The notes below the pieces were generated by a model. That model saw only the letters and a list, made by a program, of their open reading frames with translations. It did not search any database and had not been told where the DNA came from. Of a stretch of 64,000 bases of DNA, positions 1 to 64,000 are shown one piece after another (positions within the stretch are counted from its first letter, which is position 1; every line of letters starts with the position of its first letter). Origin of the DNA: Heterotrichella gracilis (taxonomy: Eukaryota; Sar; Xanthophyceae; Tribonematales; Xanthonemataceae); assembly GCA_032358255.1 (NCBI GenBank), contig JAULBX010002778.1, positions 1 through 64,000 on the forward strand. The letters run 5' to 3'. Both the position numbers and the translations under genes were made by a program.

Positions 1-152
1 ACACTTCCTAAACAGGTGAACTTGTCCACCACTTCCACCTGCTGCCCGTCTAATATAACCACGGGCAGTTCCTGTTCCATTTTTGCTACAACTAGAATCT
101 TGGTCATAGGGACGCTAACTAATAATCCCCTACGGTGAACGACGGTACAAGA
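1..152 (-). mobile_element. LINE (non-LTR retrotransposon) fragment, end of reverse-transcriptase domain
   Basis: On the minus strand an open frame runs from about 152 off the left edge of the window. It reads VVHRRGLL, then MTKILVVA, then ILDGQQVEVV and DKFTCLGSV. This order (arginine-rich turn, TK-hydrophobic strand, a G-x-x-VE-V segment and a F-x-x-LGS motif) is the usual end of the reverse-transcriptase palm/thumb in L1/RTE-like LINEs. Stops occur immediately upstream in the same frame, so the copy looks 5'-truncated about here, as LINE insertions usually are. It lies just beyond the 3' end of the D2HGDH gene, on the same strand. The rest of the element would lie outside the window. The call rests on motif recognition over about 50 residues only. 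Confidence 0.6.
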
Positions 153-417
153 TCAATATCATGGTGCACACTCCAATCAGAAACCAGCAGCATGCCGGCA
201 GAGTGCTGCACATGACGAAAGCCAGCATGCGTGGTGGGACGATTGCAGCCCTGGGGCCGTTGCTCACATGCTGCGTGAGCCAGGTTGCCCGCAGCCTGTG
301 TAGGGCTGCAGCCTTGCGCCATATGCTGCCAGCGGTTGCACCTCCTGCGCCCTCTTGCACCATCCACATCCCAGCTCATGTGGCGTCTTGGCTGCCAAGT
401 CACAGCTTCCCCTACAT

Positions 418-3400
418 TCACACACCCTTCCCCTTCACCCCTGTCCCCCCCCCTTCCGGCGCCTGCTCCCCCCGCGGCAGCACCTTGTATGGGTTGAGGA
501 TGTGGTGCGGGTCAAAGGCCTCCTTGATGCGCCGCATGAGCGACACCTGCAGGGGGCTCTTGGAGTACCTTCGCACACATCAAGGGGGGTGGCAGTGAGC
601 AGGGGCCAGGGCAAGCCAGTGGTGCACGGGTGGCGGACACAGGCTTGTCGGAGGGGAGAAATGCACATGCACAGACACAGCATGAGGACCACACCCACGT
701 GTGATGATGCCCAGCTTGCACAGCCTGCCGATCATGCGCACAACAAGCTTTTGCTGCCTGATCCGACACCACCATGCCTTGCACCCAGCTGTTCCACCCT
801 GGTGCATCCCCCCCCCTGTCGCACCATATGCACTCCGCCTTCATCTGGCCCAGCCCATGCTCCGCGCTGATGCTCCCCCTGTGCGCCTGCGTCCACTGGT
901 ACACCCACGGCTCTAGGCGGGACTGGACCTCGGCAGAGTAGGCAGGCGCGCTGATGTTGAGGTGCAGGTTGCCGTCGCCTGGGGGGGAGGGTGAGCAATG
1001 GGGCAAAAGTTGCAGGGAGGGGATTGGCAGGGTGGGCAGAACAGCTGCAGGTGCTCACAGTGATGATCCCAGTCACGTTCAGGGCATGTGGTGCAGCAGC
1101 GGGTGTCAGGGCCGTGAGTGGGGTGCCCTCCAAATGACCGCACACCCAGCCAACCATCCCACCTTCCCTGCTTACACCACTCACCCAGATGGCCGTACCC
1201 CACCACTGTCACCCCCAGGTCCCGCATGCGTGTGCGCGTGTCGACCACCAGGCCATACATGACGGCGGTGGGCAGGCTGACGTCATACTTGTACACAGCG
1301 CCTGGCAGAAGGGGAGGGGGGAGAGTGGGGGAGTAGGGCCAATGGGGGTTGGCATCATCGCAGTGGGAACGGGAGGTCAACATGCAAAGCAGTGCAGGGG
1401 GGGTGACCAGAGGAGGCTGTAGGTGACCGTGTGCCTTGCCCACATATGCTACCCATCCTACACCCTATGCCCTGCCAGTGGGCCATTTCACACGCACATT
1501 CCCTGCATGCTCGTCCCCCCCTCCCCCACCTGCATGCCTTAGTGCCTCCGTAATGCTCTCCCTGATTGCCCAGATGCCCCCCGCCTGCGCCTGGTCCTGC
1601 GCCAGGGTGCCATCCACCACCGCCCCGCTGCCCATCACCGCCTCCAGGAATGCCTCCAGCTTGGCACTGTCATGCGCTGCACAGCTGCAATGGGGACACA
1701 CGTGTGCAATAAGGTGAAGACAACATGGTATGAAATTGTTTTACAAGCTAAAGCTAGCGAACATGCCAGGTTTGAACCTAATGAACACCTTGCTGTGCGT
1801 TGTCTGCAGGGAGAGGTAATAGGTAATTTTGAAAATTAAAAAACAATTACAACGTTGTATGAAAATGTTCACAGGTTAAAGACAGTGAGAACCTGGTTTG
1901 AACCCAATGAAATCCTTGCTTTGCATTGTGTGTGGGGGTAGAGGTAGTTTTATCTTAAAGAAAAACAATTGAAACATATTTATTCCACAATCACCGGTGC
2001 TTGTCACTGACAAGTTGTCAGTGGCTGGTAGCCCTCATACTGATTGTGGCGCCCATGCCCTGTCCTACCTGCCCCGTGTCTCCAGCACCAGGTAGAAGGG
2101 CGCGCTGGTGGCGGGCAGAGGGGAGCGCAGCAGCGGCAGGTGGCGCAGGGTGAGGTCAAGGGAGGCGGCGTCAAGGAACTCAAACGCAGACAGGATCTCG
2201 CCCAGGTGCCTGGCAGGGTGCGGAGGGGTGGAGGGTGAGAGTTCAGCTGGAAACCATGTGCCTGGTGGGTCACACGGACCCTCATGCATATGAACACCCA
2301 GCGGGTAAGGCAGGCATTGCAGCACATCATGCACAGTGTAGAACGCTCTCATATTCCTGGTGGTGCAAACCCAATGTACTTCACCGCCTTGTTGGGGACA
2401 CACCCCGAACCTGGCTGGGCACCACATCAGACTTCCCCCACCACACCCACCCACCTGCGCGCCGAGCTCATCACCTGCAGCGCCTCCTGCCACCCCTCCA
2501 CCGCCAGGAATGCCACGTGGGTGGCCACGGGTGCGGGCGCGCACAGCAGTGCCGCTGCCGTGATGATCGCCAGCGTGCCTTCGCTGCCCACCAGCACCTG
2601 GTTCAGGTGGTAGCCGGTGTTGTCCTTGCGCAGCGCGGTCAGCCCGTCTATCACCCCGCCCTCGCCCCCCACCGCCTCCAGACCCAGCAGCGAGCCGTGC
2701 AGGGAGCCGTAGCGCAGCAGGCGGATGCCACCTGGGGTGTGTTTAGGTCAAAGGTTGGGGAAGGTGGGGGCGCTGACAGGGCAACTGGGATGCAGAGTGA
2801 GTAAGCAGTGGCATGTGGCTACTGCGCTGACAGGGCAACTGGGATGCAGAGTGAGTAAGCAGTGGCATGTGGCTACTGCGCTGACCCCTTGCTCCCTCCC
2901 CCCTCCCTGCCCCCATGCCTGCCCACCTGCGTTAGTGGCCAGGTTGCCTCCTATCTGGCATGACCCCTTTGCACCCAGGTCCAGCGGCATGGTCCACCCC
3001 CGCTCGGCAACGTGACTCTCAAGCGCCTCCAGCACACACCCGGCCTCACACACAAGCACGCCAGTCACCTATGGGGGAAGCACACGTGGTTGTAGCCTAC
3101 TTGTAGGTATGCGCCCGCAACCATGCACTGTCTCAGGGGCCACCTCTTATCATGAAGCAGATGGGTTAGGACAATATAGCACAACAAGGAGCATTCTGTA
3201 CATGCACACACCCCAGCCTCCCCTCCCCGCTCACCTCGTCGAAGGATATGACCCTGTTCATGGCCCCAATGCTCAGCACCACCTCGTCAAACAGTGGGAC
3301 GCTGCCCCCCACCAGCCCTGTGTTCCCACCTTGGGGAACCACCGCCAGGCGCCGTTCGTGGCAGTGGCGCACAACTGCCGCCACCTGCTCAGTGGTGCGG

Positions 3401-3835
3401 GGGCGCAGGGCCAGGCGGCTGTGGCCCGAGAACTTGCGCAGCCAGTCACTGGGGGTGGGATGGGGTGGGGGGGGTGTTAAGGTGCAGGGCCAGCATCGAA
3501 AATAGATGGTGCAGCAGCGGGTGGGAAGTGTCACATCAGCATAAACTGCTAGCAAGTAGCAGCAGGTGACAAAGCTATGCACCAGTGGGTGGAGTCCACG
3601 GGTCAGTGGCAGCAAGGCAGAGAAGCGAGGGGCACACGCACGTGTTGTATGGCTCCAGCGCGTGGGGGTCCGTGACAATACCCGCTTCCCCCACCACATC
3701 CTTAAAGTAGGTGACGTCAGCATCCGTGAGGCTTGCATAGCGGGGGTCACGCTGCAACTGCCCGTGCACCACGGATGCAAGGCCACGAGCGCCAGCGGCC
3801 ACTCCCCGCACACACGCAGCTGCACCCCTCAGCAT
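418..3835 (-). CDS. D2HGDH: D-2-hydroxyglutarate dehydrogenase, FAD-linked, mitochondrial (9 exons)
   Basis: Oxidises D-2-hydroxyglutarate to 2-oxoglutarate in mitochondria, passing electrons to ETF in plants and animals. Exons (minus): 3835-3642, 3448-3235, 3068-2927, 2731-2455, 2209-2069, 1684-1530, 1301-1185, 978-825, 568-418. All phases close, giving 514 aa, the family's usual length. The chosen start opens [18 protein letters not shown], an arginine/alanine-rich mitochondrial presequence; upstream in-frame ATGs have no such character. The PCMH-type FAD domain carries [16 protein letters not shown] (about 98-113) and [12 protein letters not shown] (about 165). The FAD-oxidase C domain carries [13 protein letters not shown] (about 410), whose histidines are metal ligands, and SISAEHGLG (about 450). 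The C-terminus NPYKVLP is typical, followed by about 17 extra residues. It is divergent from cyanase with 518 bp between the two starts. Confidence 0.95.
1721..1978. repeat. Degenerate two-copy tandem repeat, period about 129 bp, inside an intron of D2HGDH
   Basis: Copy 1 (about 1721-1849) and copy 2 (about 1850-1978) share a series of blocks in the same order. These include TATGAAA, a GGTTTGAACC-like core followed by AATGAA, CCTTGCT, a GAGGTA block and AAACAATT. The copies have diverged by substitutions and small indels. The repeat lies wholly in the intron between the exons ending at 2069 and starting at 1684, so it does not touch coding sequence. Confidence 0.6.
2771..2885. repeat. 54-bp tandem duplication in a D2HGDH intron
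   Basis: A 54-bp unit beginning CGCTGACAGGGCAACTGG occurs at 2771-2824 and again, identically as far as I can read, at 2825-2878. The first 7 bases of a third unit follow. It sits in the intron between exons ending at 2927 and starting at 2731. Identity of the copies implies a recent slippage or unequal-exchange event. Confidence 0.9.
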
Positions 3836-4353
3836 GGCAAGGTACACATTCAGGGGAAGGCTGTATTGTCTGAAACTTTGAGTCAAGTAAGAGTGACAGG
3901 CGGGATATTGACCAGCCAGTATGTGCTCCAAACCCCAACTAGGTGCGTGCATGTGTAAGGAGCTGTGTACACTTTGGCTAGAAGATAAGGCGACGTAAGA
4001 AACGACTGCGAAGGGCAGTTGGATGTTTGCCACTGAGTTCTACAATGTACTGCACGCCACCAACAAGTTTTCCTTGATGTTACAACAAACCTTTTTTGGG
4101 CACCACCTATTTATGCATGCATGCATCTGCACTATCGTCAGGTGCCCATAATAACCCACTCGAGGAGGGACCCAACTACGCAATGCCCATATAAGCACAA
4201 CAAACGAGCTGTGCGAACCCATACCTGTGTAAGCGCAACCCCCCATACTCTTGTGAAGGGCTCGCTGGTCACTACAAGTGCCCCTTCATTCCACCGTAAG
4301 TCGATCCCCGTTGGCTACACCTTTCGAGTCTTGTTGGACCCCAGCTTTGCAGG
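3836..4353. promoter_or_regulatory. Shared divergent promoter region of D2HGDH and cyanase
   Basis: The two start codons point away from each other and are separated by 518 bp with no gene between, so both promoters must lie here or nearby. I see no convincing TATA box. ATGCATGCATGC-type alternating runs occur near 4113. The boundary of each promoter cannot be placed from sequence alone. Confidence 0.5.
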
Positions 4354-6153
4354 ATGCAGCGCCTCAGAGCGGTTGTCAAGGCTTTGGTGAGTGAACGTAT
4401 CGCAGTGGAGGCTGGACGCTGGCATAGGACCGTATGCATGCATATGGTGCATGTGTCCAGACAGGTCACACATGCAAGCACCGGTACTACAGGCGGTGTC
4501 ACGTCCCTGGTCTCATGGGTGCAGGATTTTGCTCCTCCGACGGTTGGGCGCCATTGGTCCCTGGCAGCGGCTGGGTGCTCCGCTGTGGGCCCTCGCTCCA
4601 TGGCCACTGTGCAGGGCCAGGGGGTGGCGGAGGCGAGGGGGCGCCCAACATACTACGCCTCCCGTGAAGGTGCGTGCTCATAGCCACTGCATACTGGCAA
4701 TTGGTAGGCACAACGAAGTACATGCCACTGTGGGTCCTTGCGGCTGCCTCGGGTGACAACCAGGCACTGCGCACCTGCGCCTGACTCATCACACACATGC
4801 ATCCCCGCCCTCCGGCTATGTGCCCACCACTGTGCCGCGCTTCAATGCCCTCACCGCCCCTCTCCGTGTAGAGAAGGCCACCGTCATCCAGTGGCACCTC
4901 GAGGCCAAGGAGAAGAGCGGCAAGACCTTCACGCAGATCGCACAAGAGTGCGGCTGGACAAACTGCTTCACTGCACAGCTGTTCCATGGCCAGGTGAGGG
5001 GTTATGGCCATTACACCGCGTGCCTGCAGGCGTGCCTTCCAGGCACTGCTTAGTCAACCAGTTTGCAGCAAGCGCAGCCCGCTTGCCCTGCACCAACCGC
5101 TCCCTTGCCTTGCCCCATCCCCCCAGGCGCAGCTGCCCCCTGGCGGCGCGTCCCGCCTGCGCGACAGTGTGCCCGCCCTTGAGGACGAGCAGCTTGAGCT
5201 GATGCAGCGAGTGCCCAGCCGCTCCTTTGACCCAAACATCACCCAGGAGCCGCATGTGTACAGGCTGCATGAGGTGTGCTGGGGTGGCACGCAATTAAAG
5301 CTCACGATTCCAACTTCCTAGGTGTTTTCCTGCGCACGCAAAGGCCACGCGCACATGGCTTCCATGCCTTCATGGTTGCACGCTGTTTGGGCGTGAAATG
5401 CAAATGAGGCGGTGTTATGGAGAGCGTCAAGTGGCAGATGCAAGTGCAGCACTATTCAGCACCACCTTGCACTCGTTGCTACTCCCAATTGGACCCCCTC
5501 CTACCGCAGGCTGTTATGCACTACGGGGTGTCGCTCCAGGCGCTGCTGAATGAGGAGTTTGGGTAAGTGCAACATGCTGCTGCGGGGCTGAAGGTAGCAA
5601 TGGAAAGGACCTTGTTTCACGCTGCCACAAACAACATGGCCGTGAGTCCCATGTGTGGTAATTGCAGACCACGCAAACAGATAGCAGTGCATTGATGGTT
5701 TGTTCTTTCATCCAGGGACGGCATCATGAGTGCCATCAACTTCTACATGGCTGTGGACAAGGTGCAGGGTGTGGAGGGGGATGAGCGGGTTGTCATCACC
5801 TTCAATGGCAAGGTGGGTGGTGGTTGGCAGGATGGCACACTGCCAGTGCGGCATGGTGGGTGGTGGTTGGCAGGATGGGGAGCCACACACGGCAGGGGTG
5901 TGGCTGACAGATATCTCATTCGTACACTGCTGGGGGAATCATTGATACCTGATTGCGCCCGTGCATGTGCAGTGCATCGCATATCTGCTGTGATGGGTGC
6001 ATGTCTTGCTTGTACGCCGCAACGTGCATCTGCGCTTGGCATCACCCCATGTTCCACCTGTCGTGTGGTGCTGCGCAGTTTCTGCCCCACATTGAGCAGA
6101 AGGCGGCTGATAACACAGCATTCAGCCTCCAACCCGAGACCAAGGCGGAATAA
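4354..6153 (+). CDS. CYN: Cyanate hydratase (cyanase), with N-terminal targeting extension (7 exons)
   Basis: Cyanase converts cyanate and bicarbonate to ammonia and CO2 (via carbamate), detoxifying cyanate and supplying nitrogen. Exons: 4354-4386, 4525-4669, 4764-4993, 5127-5273, 5510-5562, 5716-5812, 6079-6153, giving 259 aa with all phases closing. The helical N-terminal domain has [13 protein letters not shown] and AQLFHGQ. The catalytic triad is intact: Arg182 and Glu185 in VYRLHE and Ser208 in DGIMSAI. The 3- and 23-residue spacings match Arg96, Glu99 and Ser122 of the E. coli enzyme. [11 protein letters not shown] is the usual C-terminal strand, followed by an 18-residue tail. About 90 residues precede the cyanase core, more than in most cyanases. 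They begin [11 protein letters not shown] and look like an organelle presequence. The first three exons are the least certain part. Confidence 0.92.
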
Positions 6154-6939
6154 GTGCAGTACGGCACAGGCCTCCAGTCTGCTGTGGATGGACTCCGCGG
6201 CTGGGGTGTGCAAGTTGGCGTCTAAGTTCTGTGTTCCTCATCTGTGTTGGCACCTGGTCTTAGCTATAGCTGCAGGTTTGACACTCCAGATGATGCTTAC
6301 AACAAGGATTGCTGTTGCAGCTGATGGTTATTCAACTGTTTGCAGCTGAAGTGCAACGCCAGTGTTGTGGTTTTGGGGTCAGTTGTGCAGCATATAAGGG
6401 TGTGACAGGCATTAGCTTTGGATTGATGTGCTCCAGCATGGGAATGGAGACGTGTGAGAACTATCAATAGGGACTAACAGTACATGAAATCCGCCTCTGT
6501 GCGTTTCCTTTTTTTCTTTCTGAAAACACATCACCAGCCCCAATGGCATAGTGAAGTACGCACTCCCTTCTACCCTGCCTGTCTGCCTTGGCAAGCACCT
6601 GCATATCGGCTTGGCAACCTGGGAGCTCCGGTTTGGCACGCATTTGGCGAACAACGACATGTCAGTCTTGCATCGTTTCTCAGGTTCGTTTGAGGGTTTG
6701 CTAGGGTCTACCCCATACCTACCCGCTTTCGTAGTGCTGATAACCCCCCGTGCAGATCCCAGCTTTTGGATATGTCCCGGATTGCCGATTGTCGAGTTCC
6801 CATTGGGAGGGTGCCACGTCAGCACTGCAACCTGCAACTCCACCTTCGCTAAAACTATACAAGGGCGGACGCAACCGCGGGTGCTGCCCATCTTCGCTAA
6901 TCGCAACTCGCCTTTGACCTGTTCATCGATATCGACACA
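6154..6939 (+). promoter_or_regulatory. Cyanase 3' region and plastocyanin promoter/5' UTR
   Basis: No gene is supported in this 786-bp stretch. A TATA-like CTATAC box lies at about 6855-6860, some 80 bp before the plastocyanin ATG, with a pyrimidine-rich leader between. A second TATA-like motif (CATATAAGG) is at about 6390. I found no clear TGTAA signal for cyanase. Confidence 0.45.
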
Positions 6940-7682
6940 ATGGCCGCCACCATGAACGCCTCCTCCCTGATGGGCACCAAGGTGGTGTCCGCCCAGCGCT
7001 CCACCGTGCGCGTGTCTGCCGCTCCCGTGACATGCTCCCTGCGCACCGAGGTCGCCAAGGTGGCCAGGATGGCTGGCGTCAGCATGGCTGCCTTCGCCCT
7101 CGCTGCCTCCGCACAGGCCGCCACCGTCAAGCTCGGTGCTGACAACGGCTCCCTGGTGTTCGAGCCTGCAACCGTGACCGTCAAGGCCGGCGAGTCCGTC
7201 ACCTGGACCAACAACGTTGGCTTCCCACACAACGTGGTGTTCGACGAGGACGAAGTGCCAGTGAGTGCCTGCGACCACGTACCTTGCATAAAACACTGTT
7301 GACAACCCTGCTACTGTCGGACCTGGCAGTTTGTGCACCGTACTGGGGTTAATGCGACTGATGGGCCAGCTAGTTGCGTGTGTGGCTCATGCCTGTACCG
7401 GGCCATCCTGAACTGCAAGTGGGGCATTATGAGGTGCATCTGCCTGCTTGTGGTGCTTGCCATACAGCATTTACGCCACCAGCGCGTGACTGGCTCCCAA
7501 CTGTGCTGATTGTGTGTGCCACCTTGCAGGCTGGTGTGAACGCTGATGCCCTCTCCCACGAGGACTACCTGAACGCCGCTGGTGACAGCGTCACCACCAA
7601 GTTCGACACAGCTGGATCATACAGCTACTACTGCGAGCCCCACCAGGGTGCTGGCATGGTTGGCAAGGTCATCGTGCAGTAG
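6940..7682 (+). CDS. PETE: Plastocyanin, pre-apoprotein (2 exons)
   Basis: Soluble type-1 copper protein of the thylakoid lumen that carries electrons from cytochrome f to photosystem I. Exons 6940-7260 and 7530-7682 give 157 aa. Residues 1-60 form a bipartite presequence: a Ser/Thr/Ala/Arg-rich plastid transit part, then a lumen signal with hydrophobic core [12 protein letters not shown] ending in an AxA site. The mature protein of 97 aa starts ATVKLG. Copper ligands are all present: His37 in GFPHNVVF, then Cys82, His85 and Met90 (mature numbering) in [11 protein letters not shown]. The acidic patch next to the intron (FDEDEVP) is the usual docking face. The start has a good context (GACACAATGGCC). 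TGTAA follows the stop. Copper-dependent control is known for algal plastocyanin, but I see no diagnostic element here. Confidence 0.98.
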
Positions 7683-7806
7683 GCGCTTGCTTGCAGAATA
7701 GAGAATACAATTCAGCTACGAGAGGTGACAGGGGAAATCGCTAGCTTTGTCTAGTGCAGAACACAGGCAATTTTGTGGGTAGCATTTCCAGGCCTTTGTG
7801 CCTTGT

Positions 7807-7811
7807 TGTAA
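7807..7811 (+). terminator. TGTAA polyadenylation signal of plastocyanin
   Basis: TGTAA is the common chlorophyte poly(A) signal. It stands 125 nt after the plastocyanin stop, a normal 3'-UTR distance. Confidence 0.55.
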
Positions 7812-8852
7812 CATATTGGAGTAAGTTGATCTAATGCAAAGCCAGCAGCGCCATTGCACGCCTGTTGCTGGGCACTTCTGAGCATATATCTGCAGGCTCC
7901 TCTTGTCCCTCCATCACAAACACAAAGGGCAGTAAGGTGGGCGAACACACCCCTTTGCTACACCAATGAGCTGGGCAGGGGATTATCCTTCTTGGCACCG
8001 CTAAAATGAGAGGTTGGACAACCACGAGCAGCATCAAGGTGCATGCATCAATGGCATCAACAGCGATGCCTAGGGAACAGCCAGGCCATCTCCACAGGGC
8101 CTGATTCTATGGCAACACGGTGTTGCATTGAATGCCGCAATTCTACAAAAAACTTTACTTATAAAGCTTACTATTGTTGCACTTGAGCATCGACTAGCCA
8201 AGCGCCGTGCAAGCTGCTGCCCTGGGCCCTGTGTGGGAGCCCAGCAAAGTCTTTACTAAAGGCTAGGCCTAGGCCTCTTCCTGCTTGCTCTGAAGCCTAG
8301 TAGTCCTGGGTCCGTTCTTTTACCCCTGGCATCTTGGACCGTCACTGCTGGTAATGGCAGCCACCAACTTGTCACGATGGTGTCATCTGATGACATAGCA
8401 AGTTGCATGTATATGTTACACTGTTGGTGTTGCACTATCGACACGAGTGCACCTGTGTCACTTTTAGACTCTGGAGCCACCACACTGGGAAGAAGAGCTC
8501 TTTGTTAACTTGGTACGCTTCCAACCGCCAGCGTCCACAATAAGGTATGTAGTTACCCCGCACCGCAATACTTAATTACCACTGTGACTGTGGTAGTTGC
8601 TCAACACAGCTACCATACGGACTAACATTGCATGTTGGCAGTGCTGGGTATACCTGAGAGTGTGTGAGAACCAGTATGGCAACCTAGATGAGGGTGGTGA
8701 TGTAAACAAGCACCACTGCCGTGCCCCGCTGGGTAAAGCACTGGTGGCAAAGGTGGATATGCAGTTATCAACCCGAGGCACCAGGCACAGAGGAGTGCAA
8801 AAAAAACGCACTGCTGGTGTACCCCTGCCGCAAACAATAAGCGCCACAAACC
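7812..8852. other. Intergenic, convergent 3' ends of plastocyanin and V-ATPase d
   Basis: About 1 kb without a supported gene. Short ORFs occur on both strands but show no family motif, splice continuity or codon pattern like the neighbours. A TTACA (TGTAA on the minus strand) at about 8416 could serve the V-ATPase transcript, though it is about 430 nt past the stop. Confidence 0.5.
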
Positions 8853-10624
8853 TCAAAACAGATACACAATACCGTCTGTTATTCTGTTCTTCTGGTCTTG
8901 TGCCACACACTCAGAAACCCACATCAGGTTGCGAATCTCCTGCTCCCTCAGCCGCATGTATGCAAAGAACACCCCGTAGTGGAACTGCTGCTCATAGGTG
9001 AACACACAGCGCCGCACCTCCTCCTCATACAGTGTCTTGTCCAGCATTTGGGTTTCGCCAATGCCCATCTGCACAGTCAAGCCAAAGCGTGAGAAGGCTC
9101 AGAGCACAGTGCACGCTTGTGGGCAAGGGCAAGCACCCACCATTCCATGCCCTACAACCAGGCCCCCAAAAGTGCCACGCCATACCTTGTTGAAGATGGC
9201 CTGATAGGGTGGGCACTTCTCCATCGCAGCGCGTATTTGGTCAAAGTCCTCCGCCACTGCCAACTCAGTGTGGCCATGGGGGTAGAGCAAACCAAAGTTG
9301 GAGTACAACTTGCGCCGATCATCCCTGGTCAGTTCGGTGCCGATACTGTTCAAAGTGATGTTCAAAGCCCTCCTGTCAGCCTGCACCAAACCATGCTCTG
9401 CATTCAGCACAAAGCACCCCTGCTGTGCAGAAGACCTCCCCAGGGCAACCAATGATGCGCACCTCGAAGGACAACAGATCTGTCATCACTTGTGCTGTGG
9501 CACCTCCTAGCCGCTGGCAAAAGCGGGCAAAGTCGTCCAGATAGGCCTTGTACAGGGTGTTCCGCATGATCTCAATGTTCATCTCGTCCAGGTCCTCAGA
9601 GGTGAGGGACTCGGCAAAGTACGGAGCCAAGGGAGTGTCCACGAGAACCAGGCGATGCAGCTCCTTCATGTTTGACGCCACAGCCAGTGTGGCTATGCTG
9701 TCAAACATGCCTAGTGGGTGGCACTTGTCCAGAAGCTCCTGCAACGCCGCCAACAAGACGAGACTTTCAGGTCCAGTTCCTACATTAGAACAGTCTTGCA
9801 GATAGTGCAACTGCCTTACCTGTACGTCTCGTTCATGGAGGGTGCCTGTCACAATGAGCACCACGTTGTCTATCATGTGCCCATATGTGCAGTAGTCCAG
9901 AAACGTTGCCAGAGGCTCGGACGCCTGCAGGTTGTTAAGAGCTTTGTCATGCAACGCCATCTTGTCCTAGACAGCGAGGTGCACTACAACTGTGAACAGC
10001 AATGCAGTACAGAAACTGCTCCTGGGTGGGTCGTGTGCACCCAAGCATGCAGCTCATTTAGGCAGGTTCTTTTAAAACTCTGCGCACTGTGTACCAGGTT
10101 GGACTCACATTTGTCCGCAAGTAGTTCCAGTCATCCACTAGCTTCTCAGTGCACTTGTCAACGATGGTGGTTGTGTGCAGAGGGGAGGGCTCGTTCACCA
10201 GGTAGGGCCCATAATCAGTCGCTTGCTGCAGCAGGTGGTACAGCATATTGCATATCAAAAGCAGCGCAAATGACCAGCATGGCCACATCCTAGTTTATCA
10301 ATTGCACGGCAAAACGCTGATCAACAGCAGCAGCAAAGCAGCAAGCAGTTCCACCAGGGTCACCAGGGTCACCAAGCACACAATTGCACTGTGCCCTTGC
10401 CTCACCAAGTTGAGTTTGATGTCATCAAGGCTCTCACACTGGCAAAGGTTGTTGTAATCCGGTACTGTAAGCAGCCCACTCTTGTAGCCCCGCACAATGG
10501 CCTCTGCAAAATCGCCACCGAGTGAGAAACAACCAGCATGCCATACCACCAGTCATGCCCTCGCTGATTACTCACCCAAGTAACCGTCCTTCACGTTGAA
10601 CCACGAGGACTCGAAGCCGTACAT
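8853..10624 (-). CDS. VMA6: V-type H+-ATPase subunit d (7 exons)
   Basis: Subunit d caps the membrane ring of the vacuolar proton pump and couples it to the central stalk. Exons (minus): 10624-10576, 10503-10406, 10225-10109, 9966-9820, 9738-9463, 9380-9186, 9068-8853, giving 365 aa with closed phases (family about 350). The protein starts MYGFESSWFNVKDGYL. It then shows the signature blocks in family order: YNNLCQCESLDDIKLNL, TDYGPYLVNEPSPL, FLDYCTYGHMIDNVVL, KCHPLGMFDSI, LDEMNIEIMRNTLYKAYL, ADRRALNITLNSIGTEL, and the terminal EQQFHYGVFFAYMRLREQE. The acceptor of exon 4 could be 5'-TAG before GACAAG (used) or six bases later. It has no transit peptide, as expected for a peripheral cytosolic subunit. 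Confidence 0.96.
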
Positions 10625-12000
10625 CTCGAAAAGCTGCTTGGCCCAACGTCAGCGAGACACAGCAAGTTATTGTTCCATACAAACTGGGTTAGTGCGCCTT
10701 CTCAGGAGCCCTCCTGGGCAAGGGTATTCCGAGATGTGCTCCAGAACCCCGGAAAGCAACAGGCAACGAGCAACGGCGTGCAGATCAGGGCACTGCAGTG
10801 CCTTTGTGGCTGTAACAACCTGCGAATATACACGACCCACACGAAAGTTAGCCTTGTGTCCTTGCCTTGGTCCCTCTTTTGCCTTGGTCCTTTTGAAACA
10901 ACGGGGGCGACGGATACCAGGGGGTTAATTAATTGTTGTTTATTTTAGGGTTTCTTAAAACCCTTGTTTAGTTCCATTCCGAATGGCAATTTAATATGTA
11001 ATTGTTTGGAATTTCCAGCCACAATCGATGCCCACTAAACTGACTGCAACAGTCTACCGTTATGTGCCCAGGGCTGACTCCTCGCGTCGATGACTGGGCG
11101 TATAGTTATGTGGCCGCCTTGTAAAATTTGTAGTGCTCAAGTGAGGGTTGACAAAATAAATTCCCCGATGTGAAGCACGTGCACGCATCACGGCATTCCA
11201 AGGTTTGATACTTTCTTTCTTCCTAAGGCCACTGGCTCACACCAGGGCACCACAACCAGCCAGAAAGGCTGGTAAATGACTAGATTGCATCAAGCTGGGG
11301 GCGTTCTTCAGAGTTCACGTAGCTTGCAACCGTAGTTAGTTAGTTATTTACATGCATTCCAGCAAAATAGCCAGATTAGCAGTCAGTCTTGCACATGCGG
11401 CGCCACGCAGCTCTTTCCTGGCACTGTTTGAACCATCTATTGATCCCACGCGACTTGAGGGACCCTACTCCAGCAGGACCTGCAACCGTAGTAAGCTGGG
11501 CCAAATGCTGAAAAGCTGTAGCTGCATTGGAAATATGTACACAGAGCTTCATTACAAAGTTCCGCAAACTTTGTAATCCCATCTACACAATCCATACTGG
11601 TGCTGGCGTGTCTATGCTCGTCGCCCAGTGCAATAGCATGCACGCGCACTGACAGCATTGGAAATATTGGCACCAGCAGTCCCAGACAACAGGCTTGCAT
11701 AAATTTTGCAAATACATTACGCAGGGCTGGCATGTTGGATATAAGGTACGCCAGTAAACAGTGAAGTGAGTACCACTGCCTCTGTTCAGAAATACCAAAA
11801 GTCATTGTGCAGCCAATACCTTGCAACCCGCGGCGCAACCACTGCCATGCTATGTGCCTGCGGCAATGAAATAACAACACTGCCATCCTTTGTGCAACAA
11901 TCGCTGCACATCCATGCTGTCCAGCGCGTTTTGCATGGAACGCGCGGCACCAGCTGACTCCCTACCCCCTGCCCCTGCTGCTGCCCTTCTCTCCTCCATC
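10625..12000. other. Intergenic region between V-ATPase d and TGD3
   Basis: Holds the V-ATPase d promoter on the left and the TGD3 3' UTR on the right. A 149-codon minus-strand ORF (11437-11886) has no recognisable domain and no splice support, and I do not call it a gene. A GGGTTT...AAACCC inverted motif lies near 10948-10966. Confidence 0.5.
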
Positions 12001-14412
12001 CTACACATACTCTATTGGTCCGTTCAGGCTGCCAGATGCAAATTGCCTCACAATGGGCTCATCAGTGGTGTCAAACTCCTGCGCGCTGCCTTCCCACACC
12101 ACCCGCCCCTCGTGCAAGAAGATGATGCGGTCCACCGAGCGGCGGATGGTAGAGTGCTGGTGTGTGACGACCACGTATGTGGTGATGGCGCCCGTGTCAA
12201 TCTCCCCACCGCTGCCGGCATCAGGTTCATGCAGCGACCGGATGAGGTCCTCCACCACAGTGGAGGCAACCGGGTCCAGGCCAGCAGTGGGCTCGTCGTA
12301 CAGGATGAGCTGCAAGCGGCGCAAGGGGAGTGGGACAAAGGGGTGCGCACATGGCGGCAACTGTGCGCCCGAATGTGCCACCATATAGCAGCCACATGCT
12401 GATGTCCCAGCACTGGCTGCATCAGGGCATTGAGCTGCACGCCTTCATCACAAAGCGCAGCCCCAGCAGAGCAAATCATGCCATGGCCACCGCACAAAAG
12501 CCGCCTGCGCATGACAGATCCCTCACCTGTTCAACCTCTTGCGAGTCATCAGGTATGATCGCCCTGGCCAGCGCCACGCGTTTCTTCATGCCGCCCGACA
12601 GCTCAGCAGGGTACAGCGACTCTACGCCAGACAGTCCCACCTTTGCAAGGCTGGAGGCCACAAGATCCTGTGCACAGAAGCAGATGCTGGCGTGAGGTGG
12701 TGAATGACTGAATGTCCCTCGTCATTTGGATCTTGAATTGTAAAGCAAAATCACATAAGAACGGAAGCGCCGCTGAAGGATGAGGGTGCCACAGCACAGG
12801 CCTATGCTACGCAGGGGGCAGCAGGCACAACACGCATGGCGATGAACCCGGACAAGAATCTGGCATTTGCAGCTACAAAAAGATATAGCCATGCACACGG
12901 CTCCCACGGCTCCATGGCAGTGTGCCCACTCACCTCTACGTGCTCGTCCTCCATGTCAGTGTGCTCGTACAGCAGGAAGCCCACGTTCTGCCCCACCGTC
13001 AGGGAGTCAAACAATGCCCCGCTCTGGAACACCAGGCCCACCTTGAGCGTGTTGGAGGTGTCGTCATCTGACAGCAGGCCGCGGCGAGGGGAGCCCTTGA
13101 TCACCACCTCGCCCTGCAGGGCCACGCGGGGGGTGGGGATGGGGGGCACAGGATGGAGTTCGCTAGCATGTTGTGCAGCATGTCAGGCTATCCACCATGC
13201 GAGGCTGGTGTGAGGAACCCCTTGGGGGTAACAACGTGCTCCCTGCCAAGCCCATCATGCACCACCTGCATCCCCGTTTCCCGTGCCCTGTTCCCACATA
13301 CCATGCAGGCTGCAAACCAAGTATGCTGCAACGTCAGGCAGCTCTCATAAACCCCCCACCCCACCCACTTCTGGATGGACACCCTTAACCATAATCTCCC
13401 AAGGCCCTATCCCCACAGGCCTGAAAGGCTGATCTGCGAACGGTGGTGACCCACCCCTATTGGATGGTAGAATCCAAAATCCCTTACCCCTATTGGATGG
13501 AGACTCTGGCGTCCTCACCCCACCCCACCCCCCCTTTCCCTCCCCACCTACACAGGTTTGGCCAACCTGAGCACTGTTGTGAGCCAACTGAAGACCACAG
13601 TATGAAAGGCCAAAAAACCTGTGCCCATCATCCACCACCTGCATCCAACTTGTGTATTTGACCATGCCCTAGCAGCATCCCCACGGCCCCGCACCTTGTC
13701 GGGTGCCAGCAGGCCAGCCATCAGGCGCAGGGTGGTGGACTTGCCCGTGCCAGAGCTGCCTATGATGCCCACTGCCTCCCCCCGATGGATCTTGAGGCTT
13801 GCCCCCCGCAGTATTGCCTTGGAGCCAAACGACTTGTACACGTCCCGCAGCTCCACCAGCACCTCACCCTCTCGCCGCGAGGAGGGAGGGGGGGCGCCAT
13901 TGCCACCGGGTGAGGGTGGAGGGCTGGGCGCGGGCTGCTGTTGCTCAGCAACTGCAGGAGTCTGCAATGACACTGGGTGCTGAGCATGACAGCATGTGCC
14001 ATGGCTTGCGCAAAGATATTCACAAGTTTTGTGTGCAAGTCCACGACTAACGCCATACTGATGCATTTCGATAAGTGCACTTGGGTTGCCCCAACATTTA
14101 CAACGAGACTGCAGGCCCAACCCAGCAGGTCTGATTCACTTTCTTCAACCCTCCATATATTGCGTGCATGCAGTGCAAGTTTGTAGACCCCCTTGCCTAT
14201 ACTATCACCTGCTTGGGTATGCCTGCATTCAGGCTCACGTCCACTGTTCTGGGCCTCGCTAGCTGCCAGGTGTTTGTTTTCCTCCTGCCGCTCGTCTGTG
14301 GCCAAGGGCGTCCTGTGTGTTGCCCGGCCAACCCTTTGTGCCCAAAAAACTGCTGTACGCTGTTAGAACAAGTACAGGGCTGCGTTCCTCGAGCAAAATA
14401 AGTATTCTTCAT
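12001..14412 (-). CDS. TGD3: TGD3-like ABC ATPase of the plastid lipid importer (5 exons)
   Basis: Cytosol-independent ATPase subunit of the TGD1-2-3 transporter, which brings ER-derived lipid across the plastid inner envelope. It is the plant counterpart of bacterial MlaF. Exons (minus): 14412-14209, 13961-13695, 13113-12934, 12667-12527, 12309-12001, giving 366 aa with phase 0 at every junction. The ATPase is complete: Walker [10 protein letters not shown] (136-144), Q-loop [12 protein letters not shown], signature [14 protein letters not shown] (from 240), Walker [14 protein letters not shown] (265-277), H-loop THQHS (His314). Terminal SLNGPIEY matches plant TGD3. Residues 1-100 are basic, Ser/Thr-containing and then proline-rich, consistent with a plastid transit peptide and linker. 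Exon 1 is inferred from phase and composition only. Confidence 0.93.
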
Positions 14413-15889
14413 TGTGTGTACAAAAACTCTGCAACGTTGAAGTTTGGGGCTTCAGCAGTGGGTTGGCATGAGGCCAGACGGCACTGATGAACGCTGGGCG
14501 CTGGGACAAACGAGAGGCGTATTGCCGGTGAGACTCTGAAAGCACAAGTGTGTACCCAAAGTGCAAACTCAGGACACAGTGACCATGGGTTTCCCAGCTG
14601 AAGCACCTCCACTTAGGTGTGGAGCACTCGCCTAACAGAGCTGACTCGCTCAGTGCACAGCTACCTACACAGTGGGTTTTGATGAGCCTCAGCTTGGCTC
14701 TTCCCAACTACCGCTAGTAGTGGTGTGCAGAGAAGTTCCTGTGTGATACCTTCTGGGCTCAGTGGAATAGGGGAAGGAAGGGAATTTAAATAACACTTCC
14801 CCCACGCTGCAACATCGTCCTCAGCTGCCAGCTGTGCAATCCTTGGCCAGAGGGAGGGACCAAACCGTCAGTCATCCCAACACAACTGTTTGCACATAAA
14901 CTCAGATACCAACCACACTTGCAACAGTTAACCAGTTGGGTGGTGGGTAATCTCCACTCTTTTGTGATCTTGCGTTCCTTTCCACTCCACGACAGTTGGC
15001 TGTGCGCTGGTGCCCCCAGCCTCCTCAGCAGCAACCGTGGCCCCCACCAGCCGACTTTGATCTGTGAGTGGGATACCGGCAAACTGCCATTGTCGCGAAC
15101 GCGTCGGCGTTTGAGCCACCGTTGCACAATAGGAGACCTTCAAACGTTCAACTGAGTTCCTAGACACCTGCAAGAACCCGATCATCCAAGAATCCAGAGG
15201 TATGTAGCAAGATCACGGCCAGTGGGTGCATGCCGTGGGCCCAGCTGTTGTGACAGCATGTGCATTGCAGCGTTGCAGCTTCCACCCAGTTCTACAACTG
15301 TGAAAACGTGGCGGCTGATTGCAGCAGCTGGGTTCTGCACTCTCGACCTGATCTCGCAACGGTTAGTGTTGGGACCCTCACACATGCACGAGTTTGGTGG
15401 GCACGTTCAGCGGCAGAAGTACCACAAAGGGTTACTAGCTGGTGTTTCTTTTTCTGAATGTTCACGGTTGATCTCGTCGTCGTCATCTGGGTGCCTTCAT
15501 TAACGGTGCTGCATGCCTTAACGCGGTTTGCTGTGACGCGGTTTGCTGTGCATGGAACTCGCGTGAGCACAGCAAAACGTGTTGCTCCTTGCAATACCCA
15601 AAGCGCGCATTGTCCTGTTCTCAGTCGTCCTTGGGTTATGCGTTGTCTTTACCGAAACGTGTCGTTACTGGGGAAACACGCTTCGACCGCGTTTGCCTCA
15701 CACATGGGTACAGCTGGCAGGTGACCAGTGCGACCCAGTACACCAGTATACTGCGGGTTGTAAGAACGGCCTTGCGAGCGTCCTGTTGCCGACACCCTGT
15801 TTCCAACGGGGTTTTATTTCTTCTGGATATGTCGTCATGATCTGACATGTTGATGGTATCCTGCAGGCCAGGGTGTGGCAGCAGCCAGC
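14413..15889. other. Intergenic: TGD3 promoter and mannanase promoter, nothing else recognised
   Basis: Nearly 1.5 kb between two divergent genes. Several ORFs of 65-115 codons overlap on both strands (for example 14928-15185 and 15292-15594 minus) without family motifs or consistent splice sites. A 15-bp unit CGCGGTTTGCTGTGA is tandemly repeated at about 15530-15560. No TATA box could be placed with confidence. Confidence 0.4.
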
Positions 15890-18052
15890 ATGGGGCCGCC
15901 CAGAGCACTGGTGAGTAATGTGTTGCCTGAACACGTGCGCAGGGTCTCCAACGCTGCCACCCTGTTTCTGTGTTAGCTGCTGATGGGCACCGCGAGCTGA
16001 GAGTAAACGAGCAGCTGGTTTCTGGTTTCGAACTTGCATACCCAACACACTGACACATGCCCTTTCTGTTCAGGCTCTGGTGCTTCTGTGCACCTTCGTC
16101 CTTGCCACGTCAGCCCGCGCCACCACCTCCAACATCAAGCCCAAGCCCGTCAAGCCTCAGGCCAGCATCAAGCCCAAGCCCAGCGGCCTGCCTGAGGCCA
16201 ATGGCAAGTACAACGCGCGCCTGTTTGCCTCCATCCTTGCTGCCTACAAGGAGTCTGCAGCCAAGAACAGCTCCAGGACCAGCACAGCCCGCAGCGAGAA
16301 GGATACTGTGTACAACCCCAGGCCTGTCAAGGGCTTTGTGGTAAGTGCGAAACCCTTTTGAAGATGGGCAAGAGCCACCTGTGAAGCACCTGTGCTGGGG
16401 TTTGTCACTGTGCTGCATGCCACGCCTCTATCCTTCACTTGCTGACCACCCCCCTTGCGACTGCAGACACGGTCTGGCAACAAGCTGACCCTGTACGGCA
16501 AGACCTTCTACTTTGGCGGCACCAACGCCTTCTTTGCAGCGTCCGACAGCTTGGTGCAAAGCGAGAGCGAGGTGCGCAAGCTGTTCCGCACCCATGCGCA
16601 GAACGGCGCCACCGTCATGCGTGTGTTTGCTTTCTCCAACGGCTACGGGGACAACGTGGTGCCCACCAAGCGCCCCATCCAGCCCAAGCTGGGGAGGTAC
16701 AGCGAGACTGCGCTGCGCCGCCTGGACCTGGTGCTTGCTGAGGCAGGCAAGAACGGCATCCGCCTGGTCCTGCCGCTGTCCAACTGGGAGGACTTCATGG
16801 GGGGCGTGCGCTGGTACGTGGACCAGTCCAAAGGCACGTGGGCGGAGAAGGAGGCGTTCTACTACGACAACAAGGTGGTGAACGCCTACAAGACCTACAT
16901 CCGCGTCATCCTCAACCGCCGCAACACCATCACGGGCCGCATCTACAAGCAGGACCCCACCGTGCTGAGCTGGCAGGTGATGAACGAGCCCAAGACCACA
17001 AACAACTACGAGATTAAGAAGGGGGAGTACCCAGGCACCCTGATCAACAACTGGATGAAGGACATCGCGGGCTACATCAAGCGCCAGGGGGCAAAGCAGC
17101 TGGTCTCCAATGGAGAGGAGGGCTACAGGTGCGCGTACCCAATATAGCACAGGCTACCCTATCATATGGCTGCATTTGTTATGAATTTCATATCTGGCTG
17201 CCAAGCATTCTTGTGATGCTGCATCCCATGCTCTGTACATCACCCCCTGCTTGCAATGCACACACCGCCTGTGACCCACTGTAAGCTGGATGCTGACCGC
17301 TGCCCTGCACCATCTCTAGGGTTGACGGCCAGAAGTATGACAACTGGAGCAACCAGATTGGCCAGTCCACCTACTACAACTCCTGGCTGAACACCGGTGT
17401 GAAGGGCACAGACTGGCCGCGTAACTGCCGCCTGGCCCAGATCGACCTGTGCACCCTGCACCACTTCCCAGCCAACTGGGGCATGCGCGGCAAGGCCTGG
17501 GACTGGGCCCTGACCAACTGGCTGCCTGACCGCATGAAGATTGGCACCCAGGACATTGGCAAGCCAGTCGCCCTGGAGGAGTATGGCGCCAGCAACGACC
17601 TCGTCATCGGCGATGGTTCCTGGACCTGCCGCGACAAGTTCCTGCGCACCTTTGCCAAGGCAGCCTTTGAGCAGGGCGCGTCCGGCGTCATGACCTGGTC
17701 CGCCCACCACCACGACCTGTACAACCTGGGCAAGGACTCTGTGGACTACGGCTACGGACAGGATGGAGGCTGCTCCACCAAGGCCCTGTACACATACGCC
17801 ATCAGAAAGGTGGGTGGGGCAGGGACGGGAGCTTTGTGCTGTCATGCAACCGATGGGGTTGAGCAGGGCAGGGGATTGTGATCTGTGCGCTGGCTAATGC
17901 ATGCCTTTTGGTTGCTGCACTGTACTTGTTGTGGTGCTTGGCTAATTGTGCGCATGTGCCTGCTGCAGACCATCAAGGCCATCTATGGCGGGGACAGTGC
18001 GGCCAAGAGCTTCCCGTACCCACGCGGCTGCGGGTGTGACTCAGGAAGCTGA
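15890..18052 (+). CDS. Secreted endo-1,4-beta-mannanase, glycoside hydrolase family 5 (5 exons)
   Basis: Cleaves internal beta-1,4-mannosidic bonds in mannans. Exons: 15890-15910, 16074-16340, 16467-17128, 17320-17809, 17969-18052, giving 507 aa with closed phases. Residues 1-23 form a signal peptide (MGPPRAL then ALVLLCTFVLATSARA). A basic, Pro/Lys-rich linker follows, rich in PKP repeats (KPKPVKPQASIKPKPSG). The catalytic (beta/alpha)8 domain runs from about 97 to the end. It shows FYFGGTNAFF near its start, acid/base Glu270 in SWQVMNEPKT, HHFPANWG, nucleophile Glu404 in ALEEYGAS, and MTWSAHHHD, the subfamily-7 order seen in plant mannanases. Six or more cysteines suggest disulfides of an extracellular enzyme. 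It could act on the alga's own wall or on external mannan. Confidence 0.94.
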
Positions 18053-18168
18053 GCTGCATCTAGGAGCTGGAGCGCAATTCAGCAATGGTAAATCACTTTA
18101 CATCAATTGGCCAGATTGATTTTGGAATTTGCGTGACATGCTAGTGAGTGCACCACGCTTTTTGGGGC

Positions 18169-18173
18169 TGTAA
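18169..18173 (+). terminator. TGTAA polyadenylation signal of the mannanase gene
   Basis: TGTAA 117 nt after the mannanase stop codon, at the distance expected for a chlorophyte poly(A) signal. Confidence 0.5.
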
Positions 18174-19606
18174 CGCCCAGGATCTTCCATGAGGTGCAGG
18201 CTCCTTGTGAGCAAATTACCGCTGAACATTCGGATACTTATATAGCCGCTGAGCAAGCGTGCGTTTCACCAACTTGATCAATCAAATACTGCCGTATGGG
18301 TAATGTCGTTGTTCACCGCTTGGGTGCCCAGTATCGAATGCAGCGTGGCAGGGTTGCAGGACATTTGAACTCGTTAGTAATGGCTTTGTTTGCTTTACGG
18401 TGACCATAGGCAGGATAGGTTTGTGCAAGAACAATATATTTGACGATAGCGCATAGGGGGGGCAGGGAAATTTTCCATTTCACCACACATGACAGCACTC
18501 GGCGAGTGTATTGGTTTAAAACAATAAAATTTATCCGTTCAGATTCACCAAGAGCTTCAGTACTAGTACACAATTATTATCATGCTGATCAAAATGAACT
18601 CCGTGCCGATTGTTAATGGTCCATAATAGTGTGCTTGATGATTTTTATCTCAGTTTCAAGCTAGAGTCCAAGCACTTTTCACTTAATGTCACGGTGTGCT
18701 TGACGTGGCATGCTTTACTTTCGAAGTATCAGTGCTGTTTTGTGCAAACTGCGCAGGTTTGTGATATCATATTATCAACATCAAGTAGACACTGCCACAG
18801 TGCCCTTAGTCGCAATTTGAATTTGAAATGGAAGTTAGTTTTTGTACCGTACGGTTGACGTCACGTTTGAAGTGATCAATAGATTAGCGAGAGATTATAA
18901 TATCTGGAATGCACTCAATGACCTCAGGAATAATTCCAGAGTAATGATTTAGTAACTTGAAAGCCAGTGCACCCAGCCCAGGGCCTGCATCAGTGGCGCA
19001 GTATTGTAAATACAGTATACTAAAAATACACTGTCATGTCCTATCCGAATGGCTGCCATGCATGCAAAATCTTTACCAGTCGCCGGATAGTAAAGAATAG
19101 ACCCGCCTCTGATTCAGAAGCCCTCGGGACCTGTGAAACTAGAAATGTTTTCGACTTTTGCCATCTTGCCCGTATTGCCAAGGCTCGCAGAGGCCCCTAA
19201 CGCTGAGTCTCATAGCACCAACTTCAAATTGGCAGCTCCCCATATATAGGGACCCTTGACACACTGAGTATCAGTTGGCCTGTTGCCAAGCACGACTCAA
19301 AAGCCTACCACGCGCTTGCCAGGAACAGGCAGGTGAGGAGAGGGTGAAGAGATAACTGCCCAAGCTGGTCAATTTGCAAAGCACTGGATGCATGCCCCAA
19401 TGCACGTATCAAGCCCCGACGTCATGCCGCCATGTCAGCCCGCCATAATATCCATATCAGGTGCATGGGGCGGTAGACAGCTGTGCCGACCAGGAAGGGG
19501 TACACTGGGGCACATCATTGGCCACACATTTGGCACATGGACAGGCACATGCAACCCCTGCTTGGCTGCCACATCCCTACTGCCGCAAGCTGGCGGAAGT
19601 AGCAGC
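18174..19606. other. AT-richer intergenic region with isolated TATA-like promoter signals
   Basis: About 1.4 kb between the convergent 3' ends of the mannanase and UBP26 genes, visibly richer in A+T than the coding DNA. No ORF here has recognisable content. CATATATAGG (TATA-like) is at 19241-19250 on the plus strand, and a good splice donor (CAGGCAG/GTGAGG) follows at 19332/19333. TTATATAG is at about 18238. These could mark a small non-coding or antisense transcript running into the UBP26 3' end. Confidence 0.35.
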
Positions 19607-22600
19607 CTATTGCTGCTGCTCCCCACTCCCCTGCATACCAGCGCCCCCTTGCGCCACCTCCACCGCCACCCCCGACCCCAGCAGTGCCGTCCCCGTGAAC
19701 CCCCGCTCAACCTCCCTCCCCTTGCGCCCACCACCGCTCATGGAGCAACCCGCAACTGCAAGGACGGCCTCCATGTCGTTGGGGTCATAGGTGCCGCTGT
19801 CCACCACCTTAATCTCATCGTCTGGGAACACCTCGCACTGCGCCATGGTGAGGTCGTCGGGCCCAGGCAGCAGCCGGCCACGCACGTACAGCTGCATGGG
19901 GTGGGAGCAGGGGGTAGGCTGCGCGGAGCCAGGGAGGGTGCGGGCCGCTTGGCATGCAGGTGTGTGTGTGTGTAGGGGGGGGGTGGCAGGGGGAGGAGAC
20001 AGCATGCAGACCAACTCCTGGCGCCATGCACCAGCGCACATATTGAGGCACCCTGCTGCAATGAACCTGCTTTGCTCCCTCAGTGCAACCAGCAGATGCC
20101 TCGATGTACCCTGAGCACCACGCATCCTGCCCGTCCTAGGTGGCAGCCTGGCACTAAGCAGCGCGCTGGGACACATCAACACATGTACACACTCACCTAC
20201 AGGTACCCATCCACCTGTTCGTTCCTTAGGTGCACCCCTGTGCCCCTCCATTCCTTTGGCCCCGCACACACCACTCACCTGTGCATTCCCTGGGTGCACC
20301 CCCAGCGTCTCATACACCTTGAGCTTGAGCTCCCGCAGTGTGGTGGTGCAGTCAAGGGACAGCGCTTGGCGACCACGGCGCGCGCGGCGGGACCGGCGCT
20401 CACCTGCGGACAGGGACATGGGGGGGTCAAATAAGGCAGTATTGTGGTCCTGGCGCATGCATAGTCGCCGCCAGCCAGGCAAGCTCACATCCGCGCATGC
20501 GCGATGTGGTGTGCGGATATGGTCTGGTGGTGGTGCACATGCCCAGCACAGCTTGCACCAGTCTCAAGGTCTCCCCCACCCCTCTCTCCTAAGCGATTGT
20601 TCACCTGCAGTGGATGCGTCTGGTGGCACCAGGTCCCCTTCCCCCCCCGCCACCTCCACCATCACCTCCACGCCCTGGTAGCACAGCTGGGCGGCGCGCG
20701 CGGATGCTGCCTGCTGGTCGCGCGCCAGTGGGCACACCGGAGGAAGAGGGGACAGGTGACCGACCTGGGCGAGAGGGAGGGGGCACGGGGTCAGAGGGGT
20801 GGGGTTTGGGGTGCCTTGGCATATGGTGGTGAGGGGCAGGCGGAGCGGGTGGGTGCATTTAGTTGAGGCCGCGGATGGATATGCAGAGCAGCACCTGGCC
20901 TGAATGAGCCATGCCATGCCACCCCATGGGTAAGTGCGGATGGTGGTCACCCACACCACAGGGTTCCCACCTGCTCCATGGCAGCGCGCCCATTCCCCCC
21001 CTTGGGCCGCCGCACATCCAGGCCACTTAGTGTGATGGCCTCGTCCGGCAGCTGGCCTGGCAGTGGGGGTGTGGCGGCTGCAGGAGGGGGCCCGGACACC
21101 TCCAGCGTGGCTTGGATGCCTGCACCATGAGGGGGGGGAGTGGGAAGGGGGGCACAAGGGCAATCGAAAGCTTTCATACTAACAACTGCATACACAAATA
21201 TAAGAATGGATTACAATAATCCATAAGAACTATAATTCATAAGAATAATCCGAACAATCTATTTTATACGTGATTAAATTATCTTGTTACCTATACCATT
21301 CCCCATTTACCCACTCGAAGAGTTTTCCTTGTTACCCATTTACCAACATAAAGAATTTCATATCTGATTAATTACATTGATTCACAAGGAATTAGGAGTT
21401 AGGTGGCATGGCTGGCGGGGCATGGCATGGCATGGCATGGCGGCCCGATGTGGCCTGTCATGCGCACCAGTGTCACAACAGCTGGCACACACACTGGTGG
21501 GATGGGGGGGGGAGGGGTTACACAAACGGGGTGGCACGTACCTGGGAGTTCACCCTGTCCCGCCCCATACAGCTGACTCAGCGCCTCCCACTCTGCCTGC
21601 TGCACCACCTCCAGTGCCTGCTGCTCGGCGTCCACCACCACCCACCGCCCGCGCTTGTTGACCACCACTGGGGGGGGCACCACCAGCCCCCTGTCTGACC
21701 CTTGGTGGCAGTTGCATAGCAGGGGAGAGAGGACGGTGGGCAGGAGGGGAGGGCGGGCGGGGGCAGCGCTGCCCCTGCAACAAGGGGCGTGGGGGGTGGT
21801 GAGGTGTGCGTGTAGGTGGGGGGGGGCTCAAGTTGATGTGCTCCCAAGGGGTTGCGGTGCATGCGACTGGCAGTGTGCGAATGTGCAGTCAAGCCACATT
21901 GGTGTGGTGCCGATGGGGCGCTGCCGGCGGGCCAGGCAGCGTGGAGCCACTGGGGACACAGCGGCGGGGCGCCCACTATACCTACCAGCAGGCCTGCAGT
22001 GGCGTGTGGTGCAAGGGCGCAGGGTGCAAGCATGGCTGCATGTGAGAGTGCATGCGTGTGTGTGCTTGTGGTAGGGTGCTGCTCCACCCACCCTGGGCGC
22101 TTGGGTGGCGCTGTAGCCCAGCTGCGCCACGCCTCCATCCACTGCCTAGGCACCAGGTAGTAGGGGGTGCCTGGGGTGAGCGCGGCACCCAGTACCCCTG
22201 CCGCCGCCTGTGGTGCCGCTGACCGCTCCATGCCGCGATGCTCCTTGACCTCCTGGGAAAGGGGGCACTGGGGGGCTGAAGCGCATGTGCATGGTCATGG
22301 GCTGGGTTTAGGGTTTGCAGTCTAACATGTTCAAGCTACGTTCTCATTCTCAATGCCCTTCTACGATTTACTCGTCCTAACTGGGAACGGTTAGTTGGTA
22401 TTTTAATGTTGCTTGTTGTTATGAATTCGCAGATGACGTATTGGCTGGTGCGGGCAGAGCGCCATGCAGGGCAACGCGACGCCCACTGCCACATGGCGCA
22501 CTCAACCCCAGGCTAGGCTGTGATAGGTTGTTCCACCCACCATGTCTCCCTCCTGTGCCGCCTCCAGCTGTGCCAGGCAGGTGGCACACTCAGGGGTGCC

Positions 22601-25600
22601 CACGGAGAAGTCACGCAGGGGCGGGGGGGTGGCGGGGGGTGGGGCAGCGGCGGCGGGACCCCGCGGGCTGGCGGTAAGGTCAATGGCGCGAGCGGTGGGG
22701 GTGCCTGCCTTGCTGGTTGTGGCCGCCTCGCTAAGGTTAAGACCGCTGTCATCCACCTGTGGGGCATTAAGGTATGCGGTGGTCATGGGTGTGGGATAGA
22801 CCAAGGAACACCATGAATTGAATCAACCCCACTGCATCGTTCTGTATGATTCCTAACCGAAGCATCAACAGGTTGTGAATAGCGATGTCACAATGCCTGG
22901 GGCGGCTCACACGAAATGGCATGGCTGCATCTTAGCCACCTGGCTGATTCGGCTGCGTGTGTCTCCCCATCCCCCACCCAGCTCACCTTTGCATCCGCTA
23001 CCGACATTGCCAGTGCTAGCTGCAGCTGCTCTTCGTCACTCAACCCATTCACAGCACCGCCAGGCCCACCACCTCCCGCCTGCGTCTCGCCGCCCTCCTC
23101 CCCACCAGGTGGTCCAGCGGCATCCTCCTGAGGCACCCGTGAGGGAAGGCAGGGGGGGTAAGGGGCACACATGAGGGTGGGGAGGCACCCTGCCCACACC
23201 TATCTGCAAGTGGGCTGGGTGTGTGCTGGCAGTGCGTGCCTGCCGCTGTGTGTGGGTGCATACCTACCTACCATGTGGCAGCTGATGATGTGCAGATTTC
23301 AAACTAGGCAGGGAGAAGCTGTGAGCACAGCGGGGCGGTACCCATAATGCCAATGTCAACACCGCTTCTCTTTGGTTGTTCGATACAAATATTCATGCAA
23401 ATTTCCTAATGCATTCATGTATTTTTGTTTACATTTATACACAGAAATCCTTCACTGACAACAGCCCAACTCTCAAGAGGCACAGCACAGCATCACCAGC
23501 CCCCACTTCCTTGCTACCCACCGCTGCGCCATGACTGCCCCTCCCCGCTGTCGCCGCCTGCCACGCGTTGCGCAGGTAGCGCCACACATCACCCGGCACC
23601 ACCGCCCGCCGCGCCTTGGGCCCCGACCCCTGTGGCGCCAGTGCGCCGTGGGGGCAGCTGATGCCCTCGCTGGGCGGTTGGAAGGGCATGCTGCCCTGGC
23701 GCCGCTTCCAACCCCTGCGGTGGAGTGATGGGTGTTACGGGCCTCAGCCACACAGCCCCAAGTGTCCGCATGCGGTGCACGAAGGGGGCCCTTGCCCAGC
23801 ATGGAAGTGCGCCAGCCACGCATTGCACCCGTCTCGAGCACAGTGCAATGCCCAGGCCCCACTGAGTGCCAGGGCTATTGTTGTGCTTGCGCCCTAGATA
23901 CGCTCATTGAGGCGCTGCATGTTCAAATGCACGAGAGAGTGACAAGCAGTGCGGTTTCAATGACATGCCGCACGTGAGCCATGTCTTGGACACGTAGAAG
24001 TCGCCGGGCATTGGGGGCGCCTCATCCTTCTCCCGCTCATCCAGCAGTGCAATAACATTTTGGCGCATCTGGAGGAACGGGAGGGGCACCAGGGAGTGCG
24101 TATTGCCATCAAGGCAGCACACCAGGGACCAAACGGTTAACGTGCCTTGCATGCCCTGCTGAAGCCTGTATCTGTGCAGTGCACCTAATGGCACGCTCAG
24201 CAATCCATACTCATGCCAAGTGTCAGCCAGCCAGTCTCAGTGACCCGATCACTAGCTTGGCCCGCTGCACATGCATCATGCCAGACAACAACTACAATAG
24301 TGCTGGGCGGTACCTGCCTGCCCCCCCCACCCACCCCACTGTAGCCCACCTGTCCCTGCTCGTCTGCCGCCAGGCCCCCAGCCAGCGTCCCCACCACACA
24401 CGTGGCGCACATGTCCTCCAGGCGCACCATGGGCCCCCCTCCGTGTGCCTCTACCAGCGCCTCCCACGCCTGGCAGCTGAGGCGCTTCATGGCTGGTGCA
24501 AGGGGGGAAAGGGTGGGTGGTGGGCAGCAGGGGGGGTGCCAGGTGGGCCACTACCATCACTTTGGTCTTAGGAGAAATGGGTTAAACGCAATTTATTTCA
24601 GGGGGTCCTTGAATATTTCCGAGCCTAAAGCCTAGCCAAGGTTCTTTCATAGCCAAAAGTGGTCAACAGTGATGCCAAACTCGAGAGAAGGGACTTAACA
24701 CATGGGATATTACTCGAATTATCAAATTATTGATTTAAGTTCGGTGGAAGCAGGGCTTCCATGGCAACTTGGCATGCATGAAACATAGATAACCAGATAT
24801 ACAGACAAGATATACCAACATGGGGAACATGTTGCAAACTGGCCACCAGCCCTGCGGCCCCTACCTGCGCCCTTGGTGGGGTCAAGCTTGCCATGGGCGC
24901 ACAGCAAGGGGGAGTTGTCAATGGCGGGGGGAGGGGAGGGGGAGTTCGCCCAGCCCTGCAGCCACTCGCTGGCCACCATGCAGCAGGGGTCCTCGGGCTC
25001 TGGCGCCACCGCCAGCGCCATGACGCCGCGCACCGCCTCCCGTCTTGCCTCTATGCGCCCCGTCATGTCGCGCCGCGCCGCACCGTACTCCTCCTCGGCC
25101 GCTGCCTGCTGCTTGTGCAGGGCGGAGATGTGCTCCGACAGGCTGCAGGGGGGGGGCGACACACATGGCATCAGTCCAAGGGAGGAAGAATACAAACATG
25201 GCATGTGTGCAAACTGGGGGGGATTAGAGAAGGTGCAACAAATGCAGATGTGTGCATGCTGCGTGGCATGCGCTACCTTGCGCTGCACACAGCACGCCAA
25301 GGGCAGTGTGCGGCTACCAGTCCCCTCCCCACACTTGACCCCATGCCCCCACATGGCGCTCACCTTGGGTCCACATCAGGGTGCGCCTCCTGCGCCCAGT
25401 GCGGCGGCTGCCACCCCTTGCGCCGGTACATGAGCATGTAGGCATTGGCGGAGGTGAGGCTGTCAGGGGGCCCAGCGGGGGGGGCAGGGGAGGAGGTGGA
25501 GGGGGGCTCATCAGGCTCGTCTGCATCCAGCATGATGACATCGCCGTCGGAGGTCCCAGGTTCGGGATCGGGCAAGGAATCGTCCCCTTTAGTTTTCTTC

Positions 25601-28600
25601 CGTTTGTTTCCCTTGCCACCTGCTCTGGATGCAGCGCCCTGCGCATGCGGGGTGGGGGTGGGGAGTGTCAGCCACCAGGTACAACATGCATGCAGTGGGA
25701 CCTGAACGCACCCCACAGACCCATAGCAGCCAGGGCCACTGCCTGCAGGGAGCGGTTTTCAACCCAGGGTCATGTTATCACGCGATTCAGCTCGTCCCTG
25801 TTGCCCCTCCCTCTGTGCTCCTTACCTTCTTCTCCCCTGGCTGTGCGCCGTGGTCCGCGGTGCCCGCCTGCGGACCCCCCACCAGCTGCGACACCTCGCC
25901 ATCGTCCATGCGCCACCACGTACCACCGCCGCCCTCCTCACGCAGGTGGGCAACTGCAGCAGGGGAAAAAGGGGGAGCTCAGACCCTGCGCCAGAGCATG
26001 CCAACGCGCACGCACACATGCACAGGTCCACATGCAGGCACCAGTGCACGCCACTGCTGCAGCACTCTTTAGACCAGCCGGGAACGAGTCTCAGTGAACC
26101 CTCAACCCTAAACCCTAAACACAAAGGCCCGGGCCACAAAGTCCCGGATCTACCCTTCCCTCCCGGCTCACCATAATGTCCCTGGCTTGCAGATGTCCCC
26201 TTGTGGATGACCATGGCCACTAGCTCATACTCGTGATCCCCCCCGCTATCACCGCTGCCACGCCCCCCTTGCCCCGCCAGTGGGTTCACAAAGGCCCCCA
26301 GGTTGAGTGTCAAGGGGAAGCGCACCTTGTCGGACGCCTTCACCTTGTTGCCAGTCTGCAGCGCACAGCAGGGTTTGGACGAGAACATGAACGGTACTGC
26401 GACATTGCTGGAGATTGCTCGGCTGCTCAATACGCTCACACTCCACTGCGTGCATGTATGATACAGCAAGCAGCTGCATGCCCTGCTCCCCACATGGCCA
26501 CACACGCAACACACCCAATGAAGCCAGGCATCCAATGTGCATTGCCAGCACCCCACACTGCTTTATCGACACCCCATTTTCCCCGAGGTTCACCTTTAGA
26601 TCAAACACAAAGCGCTGCAGCGAGAGCGTGAGGTAGGGCGGCAGGGCGCGCAGGCGCAGCTGGCGAGTGGCGTCAACCTGAGGGGGGGGAGCGCAGGGGG
26701 GAGCATGGTGGGATGGTGGATGGTGGTGGCAAATGTGCACCTGCATGGGCTGTGGAAGATGAGACAAGTGCAGAGAAGACAATGTGTACCCACATCACAT
26801 CCTACCCACAGGCATGGCACCATGCTATACCCAGCAGGTACCGCAATCTTGCACGGCAACTATTGGCCATGCACCGCCACCATCTTAGCAGCAGCAAGGT
26901 GCGGTGCAGCAAGGTGAGGAGCCTATGTAGTTCACACCATTGCATGCCCTCCCCCACCTTTGCACAGCAGTGTTCGCACAGGTACTGGTTATCCCCTTCA
27001 AGCACCTCGGCAGACAGGAGCTGGGACTGCAAGGGGGGGAAGGAGTCAGGGGTTACGCGGAAGGAATACGGACGGATGTGGCAGTCAATGGCACTGATGA
27101 GGCCATGCCAATCCTCCCCCCATTGGCCATGCACCCCCCTCCCCTCCCCGCCCCTTACCAGGCTCTCCTCCAGCTGAGTCTTCCCCTTGACCTGCAGGTC
27201 GAGCTCGTAGAAGTGGGTACTGCGCTGGCTGCTGGCGGAGGCGTTGAAGCATACCTGGGGGGGGGGCATGGGGGGAATCTTGGGTTTGCCTGACCGTTCA
27301 AATTTGCAAGCACGACAATGTGGGGTGGCAATTGGCCATGGAGGATGTGGTGCATGGCAGGGGATACAGGCGGAGTCATGCAGCGTGTGTGTGGCATTTG
27401 GGCGCGTACCCCCCACAATGTTCCTTACCTGGCAAATTGTTTCATAGGCATACTCCCCCCTGAACAGCATGGGTATGAGCCCCTTCAGCTCCTGCACACC
27501 ACCACACCGCACACGCATCAGACACAGACTCCCAAACTCATCCCACCCATGTGGGTAGCCCAGCCCTTGCCGGGCGGCTGGCTCACGTGCATGGGCATGG
27601 GCCTTTGCGTGCGTGTGTGTGTGCGCGCAGCAGCTGTGGGACATGCATGCCGCCACTGCCAGGGTGGGATATGCACGCCAGCGCTAGGTGGGGATGGCCA
27701 GGACAGTCATGCACATGACCTCGCGCTCGCCCATGCGACCCCATCCGCAGAGCCCATGCAACCTCCTTGGCAGAGCCCATGCGCCCCCATTGGCAATGCC
27801 AGCCTCCCCTCTTTAACCCCCCACCTGCTGCGCCCCCCCCTCCATCTTCTTCTCCAGCATGGTCAGCAGCAGTTTCATGAACTCCTGGCCGTCCTGCACA
27901 AGGGACACTCAACACATCGATGACCATGAACCGCACCATGCACTGCCGTACACAGCGCACCACCGGCAGCGTGACCAAGGTGCTCTGCAGCTGCGGTGCA
28001 CTTAATGCCGCACTGCACACAGGCAGCAGATATGCATGTATATGCATGTAGCCCACCCCCGCCCCCGGCCTGTCTACCCCACCTGCTGCACCCTTGTGTC
28101 CAGGTGCAACGTCTGCGCCAGGCCGGCCGAGTCAACCACGCGCAGGGGTCCGCTCTGCAGCTGGGCAAATAGCTGCCTGCACAAAGGGGGGGCAGGGGGC
28201 AGGGGGTGAGGATGCCAATGAGAAGCAACAGGTGGCGTGGGGTGAGCTGGGGGCAGCGGCCCCTCGCTACTCCTCCATGCACTGTATCGAGCTGGACTGC
28301 ATCAGCCCCTGGTGCTGCGAGAGCGTGCATGCTGGATCAGCTGGTGGAGGGGCATTCCAACATGTTGACATGCATGATCAACGCCCCTGTCGTCATGCAG
28401 ACCGTGCTGCTCACATGCATGACCACCATCCCCACCCCCATCCCCACCCCCACCCCCACCCTCAGGCCCGAACCACCTCCCGCAGCGCCGCACTGATCAG
28501 ACACTGGGGTGTGCGCATGCAACCGGACAACTCCCTATGCATCGCCCCTCCACCATCCCCCGCTGCCTTACACCCACCTGAGTTCCGCCACCACCGGCTC

Positions 28601-29438
28601 CTGTGCGACCCCCCCCTTGAGTGCATATAGCCCCCCCCTGAACGCACCCATCGCTGCCAGGCACTGCAGTGGTGCGTTGACATAGCAGGTGTTGCCCAGG
28701 TTGCGCAGGCCGCAGGGGGTGGAGGGGGACTGCAGGGAGAGGGGAGGAAGGGGTGGGTGAACAGCTTGCTAGGGGTGAGGAGAGGGCGGTTGTGTTTGGG
28801 TGGAGGGGTCCGCATTTGTGCAGTGCCAGGCCCCCCAAATATCAGCAAGACTAAGTGTCCTGACATGTGCAGTGGGATGACTAGGCTGCACGTGCCGGAC
28901 TGTTTGTTAAATGTCCTGACAGTGCAGTTGGGGCAGGGCACCACACCTGGGCCGCTGCTGCTGCGCAGCAGTGTAGTGGCGTGCTTGTGCGGGGGTCTGA
29001 GCCTGAACTGGATCAGGTGCACTGCACCACACATTGCAAGAAACAAAGAATGGTCATGGTGTGCGTCTTGAGGGCTTATGTCAGTTCAGCCTGTACCCCC
29101 CACAACCCACTGGCACCCACTCCCCAGCCACCTACCTCGCGCTTGTTGTCCTCGGGGTTGTCGCCCAGACCCAGCAACGCCTGCAAGTCCCGTTGCCACA
29201 GACCCTTCTTTCGGAACCCCCCTGGCGCAGGCACCAGACCGCACAGGCAGCCAGGGTTTGCTTTCTTGCCCTGGCAGGCCTTGGAGCAGGGGTCTGGGCA
29301 GATGGTGTCAGCCCCCAGGAGGGACAGCTGCTCGGCGCCAGAGAGAGTCCCCGCCTCTGCTTTTGCTTTCAAGTCCCATAGCTGATTGGACGATAGGCTG
29401 GCTGCCTTCGGGCGTGGGCCCACCTTAGACCGCTTCAT
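19607..29438 (-). CDS. UBP26: UBP26/USP48-type ubiquitin-specific protease (23 exons)
   Basis: Cysteine protease removing ubiquitin; the plant ortholog acts on histone H2B. Exons (minus): 29438-29136, 28729-28578, 28176-28083, 27893-27825, 27491-27429, 27254-27159, 27026-26958, 26677-26594, 26355-26172, 25953-25826, 25638-25364, 25142-24865, 24492-24350, 24068-23974, 23714-23522, 23127-22987, 22756-22541, 22252-22092, 21690-21542, 21119-20971, 20764-20605, 20403-20279, 19891-19607. All phases close, giving 1203 aa. Catalytic Cys116 is in GLRNLGNTCYVNAPLQC, His370 in SASQGHYVAHLREE, Asp388/389 in WWRMDDGEV; CEHCC is part of the zinc finger. Three DUSP domains follow (about 560-640, 668-735, 895-990), then a ubiquitin-like domain ending near DSGTYDPNDMEAV. 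Between DUSP2 and DUSP3 lie a UIM (DEEQLQLALAMSVAD, 773-787) and a SIM-like AIDLT (813-817). Confidence 0.95.
21421..21440. repeat. CATGG pentanucleotide microsatellite in a UBP26 intron
   Basis: Four tandem CATGG units in the intron between exons starting at 21690 and 21119. A long A+T-rich block (about 21190-21400) in the same intron differs sharply in composition from the surrounding GC-rich gene. Confidence 0.8.
26105..26120. repeat. Interstitial telomere-like motif (CCCTAAA type)
   Basis: ACCCTAAACCCTAAAC occurs in a UBP26 intron. Similar TTTAGGG-type pieces are at about 22304-22316, 51058-51074 and 53043-53070. This is the Arabidopsis/Chlorella-type telomere unit and also matches the plant telo-box. 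Confidence 0.5.
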
Positions 29439-30602
29439 GGCTTCTGATGGGCGGTCACGGCATGGGCGTATGCATGAAGTGGCGTATGCATGCAGTTCCG
29501 TGCAACAGGTATATGCATGCAGGCCGATACACGACCAAAAAAAAAACGCAGTGCTGGCTGAAAGATGGTGAATAGTACTGGTTGTACGCTCGTGCATGCC
29601 TTAGAGCAGCTCGGCATGTTGTTTGAATAGTTTTGGGGGTGGTGTAGTGGAGGACAACGGGAGAGGAAGTCATTGCTAGGGTGTTACAACTCAGGTAAAA
29701 CCCTAGCATATATGATATAGAAAGAAAGAAAGAAACAAAAGGCCCACAGGAAACAGCCAGGATATATCAAAGCACAAACTACGGCTCCGAGCTTGCTGGT
29801 TTAGCCCATGTGGCCAGGGTCAAGGTAGTGGGGTCGTGGTTGTGCGGTCAAGCCCGCTGCGGCAAATTTCTACAGTTTTAAACATGTATGAAAATCAGAT
29901 TGAGTCAAGCTGCTTAAATGCTTAATTCCACTGGAAGCTTAGCAAGCATACAAACATGTCAAGGGACGTGTTTGACAGCCATGATAAGATAAAACCATGA
30001 AAGTATCCAGGTTTCTGACCACGTGCACAGTGTTGATTAATGAATTGCAGCTTGTGGTCAATACAAGTATCCACAACAACACACTGGGTGCAATGGCCCC
30101 AGCCATGGCACTGTGGCGTTGTTCTCTCGCTGGCACTCATAAGCTAATTTAAACACAACTGAAAACTGCTCTGCAAGAGTTGGAAGCAACCCCTGCGTCT
30201 GATAACTATGCCGCACCAAGACCCAGGTGCATGCATCCCCAGGATTCCTCGAAGCTGGCGGCAGGGTACAATTTTCATGTGTCAGTGCAATGGCAGAAAC
30301 AAATGACCTGCTCTGGCATGTGACATGAACTAAATCAAATTCGAATTCATATTCGAATTTGAAACACAAATGCTCACCCACTTTATTGCATATAGAGGTT
30401 GGCGCTCAGTACATATACAGGCTTGCGCACCATACACCACTCGCTGTGGCCTAGTGTATGGCTACATGGCTCCCCCCCGTCCCAAACGCACAATAAAAAA
30501 ATACGTAGTTCTCAACTGCACCGCTCGCTCACTCATAGCTAACAAAGCAATACTTATTTGCTGCAAAAGCCAGGGCCCAAAGGCGGCGCCACATGCCCCC
30601 GC
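29439..30602. other. Intergenic: UBP26 promoter and xylanase 3' region
   Basis: No gene is supported in 1.16 kb. It holds a short GAAA run at about 29717-29738 and an 11-bp perfect inverted repeat at 30336-30361. ORFs on the minus strand upstream of the UBP26 ATG continue its frame for a while (to about 29597) but without conservation, and are taken as 5' UTR. Confidence 0.5.
30336..30361. repeat. Perfect 11-bp inverted repeat with 4-base loop
   Basis: CAAATTCGAAT / TCAT / ATTCGAATTTG. It lies 240 bp beyond the xylanase stop and could fold as a hairpin in that transcript's 3' end; function unknown. Confidence 0.7.
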
Positions 30603-33600
30603 CTACAGCCCCTCGCTGCGCAGCGACACAGTGGTGTCGTGGCGCCGCTCCAGCACAATGTCAACGGACTGCCTGGGGCCCCCAGCGGTGGGCACCTCAA
30701 ACCTGCCTGTGAACTCCCTCCCACCTGCCATGGCCCTGTACTCGTAGGTCCCGTAGAACGCGCGCAGCTTCATGGCTTGCTTGCTCAGCTGCTGCGGCTT
30801 GGCTGCTGCGCGAGTGGTCCACCGCTCATTCCACAACTGCTTGATGGCCAGGGCGGCAGGCTTGGGCATGTTGTTTGTGCGGTAGATGCCGCCGTTCTCG
30901 ATCCAGTGGCCCAGGTCCCAGAAGCCCCACATGAGGATGGCCTTCACCTGTGGGATGGGGGCACATGGATCGAGGGAGGGTAATGGGCAGGTGCTGACTA
31001 AGGAGCATGCCTGGGGGTGCGATGTCCGGTACATGTGATTGCGCGTTTTGTGGTAATATCGCCCTGATTATGCATGATGTTGGTCATTTCATCCTGCACC
31101 TGGCCGTGGAGGAAGGCTACAAAAAATGCGATTGAGTTTCATCATGCCACCACACCCAAGTGCACCCCACCACCACCACCAGCGCCCGCCTTACCGCTCT
31201 GTGTGAGTAGAACAGTCGAATGAAGCTGACCATCTGGTCCGCCTGCTCCTGGTCAGACATGGTGCTCACAGGGGCAGCGTTGGCCGGCCAGTCTGTCATG
31301 AGGTCAAACTCGCTGATGTAGATGTCCAGGCCAAGGGAGGCAAGGCGGTCCAGGCGGAAGGCAATCATCTCAAGGCTGGTGTGGTTCACCTGGAATTGTG
31401 GGTGGGGGGTTGTTGAGTGGCGTGCTGCTCCCCTCCCACTCATTATCTGAAGATAATAAGGGCAAGATCTTGTGTACCATGCTACCATGCTTAATGCTGC
31501 CATTGATGAATATTTTGGCACCATGTGGTTCAAGCATGACCAAATGCACTGTGCCAGCCTACAGGATCATGATGAGGTGCCTGACCCACTCACCCGTATG
31601 TGCGCCTGCACCCCCACGCAGTGTATGGGTATGTTCTTGGCCTGCAGCTTCTCAACCAGCGTGATCATGTCGCGCCACCTGTCACCATCAATCAGGTCGT
31701 AGTCGTTGATGCACAGCTTGGCCTCGGGGTCGGCCACACGCGCGTACCAGAACGCCTCCATGAAAGTGTTGTCCCACAGGTCGCAGTCGTTGAGCAGGTA
31801 GTTCTCGTGCAGGGGCTCGTTCCACACGTCCCAGTGGTGGATGCGGCCGCGGAAGGCGGTGGTGTCGCGCGTGATGCGGTGGATCAGGTACCTACAAGGG
31901 GAAAGGGGGGGCAGTGGGCTGGGGATTGCGGGCAAATGTTGATGGGGTTGTTGCTTGAACATGTGATAGTGGCAGAGGTGGCATGTGATAGGAGTGAGGT
32001 TGACTGAGCAAAGCCCTTTACTGATGGTACCAAGGGTAACAAGGTAATAATAGTCCTATTATTACCTTATTACCCTTGATGGTACCTCATGCACCAATGG
32101 CCCTGCACACCTCATCAAGATGGCGGTAGTAATAAACAATGCTACTCATCAGGCTGTGTAATGTACAGCTCAATTTGCCGTGCCCCTCCCCACCCCACTC
32201 ACTTTTTGTACGCCTCACACCCGTCCTGCCTGGACCAGTGCTTGTCGTAGCCATAGCCCTGCGTCAGCCACTCCAGCGTGTGACCCACCACATGCGTGAT
32301 GCCGACCTGGTCAGCAAAGTCCAGGTAGCGCTGCTCAAACGTGTCGTGCTGCGCCTGGAACTGGCCCTGCTCCGGCTCGTACACCGGCCACTTGAGCAGG
32401 TTCATTGGGACGATGGCGTTGAAGTTCTCAACTGCGGCAGGCAGGGTGGGGTGAGGAGTGCATGTGAAGAGGGAGGTATATATGCATGGCAATGGGCATG
32501 GAATGCACACAACTAAAAACAGTTTAACGAGATATACAGTTTTTCCATCCCATATGGATTACATGGGTGCATGGCATGACCTTGAGGAAAGTTAACAACC
32601 CACAATCGCTACCTTTGCCAGCTTTACATGACATGATATATGCTGCAGGGCGAAACCACCTGTACAGGGTAATATGATGGCATGTGCATGCCAAACAAAA
32701 CCCGCTGGCAGCGCCTCCCCTGCACGCACCTAGGGTTTTCTTGTACCACTCGTACTGCCCTGGGTCAGTCACGTACTCCGGCCACGCCGCAGTGCCAAAG
32801 GGGAAGTCGTGCTTCACCTGCACCACCTCAAGCGCCTCCAGCCCCAGCGCAGGGCCACCCCCATGCTCCTTCACGTGCACCCACAGGTCGGCCCGGCGGT
32901 ACTTGGAGATGCGCGCATCTGCTTTCTTCATGACTGTGTGGTCCAGTGCTGTGCTTATGACGGTGACGTTGTCCAACTGGATTGTGCCCATGCATGCGCC
33001 CATGTTGATGGCGTAGTGCAGGGTCACGTTCTGTGCATCTGCGTTGAAGTAGTCGTATGCAAAGCGGGTCCAGCGGGAGGTGAGGTTGGAGCTGAAGCCT
33101 GCGCAAGGGGAGGGTCAGGGTCAGGTGGGCACAATATCAGTTGCAACACTTCATGCCAGACATGGTGCATAACTTGTGGCAGGCCAAGTGTTCAGGGTCG
33201 GGGGTCAGATGGGCGCCTTGGTGGATTCAGTGGCAGTGCCATGATCATCCCCGCCCTGCAGGGTACATGCACTGACAGGCGACAACCTTACAAATCTGTA
33301 CACCCCATGGCAGAGGGTTTGCTGCCGCTACGTAGTCCATGCTCCCCCCACCCCCATACCTGTATACCAGTACCACGTGGGTGGCCCGCTGATGATGTCG
33401 GTCTGCAGCGCACAGTCCTCGGTCCCGGGGGCCACGCGCGCCCAGAAGGAGAATGAGTAGAACTTGTTGGAGTACATGGCGATGTCGGGTGACAGCAGCT
33501 GCACCATGGAGGGCACAGACGTATTCTGCAGGATGTGGGCTGAGGCCCCATACTCCCCCTCGTAGGCGGCCTCGGGATCGCGCAGGTGCACGATGGCAAG

Positions 33601-35772
33601 GGATGGGTCTGGGACCTTGAAGAAGAACCCTGGGAGGTGGAAGGGGGGCAAATGCATGGGTGGCGTGGCGGGAAAAGGCGCAAGACACACTTGATGGGTC
33701 TTTTGAATATTGCAACCGATAATCAACAACAATGATAAACAATATTACAATAATGATAACAATGATATCAGTAACAATTAATTATAATATCAAATACACA
33801 GAAGAAAACAATAGCAAAAATGATTGATAATATAAAAAAGTTACGATTAATTACGGTACTAGGAACAAGATTGCAAAAATTATCCCAGCTGCGCAACGCG
33901 GTGCACCGCCTGTCAGTGATGTTTTCCAACAAATGTCTTTGCGCACCAACCTCCAAGTACCCCCATCACCCCTCGCCAGCACCCTACCTGCTGCCTCGCA
34001 CTCAAAATCAGCCGCCACCACCACGCTGTTGGTGCTGTTCCCACCGCTGCCGGGCTCCTCCACAGGGCAGGTGGATGCCCCCACCAGCCTGATCCCGTCC
34101 AGCTGCACCTCCCCCGAGCACAGCCCCAGGTTGGCCATCACACGCACGTTGGCGGCGTCGCTGTCTGGCTGGAAGTCCATGAAGAACTGGCTCCAGCTGG
34201 CGCCCAGGGGGAAGGTGGCGGAGTAGAGCTGCTGCAGGGGGGGACCCCAGTCGCCCACCTGCACTGAGATGGCTAGTGTGCAGCTGCCCTCCACACGCGC
34301 CCAGCCTGCGGGGGGTTGGGAGTGGGGTTGAGGGTGCATGCCGCGCAGGGGTAGCATGCTGTTTCCATGGCGTTGGTGTGTACAATGCATGTGCCTGCTG
34401 GTGCAATTGTTGGGTTGACTGTGGATGGAGGCGATGTGGAGGAGTGAATGTCTAGTGTAAGCGGAGACGCAGTGGGGATGCTACGAGCGGTACGCGATGC
34501 TTCAGGCTGTTTACCTGTGAGCGTGTATGCGCTGGTTGACCACAGGTTGACCAGGGGGCTGGCCAGCTGGATGTTGTGGTCTTGCGCGCCCGGGCGGGTG
34601 ATTGTCACAGAGGTGCCATAGCGGCCTGTGCCAAGGGAAGGAGGGGTGGGATGACATCAGATGGATCATACCGGGGCTCCAGCCAACCCAATGGCGATTG
34701 CACCACATCACCCACTTACATTCATTCCAGCAACATCAAGCTATGTTGGGATCATAGGCAACTTGCGAGCAGGCCCCATCATGCTGCCACGGTGAATGCA
34801 AGGCCTCTGGCACATGATGCACTGCATGCCTACCCCTCATCTGCCTCATTCACCACCCGTACAAGCCCAGATGCGAGGCGACCCGCCCGCTCACCTGACC
34901 GCGCCGCCGCCCCATCCTGCATCTGCCACGTGGCCTGCCCGTTGTACAGCGCCCACTGGAAGTAGGTGGAGGGGTCGGCAGGGGCGCACTCAAATGTGCC
35001 GTCAAACAGTGCACCCGGGCTGGGCATACAGGACTGGTCTGCTGTCAGGCGCACATCATCAAGCAGGTAGGTGCCAGGGGGTGCAGCAGCCAGGTTGATC
35101 TGGAACTGCAGGGTTTCGTTGAAGTCCGAGAGGTACTCCAGTGTCAGCGGCTGCCAGAGCGTGCTCAGGTTTGCATTTGTGCTGTTCTTCACGTTGTAGG
35201 ACAGGTCGTTGACCTGCAGCGTGAGGCAGGCGGTGCAGGCGGAGGCGGCCCTGCAGGAGAGGGTGGGTGGGAGTGAGGCGGGTGGGTCTGTGCAAATGGG
35301 CGGACTGTGTATGATGTGTTTCAGGGCAATGCCAAAACTGCATGCAAATCAGCAACATGAGGTGAAATGCAACCATGAGCAACAACCCACAGAAATACTG
35401 CTCTCGACCACGATCAGCTGACCGCCGACCCCCTAGCACGCACCTTGCCCACACAGTGAAGGTGTACAGCGTCCCATAGGTGGCCTCCTGGTCAGTGGTG
35501 CGAAGCTGCAACTGCCAGGGCGAGGCTGAAGTCTTGGCTACTGTCACCTCCACACCTTTGGCACCAGACTGCGCTGCATTGGGGCTGCCAACCACGATAG
35601 ACCCCACGCTAGGGTCACTCACAGTTGCTATCACGCCCGTGGGCCGAGCGGCGCTTTCAAAGCTGGTTTTGATGATGCTGGTGACCTGTGCTGCTGTGGG
35701 GTGTGTGGCTAGGGCCAGGGCTGATGCCAGGAGAAGGGCAACAGTGAGCCTGGGCGGGTGCGGGAGAGCCAT
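30603..35772 (-). CDS. Secreted multi-module GH10 endo-beta-1,4-xylanase (10 exons)
   Basis: Endo-acting hydrolase of beta-1,4-xylan. Exons (minus): 35772-35444, 35250-34895, 34625-34515, 34305-33988, 33629-33360, 33098-32730, 32431-32203, 31891-31594, 31389-31195, 30947-30603, giving 939 aa with closed phases. A signal peptide opens the protein (LTVALLLASALALATHPTAA). About 500 residues of repeated beta-sandwich modules follow, each about 140-150 aa with a FE-containing first strand (TSFESA, GTFECAP, ADFECEA) and a closing LDxV/I-type strand (LLDDVRL, LDGIRLVG, LDNVTVI), as in CBM4/9/22 modules. The GH10 domain (about 520-880) has HVVGHTLEWLTQG, acid/base Glu686 in WDVWNEPL, and nucleophile Glu787 in IYISEFD. 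MWGFWDLGHW and a small C-terminal beta region end it. Similar CBM-GH10 proteins exist in land plants. Confidence 0.94.
32022..32089. repeat. Long inverted repeat (foldback) in a xylanase intron
   Basis: Two arms of about 32 bases face each other across a 2-base loop. The left arm starts TGATGGTACCAAGGGTAAC and the right arm ends ACCCTTGATGGTACCTCA. They pair almost fully (one mismatch and a 2-3 base bulge) and both carry GGTACC. It lies between the exons ending at 32203 and starting at 31891. Confidence 0.85.
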
Positions 35773-37497
35773 GGCTAGCTGCCGGGCAAGCTCTCCTGGC
35801 GCACTGTCAAAGCCTGTGGCGGGGTGTGGTATTTGGCCCTGGTGTTACCCTGCTGTTTGACTTTGAAATCTAGCCAATACACTGCTTGTTGGGCCTGTTT
35901 GGAGGTGTTGGGCTGCTGGTGCACCAGCTTGCAGCGGTTGGTATGAACACTCTTCTCGTCACATAAAGACCCGAGTACTGGCCCTGTGACGACAGATGAC
36001 GGGTTTGAACGAGTAACAGCAAAGGCAGGCCGAGGAATGCTTGCGCACGCACGTAACATCCAGATGCTATGGCACCCCACCATGACTAATAGGACGGCAT
36101 GACGCAATAGCGTGGCTCTGGGGACGGTAACAACGTTGGGGTGGAAAAGGTCAAGTGGGAAAGTGTGCATATGTTTCAATGGATGTCCAATGCTACTGGC
36201 AGTGTGTGTGCGGTCCGTCGGGGACTGCACAAGGCGAACAGGTGGATGTTTTGGACCGGGTGGATGTTTGGACCGTATGCCCTTTCCACCGGGTTCGGAA
36301 GCGAGTAAACGCGTTGGAATGGACGACAGGTGCCGAAAATAGGTGGCTTGCGACACCGCTGCCGGCAACTGGCTCCAATTGACAGTTGTGTGTGCATGCA
36401 TTTGTGCATGTGTGCAGCCCCCGGATGTCGTCAGCGACGTACACAGGGAGCCCCACGCCGACACGTACGCACGTTACCCAACCCCCGTAAAACAAAGCAT
36501 CGAGGCAGGATGGTGCTGTGCGGCTAGATGCCGCACAGATGGTGCTTTTAGGCATGTGGGCTTTTTGGCAGCCTCGGAAGGACCAACGAGTGTGTGGCAG
36601 ACAGATCCAGTGTGTGCGGTGAAACCCACTGCCTCGCCCCTCTCCCCAACAGTTCTTGCTCGGTTGCTCGGCAGAAGGACAAAAGGGTATGTTGCTGCTT
36701 ACCTCAACTGGTCGTGGTGGCGTGGCTGGCCAGCGTTGTCAGCCCACCATTTGCATGCGCCTGGGTGGATGTCATGCACGATGCATGGATTGTCAGGCAC
36801 GCCACTTGTGCTGCGCGCGCCGGTATGGCAACATAGTACACTGACTGGGGTACAACAAACCTTGACGCTCACGCTGACCGCGGAGGTGGCAGTTTATGAT
36901 CCCGCAGCGCATGCTGCCATAAACTTCGGGGGCCAGTGCGGAGGCCAGGGTGGGCCGTGAGTCCGACTGGCGCACAGGTGTGCCAGGTCAGACATAGGCT
37001 ATGCCCGTAGGGCTATGCCTCAACAACTGGCATGCCTAGCAGCAGCGCGTTTCACCAAGACTGCTGTGGAGTGGCGACGGTGTTGCCGTGAAAGTAAACA
37101 TTGCAGCGCTCCTCCTCTTATTTTAATCCCTTAGCATTAGCCACTCGTGTGCAAGGCAAACACACGTGTACAAGCATTGCACAATTTGAGTGTTGGACTG
37201 CTATTTTAAAGCAGTAAGTAGTGTTCACTAGAAGCCAATTATTTAAAGTTTACGAATAGTGGGTCCCTGCGCTTGGGCCCGCCCCGCCCCATTGTCCAAG
37301 TACGTCATCTTTGTGGTGGGGCATCTGGCACATGCCATAATGGCATGAGGGGTTGCGTCCTTTGCAGAGCTGTCTGTCCTGCTGTGCCCTGTTCACCTGC
37401 AGCTCCAGGCCGTCACTCGGGCTCTGCGTAACATAGCGAGGAATAGTATACAACCTACCTAGACATGCGTTCGTGCTGAGGGCGTGGCCAGCCAGCC
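35773..37497. other. Intergenic between divergent xylanase and TRM3 genes
   Basis: 1.7 kb with no supported gene; several ORFs of 60-205 codons lack motifs and consistent codon use. It must carry both promoters. Short A+T-rich stretches near 37200-37260 (TATTTTAA, TTATTTAAAG) are the best core-promoter candidates for the TRM3 gene. Confidence 0.45.
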
Positions 37498-40400
37498 ATG
37501 GCACACGTGGCGGCAGCAGTGGAGGCGGTGGGGCCGGTGCTCACAGACCTGCCCTTCGCAACCTGCGCCTCCATTGCAAGTGCGGCGCTGACATGTGGCG
37601 GCAGTAGCGTGGTAGACATTGTCGAGGAGCTGATTCGCTTGTACGGGCCGTCGCGGGAGGTGGGTCACTGCCCATCTTGTGTATATGCATGCATTGCTCA
37701 CTATGCATGCATGCGTTGGTTTTTAACGTTTTCCCTTGCACCTTTGACGCTCCCAGCTCACAGGCACACATAATTCATGGCTGCAAGCAATTAAAAACCA
37801 GCAACACGACTTCCACTCCCTTCCCACCCCCTCCCGTTGACTGTTGCTGCTGCTCCATGGCCAGGTGGTCCCCCAGCCACCTGCCGCATGCCACCGCCGC
37901 ACAGCAGGTGCAGCAGCACTTGGGCTGTTGTCGAGAGAGGGTGGGCAGGGCGAGGGAGCGGGGGAAAGGTTGTGGCTGGCCGCCCTCCACTGCCTGCTGC
38001 TCCCCTTGCTGGCGGGCGATCACAGTGGAGGGGAGGAGCAGGGGCGCCAGGTGGGGCATGGCTAGATGGGCTCATACCGTTCTTCCAAAAACAGGGCAGT
38101 TTTTCCTCATACTTGTGCCCTGCTGAGGGGTTGATAAATGCCCGATTTACAGTGTTCATGCGATTTTCTGGGTCTCTGTATAAAAGTCAATTTAATAAAT
38201 ACTTGCGGGTCGAACTGGGGTGTTGGTCACGCTGGCAGGCCGCTGCACCTGGCATGTATGGCATGGTGGCTTGACTGCGCTTGGTGTCCCCTGCAGGTTG
38301 CCAGTGCCATGTCCCTTGCCCTGGCCACCCAGGCGCCCACCCGCGTGGCCGCTGCCACCCTGTCGGCTTGTGTTGCGGCGCTGACACCCTTCGCAGCAGG
38401 GTCAGCCTACCAGGGGGAAGACGTGGAGACCCAAGTGGATGGGTGGGATGAGGATGTGGTGACGGGGGGTGGGGACGGGGGTGACGTCAGAGGGGGGGTG
38501 ATCACCCTCCCAGTGGCATGTCTATTGCTGCACCACCTGCTTGGGGCAATGGCACACGCAGCCATCCCCGCGTCATCTGATCCTCTCCTTGGGGCACTGC
38601 CTCGCGCACAGTCTTCAATCATTTCCCTGCTGGAACACTCTCTGGTCCGTTTGACCTCCTCCTTGCCTGGCATGCTGGCCAGCGAGGCTGGTGGCGTGCG
38701 TGCGGCCGTGCATGTGGTGGTGCTGCCGGCTGTGTGTCGGGTGGTTGAGGTGGTGGGAGGTGCTGTGGGTGGTGCGGCGCTCCAGGCGCTGTGGCAGACA
38801 AGCAAGTAAGGAGGCTTGCAACTGACTTGCTTGTGCAACAGGATATGCAGCATTGTGGGCATGCTGCATGCCACGCATACGCCCCGTGCTAGTCCGCTAC
38901 GTGCACCTCTAGGTAACTTGTGCATTAGCCATGTGAACTTGGAGGAGGTGAGCCAATCATCAGCAAGGGGGTTGGTGTATGCAGGAGGCTGAGCGCAGGG
39001 GAGGGCGGCCAGCGGCGCAGCGGTCTTGCGGCGCTGGTGCAACTGACACCGCTGGTGGTGCAGGCAAGGGGGGGGCGCCAGGGGCTGCTGGCGGAGGACC
39101 AGGAGCTGGCCAGCGTGCTGCAGCTGTGCATGGTACGCTACTGGGGCACAGGGTGTATTAGTACGTTGTTATGGCGGGTGGGTGTTATGTGGGGTTAGCC
39201 ACCGGCACTATGCATGTGTTCGGCATGCATGCAGGGCGTTGTGCGCTGATTATTGCACAGGTATGTCATGTGCATGGTATGCTAGGGATCGGGCTGGATG
39301 GGCATGGCGTATGGGGGGTGGGTGGCAACGGGGCCATCGGCACCGCGCATCCCTTTGGCTGGCTTGCATTCATGGAAGCGTGGGCTGGACTTGCCCTGCT
39401 CACATTTAGTGGCTCATCGGGGTGTGCTGGCATGCATGTAGGGGGTTTGCTGGGCTTTCACAGGGAGCAGCGCTGATTATTCACACCTGGCATGTTGCTG
39501 AAGGTTGGGGGGTGGATGTTAGGCTATGATTCATGGTGCATTGTAGCTCTGCTGCTGACAGTGTACACCACTGCCAGGGCGACCCCGAGCCGCTCACACG
39601 CAAGCGCGCTGCCTGGGTCGTGCGCCAGGCGGTGGAGTGCAATGCCGCCCCTTGGAGCAACTTCTTTGTTGTGTATGACTCCCTTGAGGAGTTTGCGCTG
39701 TACCTGGTCAAGGTGGGGTTGGAAACAGGGAAGAAGTGGGACATCGTTTGAATTGCATGCACATGAATCATGTGACATGCACCTGAACCTGTGGACACAT
39801 GCACCACGTACCAGGATGCACTCAAATTGCACATGCGGTGTAATGAATGCAGCAACTTATAAAGCCGGGCATTTTGCAATATTGCATAATCGTCCCTCCC
39901 AGCCGTGCAGCTCCTCGTGCGCTGTATGCAGGCCACATGGCATCACATGGACCTCATCCACCCGCCAGCTCACCAGCCAGCGCAACAACAGGATGCAGGC
40001 AGCAACCAGGGGGGGAGGAGACAGGGGAAACGCAGGGGAGGTCGAGGTGCACTGGCCACTGCTGATGTGGCGCGTGGTGGGGAGGAGGGGCAGGGGGTGG
40101 AGCCACTGGCATTCGAGTGGATGCAGCCCCTGTGGGTGCAGGCATTCCACCACTCCAACCCTCAGGTAGGCGGGCGAGGCACGCACAATTAGTAAGTGCC
40201 AGAATATCACCAGCAGCGCAAGTACCCACATGTCAGAAATTCCCCTCCATTTTCTAATTTGCTCCCAGCATGATGGGCGCAAGCTAAGTGACATTGGAGG
40301 TCCAAGTAATTACATTTGAGCTCTATTAAGTAGTGCTGAACACGCCTGCTGACCCTCCCCTGCAGATCCAGCGCCTGGCTGTGCAGACTTTCTTGTCCCG

Positions 40401-43400
40401 CGCGTGGCCAGCCGAGTACCTGTGCCAGGTGGCGCCGCAGTGGGTGATGAGGGAGCTCATGCCGGCGGTGGGGACGGGTCATGTTCAGGGTAAGCTGATG
40501 CATGTGGTGGGACCAGGTTTGGAGCTGTGTAGTGCCCTGCCTTGTTTATAGCACCGGAATGTCCATCCATCACATCTAGTACATACCTGTGCCATTGCAT
40601 GCATGGATGGGTTTTTTATGCATCTGGTGGGCGGATGTCACTGTTGGGTGTAGTTTGAAGAGTCTCTGTGCGCCGCCAGGGGAGTACCCTACCGTTGACC
40701 ACGACATGGCGGCATTCACCGGCGCATACGTGAGCGCCATACCTCCCCCGCAGCGCCTGCACCTCATGCGCATGTGGTGCGGAGCGTTGGCGGCCAACCA
40801 GATGGCGAGGCGCAGCGAGATCCACCTCTCGCTCACAGCATTCGCCGCAGCGGGCGCCGCCATTGGTGCATCCCCACACGGCATCCTGCCAGTGGATGAT
40901 GCGGCAGCACCTGTCTTGGGTGTGGCGTCACCACAGGATGTGTCAGTGGCCAGCGGGATGCTGCGTGACCTGGCCGCTGCCTGTGACACCTTCATGCACC
41001 ACGTGGGCCACCACTTCCGCGTGGGCCTGTTTCGGTGCCTGGTGGTGGGTGTGGCCGCCATGTTCCCTCCCCGCTGCATTGGGCTGCAGGTGGTTACCCC
41101 CCTGCTGGCTGCGCTCCCCCTGGAGTTGGTGAAACGAGGAGGGGAGCTGCATGACCTGGTGGCAGGTGGGGGGAATGGTCATTGCCACTAAATAGGTGCT
41201 ATCTGCATGCACTCTGCACACCCCGGCCTGCTCGTGTCCTTGCGTGTCCCATCTTCCGTCCTCCTTTGGCCTGGACATGAAGAATGCAATGGCTGGTAAT
41301 TTGAAATGCATGCAACCTGAATACTCGTACGATTGGCTAATCTGTATTGGATTAGCACATTATCTGTAGCCTTGCAGCTTTGCTGGTATGTACCCCTGTC
41401 AACAGGACATGTCGCCTAGATGGTGTGTGTCTGTGGTGCATGCAGACTGGCTATGTGGGGACGCAGACAGTTGGGAGTGGGCTAGTGAACAGTTGGCAGC
41501 CGTCGCCGAGCAGTTTTATGCAGCAGCACGCACCGGCGCTGGCATGGGGTGGCCTGGGCACGGGGAGCAGGGGCGGGCGGTGCCTGAAGACTTGGAGCAG
41601 TGGAGGGACAACGCGTGGGGGTAAGTGGTGGGAGTGGAAACAGTTGTGTTAGAGTGCACAGGGATCATAGTCGTTGAGTCAAGAATGTCGTTCCAGCAAC
41701 AGTTCTTACAGCGCGCAGCTGATGGGTTCATGTGCCAGCAGGAGCATTGCCCTTACTTACAATCTTGGTACTACTTGAAGCTCAGTAACTCCTGAGGCGG
41801 TGCATTGAATCCACAGTAAGAAGGTGCATGCCTGGTCATGACACCATTGGTCCGTGCCGCCTGCTGCAGCCTGGCCCACCTGGTGCTGGTGACGCAGCGG
41901 GCGCATGGCCACTCCCCACAGGGTGACTGCCCTGCACCCCTCGTCCCCCTGCGTCGCCACCTGTCCTGCCTGTACTCGCATGCCTACCCCCCTCCTGGGG
42001 CTGTGGAGCGTACCTTGCTGCTCATGGAGGCGCTGAATAAGGTGGGTGTGGGGGGAGGGGGTAAAAAATACCCGATAGATTTATATGAAATACACTTGAC
42101 ACAAAAAAGTGCGGGATGTTGTAAGCTACCAGGAAAAGTGCTGTAGCCCGTTGTGCGTCAATGAGCATAGCTAGTTGGGAAAATGGTGATGACTACAACT
42201 GACTGTTTGTTGTTCGTTCCGTTGCAGATTGATGTGCCTCCCTTTGCCTGTGGCCGTGTGCCCCCGCCTGGCCCCCTGGGACACGCCTTGCACCGCCTGT
42301 CACTGGACTGCCACCAGCAGCTCAGCGAGTACACAGCAGCAGCCTGCCAGCGACTGTGGGCGGAACACTACAGGGCGCCGGGCAGTGCGGCAGCACACAG
42401 AAACCACGAGGATTCGAGTTCAAATTTGAACGCATGCGATGGTGCAGCTGGCCTGCCAAAGGAGCTTGGCACCGCGCAACTACACCTGCCCGCTCAGGTG
42501 CAAATGCAGATCGCTTGCACTGAGCTGGGGCTGGAGTGCGTTGCGGGAGCCATCTGCAGTTTGCTGCGCGTGTGCAGCCAAGGGGAAGAAATTAGTGAAT
42601 CGGAGCACAGCGCGCTGAGCGGCCTGGTTTCAACCCTGAGGGGCTTTCTGGTCGAGTGCAGCGGCTGGTGAGTGGCACAGCTTTGCATTGCTTGCAAGGC
42701 GTCACTGGTTCAGTGCATGCTCAAAGTCGGTCCAACCCATGCTATGAGGGGGGTGTGACTAACGTAGTTTTGGTGGTGCAGGGCAGCTCCTCCCTCCCAA
42801 GCCTCCCCGCCATGTGCTGTCCAGGAGGGCATTCGAGTGGCTCGCCTGCGCTGCGTAGGCCAGTGCTGCGGCGCGCTGGCAAAACCACTCCCAGGCCTTA
42901 CCACCCTGCGTGTGTGCGCACCCCTTTCCGCCCACCACGTGCTGCACCTCATTGAGGATGACTACCGCCAGGGCTGCGAAGCAATTCAGGTAACAACCGA
43001 CAAGCAGCTTCTGGTGGGATTAAGAACATGATGTACCAGGATGCAGGGCACACGCCTTATTTTTATGATAACCTGTGTACTAGTGCATGCCTGCTGGGCG
43101 GGCCTTGCAATCCATCCTGTTCCGTATCACGCATGGGGTCAACATCTGTCTCATCAAATGCTCATGTGATATCAACGCACCACATACGCCACTCCTTGCG
43201 CCCTGACCCTCACCCCCCTCCTTCAGGGCCTGGGCCGCACCTCCCGCACCACCCTGCGCTCCCACCTGGAGCACACGCGTTGGACAGCACTGCAGGAGGC
43301 ACTGGGCCTGGCGCATGCAGCCTCGCAGTATGCAGCCACCACCACCACCTGGCAACAGCGGCACCCCAGTCCGCCATGGCTGACAAGCGCGCAATCAGGT

Positions 43401-46400
43401 GCAAGCATGTGTGCCATCAGTGTGGAATCACTGGACGATGCTACTGCTGCTGCCCTGCTGTGCGCGGTGCTTGATGAGGTCGCATCAGCGCACCAGCGCA
43501 CCCTGGTGTCGGTTCTCGCATGCCTGCGGTGCCTCATGACCACCGTCATGCTGCGGGCAACCGCTCAGCCGCCATCGCCCGCCGCCCTCTTGGCTGTAGC
43601 ACAGCATGTGGACCCTAGTGTGGGGTCTGGTGGGGGCGATGTGGGGGCGGCAATGTGTGCTGTGGTCTGGCGGGCGGTGCGCGGCGCCTGGACTGCGGTG
43701 GTTGATGTGGACAAGCGGACCGCGGCGCTGGTGGCTGCAGTGGTGACCACCGCACTGCTGCCGGTGCTGTTTGACGTGCGTGGGGAGGAGGACCCAAGGT
43801 GGGTGGGAGGGGGCGAGGGGAGGAAGAAGTGGGAACATAACTCCAGGACCTGTACAATACGGTGCTGCAGCCTGCACATGCATGCCCACGAGTTTCAGCC
43901 TCACTGCATAGAGCATTGGGTAGTTTGCTTCAGTTCCCGGGTTCACATTTTTTTTATTTTGGAGAATAAATGGAGAACTGCATGCGCCTGTGTGCTGGCC
44001 TCGCCCAGGCATCCACCAACCCGCCACCCACCGTCCCCCTTTGCAGGATGTGCCTGCACGAGGAGGATGGCCCCCTGCCCTGGCTGCTTGACCAGCTCAT
44101 GGAATTTGGCGACCACTCACCGCGACTCATGGCGGCGGGGGCGCTGCAGGCGTGCGGGCTGTGGTGGCGGCGCCCGCTGCTGCTTGCGGGGTACCGGCGG
44201 CACCTGCTGCGGCTGCTGCTGCACGGCTGCTATGACAGGATGTATGCAGGGGCAATGGAGGTGGGTGTGGTGATTGAGGGAGATCATGAGATTGCTGGTT
44301 ATAAGGATGGGGTGCGGTGCTGCTGTGCAATGGTGTGCTGAAAGGTGGCTATTCAGCGGGTGAAGGAGGAAGGGGAGGGAGGCTGCAATGTGTGCACCAC
44401 CATTGCATGCAAGCTGCTCATGGCATGCCTGGTGTTGCGCCGCCGCCATCGCCAGCCATTTTCACACCCATGCCCGCTCCCTTCCAGGCTGATCCCCCTG
44501 GGGACGACGTGTCAGCTCGTGAGCAGTCCCAGCTGTTGGAGGCAGCGCACCCGGACCTGGCTGCGGCATTTGCGGGCACGGAATTTGCTGCGCGGGCGGC
44601 TGCGCTGGGGATGGTGCACAGGCTGGCGTGGGTGGCGGGGCGTGTGGAGGGGCAAGGGGAGTGGGGGGGAGAGGGGAGGGAGGAGATTGCGCCGGCAGAT
44701 AGGGAGGCAGCAGGTGAGGGTGGGCTGTAGGTGTATAGAAACTACATGGTGAACATTGCCTATACACGAACGCGCCTGTGGTTCATGTCTCTATCTGCGT
44801 ACGCATATGGGTGTATGGGTGGTGCATGGGGGTGCATGGGGGTGCATGGGGGGAGGATTTGGCTGGGGGCATATTCTGAAACCATCCAAGATGCAGTCTG
44901 TAACTGCCGCACTAAGCCTGCATCAAGTTGTCCCAAGCACCCTTTGCAGCAAATCCAAAGCTATATTGACGACGAGACATGCATGAATCATCCAAATCTA
45001 ACGCAGGTGCTGCTGGGCGTGCCATATGGGAGGCCCTGCTGGACATGGCCCTGCACCACCCCGAGCTGAGCAAAGTATCGTACCAACCCGGCACCATGGC
45101 CCACCGGCGGCGCACGCGGCTGTGGCAGGCGCTGGTGGTGGCGGGGGCGTTTGCGCCTTTGGGGGAGGATGGGCCCTTTGCAGTGCTGTGGGCCATGATG
45201 CGGGTGCGGGGTGGGGGTGCAAGGGTATGGGGGTGAAACGGGGTGGTGATAGTGGTGAGGGTTGCAGCTGCGGTTCAATGTTGGGCGCTGATGCAATGGG
45301 CTTGTGCTGAGGATTGTGATGCGCGAGGAGGTGGTCCCTTATTTTTTATTTACAAGTAATGATGTCCAATATACAAATTCGTAGCAATTTCAATATCTAT
45401 CATTGCTTTGATGTTGGCGGCACCGTCGAGAGCACGTAAGTGAAGCAGACGTTCCTGGTGTCAGCCGGTGTCGGAAGCTAAGCATGATGTATGCATCAGC
45501 CACCGGTGCCCCACCACCATTGTGACACCAGGCACCACACATTGCTACCCTCTCCCAACTCCCTGCCCTATGCCCCTCACTCCCCACCCCCACCCCCACA
45601 CACCCGCAGCGCTCGGAGCCCGCCAGCACCAAGCAGTACCTTGAGGTGCTGGTGCTGAGACTGCTGGTGGCGGAGCCCCACCTCATCGCCCAGCACTGCC
45701 TGCCAATCATGGAGGAATATGAGAACAGGTGAGAGGGGAGGACAAGGCCGAGCATGAGGATCCACCAAATTTGATTGGTGCTGCGGTCTACGTGCATGAC
45801 TGGTTTACAGGGGATGTAATTCATACATCTTTTAATGCCCTGTGAATGCCTGTATGGAAAAATGCCCTGCGCCTCTCAGGGTATGTCAACCCCAAAGCTG
45901 CAAGCGCTGCTTGCCCATATTGATGTCCCTCTCTGTCTGCAGGTCTGACGGCCTGGTTTCCGTGATCCTGGTGTCCTCACAGGCAGTCATGCAGCTGCCC
46001 GCCAGCCATGCCCAGCTGCAGGAGCAACTCTCCCTGCAGATCATTGATACGCTCTTCCCCTGGTGCACCACGCACAACCACCCCCTGCGGTAAGGGACAG
46101 TACTCCAGTGCCACTGGGGCCCAAGCAATTCATATTCACAGTTATTGTCCAAATGGTGTTTCCTTTCCAAATATGCAACGTGATTTCATACAAGCTGCCG
46201 TGATGTTGCCTCTGTATTATAGTACGCATTTATGTGCGGGCAGCATTGCCCCAGATTACACCCCCCCAACCCCCTCCAATCCCCCTTTCCCCATGCAGCA
46301 CCTTCTCCCAGCTAATCATCCACACCCTGCTGGGGCGCCTGCCCCCCCACCACCGCGCCACCGCCCCCTACCGCCACCTGGCGCGCTTCATGGATGTGAA

Positions 46401-48121
46401 CCGGGACCTGGTGCGGCTGAGGGGGGGGCTGGGGGCGGCGCTGGAGCAGTTCAGCCTGGGGCGGGCCACAGACCCACACACACTGCTCACGAGGGTAGGG
46501 GCAGGGTGCAGGGCCTCCAGCAAAGTGCATGCATGCTTGGGTCAAGTACACTCCACGCCGATGGATGTTCATTCCAATTGTGACTACCATGTGGGCACGT
46601 AAATTAGACTGCTTATCTGGCAATATCGCTGGGACGCATGTGACCTGAGTGACAACCATGCCGTATATGATGGCGGCAGGCCATGTGGTCGTGGGCTGCA
46701 AGTGCTGCTAGGCTTAGTAGTGCTCGTCTGCGACATGCTGCATGCCACATCCCGTGATGGTTTATGGGATCATGTGTGTAGCTGTGCGCCGCTTGCTGTA
46801 CCCAGTAGCAGCAAGTCACTTCCCTGCTTCCCCAGGGTGTTGCCATGGCGGGTTCCTCCGACCAGCTGCTCCCCTTTGAGGCCGCCCCCCCTGCGCTGCT
46901 TGACCGCGTGCGCATGCTGCTGGTGGGTCAGCGCCACATCCTGAGGTCGGAAATGGAAGCAGACAGGGCAATGGAGGTGGTGGCGGCGCATGGAGGGGGG
47001 GCGGAGGGGGAGCGCGGCGGCGGGGATGGCAGTGGTGCTGGTGGTGGCGACTTCCAGCGCAAGGTTACACCTGTGGCCGCCCATGCAATGGTGGCTGGTG
47101 GGGGTTTGGCGGCGGCGATGATGGCTGTGGCGCCTGGGCTGGAGGGTGGGTGCCCTGCATTCACCTGGTTGCATACTCTGCCCCTCTGTGTTTGCAAATC
47201 AAATATATCTGACACATCCCTGCATGTGGTCTAGCCCTGTGCATGTGGTCCACCCCTTTCGGCATCCCCCATTACCAAATCCTTGCGCCCCTGGCCCCAG
47301 GTGAGGATGTTGACGAGGTGAGCGGGGAGGCCATGCGCTGTGCCCTGCGTGGCCTCAGTGGCCGCACCGCCACCCCCCGCCAGCAGCTGGTGGTGGTGGC
47401 CTCGCTGCTTGACAAGGTGCCCAACCTGGCGGGGCTGGCGCGAACATGCGAGGTGTTTGGGGCGGCTCAGGTGGGGGCAGGGGGACAGAAGCAGGCTTGT
47501 GGGGATTGGAGAAGGAGGTGCACATTTGCCGGTGGTATTGCATAACATGTTATTGTGTGCGATTTGTAATCATCCACAACCTAGTATGCAAATTGGTAAA
47601 GTTTTGTAGGGTCTGTGCTGTGGCACCCACTTGCTTTTTGCACAATGGCAGATGGTGTGCGCAGAAAATTCCCATGCCAATTGCTGTCCTACAAGACCCT
47701 CCCCAGGGTGTTCACTCCACTGCCTGGTCCCGTGCAGCTGGTTGTTGCCGACAAGCGCGTCACCTGCGACCACCAGTTTGCATCCATCAGCGTGACAGCG
47801 GAGCAGTGGCTGCCCATGATCGAGGTGCCCCCCCTTGCCCTCCCCGCCTGGCTGCAACACCAGTCCTCCCTGGGCTTCACTCTGGTGGGGCTGGAGCAGA
47901 CAGCGGAGTCGGAGTCACTGCCAGGTTTCCAGTTCCCGCCAAAAACCGTGCTGGTGCTTGGCATGGAGAAGGAGGGCATCCCGCCCAATGTGCTGTCGGT
48001 GCTGGATTGCACCGTTGAGATCCCGCAGCTGGGGGTCATCCGGTCCCTGAACGTGCACGTGAGTGGGGCCATCGCTGTGTATGAGTACACTCGCCAGCAG
48101 CAAGCGAGGGCGCCACAGTGA
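37498..48121 (+). CDS. TRM3: TRM3/TARBP1-like tRNA (guanosine-18-2'-O)-methyltransferase, SPOUT family (22 exons)
   Basis: Large enzyme expected to methylate the 2'-O ribose of G18 in the tRNA D-loop. Exons: 37498-37659, 37865-38050, 38297-38805, 38985-39132, 39578-39712, 39911-40165, 40366-40489, 40680-41165, 41446-41620, 41870-42041, 42228-42667, 42782-42989, 43227-43798, 44047-44260, 44488-44713, 45007-45203, 45610-45728, 45943-46089, 46299-46494, 46836-47145, 47301-47470, 47738-48121. Phases close, giving 1844 aa, comparable to plant homologs. The first 1650 residues are helical-repeat-like, Leu/Ala-rich. The C-terminal SpoU domain has all three knot motifs: LLDKVPNLAGLARTCEVFGA, VLVLGMEKEGIPPNVL (SAM site) and QLGVIRSLNVHVSGAIAVYEY split by family spacing. 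The middle exons are less conserved and rest on splice phase. Confidence 0.92.
44821..44855. repeat. GGTGCATGGG tandem repeat in a TRM3 intron
   Basis: Three tandem copies of GGTGCATGGG followed by a G-run, in the intron between exons ending at 44713 and starting at 45007. It is G-rich on the transcribed sense strand. Confidence 0.75.
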
Positions 48122-48807
48122 AGGGGTGAAATTCCACGCTAACCTCTAGAGGGGGTATGATGTGGGTGGATGTACCAGGACGCCGACCTGTCCTGCTAGT
48201 GTATGGACTTAGCGATGTATACGCAAGACATTTCAATGTGACGCACACACAAAGGTCAGCTGGTGGTGTTGCAGCACCTTCCAATCAAGTTTTGTTACTC
48301 CACCTCGTTGCATGACAGGTTGCAGCAGGTGACATGTGCACCAAATGGCTTGCCCTGGCTGTTCCATGGGTTGATGAATGCATCAGAGTAATTTATATCA
48401 TATATATCATAGACTTCTGGTATTGGGGGATTTAATCTTTCTTAATTTAAGAAGTCTAGGCAGCTGTACTTCATGTGTATGGAATTTTTCTCTTGCCCTT
48501 GTACTTGATCTTTTTTAATAACACTGTAACTTGACTCCTTTGGACATCGCCAGCTAGAACTCACCATGTCTTTTGTAAAAGCAGACACCCTTGTGCGGGG
48601 TTTTCCTGGGTACCATACCCTAGGGCTCCCCGTGGCCTCCCTCGGTTTCCACCCCTGGTAGTTGCATGCATTAGCCAGCCAGACACCAGCCTACAAACAC
48701 CGGCAGTTGCACCAGCTCGCCAGCTTGTTGTCTCGCTGTTGACTCTCACCACTGAAGTCTTACAACCGGCTTTGGCTTTCGTGCACACTAATTCACATTC
48801 CGCAACC
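48122..48807. other. TRM3 3' region and promoter of the next gene
   Basis: 686 bp without a supported gene. It contains an A+T-rich block with TATATATC at about 48398-48412 and a TGTAA at 48525-48529. The last 150 bp before the next ATG are pyrimidine-rich, like a 5' UTR. Confidence 0.45.
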
Positions 48808-50099
48808 ATGGCTTTCTCCCTCTCCTCCCTCTCCACCCACCCCTCCTTCGTCACTGGCGGTGGTGGCCCAGGCATCATCAGGACCAAGACAGGGCTGTGC
48901 ATGAAGCGCCGCGGCGAAACTAAACCCCTGAGAGCCTGCATAGGGGTGAAGAACCCGCTGGTGAGTCGGTGGTCCCTGTTCGGCTGGAACGATGAACACC
49001 TTGCAAGCTAGCCACTACACTACTCCTTGCATTCCAATTGGTCAAAACCTTGCGGCAATCACCGAAGCGGAACGGAAATGGAGTTACTATTATACTTGTT
49101 TATGTAATATTTCTTGTTTCACAGACGACTGTTGCCTCTAGGAGTCCGTCTGCACCGTGTCAGTTCAAACCTCCAGTGGCATGCACAGATCGGGTTCGCG
49201 GGAGTTTAGCCAGGACCGGGTTGCTTGCTGGCGTAGTGGCCATTAGCTCAGTTGCACGTCACTAGTTTCGGTGTAGACAGTTTTTAACATCCTTTCGTAT
49301 CTCAGTGCTGGTGCAGCAAGCTGCCATTGACCGTGCACGTTCGTTTGGAGTGGCAGTGGTTGACCTCACGATGGCAACAAGCAAAAAGCTGCACCCGTTG
49401 CGGTTGTTACTACAATTTTAATTCCATTGGCTTGCACTCTTAGGTTTGACCTAGTAATCAGCAGTTGGCCAGGAGCAGAGCAGTCCTGGCCAATGCTCAG
49501 AGGCATGGACACACACCCTGGCTACCCACAGTGCAGGGTACTGTGCAGCAGCTCCTGTTCCAATCACTGTCTTGTTGCATCTCACTGTGACTAGAAAGAG
49601 TTGCCCAGCCTCTTTTAGTCTTTCGTTGCTTGCAAGTGGTGTTTTTTGTCATGTGGCTTGTGGTGCGCAGGGTACTGTGCAGCAGCTCCTGTTTCAATGC
49701 ATGGCAGTCGTGACTGGCATATTGTATCTCAGTGTGAGTAGAAAGAGTTGCCCAGCCCCTTTCATGTTTCGTTGCTTGCGTGTTGTTGTTTGACACCTGT
49801 TTTGTGTTGCGCAGGACGAGGACATTGCCATAGCCAGGAGGCAGGCCAGTGGCTTCATCGCCATGAACGACCTGGCCCCTCGCTACACAGCAAAAGCATC
49901 TTTGAGGCTGGTGCTGCGTACAGAGGCAAGGACGGTGGCCAAGGCAGAGCCGCCTTCCCTCGTCACACGAGTTACGCCCCTGACCCCACACAAGATCAGG
50001 AGGATGGTGGACGTGCTTGCCCAGGAGACAGGCACTCCTGCCACTCCTGCGGCTGGTTCTCGCAAGAGTCGCCAGGCACCGCTCCTGCCCTCCATCCCG
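48808..50099 (+). CDS. Putative plastid/thylakoid-lumen protein, possibly Psb27-like; gene model incomplete
   Basis: Exon 48808-48960 starts MAFSLSSLSTHPSF and looks like a plastid transit peptide. An exon from 49125, in phase, ends in RGSLARTGLLAGVVAISSVA, which resembles a lumen-targeting signal; that frame stops at 49265, so a donor near 49256 is needed. An exon 49815-50099 encodes ARRQASGFIAMNDL ... SLRLVLRTEARTVA ... PLTPHKIRRMVDVLAQE. The spacing of its helices and the PLxP-K-R-M turn recall Psb27, the lumenal photosystem II assembly factor. That resemblance is weak and from memory. Between them lie the unit duplicated at 49533-49814 and a good acceptor at about 49306. The C-terminus may continue through 50336-50575 into the direct repeat. 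I am confident of a gene, not of its identity. Confidence 0.4.
49533..49814 (+). repeat. Tandem duplication of an acceptor-exon-donor-like unit
   Basis: Two copies of about 135 bp. Each opens with an AG acceptor followed by GGTACTGTGCAGCAGCTCCT. Each runs through a variable middle to a CTCA-TGTGA-TAGAAAGAG donor-like block, then GTTGCCCAGCC and TTTCGTTGCTTGC. The copies begin at about 49533 and 49668; the second ends at the acceptor of the exon at 49815. Copy 2 keeps GTGAGT where copy 1 has GTGACT. Confidence 0.7.
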
Positions 50100-50488
50100 G
50101 TATGTTCATATGGCTTGAACAGCTTAGTTGCAACAGCATTCGCTTTTGGCAGTTACAACTACAGCCATGTACGCCTGACAATAATTGTAGTGTTGTTCCT
50201 ATTGCACTGTTGTACCACAGCGCCCTTTGTGTCGCAATTCCTGACCTTATGCGGCAAGTACCTACCAGCGAACATATCTGGCTGGTTAACGTTGTGCACT
50301 TACTAATTGGTGAACACTCTTCCTTGTTGTTCCAGGAGGGCAGAGCGGTGTGTTTCACCCTTGATGGGTGCAACGCAAGGAGGGGAGGGCTTCCGGCGCA
50401 GCGGCAGGGGACCGACTCCGCGGCCTTCACCTCCAGTGGGTGGGGTGCGACCCTAGCGCTAGCTGGGAGGGCTAGCTCCATTTTCAGT

Positions 50489-50622
50489 AGGTCGGGCGGG
50501 GGTAAGCGTTCCAAACCCTACACCTCAAAGGAATGTAAGCAGCATGTAAGCAGAATTAAAGCCAGAATATGGTAAAACCCTAAAGCAGGTCTTTGAAAAA
50601 CCCTAATGCAAATAAAGCAAAC
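50489..50622. repeat. Direct repeat, copy 1 (about 134 bp)
   Basis: Starts AGGTCGGGCGGGGGTAAGCG and ends AAATAAAGCAAA. Its partner is at 51034-51168, offset 545 bp, in the same orientation with a few substitutions and small indels. It includes CAAACCCTA and AAAACCCTAAAG telo-box-like pieces. Confidence 0.85.
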
Positions 50623-51033
50623 ATAATCGGCGGATGCGGATCACCTAGGTAGTCGGGTGTTCGGCCCACGAAGGGCAGCGTTTTTTTGCATGCGTACGCA
50701 GAGCACAGGGCGGTGTGCCAAGGGGGGTCTCGCCTGGTCTCGCCAGGTGCTGCGGGGGGTGGGTCCGCAGCTCGTAGAGGTCTCGGTCCCCTTGGCAGTG
50801 CATCACCAAGCGCCCTGTTGGCATGTAACGGTAAGCACAGGACAGCTGGTGTCCCTCAATTGCATCCTCGCTGACCACGATGGCTGGGGATTGATTGGAG
50901 CCTGATCACCTCCTGCATACCCAGACCAAAGTGGCAGTGCAGCCGATGAAAGGGCTCCCTGTGCTTATCTGCATGCGCATGCCAACGGCCTTGGTGCAGC
51001 GCATGCATGCTGCGGATTTGTGCGGGTATAGGC

Positions 51034-51168
51034 AGGTCGAGCGGGGGTAAGCGTTCCAAACCCTAAACCCTAAAGGAATATGAGCAGCATGTAAGCAGAT
51101 TTAAAAGCCAGAATATGGTAAAACCCTAAAGCAGGTCTTTTATAAACCCTAATGCAAATAAAGCAAAT
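51034..51168. repeat. Direct repeat, copy 2 (about 135 bp)
   Basis: Partner of 50489-50622. It differs mainly in AAACCCTAAACCCTAAAGG replacing the copy-1 telo-box region. The 411 bp between copies contain a minus-strand ORF (50645-50878, with QLSCAYRYMPTGRLVMHCQ) whose family I do not recognise. Confidence 0.85.
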
Positions 51169-52527
51169 GAAATTAAGAACATGTGAAGTATGTGCCAGGA
51201 TGACAGGTAAGGCCAGTGGTAGGTATTTCTTGTGCTGACATCACCCCTCCTGACAAACTGACGTTTCCTCGTGTGCCCCCAACCCATTCTGATCCTGCGT
51301 CTGGCTGTTGTGGTGAGGGTACCTCCGCCTGGTGTCCCGCGTGCGGGCCCAGGTGGGGCAGGGGCATTATGCCTCTGCTACAGCTCAGTGCAAACTGGGT
51401 GAGGGGTGAAGCCACGCAGTCAGGCGCAGGTGACGGGCCCTGTGGCTTTCCCGAAAGGGGGCCCTTGGTCTAAGTTGCCAGCCATGTGTGTCATGCAAAG
51501 CTTGATGAGGCCCCGTGGCGGGGGCCGAAACCAACGGGCATGAACTCCAGCAGGTGGCTGATACGTAAATTATATTCACCTTTATTCAATAGTTGAAATG
51601 CTATAGCAGAAACCATGGGCACCATGGTCATGTAATACATTAGTAATGTATCCGTGTATCGCCAGACAAATGTGACGAGGTGGGAAGAAGTTCTAACCCA
51701 CAGCGCATCATGAAACACAGGGATTGATTTGACAATGCACTTCTCATGCTCCTGTGTGCTGATGGGCTGGATCATGATCTGATCGATCAATTAGCCAAAG
51801 CCTGCAAAATTGGACAGTTGCATGTGCCAAAATTGCAGCACCTCATGACTCCATGCACAGCACCTTAGTCAGCAGCAATACACCTGTATATGGGTACCCT
51901 AGGCAGACTCTGAAAGCTCTTGGTCCAGGCCCTTGGACTGGTTCGTTCAAGGTCGTAATAAGCCGTTCGCAAGTACTTCCGTTCCGAACGGGCCAGGTAT
52001 TTGTGAGTCACACCACTCACACCCTCTTTCATGCAGACTCGAAGCTCCTAAAGGCTAGATATGTGTCGAGTATTTTCTCAGGTCCAAACAGTGACAAGCA
52101 CCCATGCAGTTGCAACACAGGCCCCTTGTTTACTGCTTGTGAAGTCAACTGCGTCGAAATAGGTTTACAGCAACATGGTTTTGAGGCCCAACTGCTTGGC
52201 ATCTGCCTGCCTGCACAAGGTTTCCATCAGAGTTTCCATTGCATAATGAACCGGCTGTTGACCTGATGGGTTTTGCAAAGTACCAAGCTGCGCACGGGCT
52301 GCAGGAGCGGTACATACATCTCAAACCCAGTCCCTGCTCAGAAAATCTCTTTCGCAGAAGCTATGGGTATGGATTTCTGCTACAGCTGGGTGGCGTCAGG
52401 TGCGTGAAAGCAAGCGCATATGTACATGCACTCGTTAGTAACTGGTCGTGCGCAATACAAGTTTCCCACCAGGACCGTGCTGCAACCGTCATCGTACAAC
52501 CTGCATCCGCCTCCTTTGTCCAGACCT
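51169..52527. other. Intergenic, upstream of the GH/GT2 gene
   Basis: About 1.35 kb with only short ORFs lacking motifs on either strand. It is presumed to hold the promoter of the GH/GT2 gene. I see no TATA box that I would defend. Confidence 0.4.
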
Positions 52528-55500
52528 ATGTCTTGGGTACTTCGCCGACACACCTCAGGCTCCTCAACACACCTGCCCATCAACCAGTGGCAATTGCAGC
52601 TGTAAGTCTTGAAGGCATCTTCTAGCTGAGCACTATGCTGCATGCTCCCAGTGACACAGTGGCCTCGCCCTGATCAAATTCCACCCACATATGTCCCCCA
52701 CCCCACCCACACACCCCTTGTCCCAGGTGCCGCCCCCGCCTGTCCACCACCACCCTATACACCCTGCTGGCGCTGGCACTGCTGGTGATGACCAACCTGT
52801 GGGTGTCAGACTACTTTGTGCCCCCCGCCTGCTACGACCAGTCATCTGTGGCCAAGGCGCTCACACTGCTGCCGCACGATATGCATATGGCGGGGGTTGG
52901 GGCAGGCAAGAGAGGGGGAGTGGGTGGCGCATCAAGGGGGAAGGGAGTGCCACAGCCTGTAGCTGGCAGACAGTCCAGTGGTGTAGCAAGGCTGGAGGTA
53001 AGGGGTGCAGACACGGGAGTGGGTTGAGAGGGCTGCGTATCAATACCCTAGGTTAGGGTATTAGGGTGTACCTGATTGATACATCCACAGCTTAAGGGTG
53101 AACAGCGCGCGCAGCTGCCATTACTGTTACATGCCATGAAAATCATTTGCATAGGAACGCCATGGGCAGCGGGGTCAGCATTTGACCGCACATTGCATAG
53201 GTGCCCAGTGTATGCCCCTGGCATTACAGCCTGATACCTCGGTCAGGCAGTGGCACAGTGGAAAGGTACTCGGATTACAGTAAATAGGGTACCCCTATTC
53301 TACCCTACCTCCCCCCCACATCCTCCCCTGGCCAGGTGCGTGGCAAGTTCCTGTTCCTGTCTGGTGCCAAGTACTACATCAAGGGGGTGACTAACGGCAC
53401 ATTCAAGAGGAGCAGGGAGGGAGACCTGTACCCAGAGAGGGATCAGGTGAAGGGGCGCAACAAGGAATTTTTGTCAAGTTGTGAATTCTGGAATGGGGTG
53501 GGTTTTCCCTTCATACTACATGTGCGCAACCCCTGGTTGGATGCGCTTCCGTGCCATTGGGCAACAAGTTTCATTTGGGACCTGAACTCACATACTTACT
53601 CGCGAGGCTGCAGGCTGGTATCCTTCATTTTGAGAAAATAGAATCCCCAGTCTAGGTCAGCAATGTGTTGGTGGCATGTAGCCGGCATTGTAGTTGGCGC
53701 GTCAGTATCACTGTTGAGCGATGAGCCTCCTGATTGCTCCGCCCTTGGCCCAGGCCCTGCGTGACCTGCAAGGCATGGCTGCTGCGCATGTCAACACGGT
53801 GCGCCTGTACACCCCGCCGCCCTGCTGGCTGCTGGACATGGGATACGGGCTGGGGCTAAGGTGAGGGGCCCTGTGGGGGTGGAGGGAGTATATGCAAGGT
53901 GGATAGGTAGAGGGAAGGGATGACTGTGTAGTTATACAGATCAGTGATACATTATAGTCTTCCTGGCGCATGCATGCCAATGCTGACATGTGCACTGCAG
54001 GGTAACCCGGCACCAGGCTGCATAGCAGAAATAGTGTAGCCATATGAAGAGTACAATTATTGCTGCATTTACCACAGTATCCAGCAAACGAGGATGCTGT
54101 TCCACATGTGCACCGCAGTGCAAGAAGCAATGCTCCTATATAACAGCATTGAACTTCCATGTCATGCCAGCCTTGGTAGACAAGCATATTGCCAGCTCAG
54201 AACATGAGTACTCTAGAGAAGTGAGGAAGCCTGCTAATGCCATCCTTTCCTGCCCACCAGGTTCATCATTGGCCTCCCCTGGGACCAGGACAGCATGTTC
54301 CTCAGCGCCTGCTCCCGCCATCACATCACCACCGTGGTGCGCAGAGTGGTTGGCGCACTGTCTGGCCACCCCCATGTGGCGCTGTACCTGCTGGCCAATG
54401 AGATGCCGCCCAAACTGGTGAGATGGTGAGTACATGCATCATGAAACCTGCAGGCATCAATTGCTGCTGTGCAGGTGTACCAGGTGCACCAGGTGTGCGC
54501 GTGATAAAGACAATATGTGCTCATTGTGATTATGATTATTATCATTTTTGTGATTACGATTAAGGTGCACATGCCATGATGTGTGGTATATACTGATTAG
54601 CTATGATTGCCTATCACAGTAGGCAATAGAGGACCTTCACACGTCCCTGATGCACATGGTGCCCTGACACGCATGCAAGCTCGCTTGCGTGGCTGCTAGC
54701 TGTCAGCCACCACATCAAGCCCATGCATGGATATGGGCTATGAGACAACACAGGATGCGGTAGCACTCGTTGTCAACAAACTGTTACAGTAACAACCAAC
54801 TGTATACTTGACATGGTATACGTTGTAATACTAATTAAATTTCCCCTCCACCAGGTATGGCCACCCCGCAGTTTTCCTCCTTCCTGCACACCCTGTACCA
54901 GGCGGCCAAGGAGGAGGACCCCAGGGCGCTGGTCAGTGCAGCCAACTTCCCCACAACTGAGTATATGAGCCTCCCCTTCCTGGACCTGGCGTCATTCAAT
55001 GTGTACATCGAGGACACCGGCTCCTTTGCAGGCTACATGGCGCGGCTGCAGACGCTGGTGGGGGAGCGGCCGCTGCTGCTGTCAGAAGTCGGGGTGAGGC
55101 AAATGATGGGCAGCCAAGATGGCGCTAGGGTGTGTTGTGGGCATCCAGAGTCCTGTGTGGAGGGTGAAGTATGCGTGCAGGGGGGGCTGTGAGTAGCATT
55201 TGTTTTTTATGTGTGATGCATCCACATGTGAATGCATGGCTGTCAATGAATCCATTCAGTGTGTCACTCAGTTGTCCACATCACATGCACATGCACACCA
55301 TGGTGATTCATCATGACCATAGCAGTCCCTCCTCAGGTTGACAACTACCACCACGACTTCAGCTACCAGGTGGACGTGCTGAGCCCGAGGTGCGGGCGGC
55401 GTGGCAGCGGGGCCTAGCCGGGTGTGCCTCTTTGCGTGGACTGACCAGTGGGCGGTGAAGAACAGGGAGATAAAGGACTGGTGAGCAGGAGGGGAGGGGG

Positions 55501-58500
55501 TGGCTACAGGTCACACGGTTGGTCCTGTCTTGTTGAACTGCAAATGTGGCAATTGGAGGCAAATGTGTCGCCCAGTGAATTGCGCAATGTAATGTGAGGG
55601 CAAGTCGAGCAAGTCCAGGGGTTCATGTTGGGCAAAGTGTATTAATGCATGTTCCCATTACGCTCCAGCAGCCCAGCCAGAGCTAGTTTGGCCCAGGGTC
55701 CACCGTTTCTGTACCTGCGCACACAGCACATGTTGTGAGCGGGGCCAAAAATACAGGCAAGCCCAAGGAAACCTCTCACTAAGGTCCTGGAGCACCTTCC
55801 CACTGCCCATGCCCACTCCCATTCCGCCCACCTGCAGGGACTTTGGCCTGGTCACCCGCACCCGCACCGCCAAGCCCGCCCTGGCTGCCGTGACCCTCCT
55901 GTTCTCCTCCGTTCCCTTCCACCCCCTGGAGCACCAGTGGCCCTTTGTGAGCGTGGCTGTGTGCATGCACAACAACGCAGCAACCATCAGGGAAACGTGC
56001 CAGGCGCTGGGCAAGGTGAGGGGCAGTGGGGGCTGTGCCATGTACGCAAATGCAGGTGGCAGGATGGCATGTTTGATGGATCTGTTTCATGCCAGACCAT
56101 CAAAATGTGTTCGCACATGGTGAGCGCAGACGCAGGGGGACCCGGTACACCCAGGGTCGCAAACCTGGGTATAAAAAGTATTATTACAATATTCTTTACT
56201 GAACCATAATGAACCATTTTGAAATTATTTGACCTGCTCATTCATATGTCAATTTACAGAACCAAACTATATTATATTATATTGCGGGGTTAAACCTATT
56301 AACATGCATGATTTATTGTGAATATGTAATTGGGATTTTAATTTTGTAACATATGCCACATTATAACAGTATTTCAAATTTAATTTGTATATTAATGAGG
56401 TCATTCACACCTGCGCTCTCTTGCCTGTATGTATAGTGCGGTACTATTTATCATAAGATGTTCACCCCGCACACAGATCCACTACAACTCCTCCGTGTTG
56501 GAGATCCTGTTCATTGATGATGCCTCCACAGACAACACACTGGCCCTGGTCTAGGACTGCATTGCGCAGGGGGGGGTGAAGGGGGCCGCGGTGCTCATCC
56601 ACGCCACCAACAGGGGGCTCAGCGCGGCACGCAACACAGCGCTGGGGGCTGCCAAGGGGGATATTATAGCATACACAGGTGGGAGGTGGGGAGGTGGGGA
56701 GGAGGTAAAAATCATATCGTGTACGAGTGGAGAGGTGGGGCATTACCCATTGCAGGCAATTACAATTGCCTGCATATATATTACTCTGTAGGGTCGGTGC
56801 CACACTGGGGCTATTTTTCAGCTATGGTAATCGGTGGTGCACATCCAGTGGTGGGCACCAGCTCTTCCTGAAACATGCATGACTTTGAGCCCGCTCGATT
56901 TATGGCACTTTGTGCCGAGTGGAGCCTCTCTTGCAGATGGTGATGCCATCCCCGACCCCCACTGGCTCCAGTACCTGGCCTATGAGTTCCCACACCGCAA
57001 TGTCTCGGCTGTGGGTGGCCCAGCAATGGGCCCCCCAGAGCCCGGCCTGGTGGCCAATGCCATTGCAAACTCCCCTGGTCAGGCCGCAGCAGTGCTCGTC
57101 AGCTACTATGACGAGCCGAGCACATCCCTGGGTGTAACATGGCCTACAACCGGAGCATACTGGTGGGGATCGGTGGGCTTGATGCGCAGTTCAGGATTGC
57201 AGGCGATGACGTGGATGTGTGCTGGCGTCTGCTGGACAAGGGCTGGGTGCTGGGATACCATCCGGCGGCACTGGTGTGGCACCACAGGCGGGCAACGGTG
57301 CACAGGTGGGGGCAGCAGCCTATTTTTTCCCAACACGCCATGGTGCAGGAGTCCTTGAACTAACCACAATGTCAGCATCCATCTCTAGGATGCCATCATG
57401 TTACATATATATTTCTCAAATCTATTATCAACCAGTAATAAGATTTTAGCTAATACGTCCAAACGAATATATCTTGCATGTGCTGGAAATACTTCTCAGC
57501 TCAAACCCACTCAACTACAAACTTTTGGTTTCAAGCAAGTTAAATTAACTTGGCTATGACACCCATTTCACACCCTTTTCTGCTCGCCTCTTGGCGTCAC
57601 CTAGGTACCTGTCCCAGCAGCACCTGTACGGCGTGGCTGAGGCAATGCTGCGCGTGAAGCACCCCGCAAGATACAACGCAATGGGGCAAGCCAAGTGGAA
57701 GGGGCACATCTACGGGTCCACGGTGGGTAGGATGTATGGCAATGTCAACAGGCAGCAGAGGGGGCAGTGGAGCAGGGATTGGGGGATCCTGCATTACACA
57801 CGCCATATGCGCATTCCCATAATTTTGAAGGTAGTATGCTGGGCATATATGCACATGGTATGGGCAGCACAGTGTTACACGTGTCACGTTGCTTGGTGCT
57901 ACAGTTCAGGCGGGGAGTCCCCTGCAGGCCATGTCTGTCCCGCTCCCATTCCTGGTCAAGCACGGTGCGCGGGTCAACCACGGCCAGTTCAACAGCCACC
58001 TGTTCCAGTCTCTGTACAGCCCTGGCGCATCCGGGCTGGCGGCGCTGCCACTCATGCCGCACGCGCACCTGCTGCTGGTAGGAGCACTGGGGGCTGCAGG
58101 TGGGGCTGCGGTAATGGTCTGGTGCAGGGCTCTGAGTGGCCTGCAGTGGTCACATCTGGAAGTTGGGTATAAGTCTTCATAGTATGGATGAGCGCTGTTG
58201 GTGTGCAGGGGTATATTGTGGGCGAATGCGTATATTGCCAGCCATTGCAATGGCCACATGCTCCAGCTGGGTATGGTATTGTCATGCCAGCCCACCGTAG
58301 ACGTCCCAGCTGGTGCATACCATAGTGGGCATCATGTGTGTGTGGATATAAGTGCTTGATTTAATATCAGCTGCATTGACTGGCACTGCATGGTGCAGGT
58401 GTTGGCTACCTTGCTTGGCGTCGCTTGCTTGTTGTGAGCCTGGTGGTGGCGCTGGCGCTGTCTGCCCTCACGGTCAGCGAGGCGGCGTACAGTGCGCTGC

Positions 58501-59798
58501 AGATGCCGCTGATCAGATACAAGCAGTGAATGCCGGGCAACGGGAGGCATGGAATTGGCTACCTGACTTAGGGAAGGGAATGTGCCTGTTTGAGCGCGCA
58601 TGTCTTGATTTTTGCAGACCATTAATAATATTGTACACCCCTTGATGTAAACAGGGGTGATCAAATGTAAACCAGGAAGCACAAATAAATATATAAATTT
58701 CCTGTCTTTATTCCAACACTCCTTGGTGCAGCCTGTGAAGGCACTGCAGATGATTGCACCTTGCAGCACAATGCCGTGACAAGGATACCCATGGCACAAG
58801 CATGCACGTGGCTACGCAGGGTGCCTAAATCCCCGCCTTCCAACCTTTGCAGGCCAGCTGGCCTGATCACCTCCCCGCTCTCCCACCTCCATGCCGCCAC
58901 CCTGGTCACATGCCTACCTGCTGCAGCCAATGGCACGCCTAACAGGCCTGCTCATACACATCAATGCCAGCGCTCCCACCCCCTACCCCTTCGCCCTCCC
59001 CCTCCCCACGCGCACCATCCACCTGCCATCCCAGTCTGGTCTGGACACAAGCACCGCCCTGCAGCGTGTGTACGAGTCGATGCTGCATGAGCGACAACCC
59101 GTGGCGCACAATGGGGAGTGGGATGTGTGGGACCTGGAGTACAGGGCGGGGTACCTGGCAGGTGTGCATGTGAGGGGGGAGGAGTGGGGACTGGCAGTGA
59201 GGAATTGGTGTGTATGCATCCGCACAAAGTACCATTTTGCTGACAGACAGTGCGGGGAACATGATTAATGAACGTTCCACTCATCATGGCTACATTGCCA
59301 TGCACACTGGTGGGGCCATGACTTGCTTTGGAAGCCAAATGGTTGCAATTGCTGAAGCATTGCACGGGTGGCACCCGAGGTATACCAGTGTACGTGACAA
59401 GGACCTATCATCATGCATAGCTTTTAAACATGCAAATGGTAATGCACATGAGAGACGCGTGTCAATATTGCGTCAGTTGTGTACTTAGCTATTTGCAAAT
59501 GTATGTGACACTGCTCTGCAGGTGGGCGCACATGCGCCTGGTGGCATTTGAGTGGCACACCCGCACACACAGCCTGGTGCGCGTTCAGGTGTGGAGGCAC
59601 GTGCAGCCGCTGGCGCTGGCTGCAGGGGGGCTGGTGGGGGCAGTGGCGGCAGCGGCGGTGAGGGATCCTGGTGCAGGGGGTGGCGTCAAGGTGGCTGCGG
59701 TGGCTGGTGTGGTGGGCCAGGCTGTGGTGGTGGTGACATGGAACCAGGCATGTGCGGGTATGGCGGGGCTGGTGCAGGGGCTGGAACTGCTGCGGTGA
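52528..59798 (+). pseudogene. Membrane GH-like/GT2 fusion polysaccharide synthase, apparently disrupted (about 15 exons)
   Basis: The domain order resembles bacterial GH-GT2 fusions. N-terminal membrane helix (YTLLALALLVMTNLW, exons 52528-52601, 52727-52997). Glycosidase-like barrel: SGAKYYIKGVTNGTF, HVNTVRLYTPPPCWLLD, IIGLPWDQD, Glu in LANEMPPKL, Glu in LLLSEVG, FAWTDQWAV (exons 53336-53446, 53754-53860, 54261-54417, 54872-55093, 55337-55480). GT2 domain: FVSVAVCMHNNAATI, ILFIDDASTDNT, NRGLSAARNTALG, TDGDAIPDPHWL, IAGDDVDVCWRLLDKGW (55838-56015, 56477-56678, 56937-57305, 57605-57722). C-terminal part with helices: 57928-58077, from 58399, about 58853-59170, from about 59521. Breaks: two frame changes in 55337-55480, one in 56937-57305, likely ones near 58435 and 58915, and an in-frame TAG at 56552-56554. 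Exon lengths fit one-base losses. No other gene here is broken, so decay is likelier than sequencing error. Confidence 0.82.
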
Positions 59799-60685
59799 TA
59801 AGTGGCGGTGGGGGGGGGGGCGCAACCCAATCACTGATGTGAAATGGCGCGGCAATGGTCATATTTTGCAACGAGGAGGTGATTCAGACAGGACAACTTC
59901 AATATATCACTGATTCAGAGTGATATACATCTGATTCAGATGCTTTACACGTGTCATCTACATCTTGTCAGGATATTTTAATCCTTAAGTCTAGACTTCA
60001 ACATCTGGTGCCAGTCCAACTTTAAGGGACTTCAAGGCCTGGCGCTTTGAAGGCCGAGTAACAGGGCGCCTCACGGGCCATCTAGCCTAGGCTGATGTGA
60101 CATACTTCTCAGAACGTCGTTTATAGACATACAGCAGTGCATTTGGTCTATAATATTGTGTCAGACTAGCTAGACTACGGTAGTTACTAGCCTGGGCCAG
60201 CGCTGGGCACAATCATAATATGATCCTGAATAAAAGCCGCGGAAAAACACACATTACCATAAGTTGTTGAACATGCAATTCCCACCTTGCTCCAAATAAT
60301 CCAAATAATGCACTGCCAATACACTCTTGGCCAGTTTGGTGCTAAGCTGATGTCACGTGATCAGGAGACCATTGTGTGCATGGACCATGGGTGCCTTGCA
60401 TATACGTGGCAATGTTTGCAAACAAAAGGGAAAATCATGATTGCACAAAGCTACTACTTGTTGTCACCCGGCGCAATCCAAAATTGTTGCCATCCCTGCA
60501 TGCGCAGAGAAGCCTAATGAAATCATTCGGCATGTTGTGCTGGTGGCAGGCCCTCCTAAGCCTCCACACGAGCGATTAGGGTGTCAAAGACCACCTCCAG
60601 CACATTATCCTGGGCAGGTCAGGTCTTCATTGCTGCAACAGCTGCAATTGCCCCTCAGCTCACCACATCCTTCAAGTGCCCTGCG
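59799..60685. other. Intergenic, convergent 3' ends
   Basis: About 0.9 kb between the GH/GT2 gene and the MED28-like gene, with no supported gene. It contains short AT-rich direct repeats (CCAAATAAT twice at about 60294-60310) and a repeated CTGATTCAGA motif near 59910-59940. Confidence 0.45.
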
Positions 60686-61451
60686 CTAGGGTTTCCCTTG
60701 GCCCCCCGCTGCACTGCTCCATGCCCTCAGCTCCTCCTGCAGCCCCGCCAGCTGGCCACCCAGCCGCCGCAGCACCTCGTCCTTGCGCCGCACCTCGGCC
60801 TGCAGCTCCGCCACCTGGCGCTGCAGGGATGCAGGGTCCGCAAGGGGGGCGCCACCTGCAGGGGGGAGAGCAGGAGGCACATGTCGGTGCAGAAAGGTCG
60901 CGCATGCGGTTGTACGAGCAGCGCCAACCACATTTAAGGGGGTAGATATGGATAACGTGCAACCCCTGTATCAGAAAGGACGAAAGGGAACACGGACCGT
61001 AGTCTTAGGGGATGCAAGCGCAAGCCAACAAGCTCATACCAGGGCTGTACCCAGCCACTACATGGCATGGGGGGGGCATTACTAGCCCATGCCGGAGCGC
61101 AGTGATCCAACCAAAGCCCACGTGCGGCGCACGGCATGACATCTACCAATGGACCGTACACGCACCGTTTGCCTGTAATTCCCCTGCCCCTGTGCCCCCA
61201 CAGCTGCTGGCCCCCCCTCCCCCCCCTTCCTTGAGCGCCCCCCTCAGCGCCGCCACTGCCGCCAGGTACTGCCCCCGCACAGCCTCTAGGCGCTGCATGT
61301 CCAGTGGGGGCGGGGGCGCGCCACCTGGGGCAGCGGGGCGGGTGGCAGCAACACAAAGCTCAACCACTGCCTGAGTGACCAGCAGCAGCTGGTCGAGGTG
61401 GTGGTTGGGGTCGGAGGGGGGGATGACGGGTGGGGAGGTGGCCATCTCCAT
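60686..61451 (-). CDS. Mediator subunit 28-like small protein (2 exons)
   Basis: Exons (minus) 61451-61166 and 60855-60686 give 151 aa; phase 1 matches across the junction. The N-terminal half is helical (HHLDQLLLVTQAVVELCVAA; then DMQRLEAVRGQYLAAVAALR) and is split by a Pro/Gly/Ala-rich linker. The C-terminal half is a coiled coil (LQRQVAELQAEVRRKDEVL, then RRLGGQLAGLQEELRAW). Size, helix order and the E-x-x-RKDEVL coiled-coil start recall MED28 of the Mediator head, which bridges transcription factors and RNA polymerase II. Coiled coils give weak family evidence, so another small nuclear or vesicle coiled-coil protein is possible. Confidence 0.5.
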
Positions 61452-62462
61452 GTGGAGGGCCAGTGGTGGGTGGTGGTGGATGTGTGCGGCTGCTTGGCAC
61501 GACTATGTCTGGCTAGCTGTTTGTGTTGAGCAGGTGTGTATGGCGGGTGGCTCTGGGCTGGGTAGCCAATGCTGCAACAAGGGCAGTGCGGCTTTACCTC
61601 CCTTGCACTGCAAGTTGCAGCTCTCAATCGGCAGCAGCGAGGGTGTTGCAGCAATGCCACCTTTGCTGGAAAAGGGGCGACGCATGCAGCACTATGGAAG
61701 ACTACTAAAGCAGTTATAAATAGGAGTAACCACTGCATGCAGCCAGCGACCCGTCTGTATTTTAAACTGATTCATAATGCATGCATGCCTGGGTGTAAAT
61801 GCATGCATAGAGGTATCCCGTACATCTTGAAGTTGTTGTGTAGGACTCACAGATCCAACCAGGTCACCATACCAGGTTTTCTCAGACGGCCATGTCAGGC
61901 TGTATCTCCTGAACTGCGCCAAGAAGCTTAAGGCACACAGGTAGAGGACGACGTCTCTTTTGAAGCCACACTAAAGCCAAGTTTGATGTACCGTATCTAA
62001 CGTGCTGAGAACAACGTCACACAAAAGCGACACGGGTTCACTGGCTGAACGTTTGTTGTATAACGGTCAGCGGTTTCTTACAAATACACTTGCGGTGCCA
62101 AAGGACTCTATTGAGCGACTCCCTGGGACTGGGTGCCGTGTTAGGCAAGCTCAGATACCGTCTGCCCCTTGGGTACACCAGCAGAGGCTGGGGATCGGTG
62201 AGTGGGAATCAGGCTGCCCTTTTGGGCAACAAGTCTCAGTGTCTGGGGCAATGGAGGTGGTCACCAAGCCTTAGGTTGGTTACAGTAGATGCACATCAAC
62301 GTTGCAGCGCCACACAATACAACAACACACTCCAGTAGACAGAGTGTCCACGATAGTCACAACGCGCAGTGTAATAACTATTTTGGGTGTTGCTCCACAG
62401 CGAGGTGCACTGGCCGCCGTGTGGGGCACGCAAGGCAGCCAGGATGAGCCAGTCAGCTCTGC
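61452..62462. other. Intergenic between two minus-strand genes
   Basis: 1 kb with the MED28-like promoter and the 3' UTR of the adaptor-like gene. A palindromic GCATGCATGC-type stretch is near 61779 and 61800. No ORF has recognisable content. Confidence 0.45.
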
Positions 62463-63719
62463 TCACTTGAGCATGAGCAGGTCATCGAATGCATCGCGCG
62501 TGCGCCGGGGCCCCTGGCTGCCCTGGCGCCACGCCTCGCTCACGGGGGAGGTGGATAGCCTGCAGAGGGGTGGGGGGACATGCTGTAGGAAGGGAATTGC
62601 GGGGGTACATTGCCGTGCATACATCCTGCTCAACACTTGCGCAACATGGCCAGTGCACACTCTGTGTTCAGGCGCAGCACGGGTGCACACATCTGCCGTT
62701 TCCACCTACCGGTGCTCCGCACGAGGAGGGGCCGCTGCCACAGGGACTGCCATCGGGGCCGCGCCATACCCCGCTCCAGGCCCGCCCCCATGCGCCATGC
62801 CGTTGGGTTCATAGCGCCTGTAGCCGTAGCCATTGGCCACGCCAGGGGCTGGATGCATGGCCATGTGCCCGTTCTGCACCGGTGCGACTGCCATGGGGAC
62901 GCTGTTGGTCCCAGGGAAACCGGCTGACTGATGGTGCTGCGGCATGCCAGCGTACATGCCAGGGTGTGTAGGGTAGGCGTCTGGCGAGGGCGCGCTGGGC
63001 GATGCCAGGGGTGTGTTGTATGCTGTGAGTGAGGGGACGCTGGCCAGCGATGGCATTGACGAGATGCCGCTGGTTGCCGTTGAGAAGGAGGCATTGTCTG
63101 AGAAGCCGGATTTGGCGCTGGTGGGCTCTGGGGGTGGGCACAGGCACGGATGGGTCAGATGGGTGTGCGGTGTGAGGAAAGCAGTGCATTGCCAGGGGTG
63201 GCACCTTGTGCGCGTGTCCATTACTCAGGGCAACTCCAACGCCAGCCGCCGCAGGCACACAAGTCACCCTCGCTGGGCATGGGTGCAGTGGGACGTACCT
63301 GCAGAGCCTGGCGATGCAAAGGGGTTGCCGCTGGCGCTGGGCGTGGGCGTGCCCATGGGGGCAAAGGGGTCGGAGGCGCTGGCACTGGCTGGGCCCAAGG
63401 TGGCTGACGCCATCTGGAATGATAGGAGGTCGTCCATCGGGGAGGCGGGTGCAGCAGATGGGCCAACCTCAGGGTGGGAGTCAAAGGAGCTGCACGCAAA
63501 GGGGAGGGGGGTTGATGACCACTACACACGCTTGGGTGCTGTGTATGCCTGGACCTTTGATTGGGGCTGGGGTGCATGGGTTGGGATATGCCCAGGGACT
63601 TACAGTAGGTCGATCAGGGGGGCGGGCTTTCTGGCTGCAGGTTGGATCTCGTTTGCTTCCTCCCTTGCTTCCTCCTCCTCATCTTGATCATCCTCACCGT
63701 CACTGGCACCCGCCATGGC
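62463..63719 (-). CDS. C-terminal part of a clathrin-adaptor-like protein (epsin/ANTH/TOM1-like), partial at right edge
   Basis: Four visible exons (minus): 63719-63604, 63489-63299, 63127-62710, 62559-62463, phases closing to a TGA stop; 273 residues are seen and the gene continues beyond the window. The tail is disordered and rich in Ser, Pro, Ala and Gly. It opens with an acidic run (GEDDQDEEEEAREE). Short endocytic motifs follow: PLIDLL (clathrin-box-like), DDLLSF, DPF (AP2 appendage), NPF (EH domain), and a terminal DAFDDLLMLK. Such a motif string after a folded N-terminal domain is typical of ENTH, ANTH or VHS-GAT adaptors. The domain that would decide between them is outside the window. 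The stretch 63720-64000 appears to be intron. Confidence 0.55.
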
Positions 63720-64000
63720 CTGCAGGGAGAAGCACCATGCATTAATTTGGGGGCTCCAGACCAGCCACTGTCCTAAGGCCCACCAGCATAGGCCTCCGAG
63801 CATAGGGCACAGATGCCGTCATCAGGCAATGGCCATCTTGCTAATCGTAATGCATGTTTTGTTTGCAAATCAATTGTGTCCCATGAACGTCCCCTGGTTC
63901 CTTTGCGGAAATCTGTACCAATACCACCCGGTTGACGATTGCCGGGGCTGTGGTGCAATGCAGTACCCATGCCGCCCCACCCCCTGCACTAGCTAGGTTC

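What the first reader, a model, noticed from the sequence alone, without database searches (positions are those of the whole stretch)
52528..59798. Bacterial-type GH-GT2 fusion gene in an algal nucleus, caught in decay
One transcription unit encodes a membrane helix, a glycosidase-like barrel with both candidate catalytic glutamates, and a GT2 glycosyltransferase with its core motifs. This order resembles bacterial polysaccharide synthases rather than plant cellulose synthases. It is split by about 14 spliceosomal introns, so it has been in the nucleus for a long time. Yet it carries at least three clear frame changes, two more probable ones, and an in-frame TAG, while about 20 kb of exons in the neighbouring genes carry none. 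That suggests an acquired or ancient wall-polymer synthase recently lost in this strain.
Basis: partly seen in the sequence, partly recalled or inferred. Interest (0 to 1): 0.8.

Follow-up and report, generated by a model that had tools for sequence, protein, structure and literature searches.

The report
Broken bacterial-type sugar-polymer gene in alga
A green alga carries, in its nuclear genome, the intron-filled but apparently broken remains of a large sugar-polymer-making gene whose closest relatives found here are bacterial, which suggests that the alga's ancestors took the gene over, adapted it and later lost its use.

Summary
52528-59798 encodes a GH-A barrel, a GT2 domain, membrane helices and a C-terminal domain, colinear with a bacterial family of about 850 aa (2136 hits; listed identities 39-48%). 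I placed 15 exons; all 14 introns are GT-AG. It is the only close copy found in the assembly. Control genes showed no within-exon break in 11,910 codons, though the check misses breaks near exon ends. The database holds algal proteins, yet none of the 240 rows listed for this gene bears a eukaryotic source or name. Donor unresolved. In bacteria the GH barrel resembles GH157/GH2 and ABC exporters are frequent neighbours, so I read the ancestor as a glucan synthase-transglycosidase. The alga has an N-terminal membrane helix that 118 bacterial relatives lack. Gene death is most likely; sequencing error is not excluded; recency and role are inferred.

The parts
52528..52601 (+). Exon 1, start codon and short N-terminal tail
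   Evidence: GT donor, phase fits exon 2; no homolog, so less certain than the rest
52727..52997 (+). Exon 2, N-terminal membrane helix (about residues 33-56) and linker; no such helix in bacterial relatives
   Evidence: best 19-residue hydropathy 1.74 in the alga, none at 1.6 or more before the GKF motif in 118 bacterial relatives
53336..53446 (+). Exon 3, start of GH-A barrel (GKFLFLSGAKYYIKGVTNGTF)
53754..53860 (+). Exon 4, GH-A barrel
54261..54425 (+). Exon 5, GH-A barrel with the candidate acid/base glutamate (ANEM)
54855..55093 (+). Exon 6, GH-A barrel with the candidate nucleophile glutamate (SEVG); probable frame change near 54873
55337..55480 (+). Exon 7, end of GH barrel; two clear frame changes between 55384 and about 55420
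55838..56015 (+). Exon 8, GH-GT2 junction and start of GT2
56477..56678 (+). Exon 9, GT2 core
56552..56554 (+). In-frame TAG stop inside exon 9
56937..57305 (+). Exon 10, GT2 DGD motif, GCNMA, GDDVDVCWRL; one clear frame change near 57110
57605..57722 (+). Exon 11, end of GT2 domain
57928..58099 (+). Exon 12, FQSLY/LPLMP block
58399..58525 (+). Exon 13, membrane helix
58853..59207 (+). Exon 14, LLQPMARL block and C-terminal domain; probable frame change near 58905
59522..59798 (+). Exon 15, C-terminal domain, last hydrophobic stretches and final stop

Best explanation
This is a dead or dying nuclear gene of bacterial ancestry in a green alga. Its ancestor was a member of a widespread bacterial family in which a GH-A barrel (closest solved folds GH157 and GH2) and a GT2 glycosyltransferase lie on one face of the membrane, followed by membrane helices and a small C-terminal domain. 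Proposed mechanism: the GT2 domain lengthens a beta-glucan from a nucleotide sugar, the GH barrel cuts, transfers or closes the chain by transglycosylation, and in bacteria an ABC exporter encoded next door moves the product out, as in cyclic beta-glucan systems. The algal line obtained the gene, gained 14 introns and an N-terminal membrane anchor, kept the catalytic residues, and later lost the open frame. Shown: architecture, homology, introns, lesions in this assembly, no second close copy found, ABC genes beside many bacterial copies. Inferred: glucan as product, transglycosylation, sidedness, direction of transfer, that the lesions are biological, that the loss is recent.
For: Full-length colinear homology to bacterial proteins; frame segments recovered by a bacterial profile; GT-AG introns and host-like GC3; no second close copy found; algal proteins held in the database but no row with a eukaryotic source or name among the 240 listed; no within-exon break in 11,910 control codons, and of 12 control rows with a stop, 11 have it within 7 codons of a match end and one in a stretch that looks like a read-through intron; cyanate lyase neighbour unbroken; AlphaFold model of relative P0014 (pLDDT 84.6, pTM 0.84), best PDB match GH157; ABC exporter domains in 32 of 48 downstream ORFs that I chose; relative P0075 carries ABC exporter domains in the same protein.
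Confidence: 0.62

Rival explanations
1. The gene is intact and in use; the frame changes and the TAG are sequencing or assembly errors in this contig.
For: Four of five frame-change sites lie at or next to short runs of identical bases; catalytic residues, splice sites and host-like codon use are kept; the contig's read support is unknown.
Against: Five changes plus one substitution-type stop in one gene, against no within-exon break in 131 control matches (11,910 codons) and none in the neighbouring cyanate lyase gene; an in-frame TAG is not a typical run-length error.
Confidence: 0.25
2. The gene was inherited vertically from the plastid ancestor (or an early eukaryote) and lost in nearly all other algae.
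For: Cyanobacteria carry the family (L039, L053, L070, L095); holding the alga with three cyanobacteria gives a likelihood 13 units higher than the quick free tree, p-AU 0.74; 14 introns and an end branch of 2.55-2.88 changes per column fit great age.
Against: No row with a eukaryotic source or name among the 240 listed, although green-algal and plant proteins are held (lower ranks were not visible); the careful tree of the same 40 rows is about 18 log units better than the cyanobacteria-held one found by the quick search and gives the alga no supported sister (the constraint was not repeated at that depth).
Confidence: 0.15
3. A shortened product is still made and useful, for example a membrane-anchored GH barrel fragment reached by skipping the probable break in exon 6.
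For: An alternative donor and acceptor could keep the frame from exon 5 into exon 6 (read by eye).
Against: The two clear changes in exon 7 still cut the last part of the barrel and remove the whole GT2 domain; such a splice would drop the conserved VRWYGHP stretch.
Confidence: 0.06
4. Bacterial contamination or a chimeric contig.
For: The assembly holds contigs with long intronless genes of bacterial look.
Against: 14 GT-AG introns with lower GC than the exons, and GC3 like that of the intron-split cyanate lyase gene on the same contig, whose named relatives are green algae and plants.
Confidence: 0.01

Closest known systems
Unnamed bacterial GH-GT2 family of about 850 aa (source names such as 'glycosyltransferase' or 'O-antigen biosynthesis protein'; e.g. 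P0014, L039, L054)
   Same: Domain order, colinear alignment over nearly the whole length, catalytic residues, C-terminal domain
   Different: Algal copy has 14 introns, an added N-terminal membrane helix, only 128 of 150 near-invariant residues, and a broken frame
Pseudomonad GH17-GT2 'Orphan'/NdvB, proposed cyclic beta-1,3-glucan synthase (PMC10237404; outline, abstract and two passages seen)
   Same: GH barrel followed by GT2 in one membrane protein
   Different: That GH is of family GH17, behind a signal peptide, and separated from GT2 by membrane helices; here no GH17 match and no hydropathy peak between GH and GT2
Cyclic beta-1,2-glucan synthase Cgs/ChvB with an ABC exporter (PMC10901819; start of abstract in a listing and passages seen)
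   Same: GT and chain-processing domains all on one (cytoplasmic) face; ABC export of the product (seen only as a cited title)
   Different: Cgs has GT84, a cyclase domain and a GH94 phosphorylase; no GH94 match here
GH157 endo-beta-1,3-glucanases (LaGH157 in the PDB; BcellWH2_01931 in PMC10229575, passages seen)
   Same: Top-ranked fold match of relative P0014, over its GH barrel
   Different: About 18% identity; no GT2 domain mentioned
GH8 lichenase acquired from bacteria by lichen-forming Trebouxiophyceae (PMC11126685, passages seen)
   Same: Bacterial glycan enzyme transferred into green algae, kept in some lines and lost in others
   Different: Different enzyme family; the words 'glycosyltransferase' and 'GT2' do not occur in its main text

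Membership tests
Bacterial GH-GT2 (about 850 aa) family | Full-length colinear homology including the C-terminal domain | tested here: met
Bacterial GH-GT2 (about 850 aa) family | Both GH glutamates, GT2 DxD and GDDVDxCWRL | tested here: met
   which glutamate does what is by analogy with clan GH-A (recalled)
Bacterial GH-GT2 (about 850 aa) family | No membrane helix before the GH barrel (common trait of the bacterial members examined) | tested here: not met
   alga has one, 0 of 118 bacterial relatives do; 2 of 120 could not be tested
Bacterial GH-GT2 (about 850 aa) family | Open reading frame | tested here: not met
NdvB-like GH17-GT2 synthase | GH17 domain, separated from GT2 by membrane helices | tested here: not met
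   no GH17 among Pfam matches to E 0.1; no hydropathy peak between GH and GT2 in the alga and three relatives
Cyclic beta-1,2-glucan synthase (Cgs) | GH94 phosphorylase domain | tested here: not met
   no such match among the 7 Pfam families listed
Plant/algal CesA-Csl cellulose synthase family | Match to a cellulose-synthase-specific Pfam family | tested here: not met
   only general GT2 families and weak GH matches listed
GH157 | Fold | tested here: inconclusive
   top match of relative P0014, but GH2 enzymes tie with two of the three GH157 entries
GH157 | Endo-beta-1,3-glucanase activity | not testable with these tools
   needs an assay
Horizontally acquired gene | Closest relatives are bacterial, with no nearer eukaryotic one | tested here: inconclusive
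Horizontally acquired gene | Nested inside a bacterial donor clade | tested here: inconclusive
   quick 95-row tree: alga with P0003 and P0014 (SH-aLRT 99); careful 40-row tree: no supported set; cyanobacterial constraint not rejected
Unitary pseudogene | Disabling lesions in the only copy | tested here: met
   as the assembly stands:
Unitary pseudogene | Lesions confirmed by reads, no functional product | not testable with these tools
   no reads or RNA held

The most novel reading that the evidence does not exclude
A eukaryotic branch of the bacterial GH-GT2 glucan-synthase family exists in a little-sampled green-algal lineage: an intron-rich, membrane-anchored synthase-transglycosidase that once made a bacterial-type (perhaps cyclic or short beta-1,3-linked) glucan in a eukaryotic secretory membrane. 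Intact copies persist in relatives, and this genome shows the moment of its loss.
Probability: 0.3. Interest if true: 0.65.

Novelty: new variant of a known kind. Interest (0 to 1): 0.45.

Why it matters
If true, a whole bacterial polymer-making enzyme, often encoded beside an ABC exporter, was refitted for a eukaryotic membrane (new anchor, 14 introns) and then discarded. That would be a natural test of whether a bacterial glucan system can serve an alga, and it points at a bacterial family spanning many phyla for which I found no specific name or product. My literature searches were few; among the titles and abstract starts listed I saw none on this family in eukaryotes, and I read passages of only four papers.

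Tried and rejected
Viral origin: a scan of viral contigs with A1 gave 21 pattern matches and no relative. Host identification through rbcL: no match in the assembly. Host class from the cyanate lyase tree: it pairs only with an unnamed relative (P0121, 87%) and has no supported place among green algae. Pfam on 20 long neighbouring ORFs as frame controls: only cyanate lyase and a UCH fragment matched; a UCH search of the assembly gave two short pieces in this window, too few to test frames. NCBIfam on four bacterial relatives: models far below their cut-offs, best MftF. Papers on PDB entry 9fz9: none held. A donor: the quick 95-row tree puts the alga with P0003 and P0014 (a Phycisphaeraceae MAG protein) at SH-aLRT 99; the 40-row trees do not keep that; the cyanobacterial constraint is not rejected. 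The 95-row tree used all 80 loci and 14 of 120 listed proteins; the 40-row trees used 31 of 80 loci and 8 of 120 proteins. The loci were found with patterns that the alga itself does not match exactly, so closer bacterial kin may be missing.

Stops in control genes: 12 of the 131 parsed control rows hold one stop. I fetched all 12: in 11 it lies within 7 codons of a match end, and in one (L111, codon 132 of 186, for 101 profile positions) it lies in a stretch that looks like an intron read through. Two weak HSP70-like rows (C331:544761, C369:29564) were left out of the parse.

The 48 ORFs scanned for neighbours were chosen by me from downstream plus-strand ORFs among 150 printed, out of 227 after thinning and 278 found, so 32 of 48 is not an unbiased rate.

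Full report
What is there. The stretch 52528-59798 holds one gene model of 15 exons and 14 introns. Every intron is GT-AG, 125-461 bases long, GC 0.49 against 0.64 in the exons. I chose the splice sites by eye so that frames join, so the phase agreement is not an independent test; the homology of the joined segments is. Read through with X at each lesion, the product is 973 residues. Pfam finds GT2 (PF00535, E 1.7e-23) and, below their cut-offs, GH72 (E 0.02) and the GH2 barrel (E 0.051).

Relatives. A search of about 5.8 billion proteins gave 2136 hits from the 7991 best candidates; the 120 listed are 742-934 aa long, except one of 1467, show both the GH2-barrel and GT2 families among their Pfam domains, and cover 61-91% of the query at 39-48% identity. 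The alignment of ten of them with the algal protein is colinear from the GKF motif at the start of the barrel into the C-terminal domain (P0033 ends early), and both GH glutamates, the GT2 DGD, the GDDVDVCWRL block and HHRR are kept. A genome scan confirmed 192 bacterial relatives and kept 80, from Acidobacteria, Chloroflexi, Proteobacteria, Planctomycetes, Nitrospirae, Bacteroidetes, Actinobacteria, Cyanobacteria and others. No viral relative was found.

Is it in other eukaryotes? To test the database I searched the neighbouring cyanate lyase (window 4603-6147): it returned Chlorella, Micractinium, Coccomyxa, Trebouxia, Apatococcus, Symbiochloris, Myrmecia, plants and eukaryote transcriptome sets. 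So green-algal nuclear proteins are held. For the GH-GT2 gene, none of the 240 rows listed in two searches carries a eukaryote source set or a eukaryote name. Most of these rows carry no name, and only 120 of 2136 and 120 of 196 hits were visible, so a distant eukaryotic homolog could hide.

The lesions. A profile of 200 bacterial sequences run on the three frames of the spliced exons found five consecutive segments in frames 0, 1, 2, 1 and 2. Together with the translations this gives two clear changes in exon 7 (one on each side of a 12-residue island), one clear change in exon 10, probable changes in exons 6 and 14, and a TAG in exon 9. The own-genome search shows no second close copy; its other hits are GT2 domains at 20-34% identity.

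Error or decay? In TCP-1, HSP90 and HSP70 genes of the same assembly I parsed 131 of 133 listed matches (11,910 codons; 103 consecutive pairs); the smallest gap between pairs is 67 bases, so no within-exon frame break is seen. Three single-block matches among them are probably bacterial. Twelve of the 131 rows hold one stop: in 11 it lies within 7 codons of a match end, in one it lies in a stretch that looks like an intron. The method sees only breaks with enough sequence on both sides; on the present gene it shows one of the five. The neighbouring cyanate lyase gene is covered, residues 3-187 of 188 of its closest relative, by exon pieces without an inner break. I take decay as more likely than error, at roughly three to one, and cannot do better without reads. 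GT-AG splice sites, GC3 of 0.78 (0.80 in 166 codons of cyanate lyase) and 128 of 150 near-invariant residues (bacterial leave-one-out in 40 of 200 sequences: minimum 0.95, median 1.00) suggest that the loss is recent. The 22 lost invariants and the long branch say that the algal protein had already diverged strongly.

Origin. In a quick 95-row tree the alga sits on an end branch of 2.55 changes per column (median 0.39), joined to P0003 and P0014 (the latter from a Phycisphaeraceae MAG) with SH-aLRT 99; the tool warns that the place of so long a branch is unsure. In a careful 40-row tree the branch is 2.88 and no supported set holds the alga. Holding the alga with three cyanobacteria gave a likelihood 13 units higher than the quick free tree, p-AU 0.74; the careful free tree is in turn about 18 units better than that held tree. 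So a cyanobacterial source is open but not shown. Fourteen introns argue for long residence in the nucleus.

Verdict.

Noticed in passing
window 4603-6147 (+): Apparently intact, intron-split cyanate lyase gene, 87% identical to an unnamed relative (P0121) and about 60% to Chlorella and Micractinium; its tree does not place the host in a named algal order.
   Followed up: partly
window 26173-26346 and 28625-28714 (-): Pieces of a ubiquitin carboxyl-terminal hydrolase (UCH) domain.
   Followed up: no
L034 8479-12080 and L039 8533-12137: Two ABC exporter genes of about 600 aa directly follow the bacterial GH-GT2 gene; in P0075 (Chloroflexia) ABC exporter domains are part of the same protein.
   Followed up: partly
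G000 contigs C180, C639, C331: The assembly holds long single-block chaperonin, HSP90 and HSP70 genes of bacterial look, so it may include bacterial contigs; no RuBisCO large-subunit gene was found.
   Followed up: no
L054 10336-11478 and L048 10300-11445 (+): ORFs of about 381 aa without any Pfam match follow the ABC exporter; a possible further member of the bacterial system.
   Followed up: no
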